Source of the DNA: an uncultured Nitrospiraceae bacterium | Lineage (GTDB): Bacteria; Nitrospirota; Thermodesulfovibrionia; Thermodesulfovibrionales; Dissulfurispiraceae | Direction: 5' to 3' | Length of the DNA stretch: 64,000 bases | Assembly (NCBI GenBank): GCA_903822005.1 | Contig: CAIJNL010000002.1 | Coordinates: 1 to 64,000, forward strand | Shown here: in pieces, positions 1-64,000 of the stretch | Layout of the letters: each line of letters opens with the position of its first letter | How positions within the stretch are numbered: the stretch's first letter is position 1 | Made by a program: the position numbers and the translations under genes | The notes under the pieces: model-generated | What the model saw: only the letters and a program-made list of their open reading frames with translations | The model's database searches: none | What the model was told of the DNA's origin: nothing

Positions 1-89
1 AGGGTTACTCATCATTGTGATATCATCGAAACAGGAAACGACAGTTGGAGAATAAAAACACGAAACTCTAAAAAATGACCGTCCGGGGT

Positions 90-134
90 GGGTCAAAATT
101 GGACGCCGATGCCGGGTCAATATTCAATGCCGAT
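90..134. repeat. two 21-bp direct repeats, IS21-type end remnant
   Basis: Two imperfect 21-bp direct repeats lie at 90-110 and 114-134. Both begin GGGTCAA and end GCCGAT. Repeated GGGTCA...GCCGAT units of this kind are typical of the multi-repeat ends of IS21-family (istA/istB) elements. No istA or istB reading frame is in the window, so this is either the end of an element lying to the left or a solo remnant. Positions 1-89 and 135-232 show nothing else recognisable. Confidence 0.4.
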
Positions 135-232
135 CTACACAGATGGCGTCAGATTAGCGATTCCGGCAGGATTTAAATTAGCAGAATGTTTTTTTACTAA
201 AGACGAGGAATAACAACAGGCCAGGCGATTTT

Positions 233-433
233 TTATGTTACCGTCTGGTCGTTATATCTGACCTTGTGCCCGTTCTTGCAAATGATCAGTCCAGCCCTTG
301 CGCGCATTTCCTTTGTTCCGCATTTTTTGCATCTCAAGGTGCGTTTTTCGCGCTGTTCTTTACGGGTGAGCACGGCGCATATAGAAAGGGCAACAAAGCC
401 TACTGACAATAACTCCACATTCGGCGCTATCAT
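233..433 (-). CDS. small membrane-anchored zinc-ribbon protein
   Basis: A 66-residue protein whose N-terminal third is hydrophobic (about residues 8-22), enough for one membrane span. A basic linker rich in Lys, Arg and Glu follows, then two cysteine knuckles, CKKCG near residue 35 and a single Cys before NGH near residue 52. These look like a compact zinc ribbon facing the cytoplasm. I do not recognise a named family. It stands alone on the minus strand between the IS-type repeats and the hemerythrin gene. The bases between it and the hemerythrin start (434-727) hold no other supportable gene. The function is unknown and the coding call rests on the membrane-plus-ribbon design. Confidence 0.5.
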   Translation of the reverse strand: MIAPNVELLSVGFVALSICAVLTRKEQREKRTLRCKKCGTKEMRARAGLIICKNGHKVRYNDQTVT

Positions 434-727
434 ATGGACCTCCGATACTATGCAAAGTCGTTTTCCAACCCGCAGACAGAGTATAAGGCTTTATGAGACT
501 CCTGTCTGTGATGAAGCTCACAAAAGCGGCCTGAAGGAGCCCTCCTGTAAACTTATACTTAACTGTAGTGAATTTGCAAGTATTGACTATGGCTTCACTA
601 ACAGGTATATTGGATAGCGACGTGCTTAAGGGGCAGGCGCAATATTTTGACAGCATGGCTTTCCTGTAAGTATTCTACGTGGCCATTGCCTGCGTATAAA
701 ACATATAACTCTGGAAAGGAAAAACGA

Positions 728-1189
728 ATGGGACTTTTTGACTGGATTTTCAAACGCAAAAAAGAAGAGCTTTACCTCGAATGGAACGACTCTTACCGCA
801 CCGGCATCATAGAGATCGACGCGCAGCACACAAAGCTTTTCGGACTCTATAATGCTCTCGTATCATCTATTTACAGGGGAGAAGGTCTTAAAGACCTGAA
901 AAAATGCCTTCTCGATCTGATTGATTATGCGATCATACATTTTGCGACCGAGGAAGCTTATATGCAGAAGTATTCATACCCGGCCATCGAAGAGCACAAA
1001 ACAGAACATAAAGAGTTACGGGAAAAAACATATTTTCTCAGCAAGGATTTTGAGGCAGGAAAGCCCGTCCTGACCATGGACGTACTCGACTTTCTCAAAA
1101 AATGGCTTGCACATCATGTATTGGACATAGATATGCAATACAAGGATTTCCTGCGCAAGAAATTACCTGCAGAATATCTGTCACGGTAG
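728..1189 (+). CDS. bacteriohemerythrin
   Basis: A 153-residue single-domain hemerythrin that should bind O2 reversibly at a non-haem di-iron centre. All expected ligands are in place: H34, H71 with E75 (HxxxE), H90 with H94 (HxxxH), and H130 with D135 (HxxxxD). The ATG at 728 was chosen because it follows GGAAAGGA closely and starts the domain cleanly; an upstream in-frame start at 647 would add an unrelated tail. Bacterial hemerythrins of this size are cytosolic and common in microaerophiles and in anaerobes meeting oxygen, where they sense, store or scavenge O2. It is a single-gene unit pointing at the convergent znu operon. Which role it plays here cannot be told from sequence. Confidence 0.92.
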   Translation: MGLFDWIFKRKKEELYLEWNDSYRTGIIEIDAQHTKLFGLYNALVSSIYRGEGLKDLKKCLLDLIDYAIIHFATEEAYMQKYSYPAIEEHKTEHKELREKTYFLSKDFEAGKPVLTMDVLDFLKKWLAHHVLDIDMQYKDFLRKKLPAEYLSR

Positions 1190-1266
1190 TTAACCCCGGC
1201 TGGTTTAGTCAGGGGAAAACGCCTGATATAGTCTTGGGGGACCCTGGAGCCAAAAGGTTATCAGCA

Positions 1267-2094
1267 CTAATGCCTGCGGCTCTTGCGGTCCAGCGCGTTC
1301 TTGCATGCAAAAGCGGTAATGAAAAATCCAAAATGGACCATTACAATGCTTGCGCCTGTCGGCAGATTCAATATCAGCGATAACAGGATGCCCCCTGTGA
1401 GCGACACGAGCGCTACTGCGGCCGCGATAAAGAGTGCATTTCTGAACCCCCTCGCGACCTGAAAGGCAGTGACAGCCGGAAAAATCAATAGCGCCGAGGT
1501 CAGCATTATGCCTACCACCTTCATGGTCAATACAACGGTTATGGCCGTAAAAAGCACTATCATGGTATTTATTCTGTTTGTATTGATACCGCCGGCTTTC
1601 GCAAAATCTTCGTCGAAGGTGATAGAGAAGATATCGTGATAGTTAAAGACAATGACCGCCAGCACAATGACTGATAAAATAATAGAAGTATATACCTCCT
1701 GGGAACTGATCGAAAGAATATTACCAAAGAGAAAGCTGAAAAGGTCCACATTAAATCCGCCGGCGAGGCTGGCTACCAGTACACCGCCGGCGATTCCTAC
1801 TGCAGACAATATGCCTATTGCCGCATCACCGAAAATCCTGGCCCTCTCCATAAGCTTCAATATTCCATACGAGCTGGCCATAACAACCGGCAGGGAGATA
1901 TACAGCGGATATACCCTGAAAAGCAGGGCCAGTGCAACGCTGCCAAAGGTGACATGCGCCAGACCGTCACCTATAAGCGAGAGCCTGCGCAGTACGAGAA
2001 GCACACCAAGGGTAGAGCAGAGGACAGATATAAATGCCCCTGCTATAATGGCCCTCTGAATAAAACCATAACTGAGAAACTCGATTATCGACAT
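1267..2094 (-). CDS. znuB: zinc ABC transporter, membrane permease ZnuB-like
   Basis: A 275-residue polytopic membrane protein of the ABC-3 family (ZnuB/MntB/TroC) with several hydrophobic segments and the conserved GDGLAHVTFGSVALAL stretch near the N-terminus. It forms the inner-membrane channel fed by ZnuA and powered by ZnuC. It is last in the leftward queE-znuA-znuC-znuB operon. The ATG at 2094 has GGAGAT just upstream; a TTG at 2109 is a possible longer start with a more distant GGAG. Metal specificity (Zn versus Mn) cannot be read from the permease; the His-rich loop of ZnuA and the His/Cys tail of ZnuC favour zinc. Confidence 0.9.
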   Translation of the reverse strand: MSIIEFLSYGFIQRAIIAGAFISVLCSTLGVLLVLRRLSLIGDGLAHVTFGSVALALLFRVYPLYISLPVVMASSYGILKLMERARIFGDAAIGILSAVGIAGGVLVASLAGGFNVDLFSFLFGNILSISSQEVYTSIILSVIVLAVIVFNYHDIFSITFDEDFAKAGGINTNRINTMIVLFTAITVVLTMKVVGIMLTSALLIFPAVTAFQVARGFRNALFIAAAVALVSLTGGILLSLILNLPTGASIVMVHFGFFITAFACKNALDRKSRRH

Positions 2095-2154
2095 GCCATC
2101 TCCGGTCAAAGGCCTATTTCATCTCCATTCTTGAGGGATACAGACCAGCCGCTA

Positions 2155-2910
2155 TCATTCATGCCTGTGGCATATCAGATGCTGGGACGCGGGCCCAAAA
2201 AATGCCGTCATCTTTTCCGACATACAGAAATCGTCAAACCCGCCATAAAAAATTATTTCCTTGTCTATATACAGGAGTTTCCGGGCAAACTGGCCGATGG
2301 TCCCCATATCATGCGTCACAAGCATTACAGTGACTTTCTTTTCCCTGTTCAGATAGCTGATAAGTTCGAAGAACCCTTCGCGTGTTCCGGGGTCGAGCGC
2401 GGTTGTCGGTTCATCGAGCAACAGGATCTCAGGCTCATTAACGAGGGCCCGGGCAATGAAAACCCTCTGCTGCTGCCCGCCGGAAAGGTCGCCTATCATC
2501 TCGCGCTTCAGGTTGGAGATGTTCAGCAATTCCAGCACCCTGTCAATGGCGGCTACATCTGCCGCATCCATTCTTTTCGGAAACCTTTTTTTTGATACAA
2601 GGCCGAGCGCGACCGTTTCACTGACTGTAGCGGGAAAATTAGGGTTGAAGAAGCTCATCTTCTGCGGAAGATATCCGACTTTTTCACGCGCCTTCATGTC
2701 GGAAGATGGATACCCAAGAAGCCTTATGCTGCCCCTGACTGGCTCCAAAAGTCCGAGTATGACCTTTATGAGCGTGGATTTGCCCGATCCGTTAGGCCCC
2801 ACCAGCCCTATATAATCACCCGCCTCGACACCAAAGGAAACATTACTCAATACCTCTATTGAGTTGTATCTGAACGACAGGTTTTCAACTTTTATTGCTT
2901 CTACCGGCAT
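2155..2910 (-). CDS. znuC: zinc ABC transporter, ATPase ZnuC-like
   Basis: A 251-residue ABC ATPase. Walker A is GPNGSGKST at 38-46, followed by the Q-loop in YLPQ, the signature LSGGQQQR, Walker B with LLLDEPT and the switch histidine in LVTHD. The C-terminus ends in CHRHE, a short metal-binding-looking tail seen in ZnuC-type ATPases. It hydrolyses ATP to drive metal import through ZnuB. The gene overlaps the end of znuA by 10 bases, so the two are translationally linked, and it is followed after a short gap by znuB. Confidence 0.93.
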   Translation of the reverse strand: MPVEAIKVENLSFRYNSIEVLSNVSFGVEAGDYIGLVGPNGSGKSTLIKVILGLLEPVRGSIRLLGYPSSDMKAREKVGYLPQKMSFFNPNFPATVSETVALGLVSKKRFPKRMDAADVAAIDRVLELLNISNLKREMIGDLSGGQQQRVFIARALVNEPEILLLDEPTTALDPGTREGFFELISYLNREKKVTVMLVTHDMGTIGQFARKLLYIDKEIIFYGGFDDFCMSEKMTAFFGPASQHLICHRHE

Positions 2911-3860
2911 TCCAGGCCCTTTTCGAGGTTTTCGAGGTTCTTTTCCATAAGCTTAACAAAAGATGTCCCTCTCTCAAACTCCTCCATGCTTATATTATGC
3001 GCCCCGTGAAGAAACAGAAGTTTGGCCCCGGTCTCGTTCGCAAGGGTCTCAGCCACACGGGGCATCAGGAGCTCTTCATGAAAAATATATTTCAATCCCT
3101 GCTGCCTCAGCAGCCTGGTTATTTTCGCCAGCTGCCCCGGCGTTGGTTCGGCATCCGGCGAAAAACCGTAAGCCGATATATAGGTGAGCCCGTATTTCCT
3201 TGCGAGATAGCCAAAGGCAAAATGGCCTCCTGTAATAAACACCTTCTTCCTGCATCGGCCGAGTCCATTCTGAAACTTTCTATCCAGTTCCTTTATTACA
3301 GACTTGTATTCTTCCGCATTTTTCATATAATAATCCCTGCCTGCAGAGTCTTTCAGTATAAGCGCATCCCTGATCGTATCTATCATCTTTACCGCGTTGT
3401 CGAAATCCAGCCATATATGCGGATCCATGCCCTCATGTCCATGAACATCCTTGTGAACACCAGCTTTTTTATGCTCCGGCTCACTGCCTTCTTCTTCCAT
3501 AAAAATGATCCCCCTGCTGGAATCCAGCAGCAAGGCCTTGTTATTGTCGATTCCCTTTATTATGTCGCCCACCCAGGGCTCCATATACTTGTTGGTATAT
3601 ATAAAAATATCGGCCTTATTCAGATTAACGATATCAGCAGGCTTTGGCTCGAAGCTGTGCGGCTCTACGCCCGGAGGCAGAAGCAGTGAGAGCTCTACCC
3701 TCTGTCTCCCGATATTTTTGGCGAAATCATAAACCGGGTAGAGGCTCGTTACCACCCTCAACCCCGGAGTATCAGTCGCAGGGGACTTATCGCTCTTGCC
3801 GCAGGCAATGACCGAGACTGACATCAATAAGGCAAACAGAATAATTATCGCCTTTCTCAT
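2901..3860 (-). CDS. znuA: zinc-binding lipoprotein ZnuA-like
   Basis: A 319-residue solute-binding protein of the cluster A-I (ZnuA/TroA) family. The N-terminus is a lipoprotein signal peptide ending in a VIAC lipobox, so mature protein starts at C20 and is membrane-anchored. Family marks include VTSLYPVYDF, PPGVEPHSFEPKP with the first metal-ligand His, a His-rich loop (HKKAGVHKDVHGHEG) and DPHIWLD. The loop argues for zinc. The ATG at 3860 was chosen because it begins the signal peptide; an in-frame ATG at 3899 would add 13 residues ahead of it. It follows queE directly. No convincing Zur operator is visible upstream of the operon. Confidence 0.92.
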   Translation of the reverse strand: MRKAIIILFALLMSVSVIACGKSDKSPATDTPGLRVVTSLYPVYDFAKNIGRQRVELSLLLPPGVEPHSFEPKPADIVNLNKADIFIYTNKYMEPWVGDIIKGIDNNKALLLDSSRGIIFMEEEGSEPEHKKAGVHKDVHGHEGMDPHIWLDFDNAVKMIDTIRDALILKDSAGRDYYMKNAEEYKSVIKELDRKFQNGLGRCRKKVFITGGHFAFGYLARKYGLTYISAYGFSPDAEPTPGQLAKITRLLRQQGLKYIFHEELLMPRVAETLANETGAKLLFLHGAHNISMEEFERGTSFVKLMEKNLENLEKGLECR

Positions 3861-3898
3861 TAATAAAGAGTCCTTTCCCTGTATTGCTAATATGCGCA

Positions 3899-4534
3899 TC
3901 AGACAGCCCTGCGGTCAGGACTGTAAATGAATTTATGAAGCTGCAGGTTAAACCTTACAGGCATCCTCTCTTCAATGATCCAGCCGGCCAGTTCCGCAGG
4001 CGGAAGTTTTCCGAATTCAGGCGAAAACAGGACAGCACATCTTTCAGCAAGGCTGTGAAGCTCAATGAAGGCTGATGACCATTCGAAATCCGCCCTGTCT
4101 GTAATAACGAATTTCAACTCGTCGCCCTTCTTAAGGTGATCAAAATTTTCCACAAGCACGCTGCCGGGATTTCCGCTGCCCGGCGTCTTGACATCCATTA
4201 TGATGACTGCCCTGTCGTCTACGTCTCCTATATCAACCGTTCCATTAGTTTCTACAAGGACACTGAACCCCAGATCAAGGAGGCGACGGGCGAGTGATTT
4301 TACATCTTCCTGCAGCAGGGGCTCTCCACCTGTTATCTCGACGAGCTTCAGTCCATATTGACGAACCGCGTCCAAAACCGCATCTTCCGTCATCTCGGTT
4401 CCCTCATAGTATGCATATGCAGTATCGCAGTAGGAACAGCGGAGATTGCAGCCGGTCATGCGTACAAATACGCAGGGTAACCCCGCGTAGGAGGACTCTC
4501 CCTGGATACTGGCGAAGATCTCGCAAACTTTCAT
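3899..4534 (-). CDS. queE: 7-carboxy-7-deazaguanine synthase QueE
   Basis: A 211-residue radical SAM enzyme that ring-contracts 6-carboxytetrahydropterin to 7-carboxy-7-deazaguanine in queuosine synthesis. The [4Fe-4S] ligands are C29, C33 and C36 in CNLRCSYC. The N-terminal FASIQGES and the TGGEPLLQ block (SAM binding) are typical of the short QueE type. It is the first gene of the znu operon here, and no queC, queD or queF is in the window. Linking it to zinc import may reflect the zinc need of the upstream enzymes FolE and QueD, but that is inference. Confidence 0.93.
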   Translation of the reverse strand: MKVCEIFASIQGESSYAGLPCVFVRMTGCNLRCSYCDTAYAYYEGTEMTEDAVLDAVRQYGLKLVEITGGEPLLQEDVKSLARRLLDLGFSVLVETNGTVDIGDVDDRAVIIMDVKTPGSGNPGSVLVENFDHLKKGDELKFVITDRADFEWSSAFIELHSLAERCAVLFSPEFGKLPPAELAGWIIEERMPVRFNLQLHKFIYSPDRRAV

Positions 4535-4787
4535 GAAAAGTACTCTATCACGTCAAATGTAAAGCGGTCAAAGCTGCAGGTTTAATGAATTGAAGTATAG
4601 GGTGCTTCAGGAGCTGAAGACGACCGATATAAAGATGAAACGCAATTGTTATATTTACACATAAAGAAGAGATCTCTTCCCGCGACTTATTCTCTGCTCG
4701 CGGAACACGCCCAGTCAAAGGCAACCAAGGCACGCTCAGTCATTCACAAGATTAAACCCGCCAGCCCTGAAAAGCAACCTGCTAATT

Positions 4788-5039
4788 TCAGACCTGTAAT
4801 GCCATCTCCTTGTAATCCGGCGACAAAGTCTTCTCCGCTACCGGCCGGCGCACAATTGCACGCCTCCTGAGAAGGCCAAGAAAAGCGCATTGTTCCGAGT
4901 GATTCATGCCTGCTATCTCAGAGCAAATCCTGAATCCCTCGCCCCCGAAGAACTCGATGTCCTCCTTCTGACGGTATTCATCCATGAAATCGTCCGCTGA
5001 TTGAAGAATAATCGCTTCTGCAAGTGCCTTCAGACCCAT
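4788..5039 (-). CDS. small hypothetical protein
   Basis: An 83-residue soluble protein of no family I recognise. It starts at an ATG preceded by a strong AGGAGGG, which is the main reason for calling it real. The N-terminal half is acidic and rich in Ala, Glu and Asp; the second half is basic, with LLRRRAIVRRP. It stands between queE and the ABC-F gene, all on the minus strand. The 253 bases between this gene and queE (4535-4787) carry no supportable gene and presumably hold the queE-znu promoter. Confidence 0.55.
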   Translation of the reverse strand: MGLKALAEAIILQSADDFMDEYRQKEDIEFFGGEGFRICSEIAGMNHSEQCAFLGLLRRRAIVRRPVAEKTLSPDYKEMALQV

Positions 5040-5170
5040 GACAAACCCTCCTATGTCTAATAGTGATACTTAGACTATACAGATTCGGATGTAAGACTGG
5101 GTATCAGGCCGGTACTGATTTTTGCGTAAGAATAAAACTTGGAAATTGTAGGTATTGCGCTTACAAATAT

Positions 5171-7033
5171 TCAGGACTTTTCAATGCCGGAGAGTCGTTC
5201 TTCAAACAATTTTGCCTGGGCTACATGCTCTGAAGTAAGGGTCTCAAGTTCGGAAAAAAGGACTTCTATTCGCTCACGGGCCTCATGCACAGATTTAGAG
5301 AGAACAGCTATAGGCTGCCAGTCGTTCTTTTCGGAAGCCTTTACCAACGCTGCGGTATCCGTTTCTATTCGCTTCTCCAATGTTACTATCTCGGCCTCGG
5401 CCGCCCTAATGTCCCGCTGCAAAGCGCCAAGGACTTTACCGCGCTCAGTAATCAGCTCGGCCTTCAGCCTGCGCAGTTCTTTCCGGTCAACCACAACGGT
5501 TCGCTCGCCATTGGCCGGGACATTCCTTGCATCCGCAGATTCAGTCTTCCAGCCAACCCTCTGGAGGAAATCCTCATACGTCCCTTCAAAAACATTCACC
5601 CTGTTCTCATCAAAAACAACAAGCCGGTTTACAAGGCTGTTGAGGATCATCTCACTATGTGTAACAATAATGACGGCGCCTTCGTAGGCATCGAGCGCCT
5701 CTATGAGAGAGTCGACCGATTCCATATCGAGATGGTTTGTAGGTTCGTCGAGAATCAGCAAATTGGACGGACTTATAAGCATCTTGCCGAGCAGCACCCT
5801 GCTCTTTTCGCCTCCGGAAAGCACACTGATCTTTTTCAAAGCATCATCGCCTTCAAACATCATAATGCCGCAAATCGTGCGCGACGCCCTCCGGTTGCTG
5901 TCAGGATGCACCTCGAGTATCTCATCCTCAACGGTCCAGGAAGGGTTGAGCCTGTCGATATTCATCTGTCCGAAGTATGCGGGCCTTGTCTTCTGATTCA
6001 GGACGATCTCGCCTGTATCAGGCTTCAGCTCTCCCGCAAGCATATTCAACAGCGTAGTTTTCCCCTTACCGTTCTTCCCGACTATGCCTATCCTGTCTCT
6101 GCGTCCCACGGCCAGGCTGAATCCATTAATGAGAGGTGGGATATCGGGTGAATAAGAAAAAGATATCTCATGGGCGGTCATAAGCCATTTGCCTTCGAAA
6201 AGCTCGTAAGGAAAGGAGAAATCGAGCACCTTCGCTTCGTCAAGCTGCTGAAGCCGGTCTTTTTTCTGCAGGGCTTTGATCTTGGACTGCACTGCACTGG
6301 CCTTGGTTGCCTGTGCCCTGAATCGGTTGATAAACTTCTCGACCTCCGCCCTTTTCTTTTCATCATTCATCCTGGTCCGCTCATGCATCTCCTCTTCCAT
6401 CAGGAGCTGCGAATAGAGTTTTTCGGTCGTACCCGCGACCTTTCTGATCTTGAAGCGGTGGATTCCCATGGTGTGCGTGGTGACGCTGTCCATAAAGTCG
6501 CGGTCATGCGTAATCATGATCATCTCATGTTTCCAGTTGCGCAGGAACTCGCGGAGCCAGCGTATTGAGAGAATATCCAGATAGTTGGTGGGTTCGTCAA
6601 GCAGAAGAAGATCGGGCTCTCCGAGCAGCACCTTTGCAAGACTTAATCTGACCTGGAATCCCCCTGACAACTCGAGCGGGCTGCGGTCAAAATCCTCAGG
6701 CATAAACCCAAGGCCCTGCAACACTGTCTTGACCCTGTATGATTCGTCCCTGCCGTCTTCGACGGCCCTGAGACCGAGACATCCTTCCTTAAGCACGGTA
6801 TCCGCAGAAAAGCTGAGATGCTGGGAAAGATGGCCGACTATATAATTGTTTGGGATGCTTATATTGCCCGAGTCAGGATGCTCTTCCTGTATGATCATTT
6901 TAATGAGGGTCGTTTTGCCATGACCGTTGCGCCCCACAAGTCCGACACGCTCGCCCGGGTTGATGGTAAAACCAACCTCATCGAAAATGACCTGCCTGCC
7001 ATACGCCTTTGATATATTGTTTGCCTGTATCAT
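5171..7033 (-). CDS. ABC-F family ribosome-associated ATPase
   Basis: A 620-residue protein with two ABC ATPase domains in one chain and no membrane segment, the ABC-F design. Domain 1 has Walker A GRNGHGKTT near 35-44, signature LSGGFQVRLS and Walker B LLLDEPTNYLD. An arginine/lysine-rich linker follows (about 215-290). Domain 2 has GKNGKGKTT, LSGGEKSR and LILDEPTNHLD. A charged helical C-terminal region (about 520-620) looks like the coiled coil of Uup/YheS-type members. ABC-F proteins act at the ribosomal E site to rescue or tune translation. Which subfamily this is cannot be fixed by eye, and there is no sign that it is a resistance factor. Confidence 0.9.
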   Translation of the reverse strand: MIQANNISKAYGRQVIFDEVGFTINPGERVGLVGRNGHGKTTLIKMIIQEEHPDSGNISIPNNYIVGHLSQHLSFSADTVLKEGCLGLRAVEDGRDESYRVKTVLQGLGFMPEDFDRSPLELSGGFQVRLSLAKVLLGEPDLLLLDEPTNYLDILSIRWLREFLRNWKHEMIMITHDRDFMDSVTTHTMGIHRFKIRKVAGTTEKLYSQLLMEEEMHERTRMNDEKKRAEVEKFINRFRAQATKASAVQSKIKALQKKDRLQQLDEAKVLDFSFPYELFEGKWLMTAHEISFSYSPDIPPLINGFSLAVGRRDRIGIVGKNGKGKTTLLNMLAGELKPDTGEIVLNQKTRPAYFGQMNIDRLNPSWTVEDEILEVHPDSNRRASRTICGIMMFEGDDALKKISVLSGGEKSRVLLGKMLISPSNLLILDEPTNHLDMESVDSLIEALDAYEGAVIIVTHSEMILNSLVNRLVVFDENRVNVFEGTYEDFLQRVGWKTESADARNVPANGERTVVVDRKELRRLKAELITERGKVLGALQRDIRAAEAEIVTLEKRIETDTAALVKASEKNDWQPIAVLSKSVHEARERIEVLFSELETLTSEHVAQAKLFEERLSGIEKS

Positions 7034-7059
7034 CGTTAATTATGGAATGGAAACGCTGT

Positions 7060-7386
7060 TTAGTGTCTCTTCAGACTGTTCAGCAATCTGTCTGTGTCCT
7101 TTTCCAGTCCGACAAGCTCCCGGTTCAGATCCAGATACTGATTAGTAGTCGCCCCGTTTTTCTTAAACCTCTCGCTCTTATGCGTCAAAACAGAGAGGCG
7201 AGACTTGAGTTTTGCGTAATCGCTGCGGCCCAAAGTGCCTCTGACGCCGCCCGTTTCTATCTTGTCGGATACTATGATCATGCGTTCTTCAATATACAGG
7301 TATGATTCAGAGAATGCAGTCGACACCATGATCGACAGAGCTATTATTATATAAATCGACAAATAAACACTTCGCGACAGTGTCAT
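7060..7386 (-). CDS. small exported or membrane-anchored hypothetical protein
   Basis: A 108-residue protein starting at an ATG placed 7 bases after GGAGGAC. Residues about 6-25 form a hydrophobic stretch (YLSIYIIIALSIMVSTAFS) that can be a signal peptide or anchor. The rest is charged and helical, ending in a likely coiled coil (DLNRELVGLEKDTDRLLNSL). I do not recognise the family. It lies just downstream of the PrpR-like regulator and upstream of the ABC-F gene on the same strand. A longer in-frame start at 7473 exists but lacks a ribosome site. Confidence 0.6.
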   Translation of the reverse strand: MTLSRSVYLSIYIIIALSIMVSTAFSESYLYIEERMIIVSDKIETGGVRGTLGRSDYAKLKSRLSVLTHKSERFKKNGATTNQYLDLNRELVGLEKDTDRLLNSLKRH

Positions 7387-7484
7387 CTCTTCTGTCCTCC
7401 ATCTCCGAATTCGCTGTAAAGACAAGTAGTATTGTATTGTCCTCTCAATGAAAGGGTCAAGGGAGAATGACATGCGGCTATTCT

Positions 7485-9356
7485 TCAGGAATATTTAATT
7501 CCAAGGCGCCTGAGTTTGCGCCATAGGGTGGAGCGGCTCATGCCAAGTATTTTTGCCGCCTCCGAATATTTGCCTTTGGTCAGAATGAGCGTTTTCCTGA
7601 TTTCCTCAGCCTCATCATGCATTATACTGACAGGTGCAATATCATCCTGCTGGTCCGCAAGCATAAGCCTGATGACATCGGCATCAATCGTTTCCTGTTT
7701 ATGTACTGCAATAACGCGCTCAATAAGGTTTTTCAATTCCCTGATGTTGCCGGGCCAGGAATATTCGACCAGCACTTTCAGGGCAGAAGGTGAGAGCTTA
7801 ATATGCCGCTTTATAATGCCTGCATGTTCTCTCAGGAAATACTCCGACAAAAGCCCTATATCTTCTTTCCGGTTGCGAAGAGGAGCGATCCTCAACTGAA
7901 GAACATTCAGGCGATAGTATAAATCAGCGCGGAATTTATTGTCGCTTACCAGTTGCTTCAGGTCTTTATTGGTAGCAGCGATGATGCGTACATCAACAGG
8001 TATCACCCGGTCGCTGCCGAGACGCATGACCTTTTTTTCCTGCAGTACCCGCAATAATTTCCCCTGAACAGCATAATCCATCTCGGCAATCTCATCAAGG
8101 AAAATGGTCCCTTCGTGTGCAACCTCGAACAGGCCTAATTTGCCCTTTGGGTTTGCGCTGGTGAAAGCGCCGCCCACATAGCCGAAAAGTTCACTCTCGA
8201 GTATCTGTCCGGGCAGGGCAGCGCAGTTAATTGCTACAAAAGGCCCTTTATTACGGCTGCTATAATTATGCATGCTCTGCGCAAAGACCTCTTTGCCTGT
8301 GCCGGTCTCCCCGAGGACCAGTATGGAGGAATGGGTCAGGGCAAAGTCTTTCGCAATATTTATGGTCTGCTGCATTACCTGGCCTGTTTTCTCGATATCA
8401 GAAAAGCAAAAACTTGCGGTATGTCCCGAATCATAAATGCGTCTTCTTACCCGGGCATCCATCTGCTGGATCTGGTTTACGTCCTGGAACGTAACAACAA
8501 CACCGACGACATTGCCATTTACGACAATCGCAATCTTGTTGCAGAGGACATCTATTTCATTGATTTTTAAAATTTGGCCGATATCATCTTTCCCCGTAAG
8601 GATGACCTGCTCCAGATTGAGATCAGGCCAGATTTCGGATATTCTTTTCCCGACGGCCCCGACGCCATCAACACCCGTGATGCGCTGCGCGACTGGATTG
8701 AAAAAAGTCACGCTAAACTCGCTGTCCACAGAGATGATGCCTTCGTAAGCATAATCAAGCACTGCTCTGAACAGGTTCGTCTTCGTCTGTTCCAGTTTTC
8801 GGGCGTACGCAATACGCTCCGCTTCCTGCGCCGCCTGCAATATGCCCTCTGCTCCGCTTTCGACAAGAACGCAGGGACGGTTATACCTGTGTGCCACAAC
8901 GTCAGTGATGACGCCGCCGATTATGCTGTCAACACCATCCTGAAACGCCCTTAAAACCTGGCTTTCTGTGTCATATTCGTTTCTTAATGGATATAGTCTG
9001 AAGTCGACTCCAAGGATCGGCGCCAGGCATTCAATGCCCGAGATCATGTAGGGAAACGCCACTACACCTATCCTGCTGCCATAAAGTTTTGCTTTCTCGA
9101 CTGTCCTGATAATATCGAAACCGGTAACCGGGATTTCAACAACTATAACTTCAAGCCCGGACTCCCTTATCGCCTGCGCGGTTCCTCCGCGTGTGATGAT
9201 CACTTCAGTCCCGGAGCTGACCATAGATGCGGCAACATTTACGCCTTGACTCAATAACCCTTTTCCAATGAGAATATCATCGTGAACTCCATGAAAAACT
9301 TCACGCGCCTTTTCGAACATATTATCATCTGGTGCGAGGAAAGCAATGCGTGACAT
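7485..9356 (-). CDS. PrpR-type sigma-54-dependent activator
   Basis: A 623-residue enhancer-binding protein. An N-terminal PrpR-like sensor domain (about 1-190) is followed by a PAS domain (about 200-310), an AAA+ sigma-54 interaction domain (about 320-550; Walker A GETGTGKE, Walker B TIFLDEI, arginine region FRADLYYRLN) and a Fis-type helix-turn-helix at the end (SEAAKILGMSRSTLWRKL). The PrpR_N domain usually senses a small organic acid or CoA-derived ligand. The sigma-54-contact loop reads GAFTSA instead of the usual GAFTGA. The ATG at 9356 follows AGGAGAAGG. The gene diverges from the DASS transporter, whose promoter is sigma-54 type, so it most likely controls the 9.5-18.5 kb genes. Confidence 0.93.
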   Translation of the reverse strand: MSRIAFLAPDDNMFEKAREVFHGVHDDILIGKGLLSQGVNVAASMVSSGTEVIITRGGTAQAIRESGLEVIVVEIPVTGFDIIRTVEKAKLYGSRIGVVAFPYMISGIECLAPILGVDFRLYPLRNEYDTESQVLRAFQDGVDSIIGGVITDVVAHRYNRPCVLVESGAEGILQAAQEAERIAYARKLEQTKTNLFRAVLDYAYEGIISVDSEFSVTFFNPVAQRITGVDGVGAVGKRISEIWPDLNLEQVILTGKDDIGQILKINEIDVLCNKIAIVVNGNVVGVVVTFQDVNQIQQMDARVRRRIYDSGHTASFCFSDIEKTGQVMQQTINIAKDFALTHSSILVLGETGTGKEVFAQSMHNYSSRNKGPFVAINCAALPGQILESELFGYVGGAFTSANPKGKLGLFEVAHEGTIFLDEIAEMDYAVQGKLLRVLQEKKVMRLGSDRVIPVDVRIIAATNKDLKQLVSDNKFRADLYYRLNVLQLRIAPLRNRKEDIGLLSEYFLREHAGIIKRHIKLSPSALKVLVEYSWPGNIRELKNLIERVIAVHKQETIDADVIRLMLADQQDDIAPVSIMHDEAEEIRKTLILTKGKYSEAAKILGMSRSTLWRKLRRLGIKYS

Positions 9357-9422
9357 TATCCTTCTCCTCATATGATACAATTTGAAACGAAGTACAACAA
9401 TAATAAACATTTGACGCCATAA

Positions 9423-9488
9423 TTGCAACGTCCATATTTGATAGTCCTTGATATATAAGAAAGTTTACACATTGGCACGATTCATGCC
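9423..9488 (+). promoter_or_regulatory. sigma-54 promoter with upstream activator site
   Basis: A -24/-12 element TTGGCACGATTCATGCC at 9472-9488 matches the sigma-54 consensus with correct GG to GC spacing. A TTGCAACG half-site starts at 9423, 49 bases before the promoter motif, and a weaker TTGAAACG lies at 9382-9389. The same pairing recurs before the lactonase gene, so TTGCAAC is the likely binding site of the neighbouring PrpR-type activator. Confidence 0.8.
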
Positions 9489-9529
9489 CAATAATAATGG
9501 GTCTAACATATTTAGAGGAGGTGCCTGCT

Positions 9530-10930
9530 TTGAATAACATGGTTCGCGGATTAATAGTCCTGGCCATTGGCGCTGTAATTTGGTTCATACCCGTGCCTGA
9601 TGGCGTAAAACTCGAGGCATGGAGGTTACTGGCCATATTCGTTGCTACGATTGCCGGTTTTATTCTTCAGCCATTGCCGATCGGCGCTATAGCGATTATA
9701 GCGGTATCGGTCACTATCCTGCTGGGTGTACTGAAGCCTGGAGAAGCCCTGTCAGGCTTCAGTAATGCCACGATATGGCTTATTGTTTCAGCCTTTCTTT
9801 TTTCAAGAGGATTCATCAAGACCGGGTTTGGACGACGAATAGCTTATATGCTTATCAGGAAATTTGGGGACCGCACTCTTAAGCTGGGATATATTCTTGC
9901 CGCGTGCGAATTTATCTTTGGTCCTTTTACACCTTCCAACACGGCCCGCGGCGGCGGAATCATCTACCCGATAGTCCGCAGTCTTGCGACCGCGTTCCAG
10001 TCAGAACCGGACCACTCACCCCGCAGGATAGGCGCTTATCTGATGTTTACGGAATATCAGATGAACTGCATTTCATCAGCGCTCTTCATGACAGCAATGA
10101 CAGGCAATCCCCTAATCGCCCAGTTTGCCTCAAAAACACTCAATATAGAAATAAGCTGGGGTTTGTGGACATTAGCTGCCATTATCCCCGCACTGCTCTC
10201 AATGCTCGTAATACCATATTACCTGTATAAAGTGTATCCACCCGTTGTTACACATACGCCTGAAGCCAGGACCCTGGCAGAAGCCGAGCTAAAGGCAATC
10301 GGCCCCCTGACGCGTGGAGAAAAGGTCCTGGCGGCAATCTTCGTCTGCGCGCTTCTTTTGTGGTCTACCTCCTCTTATACAAAAATAGATGCCACTGCAG
10401 TTGCGCTGCTGGCTGTTTCCGTCATGATGATCACTAAAGTTATTAGCTGGAATGATGTACTTGAGGAAAAAGGTGCCTGGGACACATTTGTCTGGATGGG
10501 CAGCCTGGTTGGTCTGGCCACCTTCCTTGAAAAACTCGGGCTCATTTCATGGTTTGCCAAATCAGTAAGCGCGGGACTGGTCGGTATTTCGGCCGCACCG
10601 GCCTTCCTCTTAATACTGGGGCTCTACATGTATTCTCACTATGGGTTTGCGAGCATGGTAGGCCATATTGTAGCGCTCTATTCTGCCCTCGTCGCCGTTA
10701 TGGTATTGGCCGGGGTACCTCCTTATCTGGCAGCGCTTTCGATGGCATATGCGTCAAGCCTTTGCGGTTCACTGACCCATTACGCAGCCGGTCCTGCTCC
10801 TATCTATTTCGGGTCCGGATATATCAAACAGCATACATGGTGGAAACTCGGATTCTATATCTCGATCATAAACCTCGTAATCTGGATCGGGATAGGCCCC
10901 ATCTGGTGGAAGGTCCTCGGGCTCTGGTAG
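9530..10930 (+). CDS. DASS-family dicarboxylate (tartrate/citrate:succinate-type) transporter
   Basis: A 466-residue inner-membrane transporter with about 12 hydrophobic segments, of the divalent anion:sodium symporter/antiporter family that includes CitT, TtdT and plant SodiT1. Marks are the SNTARGGGIIYPI motif in the middle and GSLTHYAAGPAPIYFGSGY near the end. The start was set at TTG 9530, seven bases after GAGGAGGT; ATG 9539 and ATG 9497 fit the ribosome site worse. First gene after the sigma-54 promoter. With a D-tartrate dehydratase in the same operon, tartrate/succinate or tartrate/anion exchange is the best guess for its substrate. Confidence 0.88.
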   Translation: MNNMVRGLIVLAIGAVIWFIPVPDGVKLEAWRLLAIFVATIAGFILQPLPIGAIAIIAVSVTILLGVLKPGEALSGFSNATIWLIVSAFLFSRGFIKTGFGRRIAYMLIRKFGDRTLKLGYILAACEFIFGPFTPSNTARGGGIIYPIVRSLATAFQSEPDHSPRRIGAYLMFTEYQMNCISSALFMTAMTGNPLIAQFASKTLNIEISWGLWTLAAIIPALLSMLVIPYYLYKVYPPVVTHTPEARTLAEAELKAIGPLTRGEKVLAAIFVCALLLWSTSSYTKIDATAVALLAVSVMMITKVISWNDVLEEKGAWDTFVWMGSLVGLATFLEKLGLISWFAKSVSAGLVGISAAPAFLLILGLYMYSHYGFASMVGHIVALYSALVAVMVLAGVPPYLAALSMAYASSLCGSLTHYAAGPAPIYFGSGYIKQHTWWKLGFYISIINLVIWIGIGPIWWKVLGLW

Positions 10931-10978
10931 ATCGAGCGGTTGTCCTTATGCTGCTAAATCTGATTTAAGGGAGTTTAT

Positions 10979-12232
10979 ATGCATGCTATAGAAAAAATTC
11001 TGGCCAGGGCCGCTGGTATGAAAGCGGTCAAAACAGGAGAGATCATAAACTGCAAGGTAGACCTGGCCGGGATAAATGATCTTTATCTGCAGACAATACG
11101 GTCTTTCTTTGAGATGGGCGGCAACAGGGTGTCCGATCCGGGTAAAGTGATAGTGTTCCTAGACCATTACGCGCCCGCTTCAACTATTGCCCAGGCCGAC
11201 AATCAAAAACAGTTCCGCGAATTCTGCTGGGACCAGGGAATTGATCTCTTAATGGACATTGACCAGGGGGTCTGTCACCAGGTATTGGCAGATAAGGGGA
11301 TGTCATATCCGGGTGAGGTAATTGTAATAACGGATTCTCATGCGACAACTCACGGGGCCTTCGGCGCATTCGGTACCGGAGTGGGCGCAACAGATCTCGC
11401 AATCATCCTTGCCACTGGACAGCTTTGGTTCCGGGTGCCCGAAATTATCCGCATCAACCTGGAAGGCGGGCTGAAGAAGGGTGTCTATTCCAAAGATATT
11501 GCACTCCACATTATCGGCACTCTTGGAGCTGATTACGGTGTCTACCGGGCTGTAGAGTTCACGGGCCCGGTCCTCAGGGATCTCGGCATATCAGAGCGAA
11601 TGGCTCTATGCAATATGACGACTGAAATGGGGGCAAAGACGGCCTACATACAACCTGATGAAATAACCACCTCTTTTCTCAAAAACAAGATGAAGCAGGA
11701 TTATACCGTCTTCACCACTGATTCCGGGTACGCTTATTTTGCAGAGCATACCTTTGACGTAAGTAATCTTAAACCTCAAGTTGCCGCGCCTCACAGCGTC
11801 GATAACGTGGCTGATGTCGTCAAATATGCCGGCAAGCCGATTAATCAGGCTTTTCTAGGCACATGCACGGGCGGCCGAACCGAAGACCTGGCCGTGGCAG
11901 CCGCCATTCTGAAGGGGAAACATATTAATCCCCGGACGCGGTTTATAATAGTTCCTGCCTCCAAGTCGGTCTTTCTTGAAGCTATGAACAGGGGATATAT
12001 TCAGGCCCTGGTTGAAGCCGGTGCTACATTCGTCACCCCGGGATGCGCTGCATGTCTTGGCACTCATCAGGGAATACTGGCTCCAGGAGAGACATGTATC
12101 ACCTCATCCAGCAGGAATTTCCCCGGACGTATGGGACATGGCAAGGCAGAGATTTATGTGGCTTCCCCTGCAGCCGTTGCCGCTGCTGCTCTGGAGGGCA
12201 AAATTGTTGACCCTTCCGACTATGTCAAATAA
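10979..12232 (+). CDS. aconitase-superfamily hydro-lyase, large subunit (LeuC/HacA type)
   Basis: A 417-residue protein of the 3-isopropylmalate/homoaconitate dehydratase large-subunit family. The [4Fe-4S] ligands are C296 in GTCTGGR and C356 and C359 in GCAACLG. The motif TDSHATTHGAFGAFGTGVG at 118-136 is typical. Members catalyse reversible hydration and dehydration of hydroxyacids; besides LeuC and HacA the family includes maleate hydratase, citraconate-forming enzymes and 2,3-dimethylmalate dehydratase. No leucine genes are nearby. In a dicarboxylate operon a maleate, malate or tartrate-related dehydratase is more likely than leucine synthesis. It pairs with the small subunit that starts 13 bases downstream. 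Confidence 0.88.
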   Translation: MHAIEKILARAAGMKAVKTGEIINCKVDLAGINDLYLQTIRSFFEMGGNRVSDPGKVIVFLDHYAPASTIAQADNQKQFREFCWDQGIDLLMDIDQGVCHQVLADKGMSYPGEVIVITDSHATTHGAFGAFGTGVGATDLAIILATGQLWFRVPEIIRINLEGGLKKGVYSKDIALHIIGTLGADYGVYRAVEFTGPVLRDLGISERMALCNMTTEMGAKTAYIQPDEITTSFLKNKMKQDYTVFTTDSGYAYFAEHTFDVSNLKPQVAAPHSVDNVADVVKYAGKPINQAFLGTCTGGRTEDLAVAAAILKGKHINPRTRFIIVPASKSVFLEAMNRGYIQALVEAGATFVTPGCAACLGTHQGILAPGETCITSSSRNFPGRMGHGKAEIYVASPAAVAAAALEGKIVDPSDYVK

Positions 12233-12245
12233 GGAGCAATAAAAT

Positions 12246-12758
12246 ATGGAAAAAATAATTAAAGGTAAAGCCTTTGTGTTCGATGCAAATATCGATACCG
12301 ACCAGATATATCCCGGCAGGTTTCTGGATTTGACGGACCCTGAAGACGTTGCAAAACATGCCATGGAAGGCGCTGATCCGAATTTCGTGAGGACAGTAAA
12401 AAAAGGAGACCTTATCGTTGCCTCTACTAATTTCGGCTGCGGTTCGAGCAGGGAGCATGCTGCCGTTACCCTGAAGGCCGCAGGCATCGGGGCAATACTG
12501 GCGGATTCATTCGGAAGGATATTTTACAGGAATGCGATAAATCTGGGGATACCTGCAATTGTCTGCCCTGATATCAGGAGCTCCGTTAGCAAAGGCGATT
12601 TATTAAGCGTAAATGTTGCATCCGGAGAAATAATTAATGAGACTACCGGCGCCATTCTGAAGGCACAGCCCTTTTCACCTTATGTGATGAGTATTCTTGA
12701 CAATGGCGGAATTAAGTCACTCGTAAAGGGTCAACTTCAGGAACAGGGACTTAAATAA
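12246..12758 (+). CDS. aconitase-superfamily hydro-lyase, small subunit (LeuD/HacB type)
   Basis: A 170-residue swivel-domain subunit that completes the active site of the large subunit. It has the family's NFGCGSSREHA motif at 62-72 and the substrate-gating region near the N-terminus, where DTDQIYPGRF replaces the bulkier LeuD loop sequence. That loop (about 18-30) determines substrate choice in this family, so it is the place to look when asking whether the substrate is isopropylmalate, homoaconitate or a C4 acid. The gene starts with AGGAGC upstream and directly follows the large subunit. Confidence 0.88.
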   Translation: MEKIIKGKAFVFDANIDTDQIYPGRFLDLTDPEDVAKHAMEGADPNFVRTVKKGDLIVASTNFGCGSSREHAAVTLKAAGIGAILADSFGRIFYRNAINLGIPAIVCPDIRSSVSKGDLLSVNVASGEIINETTGAILKAQPFSPYVMSILDNGGIKSLVKGQLQEQGLK

Positions 12759-12849
12759 CCAGTATAATAAGTAACTGATTGTCGGGCGCGATATCGCCGC
12801 TGTCAGGGAAAATGGGAATCATGACAACAAACATTTTGGGGGCTTGTTT

Positions 12850-14262
12850 ATGAAAAAACGTATTCAATTCATGTTAACGGCATTCAGGGACGGGTTCCAG
12901 TCGGTGTATGGTGCACGCGTATTTTCAAAGGATTATCTGCCTGTTGTCGAAGAAGCAGCACATGCAGGGATTGAACATATCGAGTCTGGCGGAGGCGCCA
13001 TGTTCCAGGCTCCCTATTTTTATAGTAATGAAGATGCTTTCACCGTAATGGATTCATTTCGCCGGGCTGCAGGCCCTAACGTCCATCTCCACTCGCTCGC
13101 AAGAGGAGTTACTGTCATCGCACTCGATTCTCAGCCGAGCGATATAGTAAATCTTCATGCCAAGCTGTTTAAAAAGCACGGCATTAATACTATACGCAAT
13201 TTTGACGCATTGAATGATGTCGACAATCTGATCTACTCCGGCCAATGCATCAATGACGCCGGATTAAAGCATGAGGTAACGATCGCCATGATGGAGTTGC
13301 CTCCCGGCTGCGAGGGAGCGCATACAGCAGAATTTTATATTGCGACATTACAAAAAATCCTTGATGCCGGCATCCCTTACGATTCCATCTGTTTCAAGGA
13401 TGCCTCCGGCACGAGTCGCCCCCAGAAGGTATTTGAAACCATAAAGATGGCAAGAAATCTTTTGGGTGAAGGCGTCAAGATATCTTTTCATTCACACGAA
13501 ACAGCCGGAGTATGTACCCTGGCTTATAAAGCCGCAATTGACGCCGGCGCTGATATGATAGATCTCTCTCTTGCTCCCGTTTCTGGCGGAACATGTCAGC
13601 CGGATATACTGACAATGTGGCATGCGCTCAGGGGGACCGATTACTCTCTTGATATTGATGTTAACAAAATCATTAAGCTTAGGGCCTCGTTCAAAGAGGC
13701 CATGAAGGACTATTTCCTGCCGCCGGAGGCCGTAGCAGTCGAGGCCCTGATCCCGTTCTTTCCGATGCCGGGCGGTGCCCTGACTGCAAATACGCAGATG
13801 CTCCGGGATTACGGACTCCTGGACAGGTTCCCGGAGATCATGGAAGCGATGGGAGAAACAGTCGCAAAAGGCGGTTTCGGCACTTCGATAACCCCGGTAT
13901 CACAATTCTATTTCCAGCAGGCCTTCAATAACGTCATACTGGGAAAATGGATGAACATTGCTGAAGGTTACGGCAAGATGGTACTCGGATATTTCGGCAA
14001 AACACCCGTCAGCCCGGATCCGACAATTGTAGAACTCGCGAAAAAACAGCTGGGGCTTGAACCGACAACTGAAGGCCCTCTGTCAATCAATGATCGCGAT
14101 CCTGACAAGGGTATTCCTGCAGCAACAAAAAAGCTCGAAGCTGCAGGATTGCCAATAACAGACGAGAATATTTTCATAGCCGCCTGCTGCACTGAAAAAG
14201 GAATAGCATTCCTGAAGGGCCAAGGGACTGTTGGTGTACGCAAAGAGACCTCAAAAACATAA
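12850..14262 (+). CDS. oxaloacetate decarboxylase/pyruvate carboxylase-type carboxyltransferase subunit
   Basis: A 470-residue protein of the HMGL-like/PYC_OADA group. The carboxyltransferase barrel shows the RDGFQS start (R13, D14), the carbamylated-lysine motif CFKDASGT (K183) and the metal pair HSH at 214-216. The helical domain typical of OadA/PycB follows. The C-terminus has no biotinyl domain: there is no (A/V)MKM motif, and the protein ends in a short charged tail. It should move CO2 between oxaloacetate and biotin, giving pyruvate, if a separate biotin carrier exists; otherwise it may decarboxylate directly. ATG 12850 follows a G-rich ribosome site; TTG 12844 is an alternative. Confidence 0.82.
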   Translation: MKKRIQFMLTAFRDGFQSVYGARVFSKDYLPVVEEAAHAGIEHIESGGGAMFQAPYFYSNEDAFTVMDSFRRAAGPNVHLHSLARGVTVIALDSQPSDIVNLHAKLFKKHGINTIRNFDALNDVDNLIYSGQCINDAGLKHEVTIAMMELPPGCEGAHTAEFYIATLQKILDAGIPYDSICFKDASGTSRPQKVFETIKMARNLLGEGVKISFHSHETAGVCTLAYKAAIDAGADMIDLSLAPVSGGTCQPDILTMWHALRGTDYSLDIDVNKIIKLRASFKEAMKDYFLPPEAVAVEALIPFFPMPGGALTANTQMLRDYGLLDRFPEIMEAMGETVAKGGFGTSITPVSQFYFQQAFNNVILGKWMNIAEGYGKMVLGYFGKTPVSPDPTIVELAKKQLGLEPTTEGPLSINDRDPDKGIPAATKKLEAAGLPITDENIFIAACCTEKGIAFLKGQGTVGVRKETSKT

Positions 14263-14327
14263 ATAAAACTTGTCGTACCGGTTATTCCGGGTCAAATAAA
14301 AAAATATCTTAAACAGGAGAGTATTGC

Positions 14328-15494
14328 GTGAGAATCAAAGAAATACGTGAACAGACAGTTTCAATTGCATCACCTATTACCAACGCCTATATCGACTTTT
14401 CCAAAATGACATGTTCCGTGGTTGCCGTTATTACAGATATGATCAGGGACGGCAAACCGGTCGTAGGGTACGGCTTCAATTCCAACGGCCGCTACGGCCA
14501 GGGCTCGCTAATGAGGGAGAGGATTATCCCCCGTGTCATGGAAGCTGATCCGAAGTCTCTTGCGGACGAGACAGGTGAAAATCTCGATCCTTTTCGCATC
14601 TGGGACACTATGCTTAAAAACGAGAAACCCGGCGGACATGGTGAAAGGTCCGTGGCGGTTGGCACCATTGATATGGCAGTATGGGATGCAGTTGCAAAAA
14701 TGGCGGGGAAACCTCTATATCGTCTGCTCGCGGACCGCTATCGGGACGGTAAAGCCGACTCCAAAGTTTTTGTCTATGCAGCCGGTGGCTACTACTATCC
14801 GGGCAAGGACCTGACCGCCCTCAAGAATGAAATGAAGAAATACCGCGATATGGGATACTCGGTAGTAAAGATGAAGATCGGAGCCGCATCCCTGGATGAA
14901 GACATCCGGCGCATTGAAGCAGTGCTTGAAGTCGTTGGCGAGGGCAAGTTCCTGGCAGTGGATGCAAACGGGCGTTTTGACCTCAAGACTGCTATTGCTT
15001 ATGCAGATGCCATGAAGCAGTACGGTCTCTTCTGGTATGAAGAAGCGGGAGACCCGCTCGATTATGAACTCCAGGCAGAGCTTTCAAATCACTATCCCCA
15101 TCCCATGGCAACTGGAGAAAATCTGTTTTCGCACCAGGACGCGCGCAACCTGATCCGCTACGGCGGCATGCGTCCTGACCGCGACTGGCTCCAGTTCGAT
15201 TGCGCGCTTTCCTACGGCCTAGTCGAATACCTGCGTACGCTTGAGGTACTTAAACAGTATGGTTGGTCAACACGCAGGGTCGTGCCGCACGGCGGGCACC
15301 AGATGTCCCTGAATATTGCAGCTGGCCTGCATCTGGGCGGGAATGAATCCTACCCGGGCGTTTTCCAGCCCTTCGGCGGGTTCGCAGACGGCATTTCAGT
15401 CGAGCATGGATATGTTGGACTGCCGGACGTGCCCGGCGTCGGCTTCGAGACTAAAAAAGAACTCTTTGCCTTGATGAAAAAATTAAGCGACTGA
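14328..15494 (+). CDS. tarD: D-tartrate dehydratase (enolase superfamily)
   Basis: A 388-residue mandelate-racemase-type enolase closely resembling D-tartrate dehydratase of Bradyrhizobium japonicum. It converts D-tartrate to oxaloacetate and water. Metal ligands are D212, E238 and E264; catalytic bases are K183 in the KMK motif and H321 in VPHGGHQ. These align one residue away from the residues I recall for the characterised enzyme. Long identical-looking blocks include NSNGRYGQG, NEKPGGHGERSVAVGTIDM and SHQDARNLIRYGGMRPDRDW. Starts at GTG 14328, seven bases after AGGAGA. This is the gene that best defines the pathway; its product feeds the carboxyltransferase encoded just upstream. Confidence 0.9.
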   Translation: MRIKEIREQTVSIASPITNAYIDFSKMTCSVVAVITDMIRDGKPVVGYGFNSNGRYGQGSLMRERIIPRVMEADPKSLADETGENLDPFRIWDTMLKNEKPGGHGERSVAVGTIDMAVWDAVAKMAGKPLYRLLADRYRDGKADSKVFVYAAGGYYYPGKDLTALKNEMKKYRDMGYSVVKMKIGAASLDEDIRRIEAVLEVVGEGKFLAVDANGRFDLKTAIAYADAMKQYGLFWYEEAGDPLDYELQAELSNHYPHPMATGENLFSHQDARNLIRYGGMRPDRDWLQFDCALSYGLVEYLRTLEVLKQYGWSTRRVVPHGGHQMSLNIAAGLHLGGNESYPGVFQPFGGFADGISVEHGYVGLPDVPGVGFETKKELFALMKKLSD

Positions 15495-15579
15495 TCACCG
15501 CGGAGCCTGACGATAGTCATGCTGCCTGCTTTTCAAAAATGCCTTTTCCTGATAACATGTCGTTTGAAGGAGATGGATA

Positions 15580-17103
15580 ATGGCTGATTCAGGACGATTG
15601 AACATACCGCTGCTCGATGACAATAACCGCGGGCTGCTGGCTAACGTTCATCCGGCGGGCTGGCACAATCCCGAACCTAAACCTATTTACAATCTTGTCG
15701 TTATTGGAGCCGGAACTGCCGGCCTTGTCTCTGCCATGGGCGCAGCAGCTCTGGGCGCAAAAGTCGCTCTTGTTGAACGCGATTTTATGGGCGGTGATTG
15801 CCTGAACATAGGCTGCGTACCTTCCAAGAGCCTGATAAGTTCGGCCCGCATGGCCCACCGTATGCGTCATGCAGGCGTTTTCGGCCTGCCGGCTGTCTCT
15901 ACCGGAGCAGACGCTTTCCCGGCTGTCATGGAGCGTCTCAGGCGGATCAGGCGTGATATCAGCACAAATGATTCAGTCTCGCGTTATACCGCTGCAGGCG
16001 TTGATGTATTCTTGGGCAGCGCAAGCTTTGAGGGGCCTGACCATATCAGCGTTGACGGGAAAAAACTGCGCTTCAGAAAGGCGGTGATTGCTACCGGCGC
16101 CAGGGCGGTTCATCCCGTAATAGAAGGACTCGATGAGGCTGACTTTCTAACAAACGAGACCGTATTCAATTTGACCAAACTGCCACGCCGCCTTCTCGTC
16201 ATAGGTGGAGGGCCTCTCGGGTGCGAGCTTGCGCAGGCATTCAGCCGCCTCGGTTCCGAAGTTTTTATTGTTCAGAACAGCCGTTTCCTGCCAAAGGAAG
16301 ATCCGGATGCATCAGCCCATCTGGCCCGCGTCCTGGAACGTGAAGGCATAAAAATTCGACTTAATGCAAAACCGGTCAGAGTTATTACGCATCAGAATCA
16401 CAAATCGGTCCTCATAAAGACACCCGATGGGGAAGAACTGATTGATGTGGATGAGATACTTCTCGGCGCAGGACGCCAGCCCAATGTTGAAGGTCTTAAT
16501 CTTGAAAAGGCCGGCGTAAACTATGACTCAAGGAACGGTGTAATAGTGGATGACTTTTTGCGAACCTCTAATACCCGTGTCTATGCTGCCGGTGACATCT
16601 GCCTGTCTCATAAATTCACACATGCCGCTGAAGCTTCCGCCCGCATCGCCATTCAAAACTCTCTTTTCCTCGGCAGAAAAAAACTGAGCGCCCTCACAAT
16701 ACCCTGGTGTACTTACACCGACCCTGAAATCGCACACGTAGGGTTGTATGAACGGGAAGCGGATGACCGGCGGATTGAGACAACGACTTTCCGGATTGAG
16801 ATGAACATGGTAGACAGGGCCGTCTGCGACAGTGAAGAAGAAGGTTTCATCAAGATTATTGTCAAAAAGGGTTCTGACAGAATACTCGGGGCTACCATTG
16901 TCGCATCTCACGCTGGAGATATGATAAGTGAAATATCTGTGGCGATGTCGGCGGGAAGCGGTCTTGAAAGACTCTCACGCGTAATCCATCCATATCCAAC
17001 CCGGGCAGAGGCAATAAAGCGTGCTGCCGATTCATACAACAAAACCCGTCTGACATCCCGGCTTAAAAAGATTCTTGCATGGTGGCTCCATAGATCCATA
17101 TAA
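15580..17103 (+). CDS. mercuric-reductase-type FAD/NAD(P) disulfide oxidoreductase
   Basis: A 507-residue class I pyridine-nucleotide-disulfide oxidoreductase. It has an FAD-binding GAGTAG near 43-48, redox-active cysteines C74 and C79 in GDCLNIGCVPSKSLI, an NAD-binding GGGPLGCELAQ in the middle and a dimerisation domain. The usual catalytic His motif of the partner subunit appears as HPYPTRAE near the end. It lacks the extra metal-binding cysteines of true mercuric reductase, so the name is only a family label. A 38-residue N-terminal extension precedes the FAD domain. Last gene of the first sigma-54 operon; its substrate here is unknown, and nothing obvious in a tartrate pathway requires it. 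Confidence 0.82.
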   Translation: MADSGRLNIPLLDDNNRGLLANVHPAGWHNPEPKPIYNLVVIGAGTAGLVSAMGAAALGAKVALVERDFMGGDCLNIGCVPSKSLISSARMAHRMRHAGVFGLPAVSTGADAFPAVMERLRRIRRDISTNDSVSRYTAAGVDVFLGSASFEGPDHISVDGKKLRFRKAVIATGARAVHPVIEGLDEADFLTNETVFNLTKLPRRLLVIGGGPLGCELAQAFSRLGSEVFIVQNSRFLPKEDPDASAHLARVLEREGIKIRLNAKPVRVITHQNHKSVLIKTPDGEELIDVDEILLGAGRQPNVEGLNLEKAGVNYDSRNGVIVDDFLRTSNTRVYAAGDICLSHKFTHAAEASARIAIQNSLFLGRKKLSALTIPWCTYTDPEIAHVGLYEREADDRRIETTTFRIEMNMVDRAVCDSEEEGFIKIIVKKGSDRILGATIVASHAGDMISEISVAMSAGSGLERLSRVIHPYPTRAEAIKRAADSYNKTRLTSRLKKILAWWLHRSI

Positions 17104-17131
17104 ATCGCTGGTTTCTCCGCGCAACATACCG

Positions 17132-17226
17132 TTGCAACGAAAGTCTCACGATCCGGCAATATTGCAACACCGCATGAGCAGCAACCCTGTTTTTTCAATA
17201 TATTCCACCTTGGCACAAATCATGCC
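17132..17226 (+). promoter_or_regulatory. second sigma-54 promoter with tandem activator sites
   Basis: A -24/-12 element TTGGCACAAATCATGCC spans 17210-17226. Two TTGCAAC sites lie upstream at 17132 (inside the perfect palindrome CGTTGCAACG, 17130-17139) and at 17162, about three helical turns apart. The nearer one is 48 bases from the promoter motif, almost the same distance as before the transporter operon. A third GTTGCAAC palindrome is at 17302-17309, between promoter and gene. Confidence 0.82.
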
Positions 17227-17340
17227 CTATAAATCTGCCCTGTCGATGGATTCTGTTTTATCAGCATTTCACATATTCGTATCAAGATTCAAAGCGAAAG
17301 TGTTGCAACCATATCTACTTACAAACGAGAAGGAGGTTCT

Positions 17341-18495
17341 ATGAAAGTTATGAAAACGCTGGCCTTATGTCTATTTATCCAGCTATTGGGGGCAGCGCTC
17401 CTGGTCCTGGCAGTTGAGGCAAAGACCTTTGTTTACGTTTCCTGCGCGGACGACTCGGAAATTGCAATCATGGAGATAAATCCTGACAATGGAGACCTGA
17501 CACTGATTGAAAAGGTCAAGACCGGAAAGACCGTCATGCCTATGGCCGTGAGCCCTGATCGGCGGTTCCTATACGCCTCCATCCGTTCGATTCCCTTTTC
17601 CATTGCGTCTTACGCCATCAACCCCGGCACTGGTCAATTGAGCCACCTGTCGACGGTTCCCCTTCCCGACAACATGGCCTATATCTCCACGGACAAAACA
17701 GGCCGCTTCCTCTTCTCCGCTTCTTACGCCGGACACAAGATCAGCGTGAACCCGATCGGAGATAAAGGCTTTGTTCAGGCGGTGCCGACGCAGGTAATTA
17801 ATACTGGCCAGCACGCCCATGCGGTCCTGTCGGATACCTCCAACCGGTTTGTGTTTGTTCCGAATCTGGGGGTCGACCAGGTGATGCAGCTGGTTTTTGA
17901 CGAAAAAACCGGTATCCTGACTCCGAACAAGCCGGGCTTTATTAAAACGAAGCAAGCTGAGGGGCCGAGACATTTTACCTTTTCCCCAGACAGCAGGTTC
18001 GTCTATTTGCTCAATGAACTGACCGGCTTTGTCAATGTCTATGCAATGGATAATCAGACCGGGCTGTTGACGGAGATACAGACCATTTCTTCGATACCAC
18101 CGGGTGCCTATCTTATCCCCGGGAAGCCAGGACCTCCTATCGGCGGCACTAATCCGCCCCGCAAGGTCGATAGACCCGAGATATGGGCATCCGACATCCA
18201 TATCACTCCGGATGGCCGGTTTGTGTATACCGCGGAAAGAACAGGCAACTCCCTGTCCGCGTTTTCGGTTAATGGCGTAACAGGAAAGCTTACCTATATC
18301 GACAGTTATGACACGGAAGCGCAGCCACGCGGTATAAGGATAGATCCCAGGGGCAACTTTGTCATTGCCGCCGGACAGAAGTCGGCACATGCTTCGGTCT
18401 ACGGAATCAACAAAGCAACTGGGGAGTTGAAATTTCTGAAGCGCTACCGGGTTGGCAATGATCCAAACTGGATCGAAATTGTTGAGTTTCCCTGA
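17341..18495 (+). CDS. exported lactonase-like seven-bladed beta-propeller
   Basis: A 384-residue protein of the lactonase/6-phosphogluconolactonase (YbhE, PF10282) family. Residues 1 to about 27 form a signal peptide (LALCLFIQLLGAALLVLAVEA), so it is periplasmic or exported, unlike the cytosolic Pgl of sugar metabolism. Repeated blade units are visible (for example FVYVSCADDSEIAIMEI, FSPDSRFVYLLNELTG and TPDGRFVYTAERTGNSL). Translation starts at an ATG right after GAAGGAGG. It is under its own sigma-54 promoter of the same design as the transporter operon, so it is probably induced with it; opening a lactone form of the substrate outside the cytoplasm is a reasonable guess. Confidence 0.8.
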   Translation: MKVMKTLALCLFIQLLGAALLVLAVEAKTFVYVSCADDSEIAIMEINPDNGDLTLIEKVKTGKTVMPMAVSPDRRFLYASIRSIPFSIASYAINPGTGQLSHLSTVPLPDNMAYISTDKTGRFLFSASYAGHKISVNPIGDKGFVQAVPTQVINTGQHAHAVLSDTSNRFVFVPNLGVDQVMQLVFDEKTGILTPNKPGFIKTKQAEGPRHFTFSPDSRFVYLLNELTGFVNVYAMDNQTGLLTEIQTISSIPPGAYLIPGKPGPPIGGTNPPRKVDRPEIWASDIHITPDGRFVYTAERTGNSLSAFSVNGVTGKLTYIDSYDTEAQPRGIRIDPRGNFVIAAGQKSAHASVYGINKATGELKFLKRYRVGNDPNWIEIVEFP

Positions 18496-18511
18496 GAGAC
18501 ACACCTGGTAT

Positions 18512-18605
18512 ATTTTAGCTATGCATAGTTGTACTTTGCTAAAATGAATCCAGATAAGGAGGAGCGTCCTTACCGGCACAGAACTTTCTCTTGACGATGC
18601 CGGTA
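18512..18605. other. two inverted repeats in the gap after the lactonase
   Basis: ATTTTAGC (18512-18519) pairs perfectly with GCTAAAAT (18538-18545), and TACCGGCA (18571-18578) pairs with TGCCGGTA (18598-18605), with loops of 18 and 19 bases. Neither is followed by a clean T-run. They may end the lactonase transcript or be leader structures of the next gene. A ribosome-site-like AAGGAGGAG near 18557 has no usable start codon after it. Confidence 0.4.
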
Positions 18606-18720
18606 AAAATGTGGCAGAGTGTATCAAACAATACTCTGACTTTAACTAATCTGTCGTAAATTTTAGCCGTCCGGATACTTTAGTACATACAGGGAAGTCG
18701 AATAAGTTCTCATTCTTTCA

Positions 18721-18739
18721 ATGCAATTATTAATTGCAT
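18721..18739. promoter_or_regulatory. perfect 19-bp palindrome, operator-like
   Basis: ATGCAATTATTAATTGCAT is a perfect inverted repeat (9-bp arms, 1-bp centre) lying 28 bases before the ATG of the DUF6282-type gene and just upstream of its AAGGGGAGGG ribosome site. Its position suits a repressor operator. It does not match the TTGCAAC sites of the sigma-54 system. Confidence 0.5.
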
Positions 18740-18767
18740 GACAGTTAACTAAGGGGAGGGATTGTGT

Positions 18768-19775
18768 ATGGAAGAAAAAGAATCCAAAACAGGCAAATCA
18801 GGATTGAGCAGACGGGGTTTTCTGCAGGCTGTCGGGGTTATTGGCGCGGTTACTGTTGCCAAACAGGCGATGGCACAGATGCCCACCCTGGTTGCCGCCA
18901 ACCCGCTCGAGGGAGCGATTGAGATGCATGTCCATGCAGGCCCTGATGTATCCTCCCGCTCTGTCAACGACTTTGAACTCGCAAAGAAGGCCAAAGAGCT
19001 CGGAATGCGTGCAGTCGTTACGAAAAACCATGAATTTATCACCAATGACCGGGCCTATCTCGTAAGGCAGATTATTCCCGGGATCGAAGTGTTCGGCGGC
19101 CTTACCATGAATGAATCAGTCGGCGGTATCAGTCCTTACTCTGTCGACCTCATGCTCAAGTTCACCGGCGGATGCGGAAAGATCGTCTGGCTGCCGACTC
19201 ATGGAGCGGCCCATCACAAATCGTTCTTTGCCAAAAAAGCTGACGCCGGCGGCATCCGTGTGATTGATTCTTCAGGCAAGGTCATACCGGAACTGCGCAA
19301 AGTCCTGAAGCTGATTGCCAAGGCTGACGTAATTTTCGCCACTGGTCATGTTTCACCAAAAGAGGTTATCGCGTCGGTAAAAGCGGCCAAAGAAGAAGGC
19401 GTGCGGAAGGTATTGGTAACACATGCCCTGCAGTCCCCCGGAGAGTTGTCACTTGATGACCTCAAGCAATGCGTTGAAAACGGTGCCTATATCGAGCATT
19501 GCTACAGTTCTTACCTTATGGGGCCGCAAGCGAGTCTGGCCTGGATGCGGGGCTGGAAACATATCTCGATTGCCGATTTTGTTACCGCGATCAAAACGGT
19601 CGGCGCTGACAAGTGCGTAGTAGCATCAGACCTCGGACAATTCATGAATCCGACACCAGCAGACGGATTAAAGGAATTTGTCTTGAACCTCAAGACAGCG
19701 GGAATAACTGATGCACAGATGGACCTTATGATCAAGAAGAATCCGGCCCGCCTATTGGGTCTTGACCCCATGTAA
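18768..19775 (+). CDS. Tat-exported DUF6282-type TIM-barrel metallohydrolase-like protein
   Basis: A 335-residue protein with a twin-arginine signal (SRRGFLQAVG near residues 13-22, then a hydrophobic stretch ending AMA). The body resembles the DUF6282 family of amidohydrolase/PHP-like barrels: an MHVHAGPD motif near the mature N-terminus, later single histidines (TKNHEF, THGAAHHK, TGHVSPKE, THALQSP) and an acidic ASDLGQ near the end, all suited to a metal centre. The substrate is unknown. ATG 18768 sits 7 bases after the ribosome site. It follows the lactonase by 272 bases and may be a separate transcription unit with its own palindromic operator. Confidence 0.75.
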   Translation: MEEKESKTGKSGLSRRGFLQAVGVIGAVTVAKQAMAQMPTLVAANPLEGAIEMHVHAGPDVSSRSVNDFELAKKAKELGMRAVVTKNHEFITNDRAYLVRQIIPGIEVFGGLTMNESVGGISPYSVDLMLKFTGGCGKIVWLPTHGAAHHKSFFAKKADAGGIRVIDSSGKVIPELRKVLKLIAKADVIFATGHVSPKEVIASVKAAKEEGVRKVLVTHALQSPGELSLDDLKQCVENGAYIEHCYSSYLMGPQASLAWMRGWKHISIADFVTAIKTVGADKCVVASDLGQFMNPTPADGLKEFVLNLKTAGITDAQMDLMIKKNPARLLGLDPM

Positions 19776-19938
19776 TGCCGATAGTATGAGTTGAACCCGG
19801 ACTCCTTAACCTGTTTGACCTTCCGCTTGAGTTACCGGCGGGAGGTTAAATATTTTCAGCAATATTTAATCCCTGCTGCCCAATGAGTTAAGATATGTTG
19901 CAGGATTAAGAGTATTAATATCAGGAGATTTTCATAAA

Positions 19939-20568
19939 ATGTTATTGCAGGAGAACCGACTTGTAATATTTCTTCGCTACCCTGCCGTAGGCAGGGTCAA
20001 GACCCGCCTTATCCCTTCTCTCGGAACTGAAGGGGCCGCCCTCCTCTACCGCAGGTTGGCAGAGCATATGATCAAACGGACCGATGTATTGAAGGATGAG
20101 ATGCATATAGAATTCAGATGCGACGGGGCACCCGCCGAACTCTTCAGGCAGTGGCTTGGGGAGAGACCCTGTTTGGCCGAACAAGGCGATGGCTCACTCG
20201 GAGAGCGAATGAGCAGGACTTTTGCCGACCATTTTGCCGACAAGGCGAAATCAGTAGTCTTAATCGGTACAGACTGTCCAGATATCAGCGTTCAGCAACT
20301 GCAGGCAACAGTCCAAAGCCTCGAAAACCATGATCTGGTCCTCGGTCCCGCATATGATGGAGGCTACTATCTGATCGGGCTCTCGTCAAACAGACCGGAA
20401 CTCTTTACCGGCATCAACTGGGGCGAATCCTCGGTACTGAAGAAAACCCTTGCTGTTGCAGAGGCTCAGGGCTTGCGCACTAACCTTCTGGACACTCTCT
20501 TCGATATTGACCGCCCTGAAGACCTGCAGCACTGCATACGTCTTGGATTGCTGGACAAGGAATCATGA
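19939..20568 (+). CDS. TIGR04282-type glycosyltransferase
   Basis: A 209-residue GT-A-like protein of the DUF2064/TIGR04282 family. It has the GRVKTRL nucleotide-binding motif near residue 20, GTDCPD near 112 and GPAYDGGYYLIGL near 138, typical of the group. Databases label the family arsenosugar biosynthesis because it sometimes sits near ArsS, but no arsenic genes are here and that label should not be taken literally. Preceded by AGGAG. It overlaps the next glycosyltransferase by four bases, so the pair is co-translated. Confidence 0.85.
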   Translation: MLLQENRLVIFLRYPAVGRVKTRLIPSLGTEGAALLYRRLAEHMIKRTDVLKDEMHIEFRCDGAPAELFRQWLGERPCLAEQGDGSLGERMSRTFADHFADKAKSVVLIGTDCPDISVQQLQATVQSLENHDLVLGPAYDGGYYLIGLSSNRPELFTGINWGESSVLKKTLAVAEAQGLRTNLLDTLFDIDRPEDLQHCIRLGLLDKES

Positions 20569-21239
20569 TTAGCATCATCATACCGACAAAAAATGAAGCT
20601 GACTGCCTTAAAAGGACCCTGAGGCAGGCCCGTTGCGGCCTTGTGCATGAAATCATAGTGACTGACAACAACAGTACAGATAATACTCGATCAATTGCCG
20701 AATCTCTCGGATGCCGCGTTCTGAAGGTCTCCGGCAGCCGCGGGTCCCGCCTGAACCGGGCCGCTGCCATGGCAGGCGGGGATATACTGCTCTTTCTTCA
20801 TGCGGATACGCTTCTTCCTGCAGGCTTTGCCGAGGATATCTGCTCTATGCTGGAAGATACCCGGGTAATCGCAGGTGCATTCCGGTTAAGCATTTCAGCT
20901 CCGGACAGGGGATTGAACTTTGTCTGCACAATGGCCAACCTGCGCAGCCGTCTTCTGCAGCTGCCATACGGAGACCAGGCGTTGTTCATAAAGCGTAAGA
21001 TTTTCCTGCAGGAAAAAGGATTCCCTGATATGCCGATAATGGAAGATTACGTTTTTGTAAAACAGTTGAAGAAGAAAGGCCGGATAGGTTTATGCAGTTC
21101 TTCAGTTGTAACCTCTGCGAGGCGATGGAAAAAGCTTGGGATAGCCAAAACAACGCTGGTTAACCAGTTAATGCTTATTGGTTATCATCTCGGCATATCC
21201 CCTGAGAGGCTTGCGTCTTTCTACAGGGGACGGAGTTGA
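20565..21239 (+). CDS. TIGR04283-type family 2 glycosyltransferase
   Basis: A 224-residue GT2 glycosyltransferase. It begins MISIIIPTKNEADCL, has the nucleotide-binding VTDNNSTD and the DXD-like HADTLLP near residue 85, and PYGDQALF near 137. It usually travels with the TIGR04282 protein, as here with an ATGA overlap. Probably transfers a sugar to a small or lipid acceptor; the acceptor is unknown. Last gene of the two-gene unit. Confidence 0.86.
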   Translation: MISIIIPTKNEADCLKRTLRQARCGLVHEIIVTDNNSTDNTRSIAESLGCRVLKVSGSRGSRLNRAAAMAGGDILLFLHADTLLPAGFAEDICSMLEDTRVIAGAFRLSISAPDRGLNFVCTMANLRSRLLQLPYGDQALFIKRKIFLQEKGFPDMPIMEDYVFVKQLKKKGRIGLCSSSVVTSARRWKKLGIAKTTLVNQLMLIGYHLGISPERLASFYRGRS

Positions 21240-21254
21240 AGTCGTTAACTCTCC

Positions 21255-21283
21255 TTGACAAAAAAAGCTACTGAAATTATACT
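21255..21283 (+). promoter_or_regulatory. sigma-70 promoter
   Basis: TTGACA at 21255-21260, a 17-base spacer and TATACT at 21278-21283 form a near-consensus housekeeping promoter, 16 bases after the previous gene. It leaves a leader of roughly 130 bases before the next start codon. Confidence 0.65.
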
Positions 21284-21420
21284 AACGATACTGTTTATTC
21301 AGGAAATCAGCAATCGCTTTTCAATAGCTTTAATTCTAGTTTTCCCTGGTATTGATCAAGAGCGCAGGCCTTTCTCCCAACAATTGAAAGCAAATTATGT
21401 TTATGAAGGAGGTATGGAGT

Positions 21421-22266
21421 ATGAACAGGAATTTCAAATTTGAGAATATAGCCGCATTGATAGAATTCGTTGTCGGAAGCGGTCTCGCCATTTCCTTTCA
21501 CTGGTTCCTGGACTACAAGGAGGCTGCCTTTACTATCTTCGGTGTGGGAATATTGCTTTCGCTGGCGACATACCTGTTGCGCGAAGAACTGGCCAAGGTC
21601 CGTTCGGCGCTTACGAACCAATATACGCAATCACATGAGATAACCTCTGCACTGGCCCTTATTACCGATCCTGAATGCCAGGCCAAGGCAACCGAAATCC
21701 TGAACAGCGCCAAGAAGACCTTCGGTATCCTGCAGCAGGGGTATGTGCCCCTCAGTGAAACAGAGTTCTATCTCGAGACGGCCCGTGCCACAGATCTTTC
21801 CAGGACACAGATAAAGGCCGTCGATCCTTTCGCGTCGGGATGGGACACTCGCAGCGCAATCCTTAACCTGTATCAGGCCAACCTGAGGGTCCTTGAGCGC
21901 GGAGTAAAAATAATGCGCATATTCGTGGTCACCCGCGATGAATTTTCGGGGCCGGAGGTCCAGAAGATACTCACCCTTCAGCTCAGGGACGGGATTGATG
22001 TGCGGGTAGCCTACAGGGATGAACTGCCCTCGGCAGGAGATCATACCTGGGACAGTCCTCAGTCATACAACTTTGCGGTTTATGATGACAATCTTGCAAC
22101 CGACGTCTTTGCGACGCCGGGACACTATTTCGGCAGAAAAACATCACAAGCAGCGGAGTTGAGCAAATACCTTAGAATATTCGAAATAATCGAGCACAAT
22201 GCTTACAGGCTCTCGCTGGATGATGAGAAGCTGGTAGTATCTTATTCAGCCGCAGTCCCCACATAA
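21421..22266 (+). CDS. membrane protein with cytosolic PLD-like domain, function unknown
   Basis: A 281-residue protein. Two hydrophobic segments (about residues 8-25 and 33-52) make a hairpin in the membrane. A soluble part follows, with alternating strand and helix features (KTFGILQQGY, RTQIKAVDPFASGW, ILNLYQANLRVLERGVKIMRIFVV, SYNFAVYDDNLATDVFATP), reminiscent of the phospholipase-D-like fold but without visible HKD catalytic motifs. I do not recognise a named family. The ATG at 21421 follows AAGGAGG by eight bases. It stands alone behind a strong promoter and faces the convergent Fe-S gene. Confidence 0.6.
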   Translation: MNRNFKFENIAALIEFVVGSGLAISFHWFLDYKEAAFTIFGVGILLSLATYLLREELAKVRSALTNQYTQSHEITSALALITDPECQAKATEILNSAKKTFGILQQGYVPLSETEFYLETARATDLSRTQIKAVDPFASGWDTRSAILNLYQANLRVLERGVKIMRIFVVTRDEFSGPEVQKILTLQLRDGIDVRVAYRDELPSAGDHTWDSPQSYNFAVYDDNLATDVFATPGHYFGRKTSQAAELSKYLRIFEIIEHNAYRLSLDDEKLVVSYSAAVPT

Positions 22267-22286
22267 TGACAGTCATAGGGTTATGA

Positions 22287-23102
22287 TCAGCTAAGCCTGC
22301 TGACGAGTGAAATCGCATCGACACTGCAAGCACGCCTGCACAACCCGCAGCCATAACATTTCTCATCATTGACAACCGAGACCTGCCTGCCGTCATGAAT
22401 TGCGGAATCAATGGCCCCGAATTGACACCGCGTGCTGCAGAGGCCGCAGCCTATGCACAAATCCTTGTCAATAGCAGCAACATGTTCGGCCCTCGCAACC
22501 GTTTGCGCTCCTATCCCCGAAAGAGTCCTGATGGCTATGCAGTCACTGGCCGTACAATTACATACAGCACCGATGAATGGAGTCATCATGGTCCATATGG
22601 AGTGTATAGCCCCTCTGTCTTCCAGAGCCTCCATCTGTTTAATCGCCTCATCAGGACTGACCGCTTCCAGTCCCTCTTCCGAAGACTTGCCGAAATAACC
22701 CATATCGAATCCCTTATACCAGGCATCAGGGCTATAGCTGAGGGCATAACAGCAGCGTTCTTCTTTCCTGCTGATCGTCCAGCGGCAGGCGCAGGGCATC
22801 CGGACCACGCTGTCTGCCTTTAATACGATGTCTCTTATCTCTTCAATGGGCAAAACCTGTCCGAAATGTTCGACCCTGGCCTTGTCCTCCATGGCACGGA
22901 CCAGCTTGCCGGGAAGGCGTCCCTTTTTCATAAAAAGGCTTTCAAGGCGTCCCAGTGTCCTGAACCCGTCCGCAATAGTCGAATTCAGGAACCCTTCGAT
23001 ATATCTGCGGCGCCCGATATCAGCGAGAAGATCGTTGGCATAATTGGCGGCATTCTTATACCAGACCTTGCCGTCACCATGTTTTTTACAAAATTCGCAC
23101 AT
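22287..23102 (-). CDS. cysteine-rich 4Fe-4S dicluster protein
   Basis: A 271-residue protein with two ferredoxin-type CxxCxxC sets at the C-terminus (CIGCGLCSTRC and CYGCGLCRRAC), each able to hold a [4Fe-4S] cluster. More cysteines lie earlier: MCEFCKKHG at the start, PCACRW and RCC near the middle, and VCNCTASDC before the ferredoxin part, suggesting an additional metal site. No membrane segment. It probably acts in electron transfer in an anaerobe, partner unknown. It is followed upstream on the same strand by another Fe-S protein of the DUF362 type, and the two may work together. Confidence 0.75.
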   Translation of the reverse strand: MCEFCKKHGDGKVWYKNAANYANDLLADIGRRRYIEGFLNSTIADGFRTLGRLESLFMKKGRLPGKLVRAMEDKARVEHFGQVLPIEEIRDIVLKADSVVRMPCACRWTISRKEERCCYALSYSPDAWYKGFDMGYFGKSSEEGLEAVSPDEAIKQMEALEDRGAIHSIWTMMTPFIGAVCNCTASDCIAIRTLSGIGAQTVARAEHVAAIDKDLCIGCGLCSTRCQFGAIDSAIHDGRQVSVVNDEKCYGCGLCRRACSVDAISLVSRLS

Positions 23103-23147
23103 AAGTTATTGTATTGCTCATGAGACGAAAGGGTCAAGGAGCCCTGT

Positions 23148-24215
23148 TTATTTGAGTGTAATCGCCTTCTGCGGACAGATTTCCTGACAGCAAAAACAGA
23201 CTATACAGGTATCAGCCTTTACCTGCGGGAAATTATCACACATGGACAGGGCCGAAACAGGGCACTGCTCGACACACTTGCCACAACTGTTGCAGAGGTC
23301 AGGATCTGTCTGTGGACGCAAGAGTGTTCTCCCCTTTATCAATGTCTGTAAACCTTCATTGCTCATATTTGCTTCACCGCCCAGCGGAGGAAGTTTGAAT
23401 CCGGGCAGTTTCTTGAGCTCGCCTATGATTTCGATGCGATTGATGTCAAAATCACCCAGCCCCGCCTCTTTTGCCTTCTGCAGAAAACGAAGACGGCCCG
23501 GCTCACAACCCATCATGGTCGCTATGACAGCGTCCACTGCAACCGCGTTATCAGACGCGAGAATAAGGCCGATTTCTCTAAGATCAGGAGAAGCAGGCCC
23601 GTTGCCTTCCATGCCGACTATAGCGTCGACAATAAAGAAGTCCGGAATGCGAAGCCGGAATATATCTACTATAAGCTCATGAAAGCGTTCAGGGTTGCCG
23701 GCCTCCCTGTGCAGCATGGCCTTCTGCGCTCCAGGGAGAAAACCGTAGCTGTTTTTTATAGCGCCTGTCATTACGGTCAAGCCATGTGTTTTGAATTTTG
23801 GCAGACTGATTATTATGTCGGCATCAAGCACCGCCTGGGAAAGACTTACCTCGGACATAAATTCCGGCTTGAATGCAACTTTTTGTGAATCGTTGCCAAT
23901 GTTCTGATAATATCCTTTGGCCGCTTCCATAAGCCCGGTTGTTGCAAAACTCTTCTCATTGGATCCGTAGCTGAATATTCCAGGATTGTCACCTACAACT
24001 ATGGCTGACGGCCCCATTGATTCCACTTTGTCCACAACCGCCCTGAGCACAGCTGGATTAGTGACTATACTCTCTTTGGCTTCAGAAATCCTGAGCACAT
24101 TTGGTTTTAAGAGCACTTTTTTTCCCGCGAGACTTATTGGGAATATTTCGAAAGCCTTGTCAATTGCCTGGCGAACATTTTCATAAGTTGCAGGCCGGAT
24201 CATCACTTTTGCCAT
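23148..24215 (-). CDS. DUF362 domain protein with C-terminal ferredoxin
   Basis: A 355-residue protein. The DUF362 domain fills about residues 1-280 (KVLLKPNVL, VGDNPG, SLPKFKTHGLTVMTGAIKNSYGFLPG and the like). A two-cluster ferredoxin follows at about 300-350, with CNSCGKCVEQCPVSAL and CIVCFCCQEICPQKAI. DUF362 proteins are widespread in anaerobes and poorly characterised. ATG 24215 follows AGGAGGA closely; a longer in-frame reading into the upstream rarA gene is not the true start. Co-directional with rarA and the HD-GYP gene. Confidence 0.85.
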   Translation of the reverse strand: MAKVMIRPATYENVRQAIDKAFEIFPISLAGKKVLLKPNVLRISEAKESIVTNPAVLRAVVDKVESMGPSAIVVGDNPGIFSYGSNEKSFATTGLMEAAKGYYQNIGNDSQKVAFKPEFMSEVSLSQAVLDADIIISLPKFKTHGLTVMTGAIKNSYGFLPGAQKAMLHREAGNPERFHELIVDIFRLRIPDFFIVDAIVGMEGNGPASPDLREIGLILASDNAVAVDAVIATMMGCEPGRLRFLQKAKEAGLGDFDINRIEIIGELKKLPGFKLPPLGGEANMSNEGLQTLIKGRTLLRPQTDPDLCNSCGKCVEQCPVSALSMCDNFPQVKADTCIVCFCCQEICPQKAITLK

Positions 24216-24249
24216 CTGACTCCTCCTCATATCTGAAATAAAAAACAGC

Positions 24250-25515
24250 TCAGGGGTTATAGTACTTCTTCTTTTTCTGCAGGTATTCCTGCTCGACATG
24301 CCCTCCGAACGCGTGAGGATACTTGTACCCTTCCCCATGACCCATCTTCTTTGCCCCCTTATAGCTGCTGTCCCTGAGATGAGACGGGACTTCCATGGTC
24401 TCCTCCGTCCCGATATCCTCAAGCGCCGCTTCAATGGCCATGTACGAAGCATTGCTCTTTGGCGCCAGTGCCACATACGTTACAGCCTGGGCCAAAGGAA
24501 TCCTGCCTTCAGGCATCCCGACAAACTCTACAGCCCGCAATGCGGATGTCGCGACAACGAGCGCCATAGGGTCGGCATTGCCTACATCTTCCGACGCGCA
24601 TATTACTATCCTTCTGGCAATGAACCTCGGATCTTCACCGGCATAAATCATCTTTGCAAGGTAATAGATCGCTGCGTCCGGGTCTGATCCTCTCATACTC
24701 TTTATAAATGCCGATATAGTGTCGTAATGCTGGTCGCCCTTTTTATCATAGACAATGACCTTTTTTTGTATGGACTCCTCGGCAACCGGAAGGTCAATTC
24801 TTATAACTCCATCAGCAGCAGACGGCGTAGTAAGGGCGGCAATCTCAAGTGCCGACAGTGCCTTGCGGCCATCCCCGTCAGCCATCTTCGCTATATGTAT
24901 CAGCGCATTTTCGTCCACAGCAATGTTCAAGCCGCCAAGGCCCCGCTCCGGGTCATCAAGAGCATTGTGAAGGAGTTTCACAATATCATCTGCTGTCAAA
25001 GGTCTGAGTTCGAAGACCTGGCTTCTCGAAAGCAGCGCCGAATTCACATAAAAGGACGGGTTTTCGACTGTCGCAGCGATAAGGATTATATTGCCCTCTT
25101 CTACATCGGGCAACAACGCGTCCTGCTGGAGTTTGTTGAACCTGTGTATTTCGTCAAGAAAAAGTATGCTCCGAATTCCTTTGGCCTTGCGGTTTCTCGC
25201 AGCCTGTATGACCTTCCTCAGATCGTCGAGTCCGGCAGTGGCCGCATTAAGCCATTCGAAATGTGATTTGGTCCTGGCAGCGATAACCTTGGCCATCGCC
25301 GTCTTGCCGGTACCGGGAGGCCCGTACAGAATAAGCGAAGTAATACGGTCCGCCTCTATTGCCCGGCGCAGAAGCATGCCTTCCCCGATAATGTGCTCCT
25401 GACCTATATATTCCCCAAGCGTCCTTGGACTCATGCGGAATGCAAGAGGTACCGAACCGGTGGGCTTTTTCCCCTCTATCCGGACATCATCAGTATCCGA
25501 ACTGAAAAGGTCCAT
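24250..25515 (-). CDS. rarA: replication-associated recombination ATPase RarA/MgsA
   Basis: A 421-residue AAA+ ATPase related to clamp-loader subunits. Walker A is YGPPGTGKT near residue 64, Walker B is LFLDEIHRFNK, and the C-terminal MgsA domain contains IKSMRGSDPDAAIYYLAKMI and GHGEGYKYPHAF. It acts at stalled replication forks and gaps in DNA, with SSB and RecA. The gene is full length and ends three bases after the end of the HD-GYP unit begins, in a leftward block. Confidence 0.93.
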   Translation of the reverse strand: MDLFSSDTDDVRIEGKKPTGSVPLAFRMSPRTLGEYIGQEHIIGEGMLLRRAIEADRITSLILYGPPGTGKTAMAKVIAARTKSHFEWLNAATAGLDDLRKVIQAARNRKAKGIRSILFLDEIHRFNKLQQDALLPDVEEGNIILIAATVENPSFYVNSALLSRSQVFELRPLTADDIVKLLHNALDDPERGLGGLNIAVDENALIHIAKMADGDGRKALSALEIAALTTPSAADGVIRIDLPVAEESIQKKVIVYDKKGDQHYDTISAFIKSMRGSDPDAAIYYLAKMIYAGEDPRFIARRIVICASEDVGNADPMALVVATSALRAVEFVGMPEGRIPLAQAVTYVALAPKSNASYMAIEAALEDIGTEETMEVPSHLRDSSYKGAKKMGHGEGYKYPHAFGGHVEQEYLQKKKKYYNP

Positions 25516-25517
25516 AT

Positions 25518-26756
25518 TCAGATCTTACCCAGCATTTTAACAAACACCCGCAGAAGGTCCGGGTCGTAATTGCCGGTCTCTTTGGCGATAATCCCGAGAG
25601 CCTTAAACGGAGATAAAGACTGCCTGTATGGCCTGGTTGTAGTGAGGGCATCATAGCAGTCAGCGATTGCCGTAATCCGGCCGCACAGCGTGATGTCCTT
25701 CGCCGCAAGTCGCAATGGATACCCCTTACCGCTGATCTTTTCGTGATGCTGGGTTACTGCAGAGAGCGAGTCCGGAGAAAGACGATGGTTTTCCTTAAGT
25801 ATCTTTTCACCCTCGGCAACGTGGGTCTTTATTATACGGTACTCCGTATCATCCAGCTTTCCCTGCTTGTTAACGATCTCCTGAGGTATCACGCTTTTCC
25901 CTATATCATGCAGCATGGCGCCAATACCAAGCATCTCAACCTGCATTTGATTAAGATTGACCGCAACCCCCAGACCGACAGAAAGAACGCATACGTTGAC
26001 AGAATGCGTGTAGGTATAATAATCGTATCCTCTGATGGACAGCAAGTCATAAATAGTGTCCTTGTTTTCCATTATGGAATCTATCATTTCGCCAACCATG
26101 GCCTGGGTCTGTTTTATCTTTTCTCCGCTGCGCGGATTGTCAAAGAGGTCTTTGATGATTATCTTGGAATTTTCCCTTATGAGAAGCGCCTTTAGTTTAC
26201 CGGCATCTTTACCCTTCATCTTGTCAGACCGCAGCAGAGAGCTGAGGTACTCATTATACAGCGGGACATCAGCCTGTGGAATAAGCAGCTCGCCTCTGGC
26301 ATCGAGTATTTTTTCGCTGATAGTCACTGCATGTTCCGGAGTGGCATGCAGCAATTGAGAATACACATAATTCTTCATCACATATATGCTGAAATGAACT
26401 TCAGCGCCCTGAATAAGCATCTGCCGGTCTATCTGGTAGTATTTGTCCTTCTGGAAGGTGTAATCCTTAAATGCCCTGGAGCTTTCGAGGATGGACGTGC
26501 TTTCTGAAAAACCTTTTGAGAGATAAGATTCGAGCACAGGTTTGTCTTCATCCGAGACATATAGTTCCTTCAGACTTTTTTGAACCAGGAAATCCCTGGT
26601 CATCGCTGTATATTCTGTGCCAAACTCAAACAGAAGTTCGAACATGCCTCCCTGCTTCTGATGAATGTCAAATGGGATTGTGGTGCCAATTACAAGTTTG
26701 CTGGCAGCGAAAGGAAAGTATCCCTGCTCGTCGATTGTCCTGAATTTAGTGGCCAT
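25518..26756 (-). CDS. HD-GYP domain protein, likely c-di-GMP phosphodiesterase
   Basis: A 412-residue protein. About residues 1-200 form an N-terminal region of unknown fold that may sense a signal. The HD-GYP domain follows (about 220-405), with HDIGK as the HD metal site, HHEKISGKGYP as the GYP motif, and ADCYDALTTTRPYR. HD-GYP proteins linearise cyclic di-GMP. It starts after AAGGAG, right across a 300-base gap from the divergent motA-motB-PilZ-motA-motB genes, which suggests it tunes motility. No membrane span is evident. Confidence 0.88.
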   Translation of the reverse strand: MATKFRTIDEQGYFPFAASKLVIGTTIPFDIHQKQGGMFELLFEFGTEYTAMTRDFLVQKSLKELYVSDEDKPVLESYLSKGFSESTSILESSRAFKDYTFQKDKYYQIDRQMLIQGAEVHFSIYVMKNYVYSQLLHATPEHAVTISEKILDARGELLIPQADVPLYNEYLSSLLRSDKMKGKDAGKLKALLIRENSKIIIKDLFDNPRSGEKIKQTQAMVGEMIDSIMENKDTIYDLLSIRGYDYYTYTHSVNVCVLSVGLGVAVNLNQMQVEMLGIGAMLHDIGKSVIPQEIVNKQGKLDDTEYRIIKTHVAEGEKILKENHRLSPDSLSAVTQHHEKISGKGYPLRLAAKDITLCGRITAIADCYDALTTTRPYRQSLSPFKALGIIAKETGNYDPDLLRVFVKMLGKI

Positions 26757-27024
26757 TGTGCAACTCCTTATAAAAAATACCAGGAAAACATCGTTTAATC
26801 AGTTCTCACGGATAATTACTATGTTGCGCCAATATTAAATCTCCGCAGTTTTATGTCAATGATACAGCAACATATATCTGCAACTGCGTATAGGCTAATT
26901 ATGATAATACCGGCCAAAAATAAGCAAGACTTTATCTATCCTTCCGGGGTGGCGAAGAAATACCATGATGCTCCAAAACCGCCTTATATGCCCCGTATTT
27001 TGTTTGATAACAGGCATTCATGTC

Positions 27025-27053
27025 TTGATAATTAATGGGGCAACGCTTATTAT
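27025..27053 (+). promoter_or_regulatory. sigma-70-like promoter for the stator operon
   Basis: TTGATA at 27025-27030, a 17-base spacer and TATTAT at 27048-27053 sit in the gap 26757-27056. Transcription would begin around 27060, which makes an ATG at 27057 unusable and supports ATG 27111 for motA. I see no cyclic di-GMP riboswitch or other structured element in the rest of the gap. Confidence 0.55.
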
Positions 27054-27110
27054 AGTATGAAGTTATTAGATGGGGAGAAGCGCTTTTTTTCTTATGCGCA
27101 ATGGAGAATA

Positions 27111-27866
27111 ATGGATTTTATTGCATTACTCGGGTTGATCGTAGGATTAGGGGCAATAATAGCAGGGAATATTGCCGAGGGCGGCACTACATCTCATCTG
27201 GCACAGGTTGCAGCTGCAGTAATCGTGTTCGGCGGCACGGCAGGCGCGACTATGCTCAGTTTTCCGTTTAGTGACTTGCGGACCGCGTTATCGGCGTTAA
27301 AGCTTGTTTTTATATACAAGCGTTCGAATCCCTCTCTTATAATTGAAGATTCGGTGAACATCCTGATCCAGGCCCGGCGTATCGGTCTTGTTGCCCTTCA
27401 GCCCCAGATTGAACTCATCGAAAACCGCTTCCTGAGAAAAGGACTTGCCCTGGTTGTAGACGGGATGCCTCCCAAGATGATCAAGGATATTCTCGAACAG
27501 GAAATCATTTCTTATGAGGCCAGGATGCGTCGTGCTGCCAAAGTTTTTGAATCTGCAGGCGGGTATGCCCCGACCATAGGAATACTTGGGGCAGTACTCG
27601 GACTGATCCAGGTCATGAGCAACGTTGCCGATCCTTCCAAGATTGGGTCCGGCATATCTGTCGCTTTCGTCGCCACGATTTATGGCGTGGGATCTGCCAA
27701 CCTTGTTTTACTGCCTTGCGCCAAGCGCATTTTAAGCCGCATGAATGAACAGATTTTCCTTATGGACCTCGCGGTAGAAGGTGTGCTTGGAGTCGAGAGC
27801 GGTGTTAATCCCTATTTTCTCAGGGCAAAATTGAATGCTTTTCTGGCAGACAATGAAAAACTATAG
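27111..27866 (+). CDS. motA: flagellar stator protein MotA (first copy)
   Basis: A 251-residue MotA/PomA-type stator subunit with four membrane segments. It begins MDFIALLGLIVGLGAII, the classic MotA start, preceded by GGAGA; an upstream ATG at 27057 lies inside the promoter and was not used. The cytoplasmic loop carries FESAGGYAPTIGILGAVLGLIQVM, and the last two spans follow. It conducts ions with MotB to turn the flagellum. Followed by motB after 39 bases. Confidence 0.9.
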   Translation: MDFIALLGLIVGLGAIIAGNIAEGGTTSHLAQVAAAVIVFGGTAGATMLSFPFSDLRTALSALKLVFIYKRSNPSLIIEDSVNILIQARRIGLVALQPQIELIENRFLRKGLALVVDGMPPKMIKDILEQEIISYEARMRRAAKVFESAGGYAPTIGILGAVLGLIQVMSNVADPSKIGSGISVAFVATIYGVGSANLVLLPCAKRILSRMNEQIFLMDLAVEGVLGVESGVNPYFLRAKLNAFLADNEKL

Positions 27867-27905
27867 ATTGCGGGCAGCCCAAGTGCATGCCGGTTCGCGC
27901 CAACT

Positions 27906-28556
27906 ATGAGAAAGCGCGTCGGCGGAGATGATGAACATGAAAATACCGACAGGTGGCTTATATCGTATGCTGACTTCCTCACCCTGATATTCACATTTTT
28001 TGCCGCATTATACGCGCTTTCTACTATCGACAAACAAAAGGTCGGGGTGTTTTCGACTTCATTGAGACTGGCATTTCATGTGATAGAGCGACCCGTTCAG
28101 GGTACTGAGGATTCTCAGCAGCAGGCCACAACTGAGCTCAGCGGCAAGCTCGCAAATATCGAGGGGATCAGTTTAAAATCCGATCCCCGCGGAGTGGTAA
28201 TTACTATGGCAAACGACATAGCCTTTGTTTCAGGTTCTGCTGATATTAAGGACAATATGACAACGGCGCTTGAAGCCGTCACCGCAGTGTTTAAAAAAAC
28301 ACCCGGCAGGATTGTGATTGAAGGCCATACCGATAATGTAATCCCGACCGGTGTCAAATATAAATCCAACTGGGAACTTTCAGCCGCCAGGGCTGCAAGT
28401 GTATTGCATGTTCTGGTAAAACAGGGGATAGATCCGGACAGGCTTATCCTCGCGGGCTATGGAGAATTCAGGCCCCTTGACTCCAATGATACCCCTGCAG
28501 GCCGGTCAAAAAACAGACGGGTCGAGATTGTATTTGCACCGGTATCGATCAAATAG
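27906..28556 (+). CDS. motB: flagellar stator protein MotB (first copy, short)
   Basis: A 216-residue MotB/OmpA-family protein. A single membrane span (about 20-38) contains the ion-carrying aspartate in RWLISYADFLTLIF. The peptidoglycan-binding OmpA domain is at about 130-205, with IEGHTDNV, NWELSAARA and GRSKNRRVEI. It is shorter than the second MotB and lacks its proline-rich tail. It anchors the stator to the wall with the upstream MotA. No RBS stronger than a weak purine run is visible. Confidence 0.9.
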   Translation: MRKRVGGDDEHENTDRWLISYADFLTLIFTFFAALYALSTIDKQKVGVFSTSLRLAFHVIERPVQGTEDSQQQATTELSGKLANIEGISLKSDPRGVVITMANDIAFVSGSADIKDNMTTALEAVTAVFKKTPGRIVIEGHTDNVIPTGVKYKSNWELSAARAASVLHVLVKQGIDPDRLILAGYGEFRPLDSNDTPAGRSKNRRVEIVFAPVSIK

Positions 28557-28630
28557 ATAGGGTGTCCGACTGAAAGTCTGGTTGTTTATTGATGAATTCT
28601 TAGTGTTATAATTCCTTAAAAGGGGGACAT

Positions 28631-29161
28631 ATGGCAGATATAGGCAAGATTAATGTAAGAGAGTATTCGCGTGTTGACGCGGTCATCCCGATTGAGGTTC
28701 GTGTTGTCCCTCCGCCGGAACGTCAAAATATGAAATGTTTTATTGCGGGCGAGACAGTGCTTCCTGATTACCAGATTCCAAATGAAGTCAATGATCCTGT
28801 TCTGGCTGAATGGCTAAAGATGCTGAATTCCAAGCTTGACGCCATCGCGAACAGCTTATCGGTCAGGAATGAAAAAATACCACGCATATCCCAGAAAAAA
28901 GTTAATATCAGCGGCGGCGGGCTGAGCTTTGATTCTTCCGAAAAATACGTAATAGGAGACATGCTCGAAATCAAGATGATACTGCCCGTTACGCTGTCGT
29001 CTACCCTGTACGTCTATGGCGAAGTTGTAGATGTAAGGGCAAGGGAAGATTATTTTCAGACTGCCGTGAAATTCATGACCATTGACGACGATATAAGGGA
29101 GCAGATTGTTCAGTTCGTATTCAAGGCCCAGAGAGACATCCTGCGCCATAAAAAGGGTTAG
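28631..29161 (+). CDS. PilZ domain c-di-GMP-binding protein
   Basis: A 176-residue PilZ protein. The N-terminal RxxxR ligand motif is REYSR near residues 11-15, and the second motif is NISGGGLSF, matching (D/N)xSxxG, around residue 95. A loop of about 60 residues separates them, longer than in a minimal PilZ domain. It should bind cyclic di-GMP. Lying between two motAB pairs, it is well placed to act as a brake or selector for one stator, as YcgR does elsewhere, but that is inference from position. Preceded by GGGGG. Confidence 0.88.
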   Translation: MADIGKINVREYSRVDAVIPIEVRVVPPPERQNMKCFIAGETVLPDYQIPNEVNDPVLAEWLKMLNSKLDAIANSLSVRNEKIPRISQKKVNISGGGLSFDSSEKYVIGDMLEIKMILPVTLSSTLYVYGEVVDVRAREDYFQTAVKFMTIDDDIREQIVQFVFKAQRDILRHKKG

Positions 29162-29173
29162 GATTCGACCGGC

Positions 29174-30031
29174 ATGCTCATAATAATCGGATCTATCATT
29201 GTCTTTGCCAGTGTAGTCGGCGGCTATTTGCTGGAACACGGAAATCTCTCCGTGCTTTTTCAGCCGGTGGAGCTTTTGATTATCGGAGGGGCCGCATTAG
29301 GCGGACTGATAATCATGTCCCCCATGCGGGTCATAAAAGATATCATTTCCAGCGTCCTGCGCGCGCTTGCGGGCAAATCGTTCTCCAAGTCCGATTACAT
29401 GGATTCCCTGCTTATGCTGAGCGAAATTTTTACCAAGATCAGAAAAGAAGGACTCGTCTCCATTGAGGCCGATGTTGACAGCCCCAGAGAGAGCAGGATA
29501 TTCGGCGGCCATCCGATTTTTCTCAAAAACCACCATGCAGTTGCCCTTGTGACCGATACGCTAAGGACAGTCATGACCACAAGTATATCGTCGTATGAAC
29601 TTGAAAACATGCTCGATAATGAGCTTGAGGCCCATCATGAGGAGAGTATGGCCCCCGCCAAGGTCCTCAATACGGTTTCTGAAGCGCTGCCGGGTCTCGG
29701 CATCGTAGCTGCCGTTCTTGGCGTTATCCTTACTATGGCCAAGATGAAAGAACCGCCCGAAATACTTGGGGCAAGCATAGGCGCAGCACTGGTCGGCACT
29801 TTTTTGGGCGTTTTGCTATGTTACGGCTTTGTCGGACCCCTCTCAAAGAATCTCGAGGTCATGGCTGCTGACGACAAGGAATATCTTGTAGTGCTCAAGA
29901 TGGGCATTATAGCATTCATAGGCGGCGCTGCCCCCCAGATCGCTGTCGAGTTTGCGAGACGGGCAATACCTGGCCATGCCAAACCTTCCTTCGCAGAGGT
30001 TGAAGATGCCCTTCGGGCCAACAAGAAGTAA
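29174..30031 (+). CDS. motA: flagellar stator protein MotA (second copy)
   Basis: A 285-residue MotA of the longer proteobacterial type: MLIIIGSIIVFASVVGGYLLEHG at the start, then ELLIIGGAALGGLII, a large cytoplasmic loop, and ALPGLGIVAAVLGVILTM followed by the final span. It differs clearly from the first MotA in length and sequence, so the pair is not a recent duplication. It overlaps the second motB by one base (TAATG), showing tight coupling. Confidence 0.92.
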   Translation: MLIIIGSIIVFASVVGGYLLEHGNLSVLFQPVELLIIGGAALGGLIIMSPMRVIKDIISSVLRALAGKSFSKSDYMDSLLMLSEIFTKIRKEGLVSIEADVDSPRESRIFGGHPIFLKNHHAVALVTDTLRTVMTTSISSYELENMLDNELEAHHEESMAPAKVLNTVSEALPGLGIVAAVLGVILTMAKMKEPPEILGASIGAALVGTFLGVLLCYGFVGPLSKNLEVMAADDKEYLVVLKMGIIAFIGGAAPQIAVEFARRAIPGHAKPSFAEVEDALRANKK

Positions 30032-31011
30032 TGGCCGATAAATCCAAAACCGTTATCGTAAAAAAGATCAAGCGCGGACATGCTGCCAGCCACGGCGGCA
30101 GCTGGAAGGTCGCCTATGCCGATTTCATGACCGCCATGATGGCCTTTTTCCTCTTGCTGTGGCTTATATCAATGGTTACTCCGGAGAAACGCGCCCTAGT
30201 TGCAGATTATTTCAGAAACTATAACCTTTTTAAGGAAAGCGGCCGCTCATTCATGGAATCCTCTTCCGGCATTAAACAGGAACTCAAGACCGCCACTGCA
30301 GAGCCGGCGACCGGAGCGGTCTCTCTTAATGAAGTTCAACACAGACTAAAAGCAATGATCGATGAGCAGCTGAAGGGTTTGCAGGACCAGGTGCTGATCG
30401 ACAAGGTTGAGGACGGAATAAGAATACAGGTCGTTGACATTGAAGGAAAACCAATGTTCAAACCAGGAGGCGCCATCCCCACTGATAAATGCAAACAGAT
30501 ATTGATGGTGATCTCTGAGGCTTTAAAGGACTCAAAAATTCGCATAGCCGTGGAGGGCCATACCGATTCGTCAGGCATTCAAAAAGGTCGTGAATCGAAC
30601 TGGGAACTATCAGCGGCAAGGGCATCCGTTGCCAGAAAGATCCTCCAAAACAATGGTATCCCAGAGGGAAAAATCGCAAAGGTTGTTGGTTATGCCGATA
30701 CAGAACTGCTATTCAAGGATAATCCAAATGATCTCAGAAACAGAAGGATAAGCCTGATAGTCATGCCTCTGCGTGAGAAAAAAGAGATCAAGCCGGTCGC
30801 AGCAGACGAGGGGGCTGAAAAGCAGCCTCTGCCGATCATACCGCCCTCTGCGACCCCATCCGCGGTAGAGAGAGCGCCTGCACCAAGACCAGAAGAGAAA
30901 AAACCGGCTTCCGCAAAGACGGACGACAAAAAGAAGCTTATCGACACAGGCATTAAGCATCAAAAGCCTATTGATATCCGTCCCACTTTGTTCCCGGGTG
31001 TCAATCAGTAA
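30031..31011 (+). CDS. motB: flagellar stator protein MotB (second copy, with proline-rich tail)
   Basis: A 326-residue MotB. The basic N-terminus KKIKRGHAASHGGSWKVAYADFMTAMMAF is typical and includes the ion-binding aspartate in AYADF. A plug/linker region and an OmpA-like domain follow (about 120-245; VEGHTDSS, NWELSAARAS, LRNRRISLIV). The last 80 residues are proline-, alanine- and lysine-rich and probably flexible. The H-A-x-H-G-G-x-W-K signature is common among proton-type MotB proteins, whereas the first copy lacks it; different coupling ions are possible. Confidence 0.92.
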   Translation: MADKSKTVIVKKIKRGHAASHGGSWKVAYADFMTAMMAFFLLLWLISMVTPEKRALVADYFRNYNLFKESGRSFMESSSGIKQELKTATAEPATGAVSLNEVQHRLKAMIDEQLKGLQDQVLIDKVEDGIRIQVVDIEGKPMFKPGGAIPTDKCKQILMVISEALKDSKIRIAVEGHTDSSGIQKGRESNWELSAARASVARKILQNNGIPEGKIAKVVGYADTELLFKDNPNDLRNRRISLIVMPLREKKEIKPVAADEGAEKQPLPIIPPSATPSAVERAPAPRPEEKKPASAKTDDKKKLIDTGIKHQKPIDIRPTLFPGVNQ

Positions 31012-31137
31012 AAACCGGTCCATACGGGTGAATCAACCCGCTGAGTTTCGGTTTCCCTCAATCGCATCCCGGTTAAGCGGATGGCCTGAAAAACATTTCT
31101 GTTGCCTATAACACTCATTATTTGTTATAACTATATG

Positions 31138-31330
31138 TAGATATGTTGCCTGCCCTGTGCGTGCTTGAGGGAAAATGTTGATCCCGGCAAGTTAGATCTT
31201 AAGGGAGCTAACGTAGAATGTACGGTGTGCATGTCTCCACAGCACGGAGAAAGCCTAAGGCATTCTCTAGGCACCCACTTTTACCAGTGGGGATCTAATT
31301 TTCACTACACGGCAGGGTGGGCTAAGAAGT
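31138..31330 (+). ncRNA. ssrS: 6S RNA
   Basis: About 190 bases with the shape of 6S RNA, the regulator that mimics an open promoter and holds sigma-70 RNA polymerase. The outer stem pairs CCTGCC (from about 31149) with GGCAGG (about 31311-31316). An inner stem pairs GAAAAT and GATCCC with GGGATC and ATTTTC. The apical hairpin TCTCC-ACAGCAC-GGAGA is followed by AAGCCTAAGG, matching the conserved GAAGCCUUAA after the E. coli 6S apical loop, and GTGTGCATG precedes it as in E. coli. A 3-prime-side hairpin CCCACT/AGTGGG completes the pattern. A promoter TTGCCT-17-TTATAA lies at 31102-31130. Exact ends are estimates. Confidence 0.75.
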
Positions 31331-31519
31331 TTATCAGTATGGGAATGGAAGGACTTCGCTGATAAGCACCGGATTAGCAGTTAAAGGCAGATACGAAAGA
31401 AGACATACAGGGGTCGCAGTTTGAAAAAAGGCATGCAAAATAGAGACATATCCGGCAGTCCCGGGGAAATTTCGTCTATGACGTTATCTCGTAATTTTGT
31501 ATGCCGATTCTCTGACCCT

Positions 31520-31545
31520 GCGGGCATATCCCGCTAAGTCTTTTT
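31520..31545 (+). terminator. weak intrinsic terminator
   Basis: GCGGG (31520-31524) and CCCGC (31530-31534) form a short hairpin with a five-base loop, followed after TAAGTC by TTTTT. It lies between 6S RNA and the rny leader. The 190 bases from 31331 to 31519 hold a TTATCAG/CTGATAA inverted repeat (31331-31365) and nothing else I can name. Confidence 0.35.
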
Positions 31546-31625
31546 AAACATACTCGCCTTCCTGTCCGGCGCACCTGTCCAGCCAGTTACATTTCCAGAA
31601 GAGACACGTTTATTAAAAGCACGGT

Positions 31626-31709
31626 AGAAGAGAGGACCGGGCAACCTTGATGGCGACAAAACAGGCCGTTATTACTGTTCGCAATGCCATCCGTTTTATC
31701 CTCTCTTCT
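31626..31709 (+). promoter_or_regulatory. long structured leader hairpin upstream of rny
   Basis: A perfect 11-bp stem (AGAAGAGAGGA 31626-31636 with TCCTCTCTTCT 31699-31709) encloses a second stem, GATGGC 31649-31654 with GCCATC 31686-31691, and an inner ACAG/CTGT. The rod ends 26 bases before the rny start codon and has no T-run after it, so it is a 5-prime leader rather than a terminator. A ribosome site AGGAGGA follows. Confidence 0.55.
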
Positions 31710-31735
31710 CATTACTATACAGGAGGATTTTAGAG

Positions 31736-33301
31736 ATGAACGATTCGTTTTTTTACGTCTTGCTCGCCGTAGCTGCAGGCATAATCAGCAGTTTTGTCTT
31801 TTTTGTATTCCATAAGAAATCGGTCAAATCAGCAAATATTACCATTGAGAAGGAACGCTTACGTCTTATTGAAGAAGCCAGACGAGAAGCGGAGGTTTTA
31901 AAGAAGGATGCCGCCATATCCGCAAAGGACGTAATATACCAGGCAAAGGCAGAGGCCGAGCGCGATCATCGCGAAAGGACCAAAGAACTGAATCATCTCG
32001 ACAAGAGACTGAGACAGAAAGAAGAATCTATTGACAAGAAACTTGATTCAATTGAAAGAAAAGAACAGGACCTGGTCCGCAAGGAACGCGACCTGGGCCT
32101 CAGGGAACATGCTATTGCCGACAAGGAATTGCAAACGAACCAGCTCATTAAAGACCAGATGCTTGTACTGGAGCGTATCTCCGGCATGCGGCCGGATGAG
32201 GCAAAGCTGGAACTCTTCCGGAGAGTTGAGGAAGAATCGAAATTCGAGGCCGCAAAACTTATAAAAAAGATCGAAGATGAGGCGCGTGAGACAGCAGAAA
32301 AAAAGGCAAATGAAGTCATTGGCACCGCTATTCAGCGCTATGCATCTGATTACGTAGCAGATGCCACCATTTCGGGAGTGAGTTTGCCGGGTGACGAAAT
32401 GAAAGGAAGGATTATCGGGCGGGAAGGCAGGAATATACGCGCCTTCGAAGCAGCCACGGGCGTGGATATCATAGTGGACGATACCCCTGAAATGGTCACT
32501 CTCTCAGCGCATGACCCTGTTCGCAGAGAAATTGCGCGGCTTTCGCTCGAAAGACTTGTTGCCGACGGAAGGATCCATCCTGCCCGGATAGAGGAAGTCG
32601 TTGAAAAGAACAGGAAAGATGTTGAAACAACTATAAGGGAAGAAGGCGAAAAGGCAGTCTTTGAACTCGGTATTTCTGGAGTTCATCCCGAGATTATAAA
32701 AATAATCGGCAGGCTGAAATACAGGACTTCTTATGGTCAGAATGTGCTGCAGCACTCAAAAGAGGTCGCCTTTCTTGCCGGCATGATGGCAGGGGAACTT
32801 GGCATAGACGTAAAACTCGCAAAACGCGGCGGTCTTCTTCACGACATAGGGAAGGCTGTTGACCATGAAATTGAAGGCTCACACCAGGAAATAGGCGCCC
32901 AGCTCGCAAAAAAATATGGCGAATCCGAAGCAGTCATAAACTCGATAATGGCGCATCACGGCGACGTCGAGACAACACGGGTCGAGTCGGCACTAGTAGC
33001 TGCCGGTGACGCACTCTCCGCAGCCAGACCTGGTGTTAGAAGAGAAAGCATAGAGTACTACCTGAAACGTCTCGAAAAGCTGGAAGAAATGGCGCTTTCA
33101 TTCAACGGGGTCGAAAAATGTTATGCAATACAGGCCGGCAGGGAAATACGCATAATCGTCAAGCCTGAAGCGGTAAGTGACGAGATGTGCACACTGATGG
33201 CAAGGGACCTCGGCAGGAAGATTGAGTCGGAACTGACCTATCCCGGCCAGATAAAAGTTACTGTTATCAGGGAGTCAAGGCATGTGGATTATGCCAAGTA
33301 A
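31736..33301 (+). CDS. rny: ribonuclease Y
   Basis: A 521-residue membrane-anchored endoribonuclease that starts mRNA decay. The N-terminal span is at about 5-25, a long charged coiled coil at about 30-200, the KH RNA-binding domain at about 210-285 ([21 protein letters not shown]) and the HD nuclease domain at about 335-430 ([13 protein letters not shown] and AHHGDVE). Full length for the family. The next gene downstream, ymdB-like, is its usual neighbour. An extensive leader hairpin precedes it. Confidence 0.96.
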
Positions 33302-33348
33302 CGCGCTGCTTCCTATGGTTACAGTTGCCTGGCCGACAAGCTAACCAG

Positions 33349-34131
33349 ATGAGAATCCTTTTCATAGGAGACATAATAGGACAGCCGGGAAGACAGGCCC
33401 TCAAGGCCCTGCTCCCGAACATTACAGGCAAGTACAAAACGGATTTCGTCATCGCCAATGGTGAAAACGCGGCCGCCGGATTCGGTATTACGGAGACGAC
33501 CGCTTCAGAGATATTCGCGTGCGGCGTCAATGTCATTACTACGGGAAATCATGTATGGGACAAGAAAGAGGCGTTAACGTATCTTGCCAAGGAACATCGC
33601 GTCCTCAGGCCAGTTAATTACCCCCCCGATGTACCGGGAAATGGCAGCATAGTCGTTACCACCCCCGGGCAGATTTCAGTTGCTGTTTTGAATATTGCCG
33701 GCAGGGTCTTCATGAACAGTCTCGATTGCCCGTTCAGGGCTGCCAAAACTGCGCTGGAAAGCATCAGGGAGTCCGCAAATATAATAATCGTAGACTTTCA
33801 TGCTGAGGCTACTTCAGAAAAAATAGCCTTTGCATACTACTTGGACGGACTCGTCAGTGCTGTTATAGGCACACACACGCATGTACAGACCGCAGATGAA
33901 AAGATATTGCCCAATGGTACGGCATACATAAGCGATGTGGGAATGACGGGCCCTATGCACTCTGTGATCGGTATTGATAAAAACCAGATTATAGGCAAAT
34001 TCCTGACCGGGATGCCGCGCAAATTCGATATCGCAGACGGCAAGTCCATGCTTAATGCAGTGGTGGTGGATATAGATGAGAAGAACGGCAAGGCCACAGG
34101 AATACAAAGAATACAGATGACCGGTTCATAA
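33349..34131 (+). CDS. YmdB-type (TIGR00282) metallophosphoesterase
   Basis: A 260-residue di-metal phosphoesterase. It starts MRILFIGDIIGQPGRQAL, has NGENAA, TGNHVWDKKE, DFHAEATSEK and GTHTHVQTAD, all typical of the YmdB family, which hydrolyses 2-prime,3-prime-cyclic nucleotides and related signals. ATG 33349 begins the domain; a TTG at 33325 would add an unrelated tail. It follows rny by 47 bases, the arrangement seen in many bacteria, and precedes an OsmC gene. Confidence 0.92.
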   Translation: MRILFIGDIIGQPGRQALKALLPNITGKYKTDFVIANGENAAAGFGITETTASEIFACGVNVITTGNHVWDKKEALTYLAKEHRVLRPVNYPPDVPGNGSIVVTTPGQISVAVLNIAGRVFMNSLDCPFRAAKTALESIRESANIIIVDFHAEATSEKIAFAYYLDGLVSAVIGTHTHVQTADEKILPNGTAYISDVGMTGPMHSVIGIDKNQIIGKFLTGMPRKFDIADGKSMLNAVVVDIDEKNGKATGIQRIQMTGS

Positions 34132-34144
34132 AAAGGAGATTGGC

Positions 34145-34564
34145 ATGATAACAGCAAGACTAAAATGGGTTGATGGTTTTCAGTTTGTGGGCGAATCAGG
34201 TTCCGGCCATACGATTGTCATAGACGCCCCTAACGAAACTGGTGGAACCGCCACCGGGATGACCCCAATGGAAATGCTGCTGGTCGCTATCGGGGGGTGT
34301 TCAGGAATGGATGTGACATCCGTGCTGAAGAAAAAGAAGCTTGACGTTCACGACATCGACATAAAAGTGCATGGCGAGAAGGCCGAAGACTTTCCACAAA
34401 AATATACCGCGATACAACTTGCATTCATCGTAACCGGAACGAATCTTCCCGATGAAGCTGTTAGGAAGGCCATAGACCTTTCCATGAATAAATATTGCTC
34501 CGTTAAAGCCACTCTCGAAGGATCGGCAAAAATAAGCTATACTCACAAGACAGTAAACATCTGA
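34145..34564 (+). CDS. OsmC/Ohr family protein
   Basis: A 139-residue OsmC-like protein of the YhfA subgroup. The peroxidatic cysteine is in GGCSGMD near residue 58 and the second cysteine in NKYCSVKATL near 118. These proteins reduce organic hydroperoxides using lipoyl or thiol donors, though the YhfA group is less well defined. It starts after AAAAGGAG, 13 bases after the phosphoesterase, so likely the same transcript. The 239 bases after it (34565-34803) carry no clear gene. Confidence 0.88.
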   Translation: MITARLKWVDGFQFVGESGSGHTIVIDAPNETGGTATGMTPMEMLLVAIGGCSGMDVTSVLKKKKLDVHDIDIKVHGEKAEDFPQKYTAIQLAFIVTGTNLPDEAVRKAIDLSMNKYCSVKATLEGSAKISYTHKTVNI

Positions 34565-34803
34565 ATTCGGGACTCAGGCCTTAACAGCAAGCTGGCCGCC
34601 CCATCTCCGCGGGCACCTGAACGGTTATTATCTCATTGATTTATCTGCTGGTTTCCTGTTATTTAGAATTATTCTCCTTTACTGTCTCTATCATGCTACT
34701 GCCAATTCACAATTGATCACAATCTCTTCGCTGACACTTCACAATCTTTTGATATGCTGAATACGATACAAGAAGTTTATACAGGCAATGACGGAGGTGA
34801 ATT

Positions 34804-35010
34804 ATGAGTTATCAGTGCGATGCGTGCAAAGGTGCATACTGGTTTGATAGTGCCGAAAAATGCCCAAAATGTTATGGCAGCTGTTATGAAACACTCACTC
34901 AGCTGCCCTGCAGGCAGTGTCGGGGCGCAGGCATAATTCCTGTCAGGGTATGCTGTCCGATCTGCAATCCTTCAGGAACACTTAAGGACAGGCAGCTTAT
35001 TATCAGATAG
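34804..35010 (+). CDS. small cysteine-rich zinc-ribbon protein
   Basis: A 68-residue protein with ten cysteines in CxxC pairs: CDACKG at the start, CPKCYGSC, CRQCRGAG and CCPICNPSG. The CRQCRGAG and CPxC units resemble the DnaJ zinc-finger repeats. It probably binds two zinc ions and may act as a small chaperone-like or RNA/protein-binding adaptor; no named family recognised. The ATG follows GGAGGTGAA well. Confidence 0.65.
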   Translation: MSYQCDACKGAYWFDSAEKCPKCYGSCYETLTQLPCRQCRGAGIIPVRVCCPICNPSGTLKDRQLIIR

Positions 35011-35145
35011 CTAAAAGCGATAATGATAAAAATCTGCCATACTGCCGGCGACCCGGATTTTGTCGGCGGACTATGGCCTTATTCACACAACCATAAGTTT
35101 CCTTTCTGAAACAATTAAATATTATGTGCACCCGGTTCCGACCAT

Positions 35146-35184
35146 TTGACAATATACGTATATTGAATTATTATATATACGTAT
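35146..35184 (+). promoter_or_regulatory. toxin-antitoxin promoter with two ATACGTAT operators
   Basis: TTGACA at 35146-35151, a 17-base spacer and TATTAT at 35169-35174 make a strong promoter. The 14-bp palindrome AATATACGTATATT (35151-35164) fills the spacer, and a second ATACGTAT (35177-35184) overlaps the start of transcription, 23 bases on. This is the usual layout for self-repression by the antitoxin. Confidence 0.75.
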
Positions 35185-35201
35185 TTATTGGGAGGCGCTC
35201 T

Positions 35202-35456
35202 ATGCAGACAAAACTTACCCTTCGTCTGGACTCTGTGCTGATAAATAGTGCAAAGAAAATAGCAGCTGATCGCTCCACGAGTCTTTCGGTAATGGTCTCT
35301 GAGTTTTTCCGATCACTTTCTGATAACTATAATGCAGATGCAGGCAGCCTCACGCCGTTGTTAAACGAGATATCCGGAATCCTGCCCTGCAAGCGTTCCC
35401 ACACAGGAGAACCATCCAAAAAATATAACGATCACATAGCGGTTAAATACCTGTGA
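35202..35456 (+). CDS. DUF6364/ribbon-helix-helix antitoxin
   Basis: An 84-residue antitoxin. The first 45 residues form a ribbon-helix-helix (KLTLRLDSVLINSAKKIAADRSTSLSVMVSEFF) that should bind the ATACGTAT operators; the rest wraps the toxin. ATG 35202 follows GGGAGGCGC. The stop codon overlaps the toxin start by four bases, so the pair is translated together. Confidence 0.82.
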   Translation: MQTKLTLRLDSVLINSAKKIAADRSTSLSVMVSEFFRSLSDNYNADAGSLTPLLNEISGILPCKRSHTGEPSKKYNDHIAVKYL

Positions 35457-35866
35457 AATCAGTGCTTTGCGATATCAGTTTCTTTCTCGACATAATCATG
35501 AAAAGAGAACCGTTCTATACACCGGCTGCCAAGCTATTTGCCAGGATCGAACAAAAAAAAGTTGAGGGATATGTTTGCGCCCTGACCCTTCCGGTCCTGT
35601 TCCATATGCTTGAGGAAGAAATTGGCCGGATAAAAGCTGCAATAACCCTGGCAAAAATCAGGATAGCCTTTAAGGTTGCTGCAGTAGATGAAAAGGTGAT
35701 CGATCTTGCCCTTGCATCTGATTTCAACGACTTCGAAGATGCTATGCAGTACTATGCTCTTGTTCAGTCACCCGCAGTCTGCCTGATCTCCCGGAACAAA
35801 GACGGATTCGTTAATAAAAAAATCCCTATTCTGACACCTGAAGAGTTTCTGTCAATGCAGTCCTGA
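35453..35866 (+). CDS. PIN-domain toxin (VapC-like)
   Basis: A 137-residue PIN-domain ribonuclease toxin. Acidic residues that would hold the metal are D7 (VLCDISFFLDII), the glutamate in the middle, and the DFNDFEDAMQYY block near 90-101. It probably cuts tRNA or rRNA when free of its antitoxin. Start is GTG 35453, overlapping the antitoxin gene by four bases. Convergent with hypD. Confidence 0.85.
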   Translation: MKSVLCDISFFLDIIMKREPFYTPAAKLFARIEQKKVEGYVCALTLPVLFHMLEEEIGRIKAAITLAKIRIAFKVAAVDEKVIDLALASDFNDFEDAMQYYALVQSPAVCLISRNKDGFVNKKIPILTPEEFLSMQS

Positions 35867-35879
35867 GCAGAGCCTTTCG

Positions 35880-36932
35880 TTACAGTACCGACCTGTACCT
35901 GTAGTAGGCCGCACAACTGCCTTCAGAACTAACCATACAGGCGCCCACCGGGTTATCCGGCGTGCAAACCTGCGCAAAAAGCGGGCAGTCATGCGGCATT
36001 TTAATCCCTCTTAATACCTGCCCGCACATACAGCCCTCGGGCTCGGCTATCTCGGGAACTTCAGGTTGAAAGATGGTTTCTGCATCCCTGTGCTTCCATT
36101 TTTTTTGCAGCCTAAGACCGCTAAAGGGTATCAGTCCAATGCCCCGCCAATGGCTGTCTGCAGGTTCAAATATATCGTTTATGAATTTAAGCGCGGTCGG
36201 GTTGCCCTCTTCTTTTACAACAGTCCTGTATTCGACCTCTACAGAGGCCCGGCCTTCCAGCACCTGTCGCAATAAGAATGCAATACCGCCAAGTATATCT
36301 TTCGCTTCAAACCCGGTTATGACAGATGGGACGGAGTATTTGTCAGCGATAAACCGGTATGGCTTTGTTCCTATAATTGTGCTGACATGGCCCGGCAGGA
36401 TGAAACCATCAATTCTTATGTCCCCGGAAGCAAGCAACGCGCCAATGGCCGGAGGCACAACTTTATGTACGGTATAAAGTGAAAAATTCGCAATCCCAAG
36501 CTTCTCCGCTTCGCTGGCAGTAGCCGCAGTCAATGGCGCTGTGGTCTCAAAGCCGGCTGCAAAGAAAACCACCTTTTTATCCTTGTTGTCTGCGGCGATC
36601 CTGAGAGAGTCAAGGGGTGAATAAACAACACGTATATCGGCCCCTTCTGCCCTGGCCTCAAGCAACGACTGTTTGCCACCCGGCACCCTTAACATATCCC
36701 CAAACGTGGTCAGGATTACATCATTCCTGCCGGCTATTGCGATCGCTGTATCGATATCCCTGATTGAAGTAACACAGACGGGGCAGCCCGGACCGCTTAG
36801 CAGCTTCAGCCCTCGCGGCAGCAAATCCCTTATCCCATGCCGGAAAATGGCAACCGTGTGGGTACCGCATACCTCCATGAGATTCAACGGCCTGTCTATA
36901 TGACAGAAAAGGTCCTTTATAGCATTTATCAT
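35880..36932 (-). CDS. hypD: hydrogenase maturation factor HypD
   Basis: A 350-residue iron-sulfur protein that builds the Fe(CN)2CO unit of [NiFe] hydrogenase with HypC. It has CGTHT at 22-26, GPGCPVC at 47-53, TFGDMLRVPG at 76-85, the GFETTAP loop and the C-terminal cluster cysteines in CMCGQVLRG and the last 40 residues. No hypA, B, C, E or F, and no hydrogenase gene, lies in the window, so it is an orphan here, next to moeA. It shares the leftward strand with moeA, 12 bases apart. Confidence 0.94.
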   Translation of the reverse strand: MINAIKDLFCHIDRPLNLMEVCGTHTVAIFRHGIRDLLPRGLKLLSGPGCPVCVTSIRDIDTAIAIAGRNDVILTTFGDMLRVPGGKQSLLEARAEGADIRVVYSPLDSLRIAADNKDKKVVFFAAGFETTAPLTAATASEAEKLGIANFSLYTVHKVVPPAIGALLASGDIRIDGFILPGHVSTIIGTKPYRFIADKYSVPSVITGFEAKDILGGIAFLLRQVLEGRASVEVEYRTVVKEEGNPTALKFINDIFEPADSHWRGIGLIPFSGLRLQKKWKHRDAETIFQPEVPEIAEPEGCMCGQVLRGIKMPHDCPLFAQVCTPDNPVGACMVSSEGSCAAYYRYRSVL

Positions 36933-36944
36933 GCGCCCTGGTCC

Positions 36945-38180
36945 TTAAAAAAGGTTTACGGTTACGTCCTCACCGGCGTCCAGGCCGAGCTTGTTCCGGG
37001 GTATCACAACCACTCCGTCAGCCCTCACCAGCGTCGTTATGAGCCCGGATTTCCCCATCACAGGCACCGCCGTATAACCACCGCTGTCCTCAGTTTCTAT
37101 ATGAACGCGAACATGGTCTTGTCTGCCGGCTGCGGACGCAACTCCCTTGGACATCCTGGCGTTAAGAAATCTTCTGAATGTCCTGGAGTTGTCAATTCCG
37201 AGCATCTTGCTGATGATCGGACGGACAAAGGTATCAAAACATATAACGACTGCCGCGGGATGGCCGGGCAAACCGAACACCGGTCTGTCATTAACTATTC
37301 CAGCGATAAGGGGCTTGCCCGGTTTAAGTGCCACTCCATGAAAAAGCACGCCGCCGTAACCGCTGTCGTTTATTATATCGGCAGTCATGTCCCGCACCCC
37401 GACCGATGTGCCGCCGATTATCAATACTATGTCCGAGTCGGCAGCAGCGGAATCCAGGGCCCGTTTTATTGTATCGAAACCATCCCTGAATATGCCTTTT
37501 TTCACCGCCAGCCCGCCTTCCTCTGAAATCAGGCCGGCAAGTGTAAATGAATTGATGTCCCTGACCTGCCCAGGTTCCACGCTGCTGCCATGCGGTACGA
37601 TCTCATCACCCGTTGATATTATGGAGACCAAAGGCTTTCTTACTACCTCTGCCTCAAGTATTCCCAGGCCTGCGAGCGCCCCAAGGTCCTGGGGCCTTAG
37701 CTTTTGTCCCCTGCCAAGCACAATCGCTCCTTTTTTAATGTCCTCATCAGGCTGTATTACATTCTCTCCAAACGCTGCCGGCCGAAGGACCTCTATCTCT
37801 GAATCAGAAACAATCTGTGCATGTTCGATCATTATGACGGCATCAGTTCCTGACGGCATCATGCCGCCGGTCGGTATCCTGGCGGCCTCGCCGGCCCCAA
37901 CTTCAAATAAAGGCTGCAGGCCCATAAACACTTCATCCTTTACCTTAATATATGCGGGAAGGGTCTCCCTGGCCCCATATGTGTCTGACGCCTTTACTGC
38001 ATAGCCATCCACGGCAGACCGTGCAAAGCCCGGCAGGTCTTCGATCGAATAAATATCTGACGCTGTAATCCTTCCGAGGCACTCCTCGATCCTTATGCTT
38101 TCAGATGACAGAACTCCAGGAACAGCATCTAAAATAAGCTTCAGTGCATCGGCTGGAATAATATATTTCTTGTCGAACAT
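36945..38180 (-). CDS. moeA: molybdopterin molybdenumtransferase MoeA
   Basis: A 411-residue MoeA that inserts molybdate (or tungstate) into adenylylated molybdopterin. Typical blocks are LPGFARSAVDGYAVKA, PTGGMMPSGTDAVIMIEHA, RPQDLGALAGLGI, STGDEI and GTSVGVRD, ending with the small beta domain. Full length. It is co-directional with pepA upstream and hypD downstream; together with HypD it points to redox enzymes with complex metal centres elsewhere in the genome. Confidence 0.94.
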   Translation of the reverse strand: MFDKKYIIPADALKLILDAVPGVLSSESIRIEECLGRITASDIYSIEDLPGFARSAVDGYAVKASDTYGARETLPAYIKVKDEVFMGLQPLFEVGAGEAARIPTGGMMPSGTDAVIMIEHAQIVSDSEIEVLRPAAFGENVIQPDEDIKKGAIVLGRGQKLRPQDLGALAGLGILEAEVVRKPLVSIISTGDEIVPHGSSVEPGQVRDINSFTLAGLISEEGGLAVKKGIFRDGFDTIKRALDSAAADSDIVLIIGGTSVGVRDMTADIINDSGYGGVLFHGVALKPGKPLIAGIVNDRPVFGLPGHPAAVVICFDTFVRPIISKMLGIDNSRTFRRFLNARMSKGVASAAGRQDHVRVHIETEDSGGYTAVPVMGKSGLITTLVRADGVVVIPRNKLGLDAGEDVTVNLF

Positions 38181-38224
38181 GGTCTTTCCGTAAATACCGT
38201 CTATGATGCGATTAGCATTTTATT

Positions 38225-39700
38225 TTAAAGCTTCCTGAAGAAATTCAGGAGAAGTCTTACTCCTATGCCGGAAGCGCCCTTGGGACTATACGGCCTGTCG
38301 GCATCATTCCAGGCTGCGCCTGCGATGTCAAGATGTACCCAAGGGGTGTCGCCCGCAAATTCTTTAAGGAAATAAGCCGAGGAGCAAAGAGCGGACTTTC
38401 TGCCTCCGACATTCTTGATATCGGCTATGTCGCTCTTGAGATATTCACCATATTCCTCAAACAAGGGCATGGGCCATACGCGTTCATAGGCCTCTTCGGA
38501 AGCGGCCTTCAGTCGGTCCATGAGCTGACTGTCGTTGCCCATCATGGCAATTGCCTCATTGCCGAAGGCCATGTTGCAGGCCCCTGTGAGGGTCGCCATA
38601 TCGATAATCGCTGCAGGGGCCATATACTTGTTCGCATAACCGATGGCGTCAGCCAGGGTCAATCTGCCTTCCGCGTCAGTACTGATAATTTCGACGGTCT
38701 TTCCCGTAATTGTCCTTACTACATCTCCGGGCCTGGATGCGCTGCCGCCTATCAGGTTCTCGGCAGCTGGAAGTATTGCGATAAGGTTCACCTGCAGGTT
38801 CAATGCAGCAGCAGCCTGCATGACTGCAAGCACGACCCCCCCGCCTGCCATATCATATTTCATCTTTTCCATGCCGTCTCCAGGCTTTATATCCAGTCCG
38901 CCGCTGTCAAACGTAATAGTTTTGCCAATGAGTACAACCGGCCTGGTCTTTGCGTTTTTATATTCAATTATTATGAACTTTGGCGGTTCGTCAGAGCCCT
39001 TGGAAACAGAGAGGTAGGCACACATCTTTTCTTTTTCTATTTTGCGTCTGTCAAGCACCGTGACCTTCAGATTTTTACCAGTTATTTTTTTTGCTATCCG
39101 GGCGATGACCGACGGCGTCATGTCATTGGAGGGGGCATTTACCATGTCTCTTGCGAAAAAAGTGGCTGATACTACTGCCTGAAGCCATGCGGTATCTATT
39201 CTTGCCTCGTCATTCAAAACCGAGACGGCCCCTATTTCCTTCTTCGTCTTTTCCCGCCCGTCTGCAGTCTTGTATTTTTTATAGTGATATATTCCGAGAA
39301 GTCCGCCTTCAAGAAAATAAAAAGCCGGTTTCATCAGGAAGTGCTCGCCTGGAAGACCCTTAAAAATCCTCGCCGAGACGGCAACGGTCGAAAGACCGAG
39401 ACTATCAATTGCCGAAAAAGCCTTTGCACCAGAACGCCTGATCTTTTCGTGCGTTATTTCCTTGCGCTTCCCGAGACCTGCGAGCAGCAGTCTTTCAGAG
39501 TTTATTCCGCTTGCCTGGATTATCATGGTCTGCCCCAGTTTTCCGGTAAAATCCTTTGACCCTATTATCCTTGATATCACATTACCCGCAGCGACATCTA
39601 GTCCGGTGTAAATCTCAGGTAATTGCTCTTCAAACAGCGGGATTACAAGAACGTCCGCCTTGATGTCTGCTTCGGGACTATTTCTTAACGTTATTTTCAT
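38225..39700 (-). CDS. pepA: leucyl aminopeptidase PepA (M17)
   Basis: A 491-residue cytosolic two-metal aminopeptidase that also binds DNA in some species. The catalytic C-terminal domain carries GKTITFDSGGLDIKP, MKYDMAGG and STDAEGRLTLADAI (the family signature normally reads NTDAEGRL, here S for N). A long N-terminal domain precedes it. Overlaps the end of pth by 23 bases, so the two are probably co-transcribed. Confidence 0.92.
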   Translation of the reverse strand: MKITLRNSPEADIKADVLVIPLFEEQLPEIYTGLDVAAGNVISRIIGSKDFTGKLGQTMIIQASGINSERLLLAGLGKRKEITHEKIRRSGAKAFSAIDSLGLSTVAVSARIFKGLPGEHFLMKPAFYFLEGGLLGIYHYKKYKTADGREKTKKEIGAVSVLNDEARIDTAWLQAVVSATFFARDMVNAPSNDMTPSVIARIAKKITGKNLKVTVLDRRKIEKEKMCAYLSVSKGSDEPPKFIIIEYKNAKTRPVVLIGKTITFDSGGLDIKPGDGMEKMKYDMAGGGVVLAVMQAAAALNLQVNLIAILPAAENLIGGSASRPGDVVRTITGKTVEIISTDAEGRLTLADAIGYANKYMAPAAIIDMATLTGACNMAFGNEAIAMMGNDSQLMDRLKAASEEAYERVWPMPLFEEYGEYLKSDIADIKNVGGRKSALCSSAYFLKEFAGDTPWVHLDIAGAAWNDADRPYSPKGASGIGVRLLLNFFRKL

Positions 39701-40304
39701 TTTTGTTTTGGTCCTCTGCCTTATTGACCCTGTTATATTTATTCATGGCCTTTTCGACGCCGCTGTCCAGAATTGTCCCGATCGCACTCTCAGCCTCGGT
39801 TATCGCTTCCTCAATCAGCTTTTTTTCCCCGGGCCTGAAGCGTCGCAGGACATAATCCTCGGCAGGCACCGTGCTGTCCCTTCCAATACCGATCTTTATC
39901 CTGATAAAGTCCCTGCTCCCGGTCTCAATTATGATCGAATCTATACCTTTGTGCCCACCGGACGATCCCCCGCGCCTGATCCTCACAACACCCGGAGAAA
40001 GATCAAGATCGTCATGGATTACGATAAGATTATGTATTTCCCCGTCGCGTATAAGATTGAATTTTGCGAGGGCCTTTCTCACTGCCCTGCCGCTGAGGTT
40101 CATGTAAGTAAGAGGTTTTAGAAGTAATACGCTATTGCCGGTGATCAGGCCTTTGCCGATCGAGGCGTCGTCTTTGCCTGAAAAAGATATTCCATGCCTG
40201 CCGGAGAGCCTGTCGAGCAGCATAAAACCGACATTATGGCGGGTAGCCGTATATTTCTCTCCGGGATTGCCCAATCCGACTATAAGCCACTTGTTCATAT
40301 CCAT
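39678..40304 (-). CDS. pth: peptidyl-tRNA hydrolase
   Basis: A 208-residue Pth that frees tRNAs from dropped-off peptides. It starts WLIVGLGNPGEKYTATRHNVGF, with the catalytic H near residue 23, and has KPLTYMNLSG and HDDLDL with GGSSGGHKGI. The C-terminus carries a basic, asparagine-rich tail that is longer than usual. The gene begins just after the terminator that closes prs-rplY. Confidence 0.95.
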   Translation of the reverse strand: MDMNKWLIVGLGNPGEKYTATRHNVGFMLLDRLSGRHGISFSGKDDASIGKGLITGNSVLLLKPLTYMNLSGRAVRKALAKFNLIRDGEIHNLIVIHDDLDLSPGVVRIRRGGSSGGHKGIDSIIIETGSRDFIRIKIGIGRDSTVPAEDYVLRRFRPGEKKLIEEAITEAESAIGTILDSGVEKAMNKYNRVNKAEDQNKNENNVKK

Positions 40305-40307
40305 AAG

Positions 40308-40341
40308 AAAAAAGGCACCCGGTGAAGATCACCGGATGCCG
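40308..40341 (-). terminator. intrinsic terminator after rplY
   Basis: On the minus strand GGCA-T-CCGGTGA pairs with TCACCGG-G-TGCC around a short loop (40315-40341), followed by a run of T (A-run 40309-40314 on the plus strand). It ends the prs-rplY transcript just before pth. Confidence 0.85.
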
Positions 40342-40347
40342 ATTCAG

Positions 40348-41004
40348 TTATTTTTCCGGCGCTTCCTCAGTCTTCTTACCCTTCTTGATTATCTCGGGCT
40401 CTGCGGCTTCGGGGGCTGCTGCCACAACTTCAGGAGCTGCTACAACTTCCTCCTTAAGCGCTATGACGCCTACAATCAGTTTCCCGGGGTCCGTGAGCAC
40501 TATGATCCCTTCTCCGAGATCGAGGTCGCTTACATGGACCGTCTTCCCGATGGTCATATTTGTTACATCAACGGTAACATGTCCAGGAATCTTGTCAGGC
40601 AGGCACTTGATATCGATCTCCCTGATTCCGTACTGCAGTATTCCCTTGTCCCGCTTGACGCCTATGCACTCTCCTGTCGTGACAATGTGCACCGAAATCT
40701 CGATCTCTTCGGTTGCGAGTATCTCCTGAAAGTCCACATGGAGCAGCTGTCCGGTAATCGGGTCTTTCTGGTACTCCTTGAGAATCGCCTGCCTGGGGCC
40801 ATCAGCCAGGTCCAGCGTGACCAGCACCTGCTCACCCGACGTCTTGTTGATGAATTTCGACATCTCTTTTGCTGCAATCTGCACCGGCAGGGAATCTCCG
40901 CCACGATAGACAACAGCAGGAGTAAAACCGCCCCTCCTTAGCTCACGGGCAGCGCCTTTGCCGCGTGTATCCCTTTTCTGTACAGTTAGATTTAACTTTT
41001 CCAT
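40348..41004 (-). CDS. rplY: 50S ribosomal protein L25, CTC form
   Basis: A 218-residue L25/TL5/CTC protein: the 5S-rRNA-binding domain (about 1-95; QKRDTRGKGAARELRR), the CTC beta domain to about 185, and an alanine/glutamate-rich tail ending in a lysine-rich stretch. It binds 5S rRNA in the large subunit. It sits between prs and the terminator, the order found in many Desulfobacterota. Confidence 0.94.
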   Translation of the reverse strand: MEKLNLTVQKRDTRGKGAARELRRGGFTPAVVYRGGDSLPVQIAAKEMSKFINKTSGEQVLVTLDLADGPRQAILKEYQKDPITGQLLHVDFQEILATEEIEISVHIVTTGECIGVKRDKGILQYGIREIDIKCLPDKIPGHVTVDVTNMTIGKTVHVSDLDLGEGIIVLTDPGKLIVGVIALKEEVVAAPEVVAAAPEAAEPEIIKKGKKTEEAPEK

Positions 41005-41038
41005 GCTTCCTCCTCAAATATAGCTTCTTCCTGTTTTT

Positions 41039-41980
41039 TTATGAAAACAGAGAATTTACAGAACTTTCGTCGTGTATTCTCTTTATAGCTTCTGCGAGCA
41101 GATCCGATATGCTCAATACCTTTAACTTGCTGCATACCGCCACTTTCTCCGAAAGAGGTATCGTATCGGTAGCCACCACTTTTTCGAGAGGTGACTCATT
41201 TATCATCTTTATCGCGGGACCCGAAAGCACTGCGTGAGAACATGCCGCCATTACCCTGCGCGCACCTTTTTCGATAATCGCCCGTGCAGCCTGGGTTATG
41301 GTCCCCGCGGTATCTATCATGTCATCCAATATTATCGCGTCCTTATCCTTGACATCTCCTATAACGTACATGACCTTGGAAACATTGGCGGCTTCGCGTC
41401 GTTTGTCAATGATTGCGAGCGATGCGTTAAGCCTTTTGGCAAACATCCTGGCCCTTTCAACACCTCCTGCATCTGGCGATACGACGACCAGATCACTGAA
41501 CTTTCCGGCCTTGAAATAATCATGAAGCACGGGGGCCGCGTAAAGATGGTCCACCGGGATATTAAAAAAGCCCTGTATCTGCGAAGCGTGCAGGTCAATG
41601 GTAAGTATGCGGTTTGTGCCTGCGGCGGTCAAAAGATCGGCTACAAGCTTTGAAGATATCGGCACCCTTGGCAGCACCTTCCTGTCCTGCCTTGCGTAAC
41701 CATAATATGGAATGACAGCAGTAATCCTGCGCGCCGATGCACGTTTGAGGGCATCTATCATCAACAGAAGCTCCATAAGGTTGTTATTGACAGGCATGCA
41801 GGTAGGCTGTATAACAAAAACATCCGAGCCCCTGACATTTTCATTTATCTGCACCATCAACTCTCCATCACTAAAGGTGGTAACGGTGGTGTCAGTCAAA
41901 GGTATGCCTATCTGTCTGCTGACTTTTTCGGCCAGCTCTCTGTTCGCGTTGCCGGTCAAAAGCTGTATTCCATCAGGCAT
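41039..41980 (-). CDS. prs: ribose-phosphate pyrophosphokinase
   Basis: A 313-residue PRPP synthase making 5-phosphoribosyl 1-diphosphate for nucleotide, His and Trp synthesis. It shows [11 protein letters not shown] near the start, the ATP-loop [21 protein letters not shown], and the PRPP-binding [14 protein letters not shown] and [10 protein letters not shown]. Full length, with GGGGGAAG before the ATG. tRNA-Gln lies directly upstream on the same strand. Confidence 0.96.
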
Positions 41981-42037
41981 CCTGCTTCCCCCTTACTGAT
42001 TTCGTGATCTATATAATAATCTCTGCATTATTGCAAA

Positions 42038-42109
42038 CTGGGGCGCCAGGATTCGAACCTGGGAGTGGCAGATCCAAAATCTGCTGGCTTACCGCTTGCC
42101 GACGCCCCA
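42038..42109 (-). tRNA. tRNA-Gln(UUG)
   Basis: A 72-base tRNA on the minus strand with acceptor TGGGGCG/CGCCCCA, D-arm GGCAAGCGGTAAGCC, anticodon stem GCAGA/TCTGC around TTTTGGA (anticodon TTG), and T-arm CCAGG-TTCGAAT-CCTGG. The discriminator base is G as in E. coli tRNA-Gln, and CCA is not encoded. It leads the prs operon. Confidence 0.95.
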
Positions 42110-42222
42110 AAACGTCGACATATCAAGTGCATAAGGCGATATCAAGATTACCATAAACCCTCTAAAACCGTCAATAAACATCAAAATGCGGGCAATTTGC
42201 GCGCATTATTTGGAGTGGTCTA

Positions 42223-43149
42223 ATGGCATTCAAAAACCTCAACGAATCATATTACAATGATCCGGAAGTCCGGGCTCTCCAGCTGGATGCCGATCACCTA
42301 TTACAATACTTTATTCTGAATCCCCATAGCCACTTTAGTGGCATCTATTATCTGCCAATGTCGGCAGTTCCAGCCGAATCGAAGTTACCGGTGGACAAGA
42401 TTCAAGAAATCATTGATACCCTGTCCGGAAAGCCAGATACCCTATCGATAGGCTATCAATACCCTATCGATAGGGTATCTGATGATTGTGCAAATAGAAA
42501 ACATTGGTTTATTTATTACGACGATAGATATCAAGTGATGTACGTCAAAAGTATGCTCTATCACCAGACAGGTGGTTCTATGAGCGCGAGGCAGATACGT
42601 TCGGTTCTAAATCACATAGTACAGTTTATCAAGTCGCCGGCCCTTACGCACTTTTTGGCATATCACCGAGAATACTTCGATCGTTGCCTGGCAGAGATGG
42701 CCAGCAAAAATAAAAAAGACTCCGAGCGAGCCAGAGAGGCACTGCTAAGAACAGACTTAATTAGCTTTTACGCCAAGGTTGGGCTCTCTTTTTTTTCGCC
42801 CGAAACATACCCTAATCGTGATTTGCAGCAAGAAGAAGCATCAGAAGCAGAATCAGTAGAAGCATCAGCATTCTCTCTCACCGCGCATTCTGCGCTCGAA
42901 TCGTGTGGAGAGAGAATTTTTACATACGCCGAAAAGCTTTTCAAATGTCCGTTACCTAGAACCCTTCCTCTAAGGAATGTAGATTATGCGATTCAGCAAA
43001 TCAATGTCGGACACTTAATTCTATCTAAAATTGAAACCCCTCATGCATATCTGAGATCCGCAGCGGCTGCCCCAGGTAGCGACTACCGACCTTTCCCAGA
43101 ACGTAATCCTCATTTGTTCAAACCCAAGGAGGAGGCTATCGCTCAATGA
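42223..43149 (+). CDS. phage replication-initiator-like protein
   Basis: A 308-residue phage protein. The N-terminal third (VRALQLDADHLLQYFILNP, a winged-helix-like region) resembles the initiators and DnaT/DnaD-like replication proteins of temperate phages, and a helical, charged C-terminal part follows with an acidic Glu/Ala/Ser run near residues 205-220. The coding sequence contains two tandem 20-bp palindromes (42437-42478), which fits an origin inside an initiator gene as in lambda O. The exact family is uncertain. It has GGAGTGG before the ATG and overlaps the next gene by four bases. Confidence 0.6.
   Translation: MAFKNLNESYYNDPEVRALQLDADHLLQYFILNPHSHFSGIYYLPMSAVPAESKLPVDKIQEIIDTLSGKPDTLSIGYQYPIDRVSDDCANRKHWFIYYDDRYQVMYVKSMLYHQTGGSMSARQIRSVLNHIVQFIKSPALTHFLAYHREYFDRCLAEMASKNKKDSERAREALLRTDLISFYAKVGLSFFSPETYPNRDLQQEEASEAESVEASAFSLTAHSALESCGERIFTYAEKLFKCPLPRTLPLRNVDYAIQQINVGHLILSKIETPHAYLRSAAAAPGSDYRPFPERNPHLFKPKEEAIAQ
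42434..42481. repeat. tandem palindromic iterons, probable phage origin
   Basis: The perfect 20-bp palindrome ATACCCTATCGATAGGGTAT at 42459-42478 is preceded 22 bases earlier by a copy with one mismatch (42437-42456). The whole 48-base block is itself flanked by CAGATACC and GGTATCTG, so outer arms can also pair. All lie in frame inside the initiator-like gene. Confidence 0.7.
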
Positions 43150-43775
43150 ATATGAACCTGAAGGTTGATGGAGTACAACAGGCATTGGCCGTCTTTGATC
43201 CCAAGAAGGTTGAACGCGCGGCCAGGGCAACACTTAACAGGGTGGCAAAAGCAGGGAAGACGGCTGCCAGTGATCTGATTCGTAATGAACTGAAGATCAA
43301 TATAAGTAAGGCCGATCTTGATCGCAAGATAGATGTCCGGCCGGCAAGAGGCAGTTCTCTTAAGGCCGTTATAGAAGTGAAAGGCGAACCGATAGTCCTC
43401 TCATATTTCGGGGCACAACAGGGCAGTACATTCATAGCAAAGAACAAGGGGGGCGCAGCCGCCTTTGGTATTGCTCAAAGACTTAAGGGGAAACAAAAGA
43501 CTGGACCGGTTAAGGTCACAATCATCAAAGGAAAGACTACTGAACTAAATAAGAACACATTCATCGCCAGAGGTAAAGGCGGAGTGGCAATGGTGTTCTT
43601 CCGTCTACCCACTGGCAAGTTATTGGCTCGCAAGGTATACCGGGAGTCCAGTATGTTCGGTAAGGATATCGTCATCAGCAAAGAGAAAGAGAGGATCATA
43701 GAGCAATGGAACAAGGAGTGGGCGAATCAGATCAATCAGTTGAAGTCGGGACAAGGATGGATGGAGAAGGAGTAA
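43146..43775 (+). CDS. phage minor tail protein Z (GPZ) family
   Basis: A 209-residue protein resembling prophage minor tail protein Z (PF06763). The N-terminal helix has ATLNRVAKAGKTAASDLIRNEL, followed by a basic beta-rich part with KNTFIARGKGGVAMVFFRLPTG. Lambda gpZ acts in tail completion. Here it lies before the terminase and next to the replication initiator, far from the head-tail joining gene where lambda has it. It overlaps the previous gene by ATGA, with AAGGAGGAGG upstream. Confidence 0.7.
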   Translation: MNMNLKVDGVQQALAVFDPKKVERAARATLNRVAKAGKTAASDLIRNELKINISKADLDRKIDVRPARGSSLKAVIEVKGEPIVLSYFGAQQGSTFIAKNKGGAAAFGIAQRLKGKQKTGPVKVTIIKGKTTELNKNTFIARGKGGVAMVFFRLPTGKLLARKVYRESSMFGKDIVISKEKERIIEQWNKEWANQINQLKSGQGWMEKE

Positions 43776-43978
43776 TGATCCTGATCAAGGTATGTGAGGA
43801 TCGAACAGATGTTGCCATTGCTGGCATGACAGAACCAGAGGCAATGACAGTACTGATCGACATCATTAGGTCCTTTCTCTTAAAGGATGAGGATGCCTCT
43901 ATAGAAAAATGCGTAGGTACCTCTGGTGACCCTGCCGCATGCGGTCAGCGAAGCGCGCAAGTTTCGAGTGCGATTTAA
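43775..43978 (+). CDS. small phage protein
   Basis: A 67-residue protein beginning MILIKVCEDRTDV, with a short helix (EAMTVLIDIIRSFLL). The start ATG 43775 overlaps the stop of the Z-like gene by one base and follows GGAG. The last 20 residues have a different composition and may be a recombined tail. No family recognised. Confidence 0.5.
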   Translation: MILIKVCEDRTDVAIAGMTEPEAMTVLIDIIRSFLLKDEDASIEKCVGTSGDPAACGQRSAQVSSAI

Positions 43979-43999
43979 AAATATTTCTGGGGTGGAAAA

Positions 44000-44533
44000 A
44001 TGGAAGTCATTGAAAAACCTGAACAAGGCGAACAAGTAATCACGCCGGGCGATCTGCTGGCAAACGGTGGCGGCCAGGATCAGGCCGGGGATATCGGAGC
44101 GCATGCCCCGATAGAACATATTGATCCGAGCACAATGCCAGGGGCGATTACTACAAAGCACGCACTCGCGTCATTGTCGGTTTCTTTTTTCGATGAAATG
44201 AAGTGCCGCTCCTGGTTATTACAAAACCTGCATCCGATCGGCGCGTACTGTCCGAAATGCAATGTAGAGATTAAGGACCGGTCGACGTTGTTCAACTTCT
44301 GGTGCGGCAAGCGCTGCCGATGCAAGGCCTGCGGCAAATGGTTCAGCGCGTTCAGCAAGACGGTCTTCCAGGAATGCCAGCTCGATGAGCGCAGCATATT
44401 TATCCTGGCGATACTCACTGAACTAAACCTGCACAAAGATGAAATAGCGCGAGTACTCGCTATAAATCCTGCAACGGTGCGCATATGGCAAGGAAAATTC
44501 AAGGCCATTGAGCTGACACAGGAGATCATGTAA
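44000..44533 (+). CDS. zinc-ribbon plus helix-turn-helix phage DNA-binding protein
   Basis: A 177-residue protein. Residues 1-60 are acidic and probably disordered. A zinc ribbon follows with YCPKCNVEI and RCKACGKWF, similar to the N-terminal domain of IS1595/InsA-type transposases, then a helix-turn-helix (NLHKDEIARVLAINPATVRIWQGKF) at about 140-165. There is no transposase catalytic domain, so it is probably a transcription regulator, perhaps of late genes. GGGGTGG precedes the ATG. Confidence 0.65.
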   Translation: MEVIEKPEQGEQVITPGDLLANGGGQDQAGDIGAHAPIEHIDPSTMPGAITTKHALASLSVSFFDEMKCRSWLLQNLHPIGAYCPKCNVEIKDRSTLFNFWCGKRCRCKACGKWFSAFSKTVFQECQLDERSIFILAILTELNLHKDEIARVLAINPATVRIWQGKFKAIELTQEIM

Positions 44534-44724
44534 TGGAAACAAATTTGGAAATAAATATGCCGGAATTTACGGCCCACGAATTGAATCACCTGGACGTGCT
44601 CGGCCGGACACATCCGGATTATGCCGACGCGCGCAAACTGGCCCTTTATGGAAAAGGCCTGTCTGAGAGGCAGGTCAACTGGCTCTGGGCTATAAAGCGG
44701 GACCTGGGAAGAGGAGTTATTTAA
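44533..44724 (+). CDS. small phage protein
   Basis: A 63-residue protein that overlaps the previous stop by one base (TAATG). It is helical, with a basic C-terminus (ERQVNWLWAIKRDLGRG) suggesting nucleic-acid or protein binding. No family recognised. Tight packing with both neighbours supports that it is real. Confidence 0.5.
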   Translation: METNLEINMPEFTAHELNHLDVLGRTHPDYADARKLALYGKGLSERQVNWLWAIKRDLGRGVI

Positions 44725-44725
44725 T

Positions 44726-45430
44726 ATGAGCGTCTATGACTGGCGGCTGGGTAGAACCCGATCTCTGCAGCGCTTGTGCACCCGAGCGGGCAACCAAAGA
44801 AGGAGGAGCATAGCAGTCATGAACTACGGCGAGAATGTGCTTGCTACTTTCGAATGCGAGAAACTGGTAAAACAGCTGTCATTCCGCGAGTGTATTCAGC
44901 AGCAAAAGACAGCAAATCCTTTCGAATGCAGTGTTTGCGCACGCGGCCGGAATATATACAAGCATTTTCTCGCCCTTTATAAATCCAGAAAACCGAAACA
45001 TGAGCCCACCAAACCCGAGGAGGCAGTCGAAATGGTAAAGAAAAAGTGTCCGAAATGCAGCCTGGAAGCCAGCAACAGAACAAAAGTGTGTCCCTGCGGC
45101 TATGAGTTTTACGGGGATGTTAAGCCCGTGCCATCCAAAACCGACAAACTGGCCCCGGCATCTCTTGCCCGCGCTGCCAGACAAAACGGATACGGGAAAT
45201 CCCGTCGCAGCCAGAAATTATTGTCGGGCCCTGTACCAAAGGACAAATTGCCGGATCCCAGCCTTAACGCAGTAGCCGCCCAGAGGAACATAGAGGAACA
45301 TTCAGTAGTAGTCAACCTGACTGCCTATCCCCGGGTGCTTGAGATCTTCAAGTTGCTGCCCGTGAACACAAGAGGAATTGTATTGACCGGCCTGATACAT
45401 GACCGTCTAGAGGCCATCGAGAAAGCATAG
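44726..45430 (+). CDS. phage zinc-ribbon hypothetical protein
   Basis: A 234-residue protein with two cysteine pairs in KKKCPKCSLEASNRTKVCPCGYEFYG near the middle, a small zinc ribbon, plus a second CSVCARGRN pair earlier. The C-terminal third is basic and then ends in a hydrophobic helix-rich part. GAGGAG precedes the ATG at 44726; ATG 44819 after AGGAGGA is an equally fair start, giving 203 residues. Function unknown; the ribbons suggest DNA or RNA contact. Confidence 0.55.
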   Translation: MSVYDWRLGRTRSLQRLCTRAGNQRRRSIAVMNYGENVLATFECEKLVKQLSFRECIQQQKTANPFECSVCARGRNIYKHFLALYKSRKPKHEPTKPEEAVEMVKKKCPKCSLEASNRTKVCPCGYEFYGDVKPVPSKTDKLAPASLARAARQNGYGKSRRSQKLLSGPVPKDKLPDPSLNAVAAQRNIEEHSVVVNLTAYPRVLEIFKLLPVNTRGIVLTGLIHDRLEAIEKA

Positions 45431-45476
45431 CACTAAAAATCAGCACAAATATGAACAATAGAAAGGCGGCAGTGGC

Positions 45477-45653
45477 GTGAAAGAACGGATTCCATATCTT
45501 GATTTCATAAAAGTGTTGCTTGGTCGCTACGGAATAGGCTGTGAGCTCTCATCGCCCTATTTTCTCGATAGTGCAACTTACTGTAAAGCAGCTGAAGACC
45601 AGATTGAAATGCCCAGCCTGTTTGATCTTGAGCCATTGGAGGCAGCGGTATAA
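45477..45653 (+). CDS. small phage protein
   Basis: A 58-residue protein starting at GTG 45477 after AAAGGCGG: MKERIPYLDFIKVLLGRYGI at the N-terminus, an acidic C-terminus ending in EPLEAAV. No family recognised. It fills most of the gap between the zinc-ribbon gene and the small terminase. Confidence 0.4.
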   Translation: MKERIPYLDFIKVLLGRYGIGCELSSPYFLDSATYCKAAEDQIEMPSLFDLEPLEAAV

Positions 45654-45685
45654 ATGAAATGCGAAAAGAAGGTTTCACAGGCTAA

Positions 45686-46441
45686 ATGACCGACTCCCCA
45701 AACAAAATTGATGCTGCACTGCAGCTACTGGGCGAAAATGAAGAGGCCCTGCTTCTTAATGCCATGTCACGCGCGACAACTGCTTATAAAGAAACGCCCA
45801 ACAGCGCAACACTCAAAGAATTCGCAGCGGCAAAACAGGCGCTCGAAGATTACCAGGCGCGGAAGAATGCCGTGGTTAATCCGGATGAACAGCGGTTTGG
45901 CAACCTGCTGGAGGCCCTGTCATATATTCGCTCAGAGGGATGGAAGTGCAGTAAGAGCAAGCTGTACGAAGACCAGGGCAAGATAGAACGGCAGAAAGAC
46001 GGCAATTTCCTGCGGCGCGATATCGACAAATACGCCGAAAACTTCCTGAAGAAGATCGATGCCTCAGATGGCGATACTAACGACTCCCAGGAGCTGCAGA
46101 AATGGGAAATTGCCATTGCAGAGGAGAAGCATAAAAAACTACAGCGCGAAAACGAAGTGCAGAGTGGACTCTACTTGCGGAAGACCGACGTTGAGCACAT
46201 GCTGGCCGCCCGCGCCGCCTTTTTGAAAGACAATCTCGGGCCCACGTTTATCCATAGCCGTGCCAGCGGTCTCATCACTCTTGTAAAGGGCGATCCGGAC
46301 CGCGCACCAGAGTTTATAGATGCCTGGACAAAGCATATAGACGAAATGTTTGATCTGTATTCAAAGCCCTTCCAGTTCGAGGCAGCTTATATCCCCAAGG
46401 TGGAAGACGACCTTGCTATTGAAGAGGCGGTGAAAGAATGA
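45686..46441 (+). CDS. small terminase subunit-like protein
   Basis: A 251-residue protein immediately before the large terminase, overlapping it by four bases. The middle part carries a DNA-binding helical region (ALSYIRSEGWKCSKSKLYEDQG, close to the terminase-small winged-helix), and the C-terminal part is a long helix (LQKWEIAIAEEKHKKLQRENE) typical of oligomerising small subunits. It should recognise the packaging site. Assigned by position and these features, not by a strong family match. Confidence 0.65.
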   Translation: MTDSPNKIDAALQLLGENEEALLLNAMSRATTAYKETPNSATLKEFAAAKQALEDYQARKNAVVNPDEQRFGNLLEALSYIRSEGWKCSKSKLYEDQGKIERQKDGNFLRRDIDKYAENFLKKIDASDGDTNDSQELQKWEIAIAEEKHKKLQRENEVQSGLYLRKTDVEHMLAARAAFLKDNLGPTFIHSRASGLITLVKGDPDRAPEFIDAWTKHIDEMFDLYSKPFQFEAAYIPKVEDDLAIEEAVKE

Positions 46442-48393
46442 ACACTGCCACACTATTTGATGATAGCCCTCGCCTTTTCTACCCTTTCAGGTTTTTTCCG
46501 GCCGAACGCAAGGTCTTTGCGCGTAAAGAAGACATCCCCCCGAGCGTATGGAATGAACGGAACCGCATAGTCACCATCGGCGCGCACAAGGGCCCCTGGC
46601 GCAACGAGATATCACCGCACCTGGTAAAGATCATGGATACCTGGGCGCAGCCATGGGTGCGTGAGGTCGTTATCTGCAAATCGCCGCAGACCGGCGGTAC
46701 CGAAACCATGTACTGCTGTGAGGCCTACGCAGCTGAACGGGACCCGGCCACGGTGATGTTCGTCATGCCCAGCCGGGCCGATGCTACAAAGATAGCCACT
46801 GACCGCATAATCCCCATGATCGAACAAACCCCTTGCCTGCGAGATCTCGAGACCGGCAACCCAGACGACAGCGCCTCTTTGCGCATCAAGCTCCGCAACA
46901 GCGAACTCATCTATCTGGCATGGTCCAATAGCGCCAGCGCGCTGGCAACCTTCCCCATGAAGCGCGTCTATTTTGACGAAATTAATAAATACCCCCCGTT
47001 GGTGGGTAAGGAGACGGATCCCATCACCCTGGGCGAAAAGCGCGCCCGTACATACCGATATACATATAAAATATTCAAAGTCTCCACCCCCACACGCGAA
47101 GAAGCGCCAATAACAGTCGCTATGAAGAGCGCTGATGTCCTGTATCTGAGACATGTGCCCTGCCCTTATTGCGGGGAATACCAGGAAATGACCTTTGACA
47201 GGCTCACCTGGCCGCAGGACATTGATCCAGAGACTATACAGCGCCTGTCCCTGGCACGCTATAACTGCAAGCACTGTAATAAGCCATGGACTGATTCAGA
47301 CCGCGACATGGCACTTCCCCGCGCGAACTGGATAGCAAGCAAAGGAGCTGATATAGAGCGCCCGCGCAGTGTCGCCTTTCATCTACCGAGCTTTATCTCT
47401 CCGGACGTGAGCCTGAGCGAAATAGCGGCTGCCTATCTGCGCGCAAAAAATAGCCGCGCCAAGCTCATAGACTTTTACAACGATTATCTTGCCCAGCCCT
47501 TTACCGATGACCTTGAGGGCGAGACCGTCCAGGAAGAGACCCTTTACAACCGTCGTCAGGCTTACGGGCCGAAAAACGCAGCGTGGCAGGTACCGGCTGC
47601 GGCATGCATCCTGACCTGCTTTGTCGATATTCAGGGCAACAGGCTTGAGTCTGAAGTTGTAGCCTGGGGCCCGGGCAATGAATCATGGGGTATAGAGTGC
47701 CGGATATTCCCCGGCGATCCGTCGCAAGAGCAGGTCTGGAAGGACCTGGACGAATATCTGAAGCGCGAATGGCGGCACGAAAGCGGTCTGCAGATGCGCC
47801 TCAGCATTACCGGCATCGACAGCGGCTTTAAGGCGCGCGATGCATACCGGTTTATAGGTCCCAGGCAGGCCCGCCGCATATATGCGTGTAAGGGCGTTGA
47901 CACTTACGGCAAACCGCTGCTTAGCATACCGTCTTTACAGGCCCATCGCAAGACGATAGCGAAACTCAAAAAAGTCGCCGTTATAAATATAGGCACGGTA
48001 GAGGCAAACAACACTATTTACAGCTGGATGCAGATCGAGCAACCCGGGCCAGGCTATATGCACTTTCACGAAGGATATAGCTACGACTACTTCCGGCAGA
48101 TTACCTCTGAAAGGGCCCTGGTCGAATACGACAAGGCGGGCAAGCCCCGCAGGGTATGGAGAAAGAAGCACAGAGAGGCGCCGAACGAAGCCTTAGATAT
48201 CCGCAGGGGTAACTACGCCATGCTCGAGCTGCTCAATCCAAACTGGGCGGTCCTGCAAGAGGCCTTTGCTTCTCGGGTAAAAGCACTGAAGGGCCAGAAG
48301 CCGAGCGAGACCGTTAAGCCCGATGTGGCGTCGCGGCCGGCAGTAAAGCCTGCCAAAAACAAACGTCGGGTGCTCTCGAAGGGCATAAGTTAA
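46438..48393 (+). CDS. large terminase subunit, lambda GpA family
   Basis: A 651-residue packaging motor of the GpA family. The N-terminal ATPase shows VVICKSPQTGGTETM as the Walker-A-like site and MKRVYFDEINKYP as Walker B. CxxC pairs PCPYCGE and YNCKHCNKPW form a zinc finger near 240-280, and the nuclease domain follows with LTCFVDIQGNRLE and TGIDSGFKARD. It packages DNA into proheads and cuts it. The protein ends in KRRVLSKGIS, a short motif shared with the next gene's product. Confidence 0.94.
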   Translation: MNTATLFDDSPRLFYPFRFFPAERKVFARKEDIPPSVWNERNRIVTIGAHKGPWRNEISPHLVKIMDTWAQPWVREVVICKSPQTGGTETMYCCEAYAAERDPATVMFVMPSRADATKIATDRIIPMIEQTPCLRDLETGNPDDSASLRIKLRNSELIYLAWSNSASALATFPMKRVYFDEINKYPPLVGKETDPITLGEKRARTYRYTYKIFKVSTPTREEAPITVAMKSADVLYLRHVPCPYCGEYQEMTFDRLTWPQDIDPETIQRLSLARYNCKHCNKPWTDSDRDMALPRANWIASKGADIERPRSVAFHLPSFISPDVSLSEIAAAYLRAKNSRAKLIDFYNDYLAQPFTDDLEGETVQEETLYNRRQAYGPKNAAWQVPAAACILTCFVDIQGNRLESEVVAWGPGNESWGIECRIFPGDPSQEQVWKDLDEYLKREWRHESGLQMRLSITGIDSGFKARDAYRFIGPRQARRIYACKGVDTYGKPLLSIPSLQAHRKTIAKLKKVAVINIGTVEANNTIYSWMQIEQPGPGYMHFHEGYSYDYFRQITSERALVEYDKAGKPRRVWRKKHREAPNEALDIRRGNYAMLELLNPNWAVLQEAFASRVKALKGQKPSETVKPDVASRPAVKPAKNKRRVLSKGIS

Positions 48394-48408
48394 AGGAAAA
48401 GGAGGGGA

Positions 48409-48684
48409 ATGAACATCTTACCGGTAGTGCCATTGCGCAGGACGATACCTCAGGCAGCAACAATGCTGAACGTCAGCACTCGCACCGTGCGGCGCATGCT
48501 CGAGAAGAAACAGCTGCAATGGGCCGGCAACCAGGTGCTATATGATTCAATCGTCAATTTTCTTAATACCGCAAGGCCGGCGGATGAAACAGATGCCGAT
48601 GTAGAACACAAGTTGCAGATCTCCGCCGCGCATGTACAGGCCAGGAACACCGGGAGAAGAGTGCTAAGCAGGGGAATTCAATGA
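48409..48684 (+). CDS. small helix-turn-helix phage protein
   Basis: A 91-residue protein with an excisionase/MerR-like helix-turn-helix at about 10-55 (TIPQAATMLNVSTRTVRRML and then a wing with QVLYDSIVNFL). The C-terminus reads GRRVLSRGIQ, nearly the same as the end of the terminase large subunit. It could regulate, act in excision or join the packaging complex. AGGAGGGG precedes the ATG. Confidence 0.6.
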   Translation: MNILPVVPLRRTIPQAATMLNVSTRTVRRMLEKKQLQWAGNQVLYDSIVNFLNTARPADETDADVEHKLQISAAHVQARNTGRRVLSRGIQ

Positions 48685-48697
48685 AGGAGGAATCGCA

Positions 48698-48904
48698 GTG
48701 ATTATTTGGCTTATTAAATTCTGGCAGTGCTGGATATGGCGTTTTCATGACTGGACATGCGCGGCAGCTGAGGGGATACCCGCTACACAAGAGCAATTGG
48801 ATGGAGGCATCGAGGGTTTTTATTCTTATGCAAAGATGTACTGCAAGCGCTGTGGCAAGATCAGCGATCTATCGAAGAGGCTTAAAGGAGTATCACATGG
48901 ATGA
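48698..48904 (+). CDS. small phage protein with CxxC
   Basis: A 68-residue protein beginning MIIWLIKFWQCWIWRFHDW, an aromatic-rich hydrophobic start, and ending with a CxxC knuckle in YCKRCGKISDL. It starts at GTG 48698 after AAGGAGG. It may be membrane-associated. Unknown function; overlaps the next gene by eight bases. Confidence 0.45.
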   Translation: MIIWLIKFWQCWIWRFHDWTCAAAEGIPATQEQLDGGIEGFYSYAKMYCKRCGKISDLSKRLKGVSHG

Positions 48905-49190
48905 AATACAGAAAATGGCGGTCAATGCCGCAATCGAGAAGATGCTGAAGGATGGATATCTGAGCATCTGCACTATTGACAAGATACTGAAAATGACCGG
49001 CGGCGTTCCGGACAAAAAAGACTATGAAATATTGCATATGTTGCACTGTGTCAGCTTTAAGGAAATGCAGCCTGAGCTGCTACGGGGCTTGCCTGGGATA
49101 ATGCAGCGCGTATTGAGCGCTGATGGCATCGAGTTTACTCTCGGCCCAAACTACAAACAGCAGCTCATTCCTGGAGGAATTGAGAAATGA
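48897..49190 (+). CDS. small phage hypothetical protein
   Basis: A 97-residue helical protein: MDEIQKMAVNAAIEKMLKDG followed by a possible helix-turn-helix-like segment (ICTIDKILKMTGGVPDKKDYEIL). ATG 48897 was chosen because AAAGGAG is six bases upstream. The family is not recognised. Confidence 0.5.
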   Translation: MDEIQKMAVNAAIEKMLKDGYLSICTIDKILKMTGGVPDKKDYEILHMLHCVSFKEMQPELLRGLPGIMQRVLSADGIEFTLGPNYKQQLIPGGIEK

Positions 49191-49193
49191 AAA

Positions 49194-49310
49194 TTGACAG
49201 AGCTTCTTTCATCAGTTGCTTACTTGTCGGTAACACACTTGAATATCGATATCACGGCCACAGAGCGGCCAACAGTAAAGGTTGAATTTGATGTGATTAA
49301 ATTTGACTAG
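49194..49310 (+). CDS. very small phage protein
   Basis: A 38-residue reading frame from TTG 49194 to 49310, with a beta-rich pattern in TATERPTVKVEFDVIKFD that resembles short conserved phage proteins near packaging genes. A second, 32-codon frame from ATG 49187 overlaps it; the phage-like C-terminal pattern favours the longer one. The weak start codon and missing close ribosome site keep this tentative. Confidence 0.35.
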   Translation: MTELLSSVAYLSVTHLNIDITATERPTVKVEFDVIKFD

Positions 49311-49321
49311 GCGGTGCCCAA

Positions 49322-50080
49322 ATGAAAGAACGAAGCCTTATTTATCACCCTTCAGGCCGTGCCGGTGCATACGCCAATGGCGGGTATGCAGCCAATATCT
49401 TCAAGGGGTGCACCCATGGCTGCAAGTATTGTTACGTGCCGGCATTCTGCAAGGTCGACCGAGTGGCTTTCCATGCCTCGGTCACGCCAGCGCCGAACAT
49501 GCTAAAACGCCTCGAAGCCGATATGAAGCGGATAGGCGTTGTTGATGAGCCGATATTCCTTTGCTTTACCTGCGATCCATTCTGTGCCGCCGCCCCGACG
49601 CAGTTAACGCTTGATGCCATCAAAATTATTATGGCATCCGGCAATTCAGTAAATATTCTGACCAAGGGATGGTATGTACGGCAGGATGCTATTGATCTAT
49701 TGGCAGAGAATCCGCTGAATAAGTTTGGCGTTACACTGACATTTTCTACGGAGGCATTAAGCTCGCAATGGGAGCCAAAGGCGGCAATACCTAAGAATCG
49801 CCTTTTAATATTGCGCGACGCTCATCACGCCGGGATATCCACATGGGCATCTATCGAACCTGTGATAATACCCGAACAAAGTCTGGCTATTATGGAAGAA
49901 GCCAGTCCTTACGTCGATGAATTCAAAATTGGCAAATGGAACCATGATAAGCGAGCTAATGATATCGACTGGCCTAAGTTTGTGGCTGATGCGATCGCAC
50001 TGATGGAAAAGCTCGGTAAGAAATATGTGCTCAAAGGGGATCTGCTGAAGTACAAGGCAGTAGAGGCCGCCAAGTGCTGA
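49322..50080 (+). CDS. radical SAM enzyme, SPL-like
   Basis: A 252-residue radical SAM protein. The [4Fe-4S] ligands are C30, C34 and C37 in GCTHGCKYCYVP, a pattern like spore photoproduct lyase and similar small radical SAM enzymes. Supporting marks are CFTCDPFC near 80 and LTKGWYVRQDAIDLL. Members cleave SAM to a 5-prime-deoxyadenosyl radical. It is full length for the SPL-type core only. Encoded in a phage beside a ParB-like protein and a second radical SAM enzyme, it may act on DNA, but the substrate is unknown. Confidence 0.85.
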   Translation: MKERSLIYHPSGRAGAYANGGYAANIFKGCTHGCKYCYVPAFCKVDRVAFHASVTPAPNMLKRLEADMKRIGVVDEPIFLCFTCDPFCAAAPTQLTLDAIKIIMASGNSVNILTKGWYVRQDAIDLLAENPLNKFGVTLTFSTEALSSQWEPKAAIPKNRLLILRDAHHAGISTWASIEPVIIPEQSLAIMEEASPYVDEFKIGKWNHDKRANDIDWPKFVADAIALMEKLGKKYVLKGDLLKYKAVEAAKC

Positions 50081-50295
50081 TCCAGGCCATCATTGTGGTC
50101 TGTAGTTGTATTTCTATCGGCCTGCTAAGTTCAAAGAAGCACTTCCGGTACGGCTTTATTGCCGGTGTGGTCGGACAGCCCTTTTGGATATATGAGACGC
50201 TAAGGACCGAACAGTGGGGCATGTTTATAGTCAGCCTCTGGTTTATCTGGTCCCATGCCAGGGGAATAAAAAATAATTTCAAATGGAGGATTTAA
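50074..50295 (+). CDS. small membrane protein
   Basis: A 73-residue protein with two hydrophobic helices (LIQAIIVVCSCISIGLL at the start, and FIAGVVGQPFWIYE through FIVSLWFIWSHA). GTG 50074 overlaps the end of the radical SAM gene. It looks like a holin-sized membrane protein, but its place among modification-type genes gives no clear role. Confidence 0.55.
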   Translation: MLIQAIIVVCSCISIGLLSSKKHFRYGFIAGVVGQPFWIYETLRTEQWGMFIVSLWFIWSHARGIKNNFKWRI

Positions 50296-50300
50296 AGGAT

Positions 50301-50993
50301 ATGCAGAACATAGCTGACCTTAAAAACAGCGGCGCCGACTATAATCCTCGTAAGATATCAAAAGCCGAACTTGAGCGTCTAAAAAAAGCGCTGGATGATT
50401 TTGGCGACCTCGGCGGCATCATTTTCAATCGACGCACCGGGCGCCTCGTCGGCGGACATCAGCGCATCAGCGTATTGCCTGTCGATGCTGTGATAGAAAA
50501 AACAGAACTATCTGATCGCACGCGCACCGGCACCGTCGCGCATGGATATATCATAATTGAGGGCGAACAGTACGCATATCGTGAGGTTGACTGGGACGAG
50601 ACGCGCGAGAAAGCGGCCAACATTGCAGCCAACGCGCATGGCGGAGACTGGGACAATGATAAACTTGCAGACCTGCTCAAAGAACTCAGCGATATCCCCG
50701 AGTTTGATTTCGGACTCACAGGGTTTTCGCCTATGGAATTCGAAGACCTCTTTGCTTTTGGTACTTTAGATCCATCGCCGATGAAAAAAGCATTTGAAGG
50801 CAACCGTGGCGGTAGTGATATCTCGTCCGCCGAATCACAGCCAGGCACGCCCGTTAATGAAAAATATCCTCTCACCGTAATCCTTGATCATGATGAATGG
50901 CAGGTCTGGGAGTCGGCAAAGGAGAGGGCGGGCATTCGCAATGACAAAGCAATGATCCTAAAACTCATAGAAGGAGGCGACGAACAATGTTAG
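50301..50993 (+). CDS. ParB-like nuclease-domain protein
   Basis: A 230-residue protein with a ParB N-terminal-like domain: DYNPRKISKAELERLKKALDDFG, then NRRTGRLVGGHQRISVL with the GGHQR motif, the C-motif equivalent. Such phage ParB-type proteins hydrolyse NTPs or nick DNA and are often beside methylases. ATG 50301 was chosen because GGAGG lies ten bases upstream inside an earlier in-frame ATG at 50283. It overlaps the second radical SAM gene by seven bases. Confidence 0.82.
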   Translation: MQNIADLKNSGADYNPRKISKAELERLKKALDDFGDLGGIIFNRRTGRLVGGHQRISVLPVDAVIEKTELSDRTRTGTVAHGYIIIEGEQYAYREVDWDETREKAANIAANAHGGDWDNDKLADLLKELSDIPEFDFGLTGFSPMEFEDLFAFGTLDPSPMKKAFEGNRGGSDISSAESQPGTPVNEKYPLTVILDHDEWQVWESAKERAGIRNDKAMILKLIEGGDEQC

Positions 50994-52177
50994 ATATATT
51001 TTGGGGCGGTTATTTTTTCCATCCGGCCGCGCTCGACTATTCCGGCGACACCTGCCAGAACGGCTGCGCATACTGCTTTGCAAACATTAACAAGGAATTC
51101 CGAGAGGGCAATTTAAAGGGTGCCATCAACGCATTATACAAAAAGCAGCCTGCAACATATATGGATCAGCTGCTGAGTGAAGGGTATCCCATATGCATCA
51201 GCAACCGGTCTGATGCCTTTGCCGCCAATAATATCAGGGACACGCGGGCACTGTTTACGCACCTGGCCGAGGCGAAGAACGGATTATTTATACAGACCAA
51301 GTGCGGCCCCGAGATGGAATCGCTGATAGCCATGCTCGGCGATCGCCGCGACGTTATTATCTATATCACCATCACCACAATCCGCGACGAAATATCAAAA
51401 ATCGTAGAGCCCAACGCCCTGTTGCCGGCAGAACGCCTGGCAATAGCAAAAAGACTGCATGCGGCAGGATATCTGGTACTCATAGCCGTAAACCCGCTGG
51501 ACGAAGCCTGGATGCCGCGCGAAGACCTTGAGGCGTTGACTGCGGATCTCAAAACGGCCGGGTTGAATCATATATGCCTTGAAATGCTCGACATCAAACG
51601 CAAGCGCCTGGGGACCTTGAGCGCCGGCCGCAGAAAGAGGCTACTCGACGCCGTTGACAATCTGGGCATAGCAAACCGCAACTACGTGCGCGAATGTACC
51701 CAGTATCTCATACAGCAGGGCTTCATCGTATGCAAAAAAGGCATGCCTTACCGCACCGAATTTTACAACGACATCAGCGCTCGCCTTGGTCTCACCATGC
51801 CGGTGCTGCAGGATTTTGTTAATTACTGTTTCGATACCTATGGCACATCGGCCAGGGTAATCAACTATGCGGAATTCGCAGCCGTAATCGCAAAGGCTGA
51901 TTTTTTTAAAAGGACATTTCATCAGAACACCCTGCGCGGATATCTTCTGCGGTCAGGCTTCGATACCTGGAGGGACAACAAACAGGTACACAGCCATAAA
52001 GAGCTGCTTAGCGTTATATGGAACGATCCGCGACACAAAATGGGCATCCGCAATCACAGCCTCTTCAGGGCAGTAGGCCGTGGTAAAACCGCGACCCTTG
52101 ATGAGAGCGGAAACGTGCAGTTGTACTTCGATGGCGCGCCGCATTTCGGCGGCAAAAAGGAGGTGATAGAGCTATGA
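50987..52177 (+). CDS. second radical SAM enzyme
   Basis: A 396-residue radical SAM protein with C23, C27 and C30 in CQNGCAYCF. The core barrel ends around residue 230; the last 160 residues are a further domain rich in aromatic residues (VLQDFVNYCFDTYG) of no family I recognise. It differs from the first radical SAM enzyme in size and sequence, so the pair is not a duplication. It is followed by a 12-codon frame that overlaps its stop by four bases. Confidence 0.82.
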   Translation: MLDIFWGGYFFHPAALDYSGDTCQNGCAYCFANINKEFREGNLKGAINALYKKQPATYMDQLLSEGYPICISNRSDAFAANNIRDTRALFTHLAEAKNGLFIQTKCGPEMESLIAMLGDRRDVIIYITITTIRDEISKIVEPNALLPAERLAIAKRLHAAGYLVLIAVNPLDEAWMPREDLEALTADLKTAGLNHICLEMLDIKRKRLGTLSAGRRKRLLDAVDNLGIANRNYVRECTQYLIQQGFIVCKKGMPYRTEFYNDISARLGLTMPVLQDFVNYCFDTYGTSARVINYAEFAAVIAKADFFKRTFHQNTLRGYLLRSGFDTWRDNKQVHSHKELLSVIWNDPRHKMGIRNHSLFRAVGRGKTATLDESGNVQLYFDGAPHFGGKKEVIEL

Positions 52178-52212
52178 AGAAGGGCGAATACTGGGGCGGC
52201 GAGTGGTACTAG
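52174..52212 (+). CDS. 12-codon reading frame after the radical SAM gene
   Basis: An ATG overlapping the radical SAM stop opens a frame coding MKKGEYWGGEWY, then TAG. AAAAAGGAGGTGAT, close to a perfect anti-Shine-Dalgarno match, lies ten bases upstream. It could be a tiny substrate peptide for the radical SAM enzyme, or the truncated start of a longer gene: its last 15 coding bases recur at 63615-63629 in the same frame. Too short to call a gene on sequence alone. Confidence 0.3.
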   Translation: MKKGEYWGGEWY

Positions 52213-52215
52213 CCG

Positions 52216-52244
52216 AAAAAAAGAGGCGGGGCCGTCCCCGCCTC
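52216..52244 (-). terminator. leftward intrinsic terminator
   Basis: GAGGCGGGG (52223-52231) and CCCCGCCTC (52236-52244) form a perfect nine-base stem with a four-base loop. The A-run at 52216-52222 is the T-run for leftward transcription, so it ends the ribbon-helix-helix unit. Confidence 0.85.
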
Positions 52245-52260
52245 ACCCTTGCCAGGACTC

Positions 52261-52482
52261 TCAAATATAAATATGCCACTCCGTTGCCGTGCCTTCCACC
52301 CGCACTATATCACGCAAAATCGCCAGGCCTGTGCCCAGGGCCGTGATCCGCGCCTGCCGAGGAACTTTTGCCAGGAAATAGCGGTCCTTCCGCGGGTTGC
52401 GTTTTGTGCTGAACTGCTTTTTTTCTCCGCTTATCACTGCCGCATATGTCTCAGGCGGCAGGCCCACACTGAGCGGCCTCAT
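52261..52482 (-). CDS. small leftward cassette protein
   Basis: A 73-residue basic protein starting MRPLSVGLPPETYAAVISGEKKQFSTKRNPRKDRYF, with no family I can name. The fold may be ASCH-like (short beta, basic loop). Its start overlaps the stop of the ribbon-helix-helix gene by four bases, so the two are coupled. Its stop lies 16 bases before the terminator. Partner, toxin or adaptor roles are all possible. Confidence 0.55.
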   Translation of the reverse strand: MRPLSVGLPPETYAAVISGEKKQFSTKRNPRKDRYFLAKVPRQARITALGTGLAILRDIVRVEGTATEWHIYI

Positions 52483-52637
52483 TTTACACCCCTTGCGAGT
52501 ATGTATAAAATATACTGATTAATACTCACTCCGTCGGCTGTCGCGCCTGCGCGTAGACGCTCCGCCAGGCTAATCGGTATGCGGATCGTGATCCGCGTCG
52601 CCTGCCCTGGGACAGGTATGTTTTTTGGTTTTGGCAT
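52479..52637 (-). CDS. ribbon-helix-helix (Arc/Mnt-type) regulator
   Basis: A 52-residue protein, Arc-sized: QATRITIRIPISLAERLRAG as the beta strand and first helix, then TADGVSINQYILYILARGV as the second helix. It has GGGGGCGAT before its ATG and lies behind a perfect leftward sigma-70 promoter. It faces the AcrVA2-like operon across 94 bases of shared control region and is the natural candidate for regulating that operon and itself. Confidence 0.72.
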   Translation of the reverse strand: MPKPKNIPVPGQATRITIRIPISLAERLRAGATADGVSINQYILYILARGVK

Positions 52638-52663
52638 ATCGCCCCCTTATAGTGGATGTAATC

Positions 52664-52692
52664 ATTATATACAGTGTCGCTGGTAATGTCAA
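52664..52692 (-). promoter_or_regulatory. perfect leftward sigma-70 promoter
   Basis: Read leftward: TTGACA (52687-52692), exactly 17 bases, then TATAAT (52664-52669), full consensus. It drives the ribbon-helix-helix gene, whose start is 27 bases further on. Confidence 0.85.
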
Positions 52693-52731
52693 CTATTTCA
52701 TAACTCATTGATAAATAATAAAAGATAATGC

Positions 52732-52770
52732 TTGACAATCGCATTAAAAAGGAGTAATCTATATATAGAT
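52732..52770 (+). promoter_or_regulatory. rightward promoter with operator-like palindrome
   Basis: TTGACA at 52732-52737, a 17-base spacer and a weak TAATCT at 52755-52760. The palindrome ATCTATATATAGAT (52757-52770) overlaps the -10 and start region, so a repressor bound there would block it. It serves the AcrVA2-like operon. Confidence 0.6.
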
Positions 52771-52861
52771 GCAGGGAGCCTTGAGGCACCCTAAAAACCG
52801 ACCCAGTACCGACCGGCAAACCACAGACGCCGGGAGGGGACCAGGGGCAGGAGGACACAGA

Positions 52862-53956
52862 ATGAAACAGTACCCCCACAAAAACATCATTGAGTTGGCG
52901 CAGTCTCGCGGCTCAGCCGCAAAAACCAAATCAGGTGCGTGGAAATACCTGCGCGAGCATGCTCCTAAAATGCATTATGGCCTGTCCGCACTCGGCACTG
53001 GCAGATTGAGCGGCAGCACCCGCAGTGATCATAACCTATACCTCACTAACCGCATGTATCGTGCCGCAGACGGGCGCGCCGAAATCCTCGGATACGATCT
53101 CAAGGATTACAATACTCCAGGCAGGATTTTGGATCGTGCATATGCAGATAATAATACCTGGGATGATCGCCGCTCCTATGATATCCGCCGCGATAATTAC
53201 GGTGCCCTCTCTCCACGCCATATAGCGGCGCGTCAGTGGACTGGATCAGGGTATATTTTCCACCGCCCGCGCCCCGAGACTGCATATTATGATGCGCTCG
53301 ATCTCGTATCTGATGCCTCCGCCGCTAAATTAATCCCACGCGCATACGATAGCATAGGATTTGATCGCAGGGGACGCGCAGAGGGAGATGCCCTGCATCA
53401 CGATCTCTATGATTTTAACCCTAATGCCGCCATTGTATGTATCCGCCGCGCAGAGGGCACCAGGTACGGCGTAAAAACACTTAATAAATCCTACATACTT
53501 ATCGAGCGCATACGGGGAGAGATTGCCGCCTCCGATATCGCCCTGCCGGTTGCCAAATTTGCCAAATTGCCGGATATCCAGTTTGGCCAGATCATTGCCC
53601 GTGTGCGCGGCGAGGCCGATGCAGTAAAATTACCGACCCCGCTTACATCATGGGATACCGCATACAAGGCGCTCGCCCTGGACGGCGATAAATTACGCTC
53701 CATCTATAGCGGCGAGGAGTATGCAATATCTGGCCTCAAGCGTGAGCGCGCGCAGGATGATCACTCAGGCGGATATTATGTGTATCCTACTATTGAGCAG
53801 GCCAGTACGTGCGAGGTGCCGGATAACTCCAAATGCATCGATCTCCCGCGCGTAATCGCACGTTGCGAGGTAGCCGGGCGTGAGATACATTACGGCAGCG
53901 GCAAAATTGCGCGGACATATCTCAGGCCAGTAGAGATAGTGGCATCGGTATTATAG
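52862..53956 (+). CDS. unknown phage protein, first gene of the AcrVA2-like operon
   Basis: A 364-residue soluble protein with no family I recognise. It is rich in Arg, Asp, Tyr and Ala, and one region repeats short charged patterns (RILDRAYADNN, WDDRRSYDIRRDN, PRAYDSIGFDRRG). ATG 52862 follows AGGAGGAC; a longer in-frame start at 52769 lies in the promoter. It precedes the AcrVA2-like gene by 17 bases, and this makes it a candidate for an associated function such as a second anti-defence protein. Confidence 0.6.
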   Translation: MKQYPHKNIIELAQSRGSAAKTKSGAWKYLREHAPKMHYGLSALGTGRLSGSTRSDHNLYLTNRMYRAADGRAEILGYDLKDYNTPGRILDRAYADNNTWDDRRSYDIRRDNYGALSPRHIAARQWTGSGYIFHRPRPETAYYDALDLVSDASAAKLIPRAYDSIGFDRRGRAEGDALHHDLYDFNPNAAIVCIRRAEGTRYGVKTLNKSYILIERIRGEIAASDIALPVAKFAKLPDIQFGQIIARVRGEADAVKLPTPLTSWDTAYKALALDGDKLRSIYSGEEYAISGLKRERAQDDHSGGYYVYPTIEQASTCEVPDNSKCIDLPRVIARCEVAGREIHYGSGKIARTYLRPVEIVASVL

Positions 53957-53973
53957 GGTTGAGGGGCGATCAC

Positions 53974-54996
53974 ATGGACGACACATTAACTCCCCGGCCG
54001 GTGCGAATGTTGAACGAACTGTCACATAAATATTCCGATATTTGGAAAATGGTCGATCTTTTCCAACAGGGGCGCGGCAAGGATCTGCCCGATTGGCCTG
54101 AGTGGTGTTTTCTGCCCGCCTCGGCAGCATATCAGATAGTCGCATATTCACTTGGCGTGGAGCGCGTGACCTTTGAGCATAAGGAAAAATTGATGGACAT
54201 TGCCGCTATTTCGGCGTTGGCCGCCTGGCGCGTGACAAAGGGAATATACATTTTTGATAAAACTCTCCAAGACTCACTTATATCAACACCTATATCCGGC
54301 GATATTCCTCACGAGATCCTGTTCCGCGTGCCTGAATGGTGTGTTTACATCGGGACGCCTGGCCTGCAGTATATCAATGCTCCCCTGTATGGTTTTTTTG
54401 CTCACCTGGAAAGCGACGCCAATACCGGGCGAGTAGAATTGCGGCTGCTTTTGGACACTGAAAAGGGCTTGTTTCCAATCCCCCTGCATCTGGGCGCCTG
54501 GGGACTCGAAGAGTCCGTTTCCAGGTTCATGGCTGAATGCTACAAACAGGGCATGCCCCGCGATGATAATATGCATATCGACGCGGCAAAGTCCATGGCC
54601 AGCCTCGTATCTCCGCTCGTATCTCTTTTGCTTTATCTATGCTCTCAAAATGCCGAAATCGGCGACGGTAGCAGAGTTCCGCAAAATCCTGAACCGAAAA
54701 AAACAAAACGAGGGATACGTATATTCCAGGTCGAAAAACCTACGATGTGGGATGTAGGTGTCCGCATCGGCGCGGCGATCCGCCGGGCTCAGGCTGTCGA
54801 ACGTGAACCGACAGAGACGACAGGAACGCACGCGTCGCCGCGGTCCCATATCCGCCGTGCGCATTGGCATAGCTTCTGGATCGGCCCCAGGGCGGAAGTG
54901 GACGCGAGAAAGATCATGCTCAAATGGTTGCCGCCGATACCGATCAACGTTGACGATATTGACGGACTCCCGGCGACAATAAAAAAAATCCTGTAA
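53974..54996 (+). CDS. AcrVA2-like anti-CRISPR protein
   Basis: A 340-residue homologue of AcrVA2 of Moraxella bovoculi (322 residues), by recalled sequence. Shared blocks lie in the same order: WRVTKGIY at 85-92 (WRNTLGIY in AcrVA2), LFRVPEWCVYI at 116-126 (LNLPDWCVYV), and SHIRRAHWHSFWIG at 291-304 (PHIRRGHWHGYWQG), followed by a basic-aromatic end (KWLPPIPIN). AcrVA2 lowers Cas12a by promoting loss of its mRNA during translation. ATG 53974 follows AGGGG; an earlier in-frame TTG at 53959 is less likely. It is the middle gene of an operon with its own promoter and terminator. Confidence 0.8.
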   Translation: MDDTLTPRPVRMLNELSHKYSDIWKMVDLFQQGRGKDLPDWPEWCFLPASAAYQIVAYSLGVERVTFEHKEKLMDIAAISALAAWRVTKGIYIFDKTLQDSLISTPISGDIPHEILFRVPEWCVYIGTPGLQYINAPLYGFFAHLESDANTGRVELRLLLDTEKGLFPIPLHLGAWGLEESVSRFMAECYKQGMPRDDNMHIDAAKSMASLVSPLVSLLLYLCSQNAEIGDGSRVPQNPEPKKTKRGIRIFQVEKPTMWDVGVRIGAAIRRAQAVEREPTETTGTHASPRSHIRRAHWHSFWIGPRAEVDARKIMLKWLPPIPINVDDIDGLPATIKKIL

Positions 54997-55006
54997 GGAG
55001 GGACAC

Positions 55007-55480
55007 ATGCAACAAATAATCGATTGTATATCACAGAGCGCGGACATTTCCCGGCGCAAATTTTCCAGAAGCGAGCAGAGCATGATACTGGACGTATGCA
55101 ACGGGCTGTTTCTCACGCCCGGCATACTCGGACAGCACCTGTATGTGCAGGTGGAGGACAGTTTTGACGACATGCCCGGCGAGTACGAAGAGAAATGGGG
55201 CATCGAAAAACAGTCTATGCTCGATAAAATCAACGCGCTCGACAAATGCGAGATCGCGCTTATCGAGTTATGGGCAGTCGGCTTCTGGGCGATCAACCCA
55301 GGACAGGTCGATGATTATCTCGCGGGCAAACTCACCCTCGGTAGCGAGTTTGAGACGCAAGTGCAGGCATTACGCGTGATCAGTGAGCGCCTGGCAGCCA
55401 CAAAAGGCGCGTTCAAATCGCCAGTCATTGCCGAATGCCGCGTCGGGATCGACGGCGTGATTGAAAAACTGAACGGATGA
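55007..55480 (+). CDS. unknown protein downstream of the AcrVA2-like gene
   Basis: A 157-residue, mainly helical acidic protein (DVCNGLFLTPGILGQHLYVQVEDSFDD and ALDKCEIALIELWAVGFW). No family recognised. AAGGAGGG precedes the ATG and the spacing to the AcrVA2-like stop is 10 bases, so the genes are co-expressed. By position it is a candidate anti-CRISPR, partner or regulator; no helix-turn-helix is evident. Confidence 0.6.
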   Translation: MQQIIDCISQSADISRRKFSRSEQSMILDVCNGLFLTPGILGQHLYVQVEDSFDDMPGEYEEKWGIEKQSMLDKINALDKCEIALIELWAVGFWAINPGQVDDYLAGKLTLGSEFETQVQALRVISERLAATKGAFKSPVIAECRVGIDGVIEKLNG

Positions 55481-55557
55481 CGACCATAGACACGCCAGAT
55501 GTTAAGCCCGCCCGGTATATTGTTTCAGAAGTGCGTATCGAAGTGCCGCTTAAATAA
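55477..55557 (+). CDS. 26-residue reading frame at the operon end
   Basis: ATG 55477 overlaps the previous stop by four bases and codes 26 residues ending KVPLK-type basic (RIEVPLK), with the stop just before the terminator. The tight overlap supports translation, but the size keeps it tentative. Confidence 0.35.
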   Translation: MTTIDTPDVKPARYIVSEVRIEVPLK

Positions 55558-55559
55558 AA

Positions 55560-55583
55560 AAAAGGGGCCTTTCAGCCCCTTTT
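55560..55583. terminator. terminator after the AcrVA2-like operon
   Basis: AAAAGGGGC (55560-55568) pairs with GCCCCTTTT (55575-55583) around CTTTCA. Rightward it gives only four Ts, so it may be partly bidirectional; leftward it has a long T-run. It lies three bases after the last stop codon of the operon. Confidence 0.75.
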
Positions 55584-55732
55584 CCCCTTCCCCACTGAAA
55601 ATAGTGTGACATCCACGGACAAACGCGGACAAATCGGCCTATGCAAACGTAAATTCGTGATACATAATCAAGTAACATGTATAACAAATTTACTGCAACC
55701 CATGGTTTTACCTCTGTCCGGGAGGCCGCATA

Positions 55733-55954
55733 GTGGCCCCGGCCGGCATCACACTCGCCCAGGCTGAAGAGCAGCTTATTGCCTGGCTCAATGCCAGCAA
55801 GGCAGTTGCTAAAGGCCAGCACTATAAGATTGGCGAACGTCAGCTCACCAGGGCAAACGCCGCCGAGATCCAGCAGCAGATCACCTTCTGGGACGCCAAA
55901 GTCAGACTGCTCTCCCGAGGCGGCCGCAGATCCTACAGGGCGGTGCCGATCTGA
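55733..55954 (+). CDS. gpW/DUF6148-like head completion protein
   Basis: A 73-residue protein (GITLAQAEEQLIAWLNASKAVAKGQHYKIG, then RANAAEIQQQITFWDAKVRLLSRGG), matching the small head-joining gpW/DUF6148 group that sits before lambda-type portals. It starts at GTG 55733 after GGGAGG and overlaps the portal start by one base. It caps the packaged head before tail joining. Confidence 0.75.
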   Translation: MAPAGITLAQAEEQLIAWLNASKAVAKGQHYKIGERQLTRANAAEIQQQITFWDAKVRLLSRGGRRSYRAVPI

Positions 55955-57654
55955 TGAGCGGAACCGCTACAATCGAAAGCAAGGTCAAGCGCGCAAGCAA
56001 CGCCACTATTCTCGACAAAGCCATATCATACATCAGCCCCGCAGCCGCAGTAAGCCGCATAAAGAACCGCATGCTGTTTGCCGCTTTCAGCGACAGTGCA
56101 TATGAGGGCGCCAGCCGCCTTAAACGCGCTTTAAGGACCTGGTTCCCAGCGCTCGGCTCCGCAAACACAGACCTTAACACCGCCACACGCCAAAGTCTTA
56201 TAGCCCGCTCACGCGACGCATACCGTAATCAGCCGCTCGCAAAAGCCATTATCATGCGCTCCTCAGATAGTGCCATAGGAGACGGCCTGATCTTGCAGGC
56301 CCGCGTAGACTGGAAAACCCTTGGCATTACAGAAGAAGAAGCCGCCGCTTTCGAAGACCTCATAGAGTCCGAATTCAGCGCATACGCCAACAGCGCCGAG
56401 TGCGACGCAGAGCGCACACTTAACTTTTACCAGCAGCAGTACTTGGCATTTGCGTCAGCGCTCTCCTCGGGCGACTGCTTTGCACTCACACCGTACATCC
56501 GGAGGCCCGGCAACATTTACGAGATGAAGGTGCAGATGATCGAGGCCGATCGCGTCTGCAACGAAGGCAACGCCGGCAATACCGCACAGCTCTTCGATGG
56601 TGTTGAATATGATACTTACGGCGCGCCGGTGCAATATCATATCTGCCGGGCGCATCCTGGCGACATAGTAGTCAATTCCGAAAAGAATTTCACATGGGAC
56701 CAGGTGCCGGCCTTTGGCGCAAATACAGGCAGACGGCGCGTAATACACGTTTACTGGAAAGAGCGCCCCGGCCAGTCTCGCGGCATTCCGATCCTGACGC
56801 CGATCCTGGAGCCGCTGAAACAGCTTAGCCGCTATACCGAAAGTGAATTGATGGCCACGGTCATCAGTTCATTCTTCACCGTATTTATTAAATCTGACGC
56901 TCCGGACATGGGCTTGGGCGAAACCGACCCGCTGAATACGAACTCCGGCAACAGTGATGGTTCCACCAATGAGAACCCTGACAGGCCCAGCATGGAACTC
57001 GGCAGCGGCAAGGTAGTCGAGCTCTTCCCCGGTGAAGACATCTCCACCGCAAACCCCGGCAGGCCGAACACAGCCTTTGACGGCTTTGTGATGGCAGTGC
57101 TCAAACAGATCGGCGCAGGCGTAGGCATACCGATTGAAGAAATACTGCTGTGCTATACGGGTTCATACAGCGCAGCCAGGGCAGCAATGCTGCAGGCCTG
57201 GAAGATGTACAAAACCCGCCGCAAGTGGTTTGCAACACAGTTCTGCCAGGTCATTTATGAAAACTGGTTTGATGAGGCTGTTGCCCGCGGCCGCATAGTG
57301 GCCCCTGGGTATGGAGATCCCCGCAAGCGCATAGCCTATACCGGCGCAGACTGGCGCGGACCTGCCAGGGGCGCCATTGATGAGACCGACGAAATTACCG
57401 CCGCCCAAAAGCGCGTAGATATGGGCGTTTCCAGCATAAGCATCGAGGCCGCAGAGCTTAAGGGCGTCGACTCGCGCGACATACACCGGCAGAGGGTGCG
57501 CGAACACACAGACCGCGTTAGAGACGGCCTGGAAGCCCCTGTGCTCAACGCTGCAGCCAGGGAAGTAATTACCCCGGCGCCCACAGCTCCCTCAAAAACG
57601 CAGCAGGAACGGCAGCGGGAAAAACTGCAGGACAAGGAAGGAGCGATTAAATGA
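55954..57654 (+). CDS. portal protein, lambda gpB family
   Basis: A 566-residue portal of PF05136 type. Marks include SRDAYRNQPLAKAII near the start, NVIHVYWKERPGQSRGIPIL-like sequence in the middle (VIHVYWKERPGQSRG), GIPIEEILLCYTGSYSAARAA and a Lys/Glu-rich C-terminus. It forms the ring through which DNA enters. It is overlapped by the protease gene by four bases. Confidence 0.92.
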   Translation: MSGTATIESKVKRASNATILDKAISYISPAAAVSRIKNRMLFAAFSDSAYEGASRLKRALRTWFPALGSANTDLNTATRQSLIARSRDAYRNQPLAKAIIMRSSDSAIGDGLILQARVDWKTLGITEEEAAAFEDLIESEFSAYANSAECDAERTLNFYQQQYLAFASALSSGDCFALTPYIRRPGNIYEMKVQMIEADRVCNEGNAGNTAQLFDGVEYDTYGAPVQYHICRAHPGDIVVNSEKNFTWDQVPAFGANTGRRRVIHVYWKERPGQSRGIPILTPILEPLKQLSRYTESELMATVISSFFTVFIKSDAPDMGLGETDPLNTNSGNSDGSTNENPDRPSMELGSGKVVELFPGEDISTANPGRPNTAFDGFVMAVLKQIGAGVGIPIEEILLCYTGSYSAARAAMLQAWKMYKTRRKWFATQFCQVIYENWFDEAVARGRIVAPGYGDPRKRIAYTGADWRGPARGAIDETDEITAAQKRVDMGVSSISIEAAELKGVDSRDIHRQRVREHTDRVRDGLEAPVLNAAAREVITPAPTAPSKTQQERQREKLQDKEGAIK

Positions 57655-59045
57655 GCAGGCAAAATAATTCCAATAAGCTGCGGCACCGTGTGCTCGCCTC
57701 ATTTTTCGGCACGCCGCTTGCGCTGTCTGAAGACAAGAGGACAGAAATCAGGACCTTTCTGGAAGCCTGGGAGCAAGGTATCAAACTGGACATGTCGCCC
57801 TTTGGCGGCCAGGAACAGCAATATTCAGAAAATTACGAAGTAATCAACGGCGTAGCAATCATGCCGGTGCAGGATGTCATAGGCCCGCGCATGAATATGC
57901 TTATGTACTACAGCGGCGGTACCTCGGTCGAGATGCTTTCGAAAGATTTCATGGAGGCCCGGGACCGGTCAGACGTGCGCGCCATAGTATTTGATTGCGA
58001 TACCCCCGGGGGGGATGCATCGAACCTGGCGAACCTTTCAGACCTCATATTCGAGGCCCGCGCAATAAAGCCGATCATCGCGGTCATCAATCCCTCGTGT
58101 TATTCAGGCGGCTACTGGATAGCATCGGCCGCAAGCAAGGTCCTTATGGCGTCTTCCACGGCGGGCGCCGGCAGCATAGGCGTTGTGATAGAGCACCGAG
58201 ACGTTTCCGGCCGCGACAAACTGCGCGGAGTGGTGACCACCGAGATCTACAGCGGCAAATACAAGCGCATCGCATCCAGCTACAAACCACTCACCGAAGA
58301 TGGCCAGGCATATCTGCAGGACCGTGCGGACTATGTTTACAGCCTTTTCGTGGATGAGATAGCCCGCAATCGCGGCGTTTCGACCGACACGGTCCTTAAA
58401 AGCATGGCCGATGGAAAGATAGTCATAGGGCAGCAGGCGGTAGATGCCGGCCTTGCGGACGGCATTGAGTCGCTTGATTCAGTAATTAAAAACTTACAGG
58501 CTAACCCCTCATTCTACACCACCCGCATTAGCGGGGGCAGCGGGGGAGCACAAGGAGGTAACAGCAACATGAAGACCGATGCGGGCACAGGAACACAGCC
58601 CGAGCTTATCCCGGGCTCAACGCTTACCCTCGCCTCGCTCAAGAGCGATTACTCGGCCATCTACCAGGCCGCGTTTGACGAAGGAGCAGCGGCAGGCGCC
58701 ACAAAGGCAAAGGGAGAGAATGAAGCAGCCGTTACAGCAGCGGTTGAAGCAGCAGTCGCCGGCGAGCGCAGCCGCATAGGCTCGATAATGGCGATCTCGC
58801 ACGAAGGGTTTGAGGGCATTATCAAGGCCGCGATAGAAGACGGCAAGAGCACTGCCGCCGACACGGCCCTCAAGGTCCTTAACGCACAGAGCGAGAGGGG
58901 CGTCTCACTCGATAAGCTGCGCAAAGACGGCAGCACGGTACCGCACGTTGCAGGCGATGGCGGCACCGGCACAGAAGAAAACGATCTCGTTAAAAACGCC
59001 AAGGCGCGCGCCGCTGAGGCAGACAAAAACAAAGGAGGCAAATAA
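57651..59045 (+). CDS. S49 (SppA/ClpP-like) prohead protease with C-terminal scaffold region
   Basis: A 464-residue protein of lambda gpC type. The serine peptidase domain holds NPSCYSGGYWIAS with the catalytic serine and EIYSGKYKRIAS with the lysine of an SppA-type dyad. From about residue 307 the chain is the scaffold part, Ala/Glu/Lys-rich and helical. An internal start at 58569 would make the scaffold alone. It cuts the scaffold and itself during head maturation. Confidence 0.9.
   Translation: MSRQNNSNKLRHRVLASFFGTPLALSEDKRTEIRTFLEAWEQGIKLDMSPFGGQEQQYSENYEVINGVAIMPVQDVIGPRMNMLMYYSGGTSVEMLSKDFMEARDRSDVRAIVFDCDTPGGDASNLANLSDLIFEARAIKPIIAVINPSCYSGGYWIASAASKVLMASSTAGAGSIGVVIEHRDVSGRDKLRGVVTTEIYSGKYKRIASSYKPLTEDGQAYLQDRADYVYSLFVDEIARNRGVSTDTVLKSMADGKIVIGQQAVDAGLADGIESLDSVIKNLQANPSFYTTRISGGSGGAQGGNSNMKTDAGTGTQPELIPGSTLTLASLKSDYSAIYQAAFDEGAAAGATKAKGENEAAVTAAVEAAVAGERSRIGSIMAISHEGFEGIIKAAIEDGKSTAADTALKVLNAQSERGVSLDKLRKDGSTVPHVAGDGGTGTEENDLVKNAKARAAEADKNKGGK
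58569..59045 (+). CDS. internal in-frame start: Nu3-like scaffold protein
   Basis: ATG 58569 is in frame with the protease (306 codons on) and has AAGGAGG at 58552-58558, ten bases upstream. The product, 158 residues, is the scaffold part alone (AAFDEGAAAGATKAKGENEA and onwards), exactly as lambda Nu3 is made from an internal start in gene C. The strength of the internal ribosome site is the evidence. Confidence 0.7.
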   Translation: MKTDAGTGTQPELIPGSTLTLASLKSDYSAIYQAAFDEGAAAGATKAKGENEAAVTAAVEAAVAGERSRIGSIMAISHEGFEGIIKAAIEDGKSTAADTALKVLNAQSERGVSLDKLRKDGSTVPHVAGDGGTGTEENDLVKNAKARAAEADKNKGGK

Positions 59046-59047
59046 CC

Positions 59048-59800
59048 ATGCGCAAATTGTATCTTTTTCTCACACTGCTCATAGCGTTCGCCATCAGCCA
59101 GATCCTCGATCCGGCCGCCTCGGCGGGCATGGCTGCAATCGCCATTGGCAGCACTTTCACAGAACCCAACTATGCCGCTGACATCATCCTCGATGAGGAA
59201 GAGGTCAGGGCCTCGCGCGAGCAAGTCACCGTTCTGCACGGCCAGGTGCTTGTACCCGGTACTGTTATAGGCAAACTTATTGCCGCTGCCCAGGCTGCGG
59301 CTGCCGCGTCTGGGAATGCCGGCAACGGCACGGTAACTGGTGTTTCTCTGAGCTCTGACTTCAAAGTGGGCGTTTATGCCTTCTCTTGCAGCGCGGCAGC
59401 CAGCAACGGCGGTACCTTTAAAGTCGAAGATCCTGACGGCGATATCCTGGGTGACGCCACAGTCGGCGCCGGCTTCACTAGCCCTCAGATCAACTTTACC
59501 ATCAACGACGGCACAAACGACTTCCATGTGGGTGACAGCTTTACCCTTGCAGTAAACGCTGCAGACGGCCAGGTAAAAGCGCTTGACCTGTCGGCCGTAA
59601 ACGGCTCGCAGCGCGCCTATGGCGCAATGATCGCCCCGGCCGATGCCACTGCCGCCGACGTGCCGGGCGTCGCGGTCACCAACAGGGCTGTATTGAAAGA
59701 GAGCGGCCTGGTATGGCCAGCCGGCATTACCGACACCCAGAAGGCTGCGGCTCTTGCCCAGCTGAAAGAAAAATTCATCACCGTAAGGAAGGGGGCATAA
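59048..59800 (+). CDS. head decoration protein (gpD-type) with signal-peptide-like N-terminus
   Basis: A 250-residue protein containing the decoration (HDPD) motif FTEPNYAADIILDEEE and then a beta-rich inserted domain with GGTFKVEDPDGD and INDGTNDFHVGD, typical of phage head stabilisers. Residues 1-26 (RKLYLFLTLLIAFAISQIL then PAASA) look like a signal peptide, which is odd for a capsid protein. The ATG at 59048 follows AAAGGAGG by eight bases, so the odd N-terminus is probably really translated. Confidence 0.82.
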   Translation: MRKLYLFLTLLIAFAISQILDPAASAGMAAIAIGSTFTEPNYAADIILDEEEVRASREQVTVLHGQVLVPGTVIGKLIAAAQAAAAASGNAGNGTVTGVSLSSDFKVGVYAFSCSAAASNGGTFKVEDPDGDILGDATVGAGFTSPQINFTINDGTNDFHVGDSFTLAVNAADGQVKALDLSAVNGSQRAYGAMIAPADATAADVPGVAVTNRAVLKESGLVWPAGITDTQKAAALAQLKEKFITVRKGA

Positions 59801-59804
59801 CGCC

Positions 59805-60815
59805 ATGTTTGAACTGAACAATAACCCTGCTTTCAACGTAGCATCGCTCACGGCAGCCATAAATGTGCTGCCCAACAATTACGGCAGACTGCGCGAGCTC
59901 AACCTCTTCCCCGGCAAGGGTGTAACGACCCGCACCATTTTTGTGGAAGAGTACAACGGCGTGCTCAATCTGCTGCCCACAAAGCCTGTCGGCTCCCCTG
60001 GGACCACCGGCAAGTCGGGAAAGAGAAAAGTCCGCTCGTTCGTCATTCCGCACATTCCGCATGACGACGTGATCCTGCCGGACGAAGTACAGGGCGTCCG
60101 CAAATTCGGCACCGATAACCAGATGGCTGGCGTCTCGGACGTAATAAACGACAAGCTGCAGGCCATGCGTAACAAGCATGCCATTACGCTTGAGCATCTG
60201 CGCATGGGCGCGCTGAAGGGTATCATCCTCGATGCAGACGCTTCTACTCTCTACAACCTGTACACCGAGTTTGGCATACAGCAGGTAGAGGTAGACTTTG
60301 CCCTCGGCACCAGCACCACTAACGTGCAGGGCAAGTGTTTTGAGGTTGTCAGGAATATCGAAGACAACCTGAAGGGCGAAGTAATGACCGGGGTGCGCTG
60401 CCTGGTATCTCAGGAGTTCTTCGACAAGCTCATCTCCCATGCCCTCGTAAAAGACGCCTTCAAGTATCATGTCGGCGCTGTGCAGGTATTGGGCGGAGAT
60501 CCGCGCAAGAACTTCAGCTTTGGCGGCATCACGTTCGAAGAGTACCGCGGCACCGCAACTGATCCTGACGGCGCTGCCCGCAGGTTCATAGCGGCCAATT
60601 ATGGTCATGCCTTCCCTGAGGGCACCCTGAACAGCTTCAGCACCAGCTTTGCGCCGGCAGATTTCAACGAGGCTGTCAACACCATCGGCCTTGAGATCTA
60701 CGCGAAGATAGAGCCCAGGGACATGGGCAGGGGCTACGACCTGCACAGCCAGAGCAATCCGCTGCCGCTCTGCTTCAGGCCCAAGATCCTCACTCAGGTA
60801 AAGTCCAGCAACTAA
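59805..60815 (+). CDS. major capsid protein, lambda gpE family
   Basis: A 336-residue major head protein of PF03864 type: GRLREL and FPGKGVTTRTIFVEEYNG near the start, SFVIPHIPHDDVILPDEVQG, TLEHLRMGALKGIILDAD, and a C-terminal part with ENANAT-like FVAANYGHAFPEGT. It forms the icosahedral shell. Preceded by the decoration gene by four bases. Confidence 0.93.
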   Translation: MFELNNNPAFNVASLTAAINVLPNNYGRLRELNLFPGKGVTTRTIFVEEYNGVLNLLPTKPVGSPGTTGKSGKRKVRSFVIPHIPHDDVILPDEVQGVRKFGTDNQMAGVSDVINDKLQAMRNKHAITLEHLRMGALKGIILDADASTLYNLYTEFGIQQVEVDFALGTSTTNVQGKCFEVVRNIEDNLKGEVMTGVRCLVSQEFFDKLISHALVKDAFKYHVGAVQVLGGDPRKNFSFGGITFEEYRGTATDPDGAARRFIAANYGHAFPEGTLNSFSTSFAPADFNEAVNTIGLEIYAKIEPRDMGRGYDLHSQSNPLPLCFRPKILTQVKSSN

Positions 60816-60821
60816 CGGATA

Positions 60822-61130
60822 ATGGCCTGGGAAGAAGATATAAGCATCTTCTTTGAAGACCTCGATGCGGTCGATGGTGTCTATACGCCAAAAAGCGGTA
60901 GCCCATCGACCGTAACAGGCTACTTCGACGCCGCATATCACCTGGCGCAGCTGCTGGCAAGCGTGGGCATAGATTCAAGCAGCCCCATGTTCGGGTGCCA
61001 GACCTCAATGGTTCAGAGCGCGGTAGAGGGCGAAACCCTTACCATCGGCGGCACTATTTACAACATAGCCGGGGTGCATCACGCGGTGCCAGATATCGGA
61101 TTTACCGTATTAATACTTTCAAGGGGATAG
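60822..61130 (+). CDS. head-tail joining protein, gpFII-like
   Basis: A 102-residue protein beginning MAWEEDISIFFEDLDAVD and ending in a beta-rich part (VEGETLTIGGTIYNIAGVHH) as in Phage_attach/gpFII proteins. It attaches the tail to the head. It starts six bases after the capsid stop. Confidence 0.75.
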   Translation: MAWEEDISIFFEDLDAVDGVYTPKSGSPSTVTGYFDAAYHLAQLLASVGIDSSSPMFGCQTSMVQSAVEGETLTIGGTIYNIAGVHHAVPDIGFTVLILSRG

Positions 61131-61142
61131 GGAGGTAAAACA

Positions 61143-61562
61143 GTGCGGAAGAACGAAAAGATAGAAATACAAAAGATCCTATCTTTCATATATCGCACTG
61201 CGATCACTAGCCTGCTTCTTATCGGGGCACTGCTCATCTTCATTGCCGAGGGCGGCTACCTCTATGCCCAGGAAATACTACCAGGAGTGCCGTCAAAACA
61301 TCTTGGTAGCACGGGTATCGAGTTGGGAACTCTTGGAGTTGCATCAGTGTCATGCATTCTAACCCTTGTAATCACTTTTTTCGGAAACAAGGCATTAAAA
61401 AAACTTTCCAGCAGAGACTGCACCGATTGCGTCCCTGTCACTGAAATAAAAGAAGACATCAAGTCAATGAAAGAAGAGGCCACAAATGTAAAAGTAATAA
61501 TCCTCAGAATCGCTACAGCAGTAAAGGCTGACATCCGCGATTATGAGCACCTGGTGAAATAA
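61143..61562 (+). CDS. phage membrane protein with coiled coil
   Basis: A 139-residue protein with two membrane segments (about 17-36 and 62-82), then a helical charged end (CVPVTEIKEDIKSMKEEATNVKVIIL) with two cysteines (RDCTDC). Starts at GTG 61143 after GGGAGG. It stands before the amidase; a holin-related or anti-holin role is possible, not shown. Confidence 0.55.
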   Translation: MRKNEKIEIQKILSFIYRTAITSLLLIGALLIFIAEGGYLYAQEILPGVPSKHLGSTGIELGTLGVASVSCILTLVITFFGNKALKKLSSRDCTDCVPVTEIKEDIKSMKEEATNVKVIILRIATAVKADIRDYEHLVK

Positions 61563-61564
61563 TT

Positions 61565-62032
61565 ATGGCAAAGTTCGAAAACATAATCATCCACTGCTCT
61601 GACTCTCCCTGGGGTAATGCTAAGGCTATTGATGAGTGGCACAAGGCAAGGGGCTGGAAATGCATCGGATACCATTACGTCATTTTAAATGGCCACCCCG
61701 AGCCGCATAAAGAATATGACTCTTTAAAAGACGGCGTAATAGAGCCCGGCCGGCCGTTGAATGATGATAACTGGGTAACCGGCAACGAGATAGGATCTCA
61801 TTGCCTTGGCTATAACGACAAGAGCGCCGGGATCTGCCTGATCGGGCAGACAGCCCCTATTCCCACAGATGCGCAGATGAATGCCCTGATCGGTCTTTGC
61901 CGGCACCTTATGAATACTCACGGAATACCGGTTGAAAACATCCTCGGGCACTGCGAGACAGCCAGCGGCAAGGCAGAGGGCAAAACCTGCCCTAATTTCG
62001 ATGTCCAGACGCTGAGGGACCTTTTAATATGA
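61565..62032 (+). CDS. endolysin, N-acetylmuramoyl-L-alanine amidase
   Basis: A 155-residue amidase of the T7 lysozyme/PGRP type. Zinc ligands are seen in IIIHCSDSPWG, with later His in GYHYVI and LGHCETASGK, near a Cys ligand. It cuts the cell wall for lysis. It has no signal peptide, so a holin is needed. Overlaps the next frame by four bases. Confidence 0.88.
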   Translation: MAKFENIIIHCSDSPWGNAKAIDEWHKARGWKCIGYHYVILNGHPEPHKEYDSLKDGVIEPGRPLNDDNWVTGNEIGSHCLGYNDKSAGICLIGQTAPIPTDAQMNALIGLCRHLMNTHGIPVENILGHCETASGKAEGKTCPNFDVQTLRDLLI

Positions 62033-62208
62033 GCCTGACCTTTAAAAAATGGCAGCTTGAGTGCTTACACGACAAGAGCAAGCGCTGTGAGATACAAAGA
62101 TTTCAGCGCTGCATACCCAGCCTTGGCGATGAGGCCTGTCTGGTCTGTTTTAAACAGGCGGCCGAGCAATCAGTAACAGACACACTGCTGAAAGGAGACT
62201 TCAAATGA
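62029..62208 (+). CDS. small cysteine-rich phage protein
   Basis: A 59-residue protein (MSLTFKKWQLECLHDKSKRC at the start) with six cysteines, ending in GDFK. It overlaps the amidase stop and the next start (ATGA on both sides), so it is probably translated. No family recognised. Confidence 0.5.
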   Translation: MSLTFKKWQLECLHDKSKRCEIQRFQRCIPSLGDEACLVCFKQAAEQSVTDTLLKGDFK

Positions 62209-62414
62209 TAGAGAAAATCATATGCTCCATCTTCATCGCAATAGCGCTAGCCATAATCTTTCTTATTGGCATGCTTTACACACGCAAAAACAAGGAAGAT
62301 GCTGATAAGGTCGCGGCAGAATCAAACCAGGTAGCGGCGATCGGCAAAGGCTTGTTTGGCAGGCTTTGGGCATGGATGGTCCGGGAATGGGCAGTCATAA
62401 GGGGCAAGAAATGA
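62205..62414 (+). CDS. small membrane protein of the lysis region
   Basis: A 69-residue protein with one hydrophobic span (about residues 5-24; IICSIFIAIALAIIFLIGML), then a charged helix and an aromatic segment (LWAWMVREWAVIRG). Part of a tightly overlapped lysis string. Holin- or spanin-like in size. Confidence 0.5.
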   Translation: MIEKIICSIFIAIALAIIFLIGMLYTRKNKEDADKVAAESNQVAAIGKGLFGRLWAWMVREWAVIRGKK

Positions 62415-62815
62415 ACGAATTGGAAGAAATACTAGAAGCACTGACCAGTCAGGAAGGTTTGTGGTTAGTGGGCCTGACGATAGGGCTGTTCTGGTCCCTT
62501 ATGTATACTGCGACTTCCGCGCGCTTTGGGGTACTGTACCAGAGCTTGCAGTCTTGCGGCAAAGCGTCGCTTAAAAGCGTGCTGGGCGCATTTGTGATCA
62601 TCTCCTATACCACATTCAGCGGTGCGGTCGCCATTGCCAAAGGCGATGTGCCTGATTTCCCCTGGGCGGCTTTTTGTCTTTCCGGTCTGCTCCTGGGCAT
62701 ATCTTCTGTTGAGAGGATATTCGCCATGAAGATGGGGCAGCCTGTGCCGCCTGATACCACAAAGGTTGTGACTGATACCCACACCACGGCAATGACATCG
62801 GAGGCGCCGAAATGA
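62411..62815 (+). CDS. putative holin
   Basis: A 134-residue protein with three hydrophobic stretches (LWLVGLTIGLFWSLMY, VLGAFVIISYTTFSGAVAI and WAAFCLSGLLLGISSVE) and a charged C-terminus, the shape of class I holins. It starts at ATG 62411, overlapping the previous stop. It would time membrane opening for the endolysin. Confidence 0.55.
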   Translation: MNELEEILEALTSQEGLWLVGLTIGLFWSLMYTATSARFGVLYQSLQSCGKASLKSVLGAFVIISYTTFSGAVAIAKGDVPDFPWAAFCLSGLLLGISSVERIFAMKMGQPVPPDTTKVVTDTHTTAMTSEAPK

Positions 62816-63411
62816 CGCTCGATAAATCACATAGTATCATGGCGGGTATCATAGTTGTCCTGCTGCTGGCTCTCGGCTTTGGCGCTTCGTGGTGGTATCA
62901 CTCGCGGCAAGCGCCTATTCCTTCGACCCCAGGCTTTCAGCCGACGGCCGAGATGAAGGAAACAAAGCAGATCACTCGTGTAAAGGAGCAGATGAGCGTT
63001 CCCCTGGTAACTCTTAAGAAAGAAGAAGTGGAAAAGGCGGTTCCGAATTTGCCGAAAGATATTACTGGTGATCCGGACAATAAATATACAACGACGACTG
63101 AGGTTAATCCGAATAAGGGGAAAACGAATGTTGTCACCTATACCAACATTAAGACTGGTAAGACCAAATCAGTAGCAGAAGTGGAAAACCCTCCCTTCTT
63201 TGGTCTGCCCAAAGAGGTATTTGTAGGCGGCCGTTACGGAATATCGACCGAGGGAACCAAGTCTACTCTTTACGGTGGATATAGAGGCCTGCGCGTTTGG
63301 ATATTTACACTCTCACCATATGTATCCGCAAGCTATCTACCCCAGGCCATACAGTACAAGGTTAAATCCTTCCAGGGCGAGGCCATGTTTCAGGCTGAGG
63401 CGAGCTGGTAA
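62812..63411 (+). CDS. inner-membrane anchored phage protein, possible i-spanin
   Basis: A 199-residue protein with one N-terminal span (MAGIIVVLLLALGFGASWWY) and a periplasmic-type remainder. Together with the lipoprotein encoded next (63416), it could form an i-spanin/o-spanin pair bridging the envelope, but the periplasmic part looks beta-rich rather than the usual coiled coil, so the role is uncertain. Confidence 0.5.
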   Translation: MTLDKSHSIMAGIIVVLLLALGFGASWWYHSRQAPIPSTPGFQPTAEMKETKQITRVKEQMSVPLVTLKKEEVEKAVPNLPKDITGDPDNKYTTTTEVNPNKGKTNVVTYTNIKTGKTKSVAEVENPPFFGLPKEVFVGGRYGISTEGTKSTLYGGYRGLRVWIFTLSPYVSASYLPQAIQYKVKSFQGEAMFQAEASW

Positions 63412-63415
63412 GGCT

Positions 63416-63601
63416 ATGAGATCGATCTTCGGCATATTGATCAGTCTGGCGCTTGGCATGGTCCTCGCACTGCTCTCTTCCGGCTGTGCGCTCACGGGCA
63501 AGTGCATAGTTATAAACGAATGGTCGCCCTGGCAGCAGGGCAGCAACGAGATCACGCCGGGCGTGCGGATAAATGACGTGCCGAAAAAGGAGGTTTATTA
63601 A
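63416..63601 (+). CDS. small phage lipoprotein, o-spanin-like
   Basis: A 61-residue protein with a signal peptide and the lipobox LSSGC, so it is anchored by lipid at the cysteine near residue 22; the rest is short and polar (WSPWQQGSNEITPGVRIND). It lies right after the membrane-anchored gene. O-spanins have this size and design. Confidence 0.6.
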   Translation: MRSIFGILISLALGMVLALLSSGCALTGKCIVINEWSPWQQGSNEITPGVRINDVPKKEVY

Positions 63602-63602
63602 T

Positions 63603-63860
63603 ATGGAAACAACCGGCGGCGAGTGGTACATAAAGGCGGACGAAAATACGTTGCAGATAGTGAGTATGTCAGTTGTTGATCTGGCCCCACTGCGGGAACG
63701 GATGCTCATGATCGGGGCTGAAAAAACGCGGGTAGGCCAGGAGCCTGATTTTTACGAGACGCCGAACACTAACAAATTCATGACCCTTGACGCGCTGAAG
63801 GCAGAAGAAGAGCAGATAATGACGACACTGGCGCTGGCAGGATCAGACGGCAATGGCTAA
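63603..63860 (+). CDS. small phage hypothetical protein
   Basis: An 85-residue protein starting METTGGEWYIKADENTLQI and continuing in helices with PLRERMLMIGAE. ATG 63603 follows AAAAAGGAGG. No family recognised. Its coding bases 63615-63629 repeat the end of the 12-codon frame at 52174-52212. Confidence 0.5.
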   Translation: METTGGEWYIKADENTLQIVSMSVVDLAPLRERMLMIGAEKTRVGQEPDFYETPNTNKFMTLDALKAEEEQIMTTLALAGSDGNG

Positions 63861-64000
63861 TACCTTTGCATTGCTGACTCTCGCAAAGCCCACCGGACTG
63901 ACTGGCTCTCTCCAAGCCGGAGGGAATCTCGCGTCCAACACGACTTATTATTACAGGGTATTTGCGTGCAGGAATGAAGGCATGAATATCACGACATTCT
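63853..64000 (+). CDS. partial phage structural protein, runs off the window
   Basis: A frame open from ATG 63853 to the window end, overlapping the previous stop by eight bases: MANTFALLTLAKPTGLTGSL with NTTYYYRVFACRNEGMN, resembling the first strands of a fibronectin-III-like tail or fibre protein. At least 49 residues visible; the rest lies beyond 64000. Confidence 0.5.
   Translation, partial: MANTFALLTLAKPTGLTGSLQAGGNLASNTTYYYRVFACRNEGMNITTF

Follow-up and report, generated by a model that had tools for sequence, protein, structure and literature searches.

Phased TG(A/C)AAC words upstream of two predicted sigma-54 promoters beside a PrpR-type activator gene in an uncultured Nitrospiraceae bacterium

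In Salmonella enterica and Escherichia coli the activator PrpR, composed of PrpR_N, AAA+ and Fis-type HTH domains, is encoded divergently from its sigma-54 operon prpBCDE, an arrangement also found at the locus described here. The ligand of PrpR is 2-methylcitrate. The activator studied here differs in containing a PAS domain. According to a table in PMC4987338, the Salmonella PrpR enhancer CGTTTCATGAAACG is an inverted repeat with the half-site TGAAAC, which differs from the mostly direct repeats of TGCAAC/TGAAAC 10 bases apart detected here. The E. coli prpR-prpB intergenic region was found to carry four TGAAAC on one strand with spacings of 10, 12 and 12. The PrpR of Xanthomonas citri binds GTTGCAA-N2-TTGCAAC in gel shifts and thus shares the word TTGCAAC with our locus, but it is reported as a repressor acting on propionate genes via an inverted repeat; the available part of the source does not name the protein family (PMC12153269). 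The PrpR of X. oryzae has been described as an RpoN-interacting enhancer-binding protein (EBP) in the part of PMC8657755 available.

The EBP regulons of Clostridiales, which include PrpR_N EBPs (PMC6615313), and the EBP regulome of D. vulgaris, in which promoters within 100 bases of a UAS form the largest share (PMC4641369), resemble the present locus in having a UAS upstream of sigma-54 operons adjoining the EBP gene. Their common UAS consists of TGT and ACA half-sites 9-12 bases apart, unlike here, and a phased direct array of TGMAAC (M, A or C) is not given in the available text of either source. Within the partly accessible literature searched no phased direct array was recognised for PrpR, although its absence from print is not claimed.

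The window, a stretch of 64,000 nucleotides, contains the following genes:

7485-9356, minus strand: PrpR-type sigma-54 activator (Pfam PrpR_N, PAS, AAA+ Sigma54_activat, HTH_8), divergent from the transporter operon
9530-10930, plus strand: DASS-family dicarboxylate symporter (Pfam PF00939, NCBIfam TIGR00785), start TTG 9530 or ATG 9539
10979-12232, plus strand: LeuC/HacA-family hydratase large subunit
12246-12758, plus strand: LeuD/DmdB-family hydratase small subunit
12844-14262, plus strand: HMGL/PYC_OADA protein, similar to oxaloacetate decarboxylase / transcarboxylase 5S
14328-15494, plus strand: enolase-superfamily dehydratase, close to Bll6730 (PDB 1tzz/2dw6/2dw7)
15580-17103, plus strand: flavin pyridine-nucleotide oxidoreductase (NCBIfam NF004991, above cut-off)
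17341-18495, plus strand: seven-bladed lactonase-like protein (Pfam PF10282)
18762-19775, plus strand: DUF6282 amidohydrolase-like protein (Pfam PF19799), probably co-transcribed with the lactonase gene

The activator gave Pfam matches to PrpR_N (PF06506, E 2.8e-38), to the AAA+ domain (PF00158, E 1.3e-66) and to a Fis-type HTH (PF02954, E 1.1e-9), the latter with the recognition helix SRSTLWR. The Walker A motif GETGTGKE is present and the loop reads GAFTSA, not GAFTGA, which could weaken the contact with sigma-54; among 47 proteins the loop was GAFTGA in 44, GAFTSA in two and GAFTGS in one. Locus L097, likewise with GAFTSA, retains the words and the sigma-54 promoter. An assignment to the strict propionate regulator PrpR (TIGR02329 equivalog) was rejected on account of a score of 356 bits against a cut-off of 499 and of adjoining genes that are not prp genes; judged by its sequence, the protein is of the PrpR type and not the propionate regulator. 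No ortholog was detected in genomes of the same order (60/60 match at E <= 0.001, the best among the matches listed outside the source genome being 41% identical), and at E <= 1e-160 the source genome was the only hit among 395 genomes of the phylum. The intergenic DNA gave no match in a search against a plasmid collection.

The first operon encodes a putative dehydratase closely related to the D-tartrate dehydratase Bll6730, a feature overlooked in the initial annotation. Both proteins are similar over their full length (E 2e-189), including the KMK and HGGH segments in the alignment. This resemblance supports tartrate as the substrate. The inducer would most likely be tartrate or a metabolite formed from it by the operon enzymes. 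Counterparts of the LeuC/HacA-family gene with 75-79% identity are located beside the activator gene in four loci of relatives (L053, L054, L056, L057). At E <= 1e-50 the lactonase was found in 1 of 100 relatives, the hit being the source's own copy, so that the comparison with relatives bears on the activator upstream region and not on the lactonase site.

The promoter and word features upstream of the two operons are:

9472-9488, plus strand: sigma-54 -24/-12 element of the transporter operon, TTGGCACGATTCATGCC, 0 mismatches; GG 9474-9475, GC 9486-9487
17210-17226, plus strand: sigma-54 -24/-12 element of the lactonase operon, TTGGCACAAATCATGCC, 0 mismatches; GG 17212-17213, GC 17224-17225
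9373-9429, plus strand: candidate phased half-site array with TGATAC 9373, TGAAAC 9383, TACAAC 9393, degenerate sites 9403 and 9413, and TGCAAC 9424; layout shared with relatives
17120-17168, plus strand: candidate half-sites of the lactonase promoter, CGCAAC 17120, GTTGCAAC 17131-17138 and TGCAAC 17163, at 91, 78 and 48 bases from TGG
17302-17309, plus strand: palindromic GTTGCAAC downstream of the lactonase promoter, within the 5' leader
9423-9428, minus strand: TTGCAA, which overlaps the proximal TTGCAAC and is a candidate -35 for the activator's own sigma-70 promoter
9400-9405, minus strand: TATTAT, candidate -10 of the same promoter, 17 bases from the -35

The sigma-54 promoters proposed earlier for both operons were recovered without mismatch, and in each of them 10 bases separate the GG of the -24 from the GC of the -12 element. 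The core TTGGCAC-N5-ATGCC has exactly three matches in the 3.23-Mb genome; with up to one mismatch 36 matches were counted genome-wide compared with seven for the reversed control. These results support the elements at 9472 and 17210 as predicted sigma-54 promoters. The third exact core (C36:87548) was discarded as a target because no TGMAAC lies within 130 bases of it.

A TTGCAAC was indeed present at the claimed distance, starting at 9423 (49 bases before TTGG) and at 17162 (48 bases before TTGG). At the lactonase the second site, said to lie three to four helical turns further, is an exact TTGCAAC that starts at 17132, 30 bases or about 2.9 turns upstream of the first. At the transporter operon it starts at 9382, 41 bases or about 3.9 turns upstream of the first, and reads TTGAAAC with a single letter changed. 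CGCAAC 17120, TGATAC 9373, TACAAC 9393 and the palindrome at 17302-17309 were absent from the initial annotation.

Taken by itself, TTGCAAC shows no enrichment in the window (11 observed, 9.7 expected). A genome-wide search for the paired motif, suggested earlier as a check, showed that the combination is enriched: TTGCAAC-N36-62-TGGCAC-N6-TGC occurs twice in 3.23 Mb, both times at these promoters, and never in the reversed control. In dinucleotide shuffles of the upstream regions a TGMAAC 46-49 bases from TGG appeared at a frequency of 0.004 for either promoter; for a pair of TTGCAAC before the lactonase the figure was 0.00045. The words in front of both gene groups are very probably docking sites of the neighbouring regulator.

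The wider pattern TGMAAC-N36-66-TGGCAY-N6-TGC has six matches in the source genome, namely the two promoters studied, one before a chemoreceptor (MCP) gene located elsewhere (C2:233 kb), which may be a third regulon member, and three with a single word. The genome also encodes at least eight PrpR-like paralogs, which could bind the same word: those termed C23 and C33 have the similar helix SRTTLWR, and C33 has TGAAACGTTTCA upstream. One of them, rather than the divergent activator, might activate the lactonase operon and perhaps also the MCP gene. We consider this unlikely, since the paralog genes are located on other contigs and the lactonase promoter matches that of the transporter operon in its core and in the distance of its site (48 vs 49).

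Further support comes from the activator upstream regions of relatives. Before counting, nine duplicate loci (L053-L055, L057, L060-L062, L064, L065), L067, whose best match begins at residue 308, and L066, L068, L069 and L079-L081 were left out. Of the 37 regions, 30 contain a good sigma-54 promoter; the other seven fell below the threshold of 19.5 of an ad hoc scoring and did not enter the distance counts. In the 30 regions 87 TGMAAC words on the promoter strand, compared with 12 on the opposite strand, precede the sigma-54 promoter, and the nearest distances cluster at 46-49, 57-60, 69-72, 79, 88-91 and 101 bases. All 87 sites are helically phased (R 0.61 at period 10.7 bases); reduction to one representative per 80%-identity cluster left 25 regions (72 vs 9 words) with R 0.66 at period 10.5 for the 25 nearest sites. 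The period of these Rayleigh values was chosen close to the best fit, and the sequences, being related, are not independent. Of all 87 sites, 45 have a direct partner at a distance of 9-11 bases and seven an inverted or overlapping one (base counts used 81, omitting sites too close to an end). Pairs spaced by 9-11 bases numbered 12, compared with 0.056 in shuffles. On the negative side, L059, L114 and L117 (helix SRSTLWR or NRSTLWR) lack TGMAAC in the 130 bases adjoining the activator, where a good sigma-54 promoter is missing as well. As a census the strict combined pattern proved too narrow: among 380 genomes of the class it matched two, each with the activator, and the reversed control gave none.

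The phased words in relatives provide independent support for a shared binding word and its link to sigma-54, and agree with the earlier choice of the divergent gene, which encodes a PrpR_N-PAS-AAA+-HTH_8 enhancer-binding protein, as the activator. The shared word occurs in most of these regions and equals the published PrpR half-sites TGAAAC and TGCAAC, so it is already known for PrpR proteins and not new; its proposed form is better described as a phased direct array of TG(A/C)AAC. The small regulon suggested initially may comprise the chemoreceptor gene in addition to the two operons. Unlike the published inverted repeats, the sites here mostly have direct partners, but the lactonase promoter does carry the palindromic GTTGCAAC at 17131-17138. 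The one-sided phased layout departs from the palindromes given in the available parts of PMC4987338 and PMC12153269.

That TTGCAAC 9423 also reads as the -35 of a sigma-70 promoter of the activator gene had been overlooked. As this word is also a candidate -35, its presence alone does not prove activator binding. TTGCAA-N17-TATTAT on the minus strand would explain it equally well, with the lactonase match coincidental, and in 9 of the 37 upstream regions TTGCAA is the -35 of the best-scoring sigma-70 candidate. Such an explanation is quite improbable, however: upstream of 17162 there is no divergent gene, the preceding one running in the same direction to 17103, and elements located between the -10 and the activator start do not represent promoter boxes. 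Furthermore, 12 long intergenic regions of relatives carry 18 extra words away from the activator's own promoter (shuffle mean 1.9, maximum 7), and X. citri PrpR binds the word (PMC12153269, in the part available). That the arrays mainly autorepress the activator and activation proceeds via other, unrecognised sites would fit their position in short intergenic regions, where they occupy the stretch from the activator's -35 to its ribosome-binding site. This is very unlikely, however, given the helical phase with the sigma-54 promoter, the extra words that long regions carry far upstream of the activator's promoter, and the lack of an activator promoter near the lactonase sites.

We regard control of both operons by the divergent activator as the likely reading. 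The ligand-sensing enhancer-binding protein would bind directly repeated TG(A/C)AAC half-sites, spaced by roughly one helical turn along a single DNA face, 48 to 100 bases upstream of the promoters 9472 and 17210, and use ATP to open the sigma-54 RNA polymerase, presumably in response to tartrate or a tartrate-derived metabolite. It would thereby turn on the DASS-LeuCD-OadA-dehydratase-flavoprotein operon and the lactonase-DUF6282 operon. As the first array covers the activator's sigma-70 promoter from the -35 towards the ribosome-binding site, binding there should repress the activator's own gene.

More tentatively, a branch of PrpR-type proteins may read not palindromes but a one-sided ladder in helical phase. 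Such a ladder would comprise as many as six TG(A/C)AAC-like half-sites, the first and the last about 51 bases apart, and the bound subunits would stack along one DNA face, aligned with the sigma-54 promoter. It would then combine the function of an enhancer with that of an operator for the activator's own promoter, and the module might have crossed phyla and captured a second operon. If such a ladder is the true target, a hexameric activator would have to engage several equal half-sites in a row, and the question arises how it does so. The match between the two promoters, extended to relatives, yields a testable binding rule (half-site, strand, spacing, phase) for a group of PrpR-type activators in Negativicutes and relatives, and offers a route to D-tartrate-type regulons and their member genes, such as chemoreceptors.

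The activator and the two promoters concerned are arranged as follows:

7485-9356, minus strand: activator gene encoding PrpR_N, PAS, sigma-54 AAA+ and Fis-type HTH domains
9472-9488: -24/-12 element of the first operon (DASS symporter, LeuC- and LeuD-type hydratase subunits, OadA/5S-like protein, enolase-superfamily dehydratase, flavoprotein)
17210-17226: -24/-12 element of the second operon (seven-bladed lactonase-like protein, DUF6282 protein)

Neither element contains a mismatch, and in both the GG and GC are separated by the ten bases needed in sigma-54 promoters, in agreement with the matched promoters proposed in the initial annotation. TTGCAAC, its suggested activator site, was found to start 49 bases (first operon) and 48 bases (lactonase) upstream. 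By itself this heptamer is frequent (11 occurrences in the window versus 9.7 expected). The genome-wide search for the paired motif called for in that annotation (TTGCAAC with TGGCAC-N6-TGC 36-62 bases after it) retrieved two matches in the 3.23-Mb genome, both in the window, and none with the reversed pattern. In shuffles of the upstream regions, TGMAAC (M = A or C) at 46-49 bases from the TGG of the -24 element occurred with a frequency of 0.004 in each region; for a pair of TTGCAAC ahead of the lactonase the frequency was 0.00045. The lactonase leader also carries a palindrome, GTTGCAAC, at 17302-17309, 93 bases downstream of the -24 element.

Words of this type were counted in 130 bases beside the activator start in 16 regions using the pattern T[GA][ACT]AAC, which revealed 34 on the strand opposite to the activator gene and 4 on the activator's own strand (shuffles 6.0, maximum 16), with 12 pairs at 9-11 bases versus 0.056 in 1000 shuffles (maximum 3). 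A larger set comprised 37 regions, the window and 36 relatives, 30 of which have a good sigma-54 element preceded in total by 87 TGMAAC on the promoter strand versus 12 on the opposite one. The nearest words lie 46-49, 57-60, 69-72, 79, 88-91 or 101 bases from TGG, with four exceptions (23, 123, 131, 145). All 87 sites show a phase of R 0.61 at a period of 10.7 bases. For 45 of them a partner in direct orientation lies 9-11 bases away; for 7 the partner is inverted or overlapping. When each 80% cluster was reduced to a single representative, 25 regions remained, with 72 versus 9 words by strand, and their nearest sites gave R 0.66 at 10.5 bases. The distances before the first operon (49, 90) and before the lactonase (48, 78, 91) are in phase within about 1.5 bases, an AGCAAC at 31 being out of phase with the other sites; the lactonase site is without relatives that could test its conservation. 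The paired motif, the domain composition of the activator and the phased words in relatives support the earlier interpretation as a putative small regulon with a PrpR-type activator and a predicted binding word.

The TTGCAAC at 9423 is open to a second reading overlooked in the initial annotation, since TTGCAA (9428-9423) and TATTAT (9405-9400), 17 bases apart on the minus strand, form a candidate sigma-70 promoter of the activator. TTGCAA was the best -35 candidate in nine of the 37 regions. However, in twelve relatives whose intergenic regions are long, extra words stand apart from the activator promoter (18 on the promoter strand versus 4; shuffle mean 1.9, maximum 7), including four exact 10-base pairs versus 0.0035 in shuffles, and no divergent gene exists at the lactonase site. 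We therefore keep the reading as an enhancer; due to the overlap of word and -35 box, the activator is predicted to repress its own gene. The PrpR-like paralogs of the genome could also recognise the same word.

Most relatives having the word share the recognition helix [SND]R[STA]TLWR. No TGMAAC was found in the 130 bases at L063 (HRMTLRR) and L092 (DRTTLYR), and one at L113 (NRTTLYR), yet the activator loci L059, L114 and L117 lack it there despite SRSTLWR or NRSTLWR helices, so that the trend fits only weakly. Around a divergent sigma-54 promoter of the paralog L071 (G000:C2:227836-229725; NRSTLYR) a different repeated word, TGATGCAT-like, was observed, hinting at a helix-word code. The sigma-54 contact loop of the activator reads GAFTSA, whereas 44 of the 47 proteins compared have GAFTGA; among the other 46 only L097 has the same variant, with words and promoter kept.

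The activator scores 356 bits against the strict propionate-regulator model, under the curated cut-off of 499. The dehydratase of the first operon aligns over its full length with Bll6730 (PDB 1tzz, 2dw6, 2dw7; E about 2e-189), a protein known as D-tartrate dehydratase. In agreement with the earlier guess of tartrate, the operon may thus convert tartrate to oxaloacetate, which the OadA-like protein would decarboxylate.

Among 395 genomes of its own phylum the activator was detected at E <= 1e-160 in this genome only, while 27 of 380 genomes in the class of a Sporomusaceae relative encode it at E <= 1e-180 (identity up to 70%). A LeuC of 75-79% identity adjoins and diverges from it in L053, L054, L056 and L057, and DASS or LeuC lies beside it in many other loci. 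This distribution suggests transfer between phyla. In Pelosinus propionicus (L063), homologs of DASS, lactonase and DUF6282 occur near two adjacent activator homologs; the association with the latter two may thus be wider than this genome. One activator relative (L067:914-2766) is divided over two frames near residue 307, possibly by a frameshift or an assembly error.

A candidate third target is an MCP gene (HAMP, MCPsignal) at about 233,190 of G000:C2 (L121:1624), with a PrpR-like paralog about 4 kb away. It is preceded by a sigma-54 element, CTGGCATAATACTTGCC, and within 130 bases upstream there are four TGMAAC words, one in forward and three in inverted orientation. In Anaerospora hongkongensis, the operon adjoining the activator ortholog includes a PrpR_N-domain chemoreceptor (L054:2280-3446, minus strand), which suggests that transcription and taxis respond to one and the same class of ligand.

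TG(A/C)AAC is already in print as a PrpR half-site, given the Salmonella enhancer CGTTTCATGAAACG (tabulated in PMC4987338, crediting a 2004 study), the words of X. citri and those of the E. coli prpR-prpB region, where we found four TGAAAC on one strand at spacings of 10, 12 and 12 (shuffle frequency 5e-5). X. citri PrpR is described as shifting GTTGCAA-N2-TTGCAAC in gels, the shift being abolished by deletion of either half-site and surviving two bases added to or removed from the middle (PMC12153269); X. oryzae PrpR is reported as an RpoN-binding EBP (PMC8657755). The Salmonella and X. citri sites, as presented in these sources, are palindromes, in contrast to the one-sided, phased direct ladder found here. 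As judged from sequence, the activator and its predicted targets represent a new PrpR-type regulon whose half-site is known but is arranged here in direct, phased repeats, unlike the published palindromes compared.

Follow-up and report, generated by a model that had tools for sequence, protein, structure and literature searches.

A ParB-fold protein, a radical SAM enzyme and a WGGxW micropeptide encoded together in a Thermodesulfovibrionales prophage

The window is the whole stretch of 64,000 nucleotides that was analysed. It lies on contig C2 of a host genome of 3.23 Mb and is spanned from about 42.2 kb onward by a Thermodesulfovibrionales prophage. A tRNA-Gln gene (42037-42110, minus strand) is found near the left prophage end and is a possible attachment site. 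The prophage encodes a terminase large subunit (46438-48393), a portal protein (55954-57654), a head maturation protease and a major head protein. Four genes sit between terminase and portal; they are encoded on the same strand and overlap in succession. All four had been predicted from the sequence alone, in this order and in a phage; the genes and the prophage location are both borne out. The prediction ended the row at 52177; it is in fact prolonged to 52212 by a micro-ORF that had been missed.

The first gene (49322-50080, plus strand) encodes rSAM1, a phage-type SplB-like (COG1533-like) radical SAM protein of 252 aa (Pfam Radical_SAM, 1.7e-10). The second (50074-50295, plus strand, GTG start) encodes a 73-aa protein matching phrog_22312 ('membrane protein', 1.6e-8), in keeping with the small membrane protein that had been proposed. 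The third (50283-50993, plus strand) encodes a ParB-fold protein of 236 aa. Its assignment to ParB holds: PHROG families of ParB and ParB-methyltransferase type (498, 9353 and 620) match at about 1e-25, and no Pfam match was found. Its N-terminal domain carries the GxxR box, with G58 and R61 invariant in the ParB alignment; the box reads GGHQR and, together with an insert, is common to the ParB proteins of loci L005 and L082, its closest relatives. The fourth gene (50987-52177, plus strand) encodes rSAM2, 396 aa, in which a core (residues 1-252) and a C-terminal domain (about 253-396) are delimited from relatives and from an AlphaFold2 model.

The micro-ORF (52174-52212, plus strand), recognized by conservation at the peptide level, encodes the 12 residues MKKGEYWGGEWY followed by a stop codon. 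Its start overlaps the rSAM2 stop (ATGA). A consensus Shine-Dalgarno sequence, AAGGAGGTGAT (52157-52167, plus strand; read from the sequence), precedes it within the 3′ end of rSAM2, and a GC-rich terminator-like hairpin (52223-52244, plus strand; -21.3 kcal/mol, z -3.0) directly follows it. A convergent gene (52261-52482, minus strand) then encodes a 73-aa protein with the motif KRNPRKDRYF, which has no match in Pfam or PHROG. A counterpart of this gene is conserved behind the micropeptide in L179, L181, L182, L184 and L185. A 52-aa ORF resembling a ribbon-helix-helix DNA-binding protein (52479-52637, minus strand) lies just upstream of it on the minus strand, and the two possibly form a two-gene unit.

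The two enzymes had been described as different radical SAM proteins with intact 4Fe-4S cysteines. The cysteines are indeed intact: CxxxCxxC is invariant in both families (18/18 sequences for rSAM1, 11/11 for rSAM2). Both proteins are radical SAM enzymes, but they are not unrelated. They share 24% identity over 197 residues and their profiles align (hhalign, 99%, E 1e-18), which identifies them as distant homologues. By the neighbourhoods of their relatives, the row joins two modules, rSAM1 and ParB-rSAM2. Conservation of the gene set had been fixed beforehand as a check: pairs of genes are conserved, the full set is not.

Relatives of rSAM1 (34-56% identity) occur across many phyla, on viral and MAG contigs and in prophages. 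Neighbours were counted at 50 distinct phage-type loci and at 40 chromosomal SplB-like control loci. A ParB domain is within reach of the rSAM1-family gene at 13/50 loci and at 0/40 controls (Fisher p 4e-4), and a partner of about 190 aa with a DxDxYG-type motif and weak TRM1 similarity at 10/50 and 0/40 (Fisher p 2e-3); these counts are lower bounds because contigs end within loci. Both ParB and the Trm1-like protein are near an rSAM1-type gene at nine loci. This triad, whose order varies, is carried by phage or MAG contigs and is apparently undescribed (L004 1452-4213, L009 2810-4732, L010 3038-5008, L014 1013-3315, L082 1108-3020, L094 594-2721, L101 1660-3585, L102 3903-6079, L109 7995-9901). 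A relationship of the Trm1-like protein to TcmP was considered and rejected, the alignment being confined to a 14-residue SAM-binding-like loop. At nine other loci (L080, L086, L087, L088, L089, L092, L097, L100, L108), TcmP (TIGR04474) is encoded directly upstream of an rSAM1-type gene, which replaces DUF5131 in this pairing. In genomes G013, G027 and G050, TcmP is likewise a neighbour of SplB-like proteins. An N6/N4 DNA methyltransferase gene lies 15 bp upstream of one rSAM1 type (L002), and a ParB-methyltransferase accompanies an rSAM1 relative in L005. rSAM1 is therefore one of a broad family of phage radical SAM proteins whose neighbours (ParB, Trm1-like protein, TcmP, methyltransferase) are often methyltransferase-like. 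In the window, neither a TcmP nor a Trm1-like partner was found alongside rSAM1.

Searches with the single rSAM2 protein gave no match in viral contigs, phages or genome contigs, and only a distant PA0069-family match in plasmids. Taken alone, rSAM2 is also below the cut-off of Pfam Radical_SAM (5.6e-4); its family profile and its model are clearly those of a radical SAM protein. The family was recovered by a scan with the pattern CxNGCxYCFAN, then by profile scans with the family alignment. Twelve members were recovered, plus a remnant in L184. Full-length relatives, from viral contigs, share 28-59% identity with the window protein, C-terminal part included. The C-terminal domain was looked for in 396 genomes of the phylum; two marginal matches of 46 residues aside, only the genome of the window has it. 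Two candidate relatives were rejected: a radical SAM protein of 392 aa in L109, which is spore-photoproduct-lyase-like and matches PF20903, and DUF4417, which gave no alignment.

All ten other loci with upstream sequence have a ParB gene ahead of rSAM2 (L181, L182, L183, L186, L193, L194, L195, L196, L198 and, as a remnant, L184). It is directly upstream, with one or two small ORFs between in L186 and L194. The ParB-rSAM2 pair is thus conserved in other phages. In L184 (1-514), the start of ParB is fused to the tail of rSAM2 and the micropeptide is retained; the junction may reflect a natural deletion or an artefact of assembly. Of the 12 other rSAM2 contigs, many of them fragments, 11 gave no match to the rSAM1-family profile other than rSAM2, and one gave none at all. 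A DUF5131 (radical-SAM-like) gene lies upstream of ParB-rSAM2 in L195 (3047-3700); this phage, like that of the window, therefore has two such enzymes. rSAM1 would be a second, separable accessory enzyme beside the cassette.

A second conserved frame at the rSAM2 stop was first seen by comparing L179 with the window. All ten loci of the closer rSAM2 clade, window included, have a micro-ORF after rSAM2. The peptides are 10 to 16 residues long; the core WGGxW is present in all ten, followed by Y or F in nine. Besides the window peptide, they are MKTLWGGGWY (L179), MKTAWGGGWY (L184), MKTDWGGGWY (L185), MKAIREWGGNWY (L182), MRNVREWGGDWF (L181), MKKTLTWGGEWY (L186), MENHQVEWGGDWEG (L183), MKRVEKDILTWGGAWY (L193) and MKKINDSILPWGGAWY (L194). 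The ATG nearest the motif was taken as start; the starts of L182 and L193 are less certain because an earlier in-frame ATG is present. L179, L181, L183, L193 and L194 were retrieved through the enzyme, the peptide not being used. In IMG/VR (2.9 million contigs), three scans for DNA patterns of the peptide matched 5, 5 and 8 contigs, and each of these carries an rSAM2 locus. Within 1.75 Mb of retrieved DNA, ATG-started frames ending in WGGxW plus 0-3 codons are found at rSAM2 loci only. Phylum-wide pattern matches were rejected as micropeptides: the pattern allowed TGG for the stop, and the matches are mainly WGGWWFW-type motifs lacking a stop.

Glycine codons (GGC, GGT, GGA), tyrosine codons (TAC, TAT) and the stop codon all vary among the micro-ORFs; conservation is therefore of the peptide. 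The offset of the micro-ORF from the rSAM2 stop ranges from -29 to +35 nt. The conserved tail was also considered as a frameshift extension of rSAM2; this is rejected at least in L183, where a stop occurs in the micro-ORF frame beyond the rSAM2 stop. AGGAGG precedes the micro-ORF in GC-rich loci, including L179, L181, L182, L184 and L185, and is missing in L183, L186, L193 and L194. Lack of a Shine-Dalgarno sequence would be usual if the hosts of these four loci were Bacteroidota. A comparable hairpin follows the micro-ORF in 8/9 relatives examined (9/10 with the window). The distant rSAM2 relatives L195, L196 and L198 (28-29% identity) keep ParB and lack the peptide; a ParB-rSAM association may therefore have an older, peptide-free role. 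The heart of the find is, on this comparative evidence, a cassette of three mostly overlapping genes of about 2 kb, ParB - rSAM2 - micropeptide.

The AlphaFold2 model of rSAM2 had a pLDDT of 44 when computed from the single sequence and about 90 from 12 sequences (pLDDT 89.6, pTM 0.89). The best Foldseek match in the PDB is spore photoproduct lyase (E 2e-5), and the matches include C140 mutants of this enzyme. Against radical SAM structures, Z scores are 13-17. With VIA-align, the pyruvate formate-lyase (PFL)-activating enzyme (Z 17.4, 224 residues, 3.5 A) and spore photoproduct lyase (Z 16.6, 236 residues, 3.5 A) are close to tied. Structure matches are limited to residues 1 to about 250. The modelled core thus resembles both spore photoproduct lyase and the PFL-activating enzyme, the latter having a peptide substrate.

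The proposed explanation is that rSAM2 modifies the micropeptide. The micro-ORF would be translated, and rSAM2 would be active and reductively cleave SAM. The 5′-deoxyadenosyl radical would then be used on the aromatic and glycine-containing C-terminus of the micropeptide; a Trp-Trp or Trp-Tyr cross-link, or attack at Gly, are possible outcomes. Such a process would amount to radical-SAM maturation of a leaderless peptide. The ParB-fold protein would be an NTP-binding or nucleic-acid-binding partner, and the modified peptide would exert its effect in infected or lysogenic cells. The specific pairing of a short precursor-like gene with rSAM2 (all ten closer-clade loci, 8/8 pattern matches) argues for this reading. 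Against it, DNA enzymes are found in the sequence family around rSAM2 (spore photoproduct lyase, SplB), and elsewhere ParB is often partnered with methyltransferases. Peptide modification is considered a real possibility, at slightly less than even confidence, and confidence is no higher mainly because the distant relatives lack the peptide.

The original prediction was a DNA modification or repair module. A nucleic-acid modification would have ParB bind phage DNA and recruit rSAM2 (and rSAM1), the altered bases resisting host nucleases and the micropeptide being a small subunit, an allosteric factor or a donor. The neighbours of rSAM1 in other phages fit such a role, the top Foldseek match of rSAM2 is a DNA enzyme, and phage ParB-fold proteins are found fused to DNA methyltransferases or to DUF4417 (PNAS 2025, PMC12704722). 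The strict pairing of the WGGxW(Y/F) peptide with rSAM2 is left unexplained, however, and N6/N4 methyltransferase genes are absent from 10/12 rSAM2 contigs (many of them fragments) and from the host genome. The predicted module is partly supported, through the neighbours of rSAM1; the partner peptide of rSAM2 points at least equally to peptide chemistry, and action on nucleic acids is rated as possible but rather doubtful. Repair of UV thymine lesions by rSAM1 and/or rSAM2, as by spore photoproduct lyase, is suggested by the SplB-like superfamily and by the Foldseek ranking, and is very improbable. The SPL-like character proposed for rSAM1 is retained at superfamily level only: NCBIfam TIGR03886 gives 15.4 bits for rSAM1 and 15.6 bits for rSAM2, against a cut-off of 437.55, and neither protein matches PF20903 (Pfam). 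Spore photoproduct lyase requires a cysteine outside CxxxCxxC, and the three cluster cysteines are the sole ones conserved in the alignment of 18 phage-type rSAM1 sequences. In rSAM2, Cys70 (8/12) and Cys281 (9/12) are frequent but not invariant and could at most be candidate equivalents of the lyase cysteine. The micropeptide could also be regulatory, its translation controlling rSAM2 synthesis, mRNA stability or termination, and not be a substrate. Its start overlaps the rSAM2 stop with a hairpin immediately after, and short Trp/Tyr-rich ORFs before hairpins recall attenuators. The micro-ORF is nevertheless the last gene before the hairpin, and a convergent gene comes next in the window and in five relatives; there is therefore little to attenuate. 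Moreover, the peptide core stays the same over varying distances to rSAM2, and a regulatory role is judged unlikely.

Each part of the cassette belongs to a known superfamily; for the combination, no described counterpart was found. In the part of the literature covered, no paper was found on radical SAM enzymes with phage ParB cassettes or hypermodification, nor one describing a micropeptide of WGGxW type. rSAM2 represents a full-length radical SAM family for which Pfam, NCBIfam and PHROGs have no dedicated model and sequence comparison gives no solved relative. The micropeptide gene is unannotated, too short for usual gene callers and tied to rSAM2 across diverse phages. The co-occurrence of enzyme and micropeptide in other phages points to a phage biochemical system that is probably undescribed. 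Should rSAM2 act on the peptide, the latter would be a very small substrate for a radical SAM enzyme, and phages would make a new class of modified peptide; should its target be DNA or RNA, the cassette would be a radical modification system linked to ParB that is so far undescribed. With reserve, the whole is proposed to be a phage radical SAM enzyme with a ParB-fold nucleotide switch, whose substrate would be a leaderless 10-16 residue peptide ending in WGGxW(Y/F); it would serve effector maturation, or modification of nucleic acids in dependence on the peptide, and no counterpart of such a system is described.

Several known systems share features with the locus. Spore photoproduct lyase and SplB-like proteins have the same CxxxCxxC and core fold as rSAM1 and rSAM2, and SplB-like motifs are found in both (SFTxDPY / SNRSDPF, LTKGG / QTKxG, WEPxAAxPxER / xEPNAxxPxER). 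Both are far below the cut-off of the SplB-like NCBIfam models (PA0069, Rv2578c, mobile-pair B), and, unlike SplB-like proteins, rSAM2 adds a C-terminal domain and a micropeptide partner. TcmP/DUF5131 (Gp37-Gp68, PF07505) pairs are related in that the rSAM1 and DUF5131 profiles align (probability 86%, E 5e-6), whereas rSAM1 has no PF07505 match at E<1. A canonical DUF5131-TcmP pair is present in the host genome (G000, contig C4, 12589-14438) and is its sole TcmP match. In the phage ParB fusions, as in the window, a ParB domain is tied to an enzyme in a prophage, but the ParB of the window is encoded by a gene of its own, which overlaps its neighbours; the main text on these fusions makes no mention of radical SAM (PMC12704722; 0 occurrences of 'radical'). 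The rSAM2 core aligns structurally with the radical SAM RiPP maturases SuiB and SkfB. Peptide modification would be common to the cassette and to RiPP maturation systems. In contrast to these, the rSAM2 C-terminal region shows no conserved SPASM-like Cys cluster (family alignment), and neither a maturation protease nor a transporter was noticed beside rSAM2; both absences speak against the peptide reading. Biarylitides derive from ribosomal pentapeptide RiPP precursors (PMC12951456), and the size of the micropeptide alone therefore does not exclude a precursor role. Like the cassette, they associate a very short aromatic peptide gene with the gene of an oxidative enzyme, which is a P450 in their case and would be a radical SAM enzyme here.
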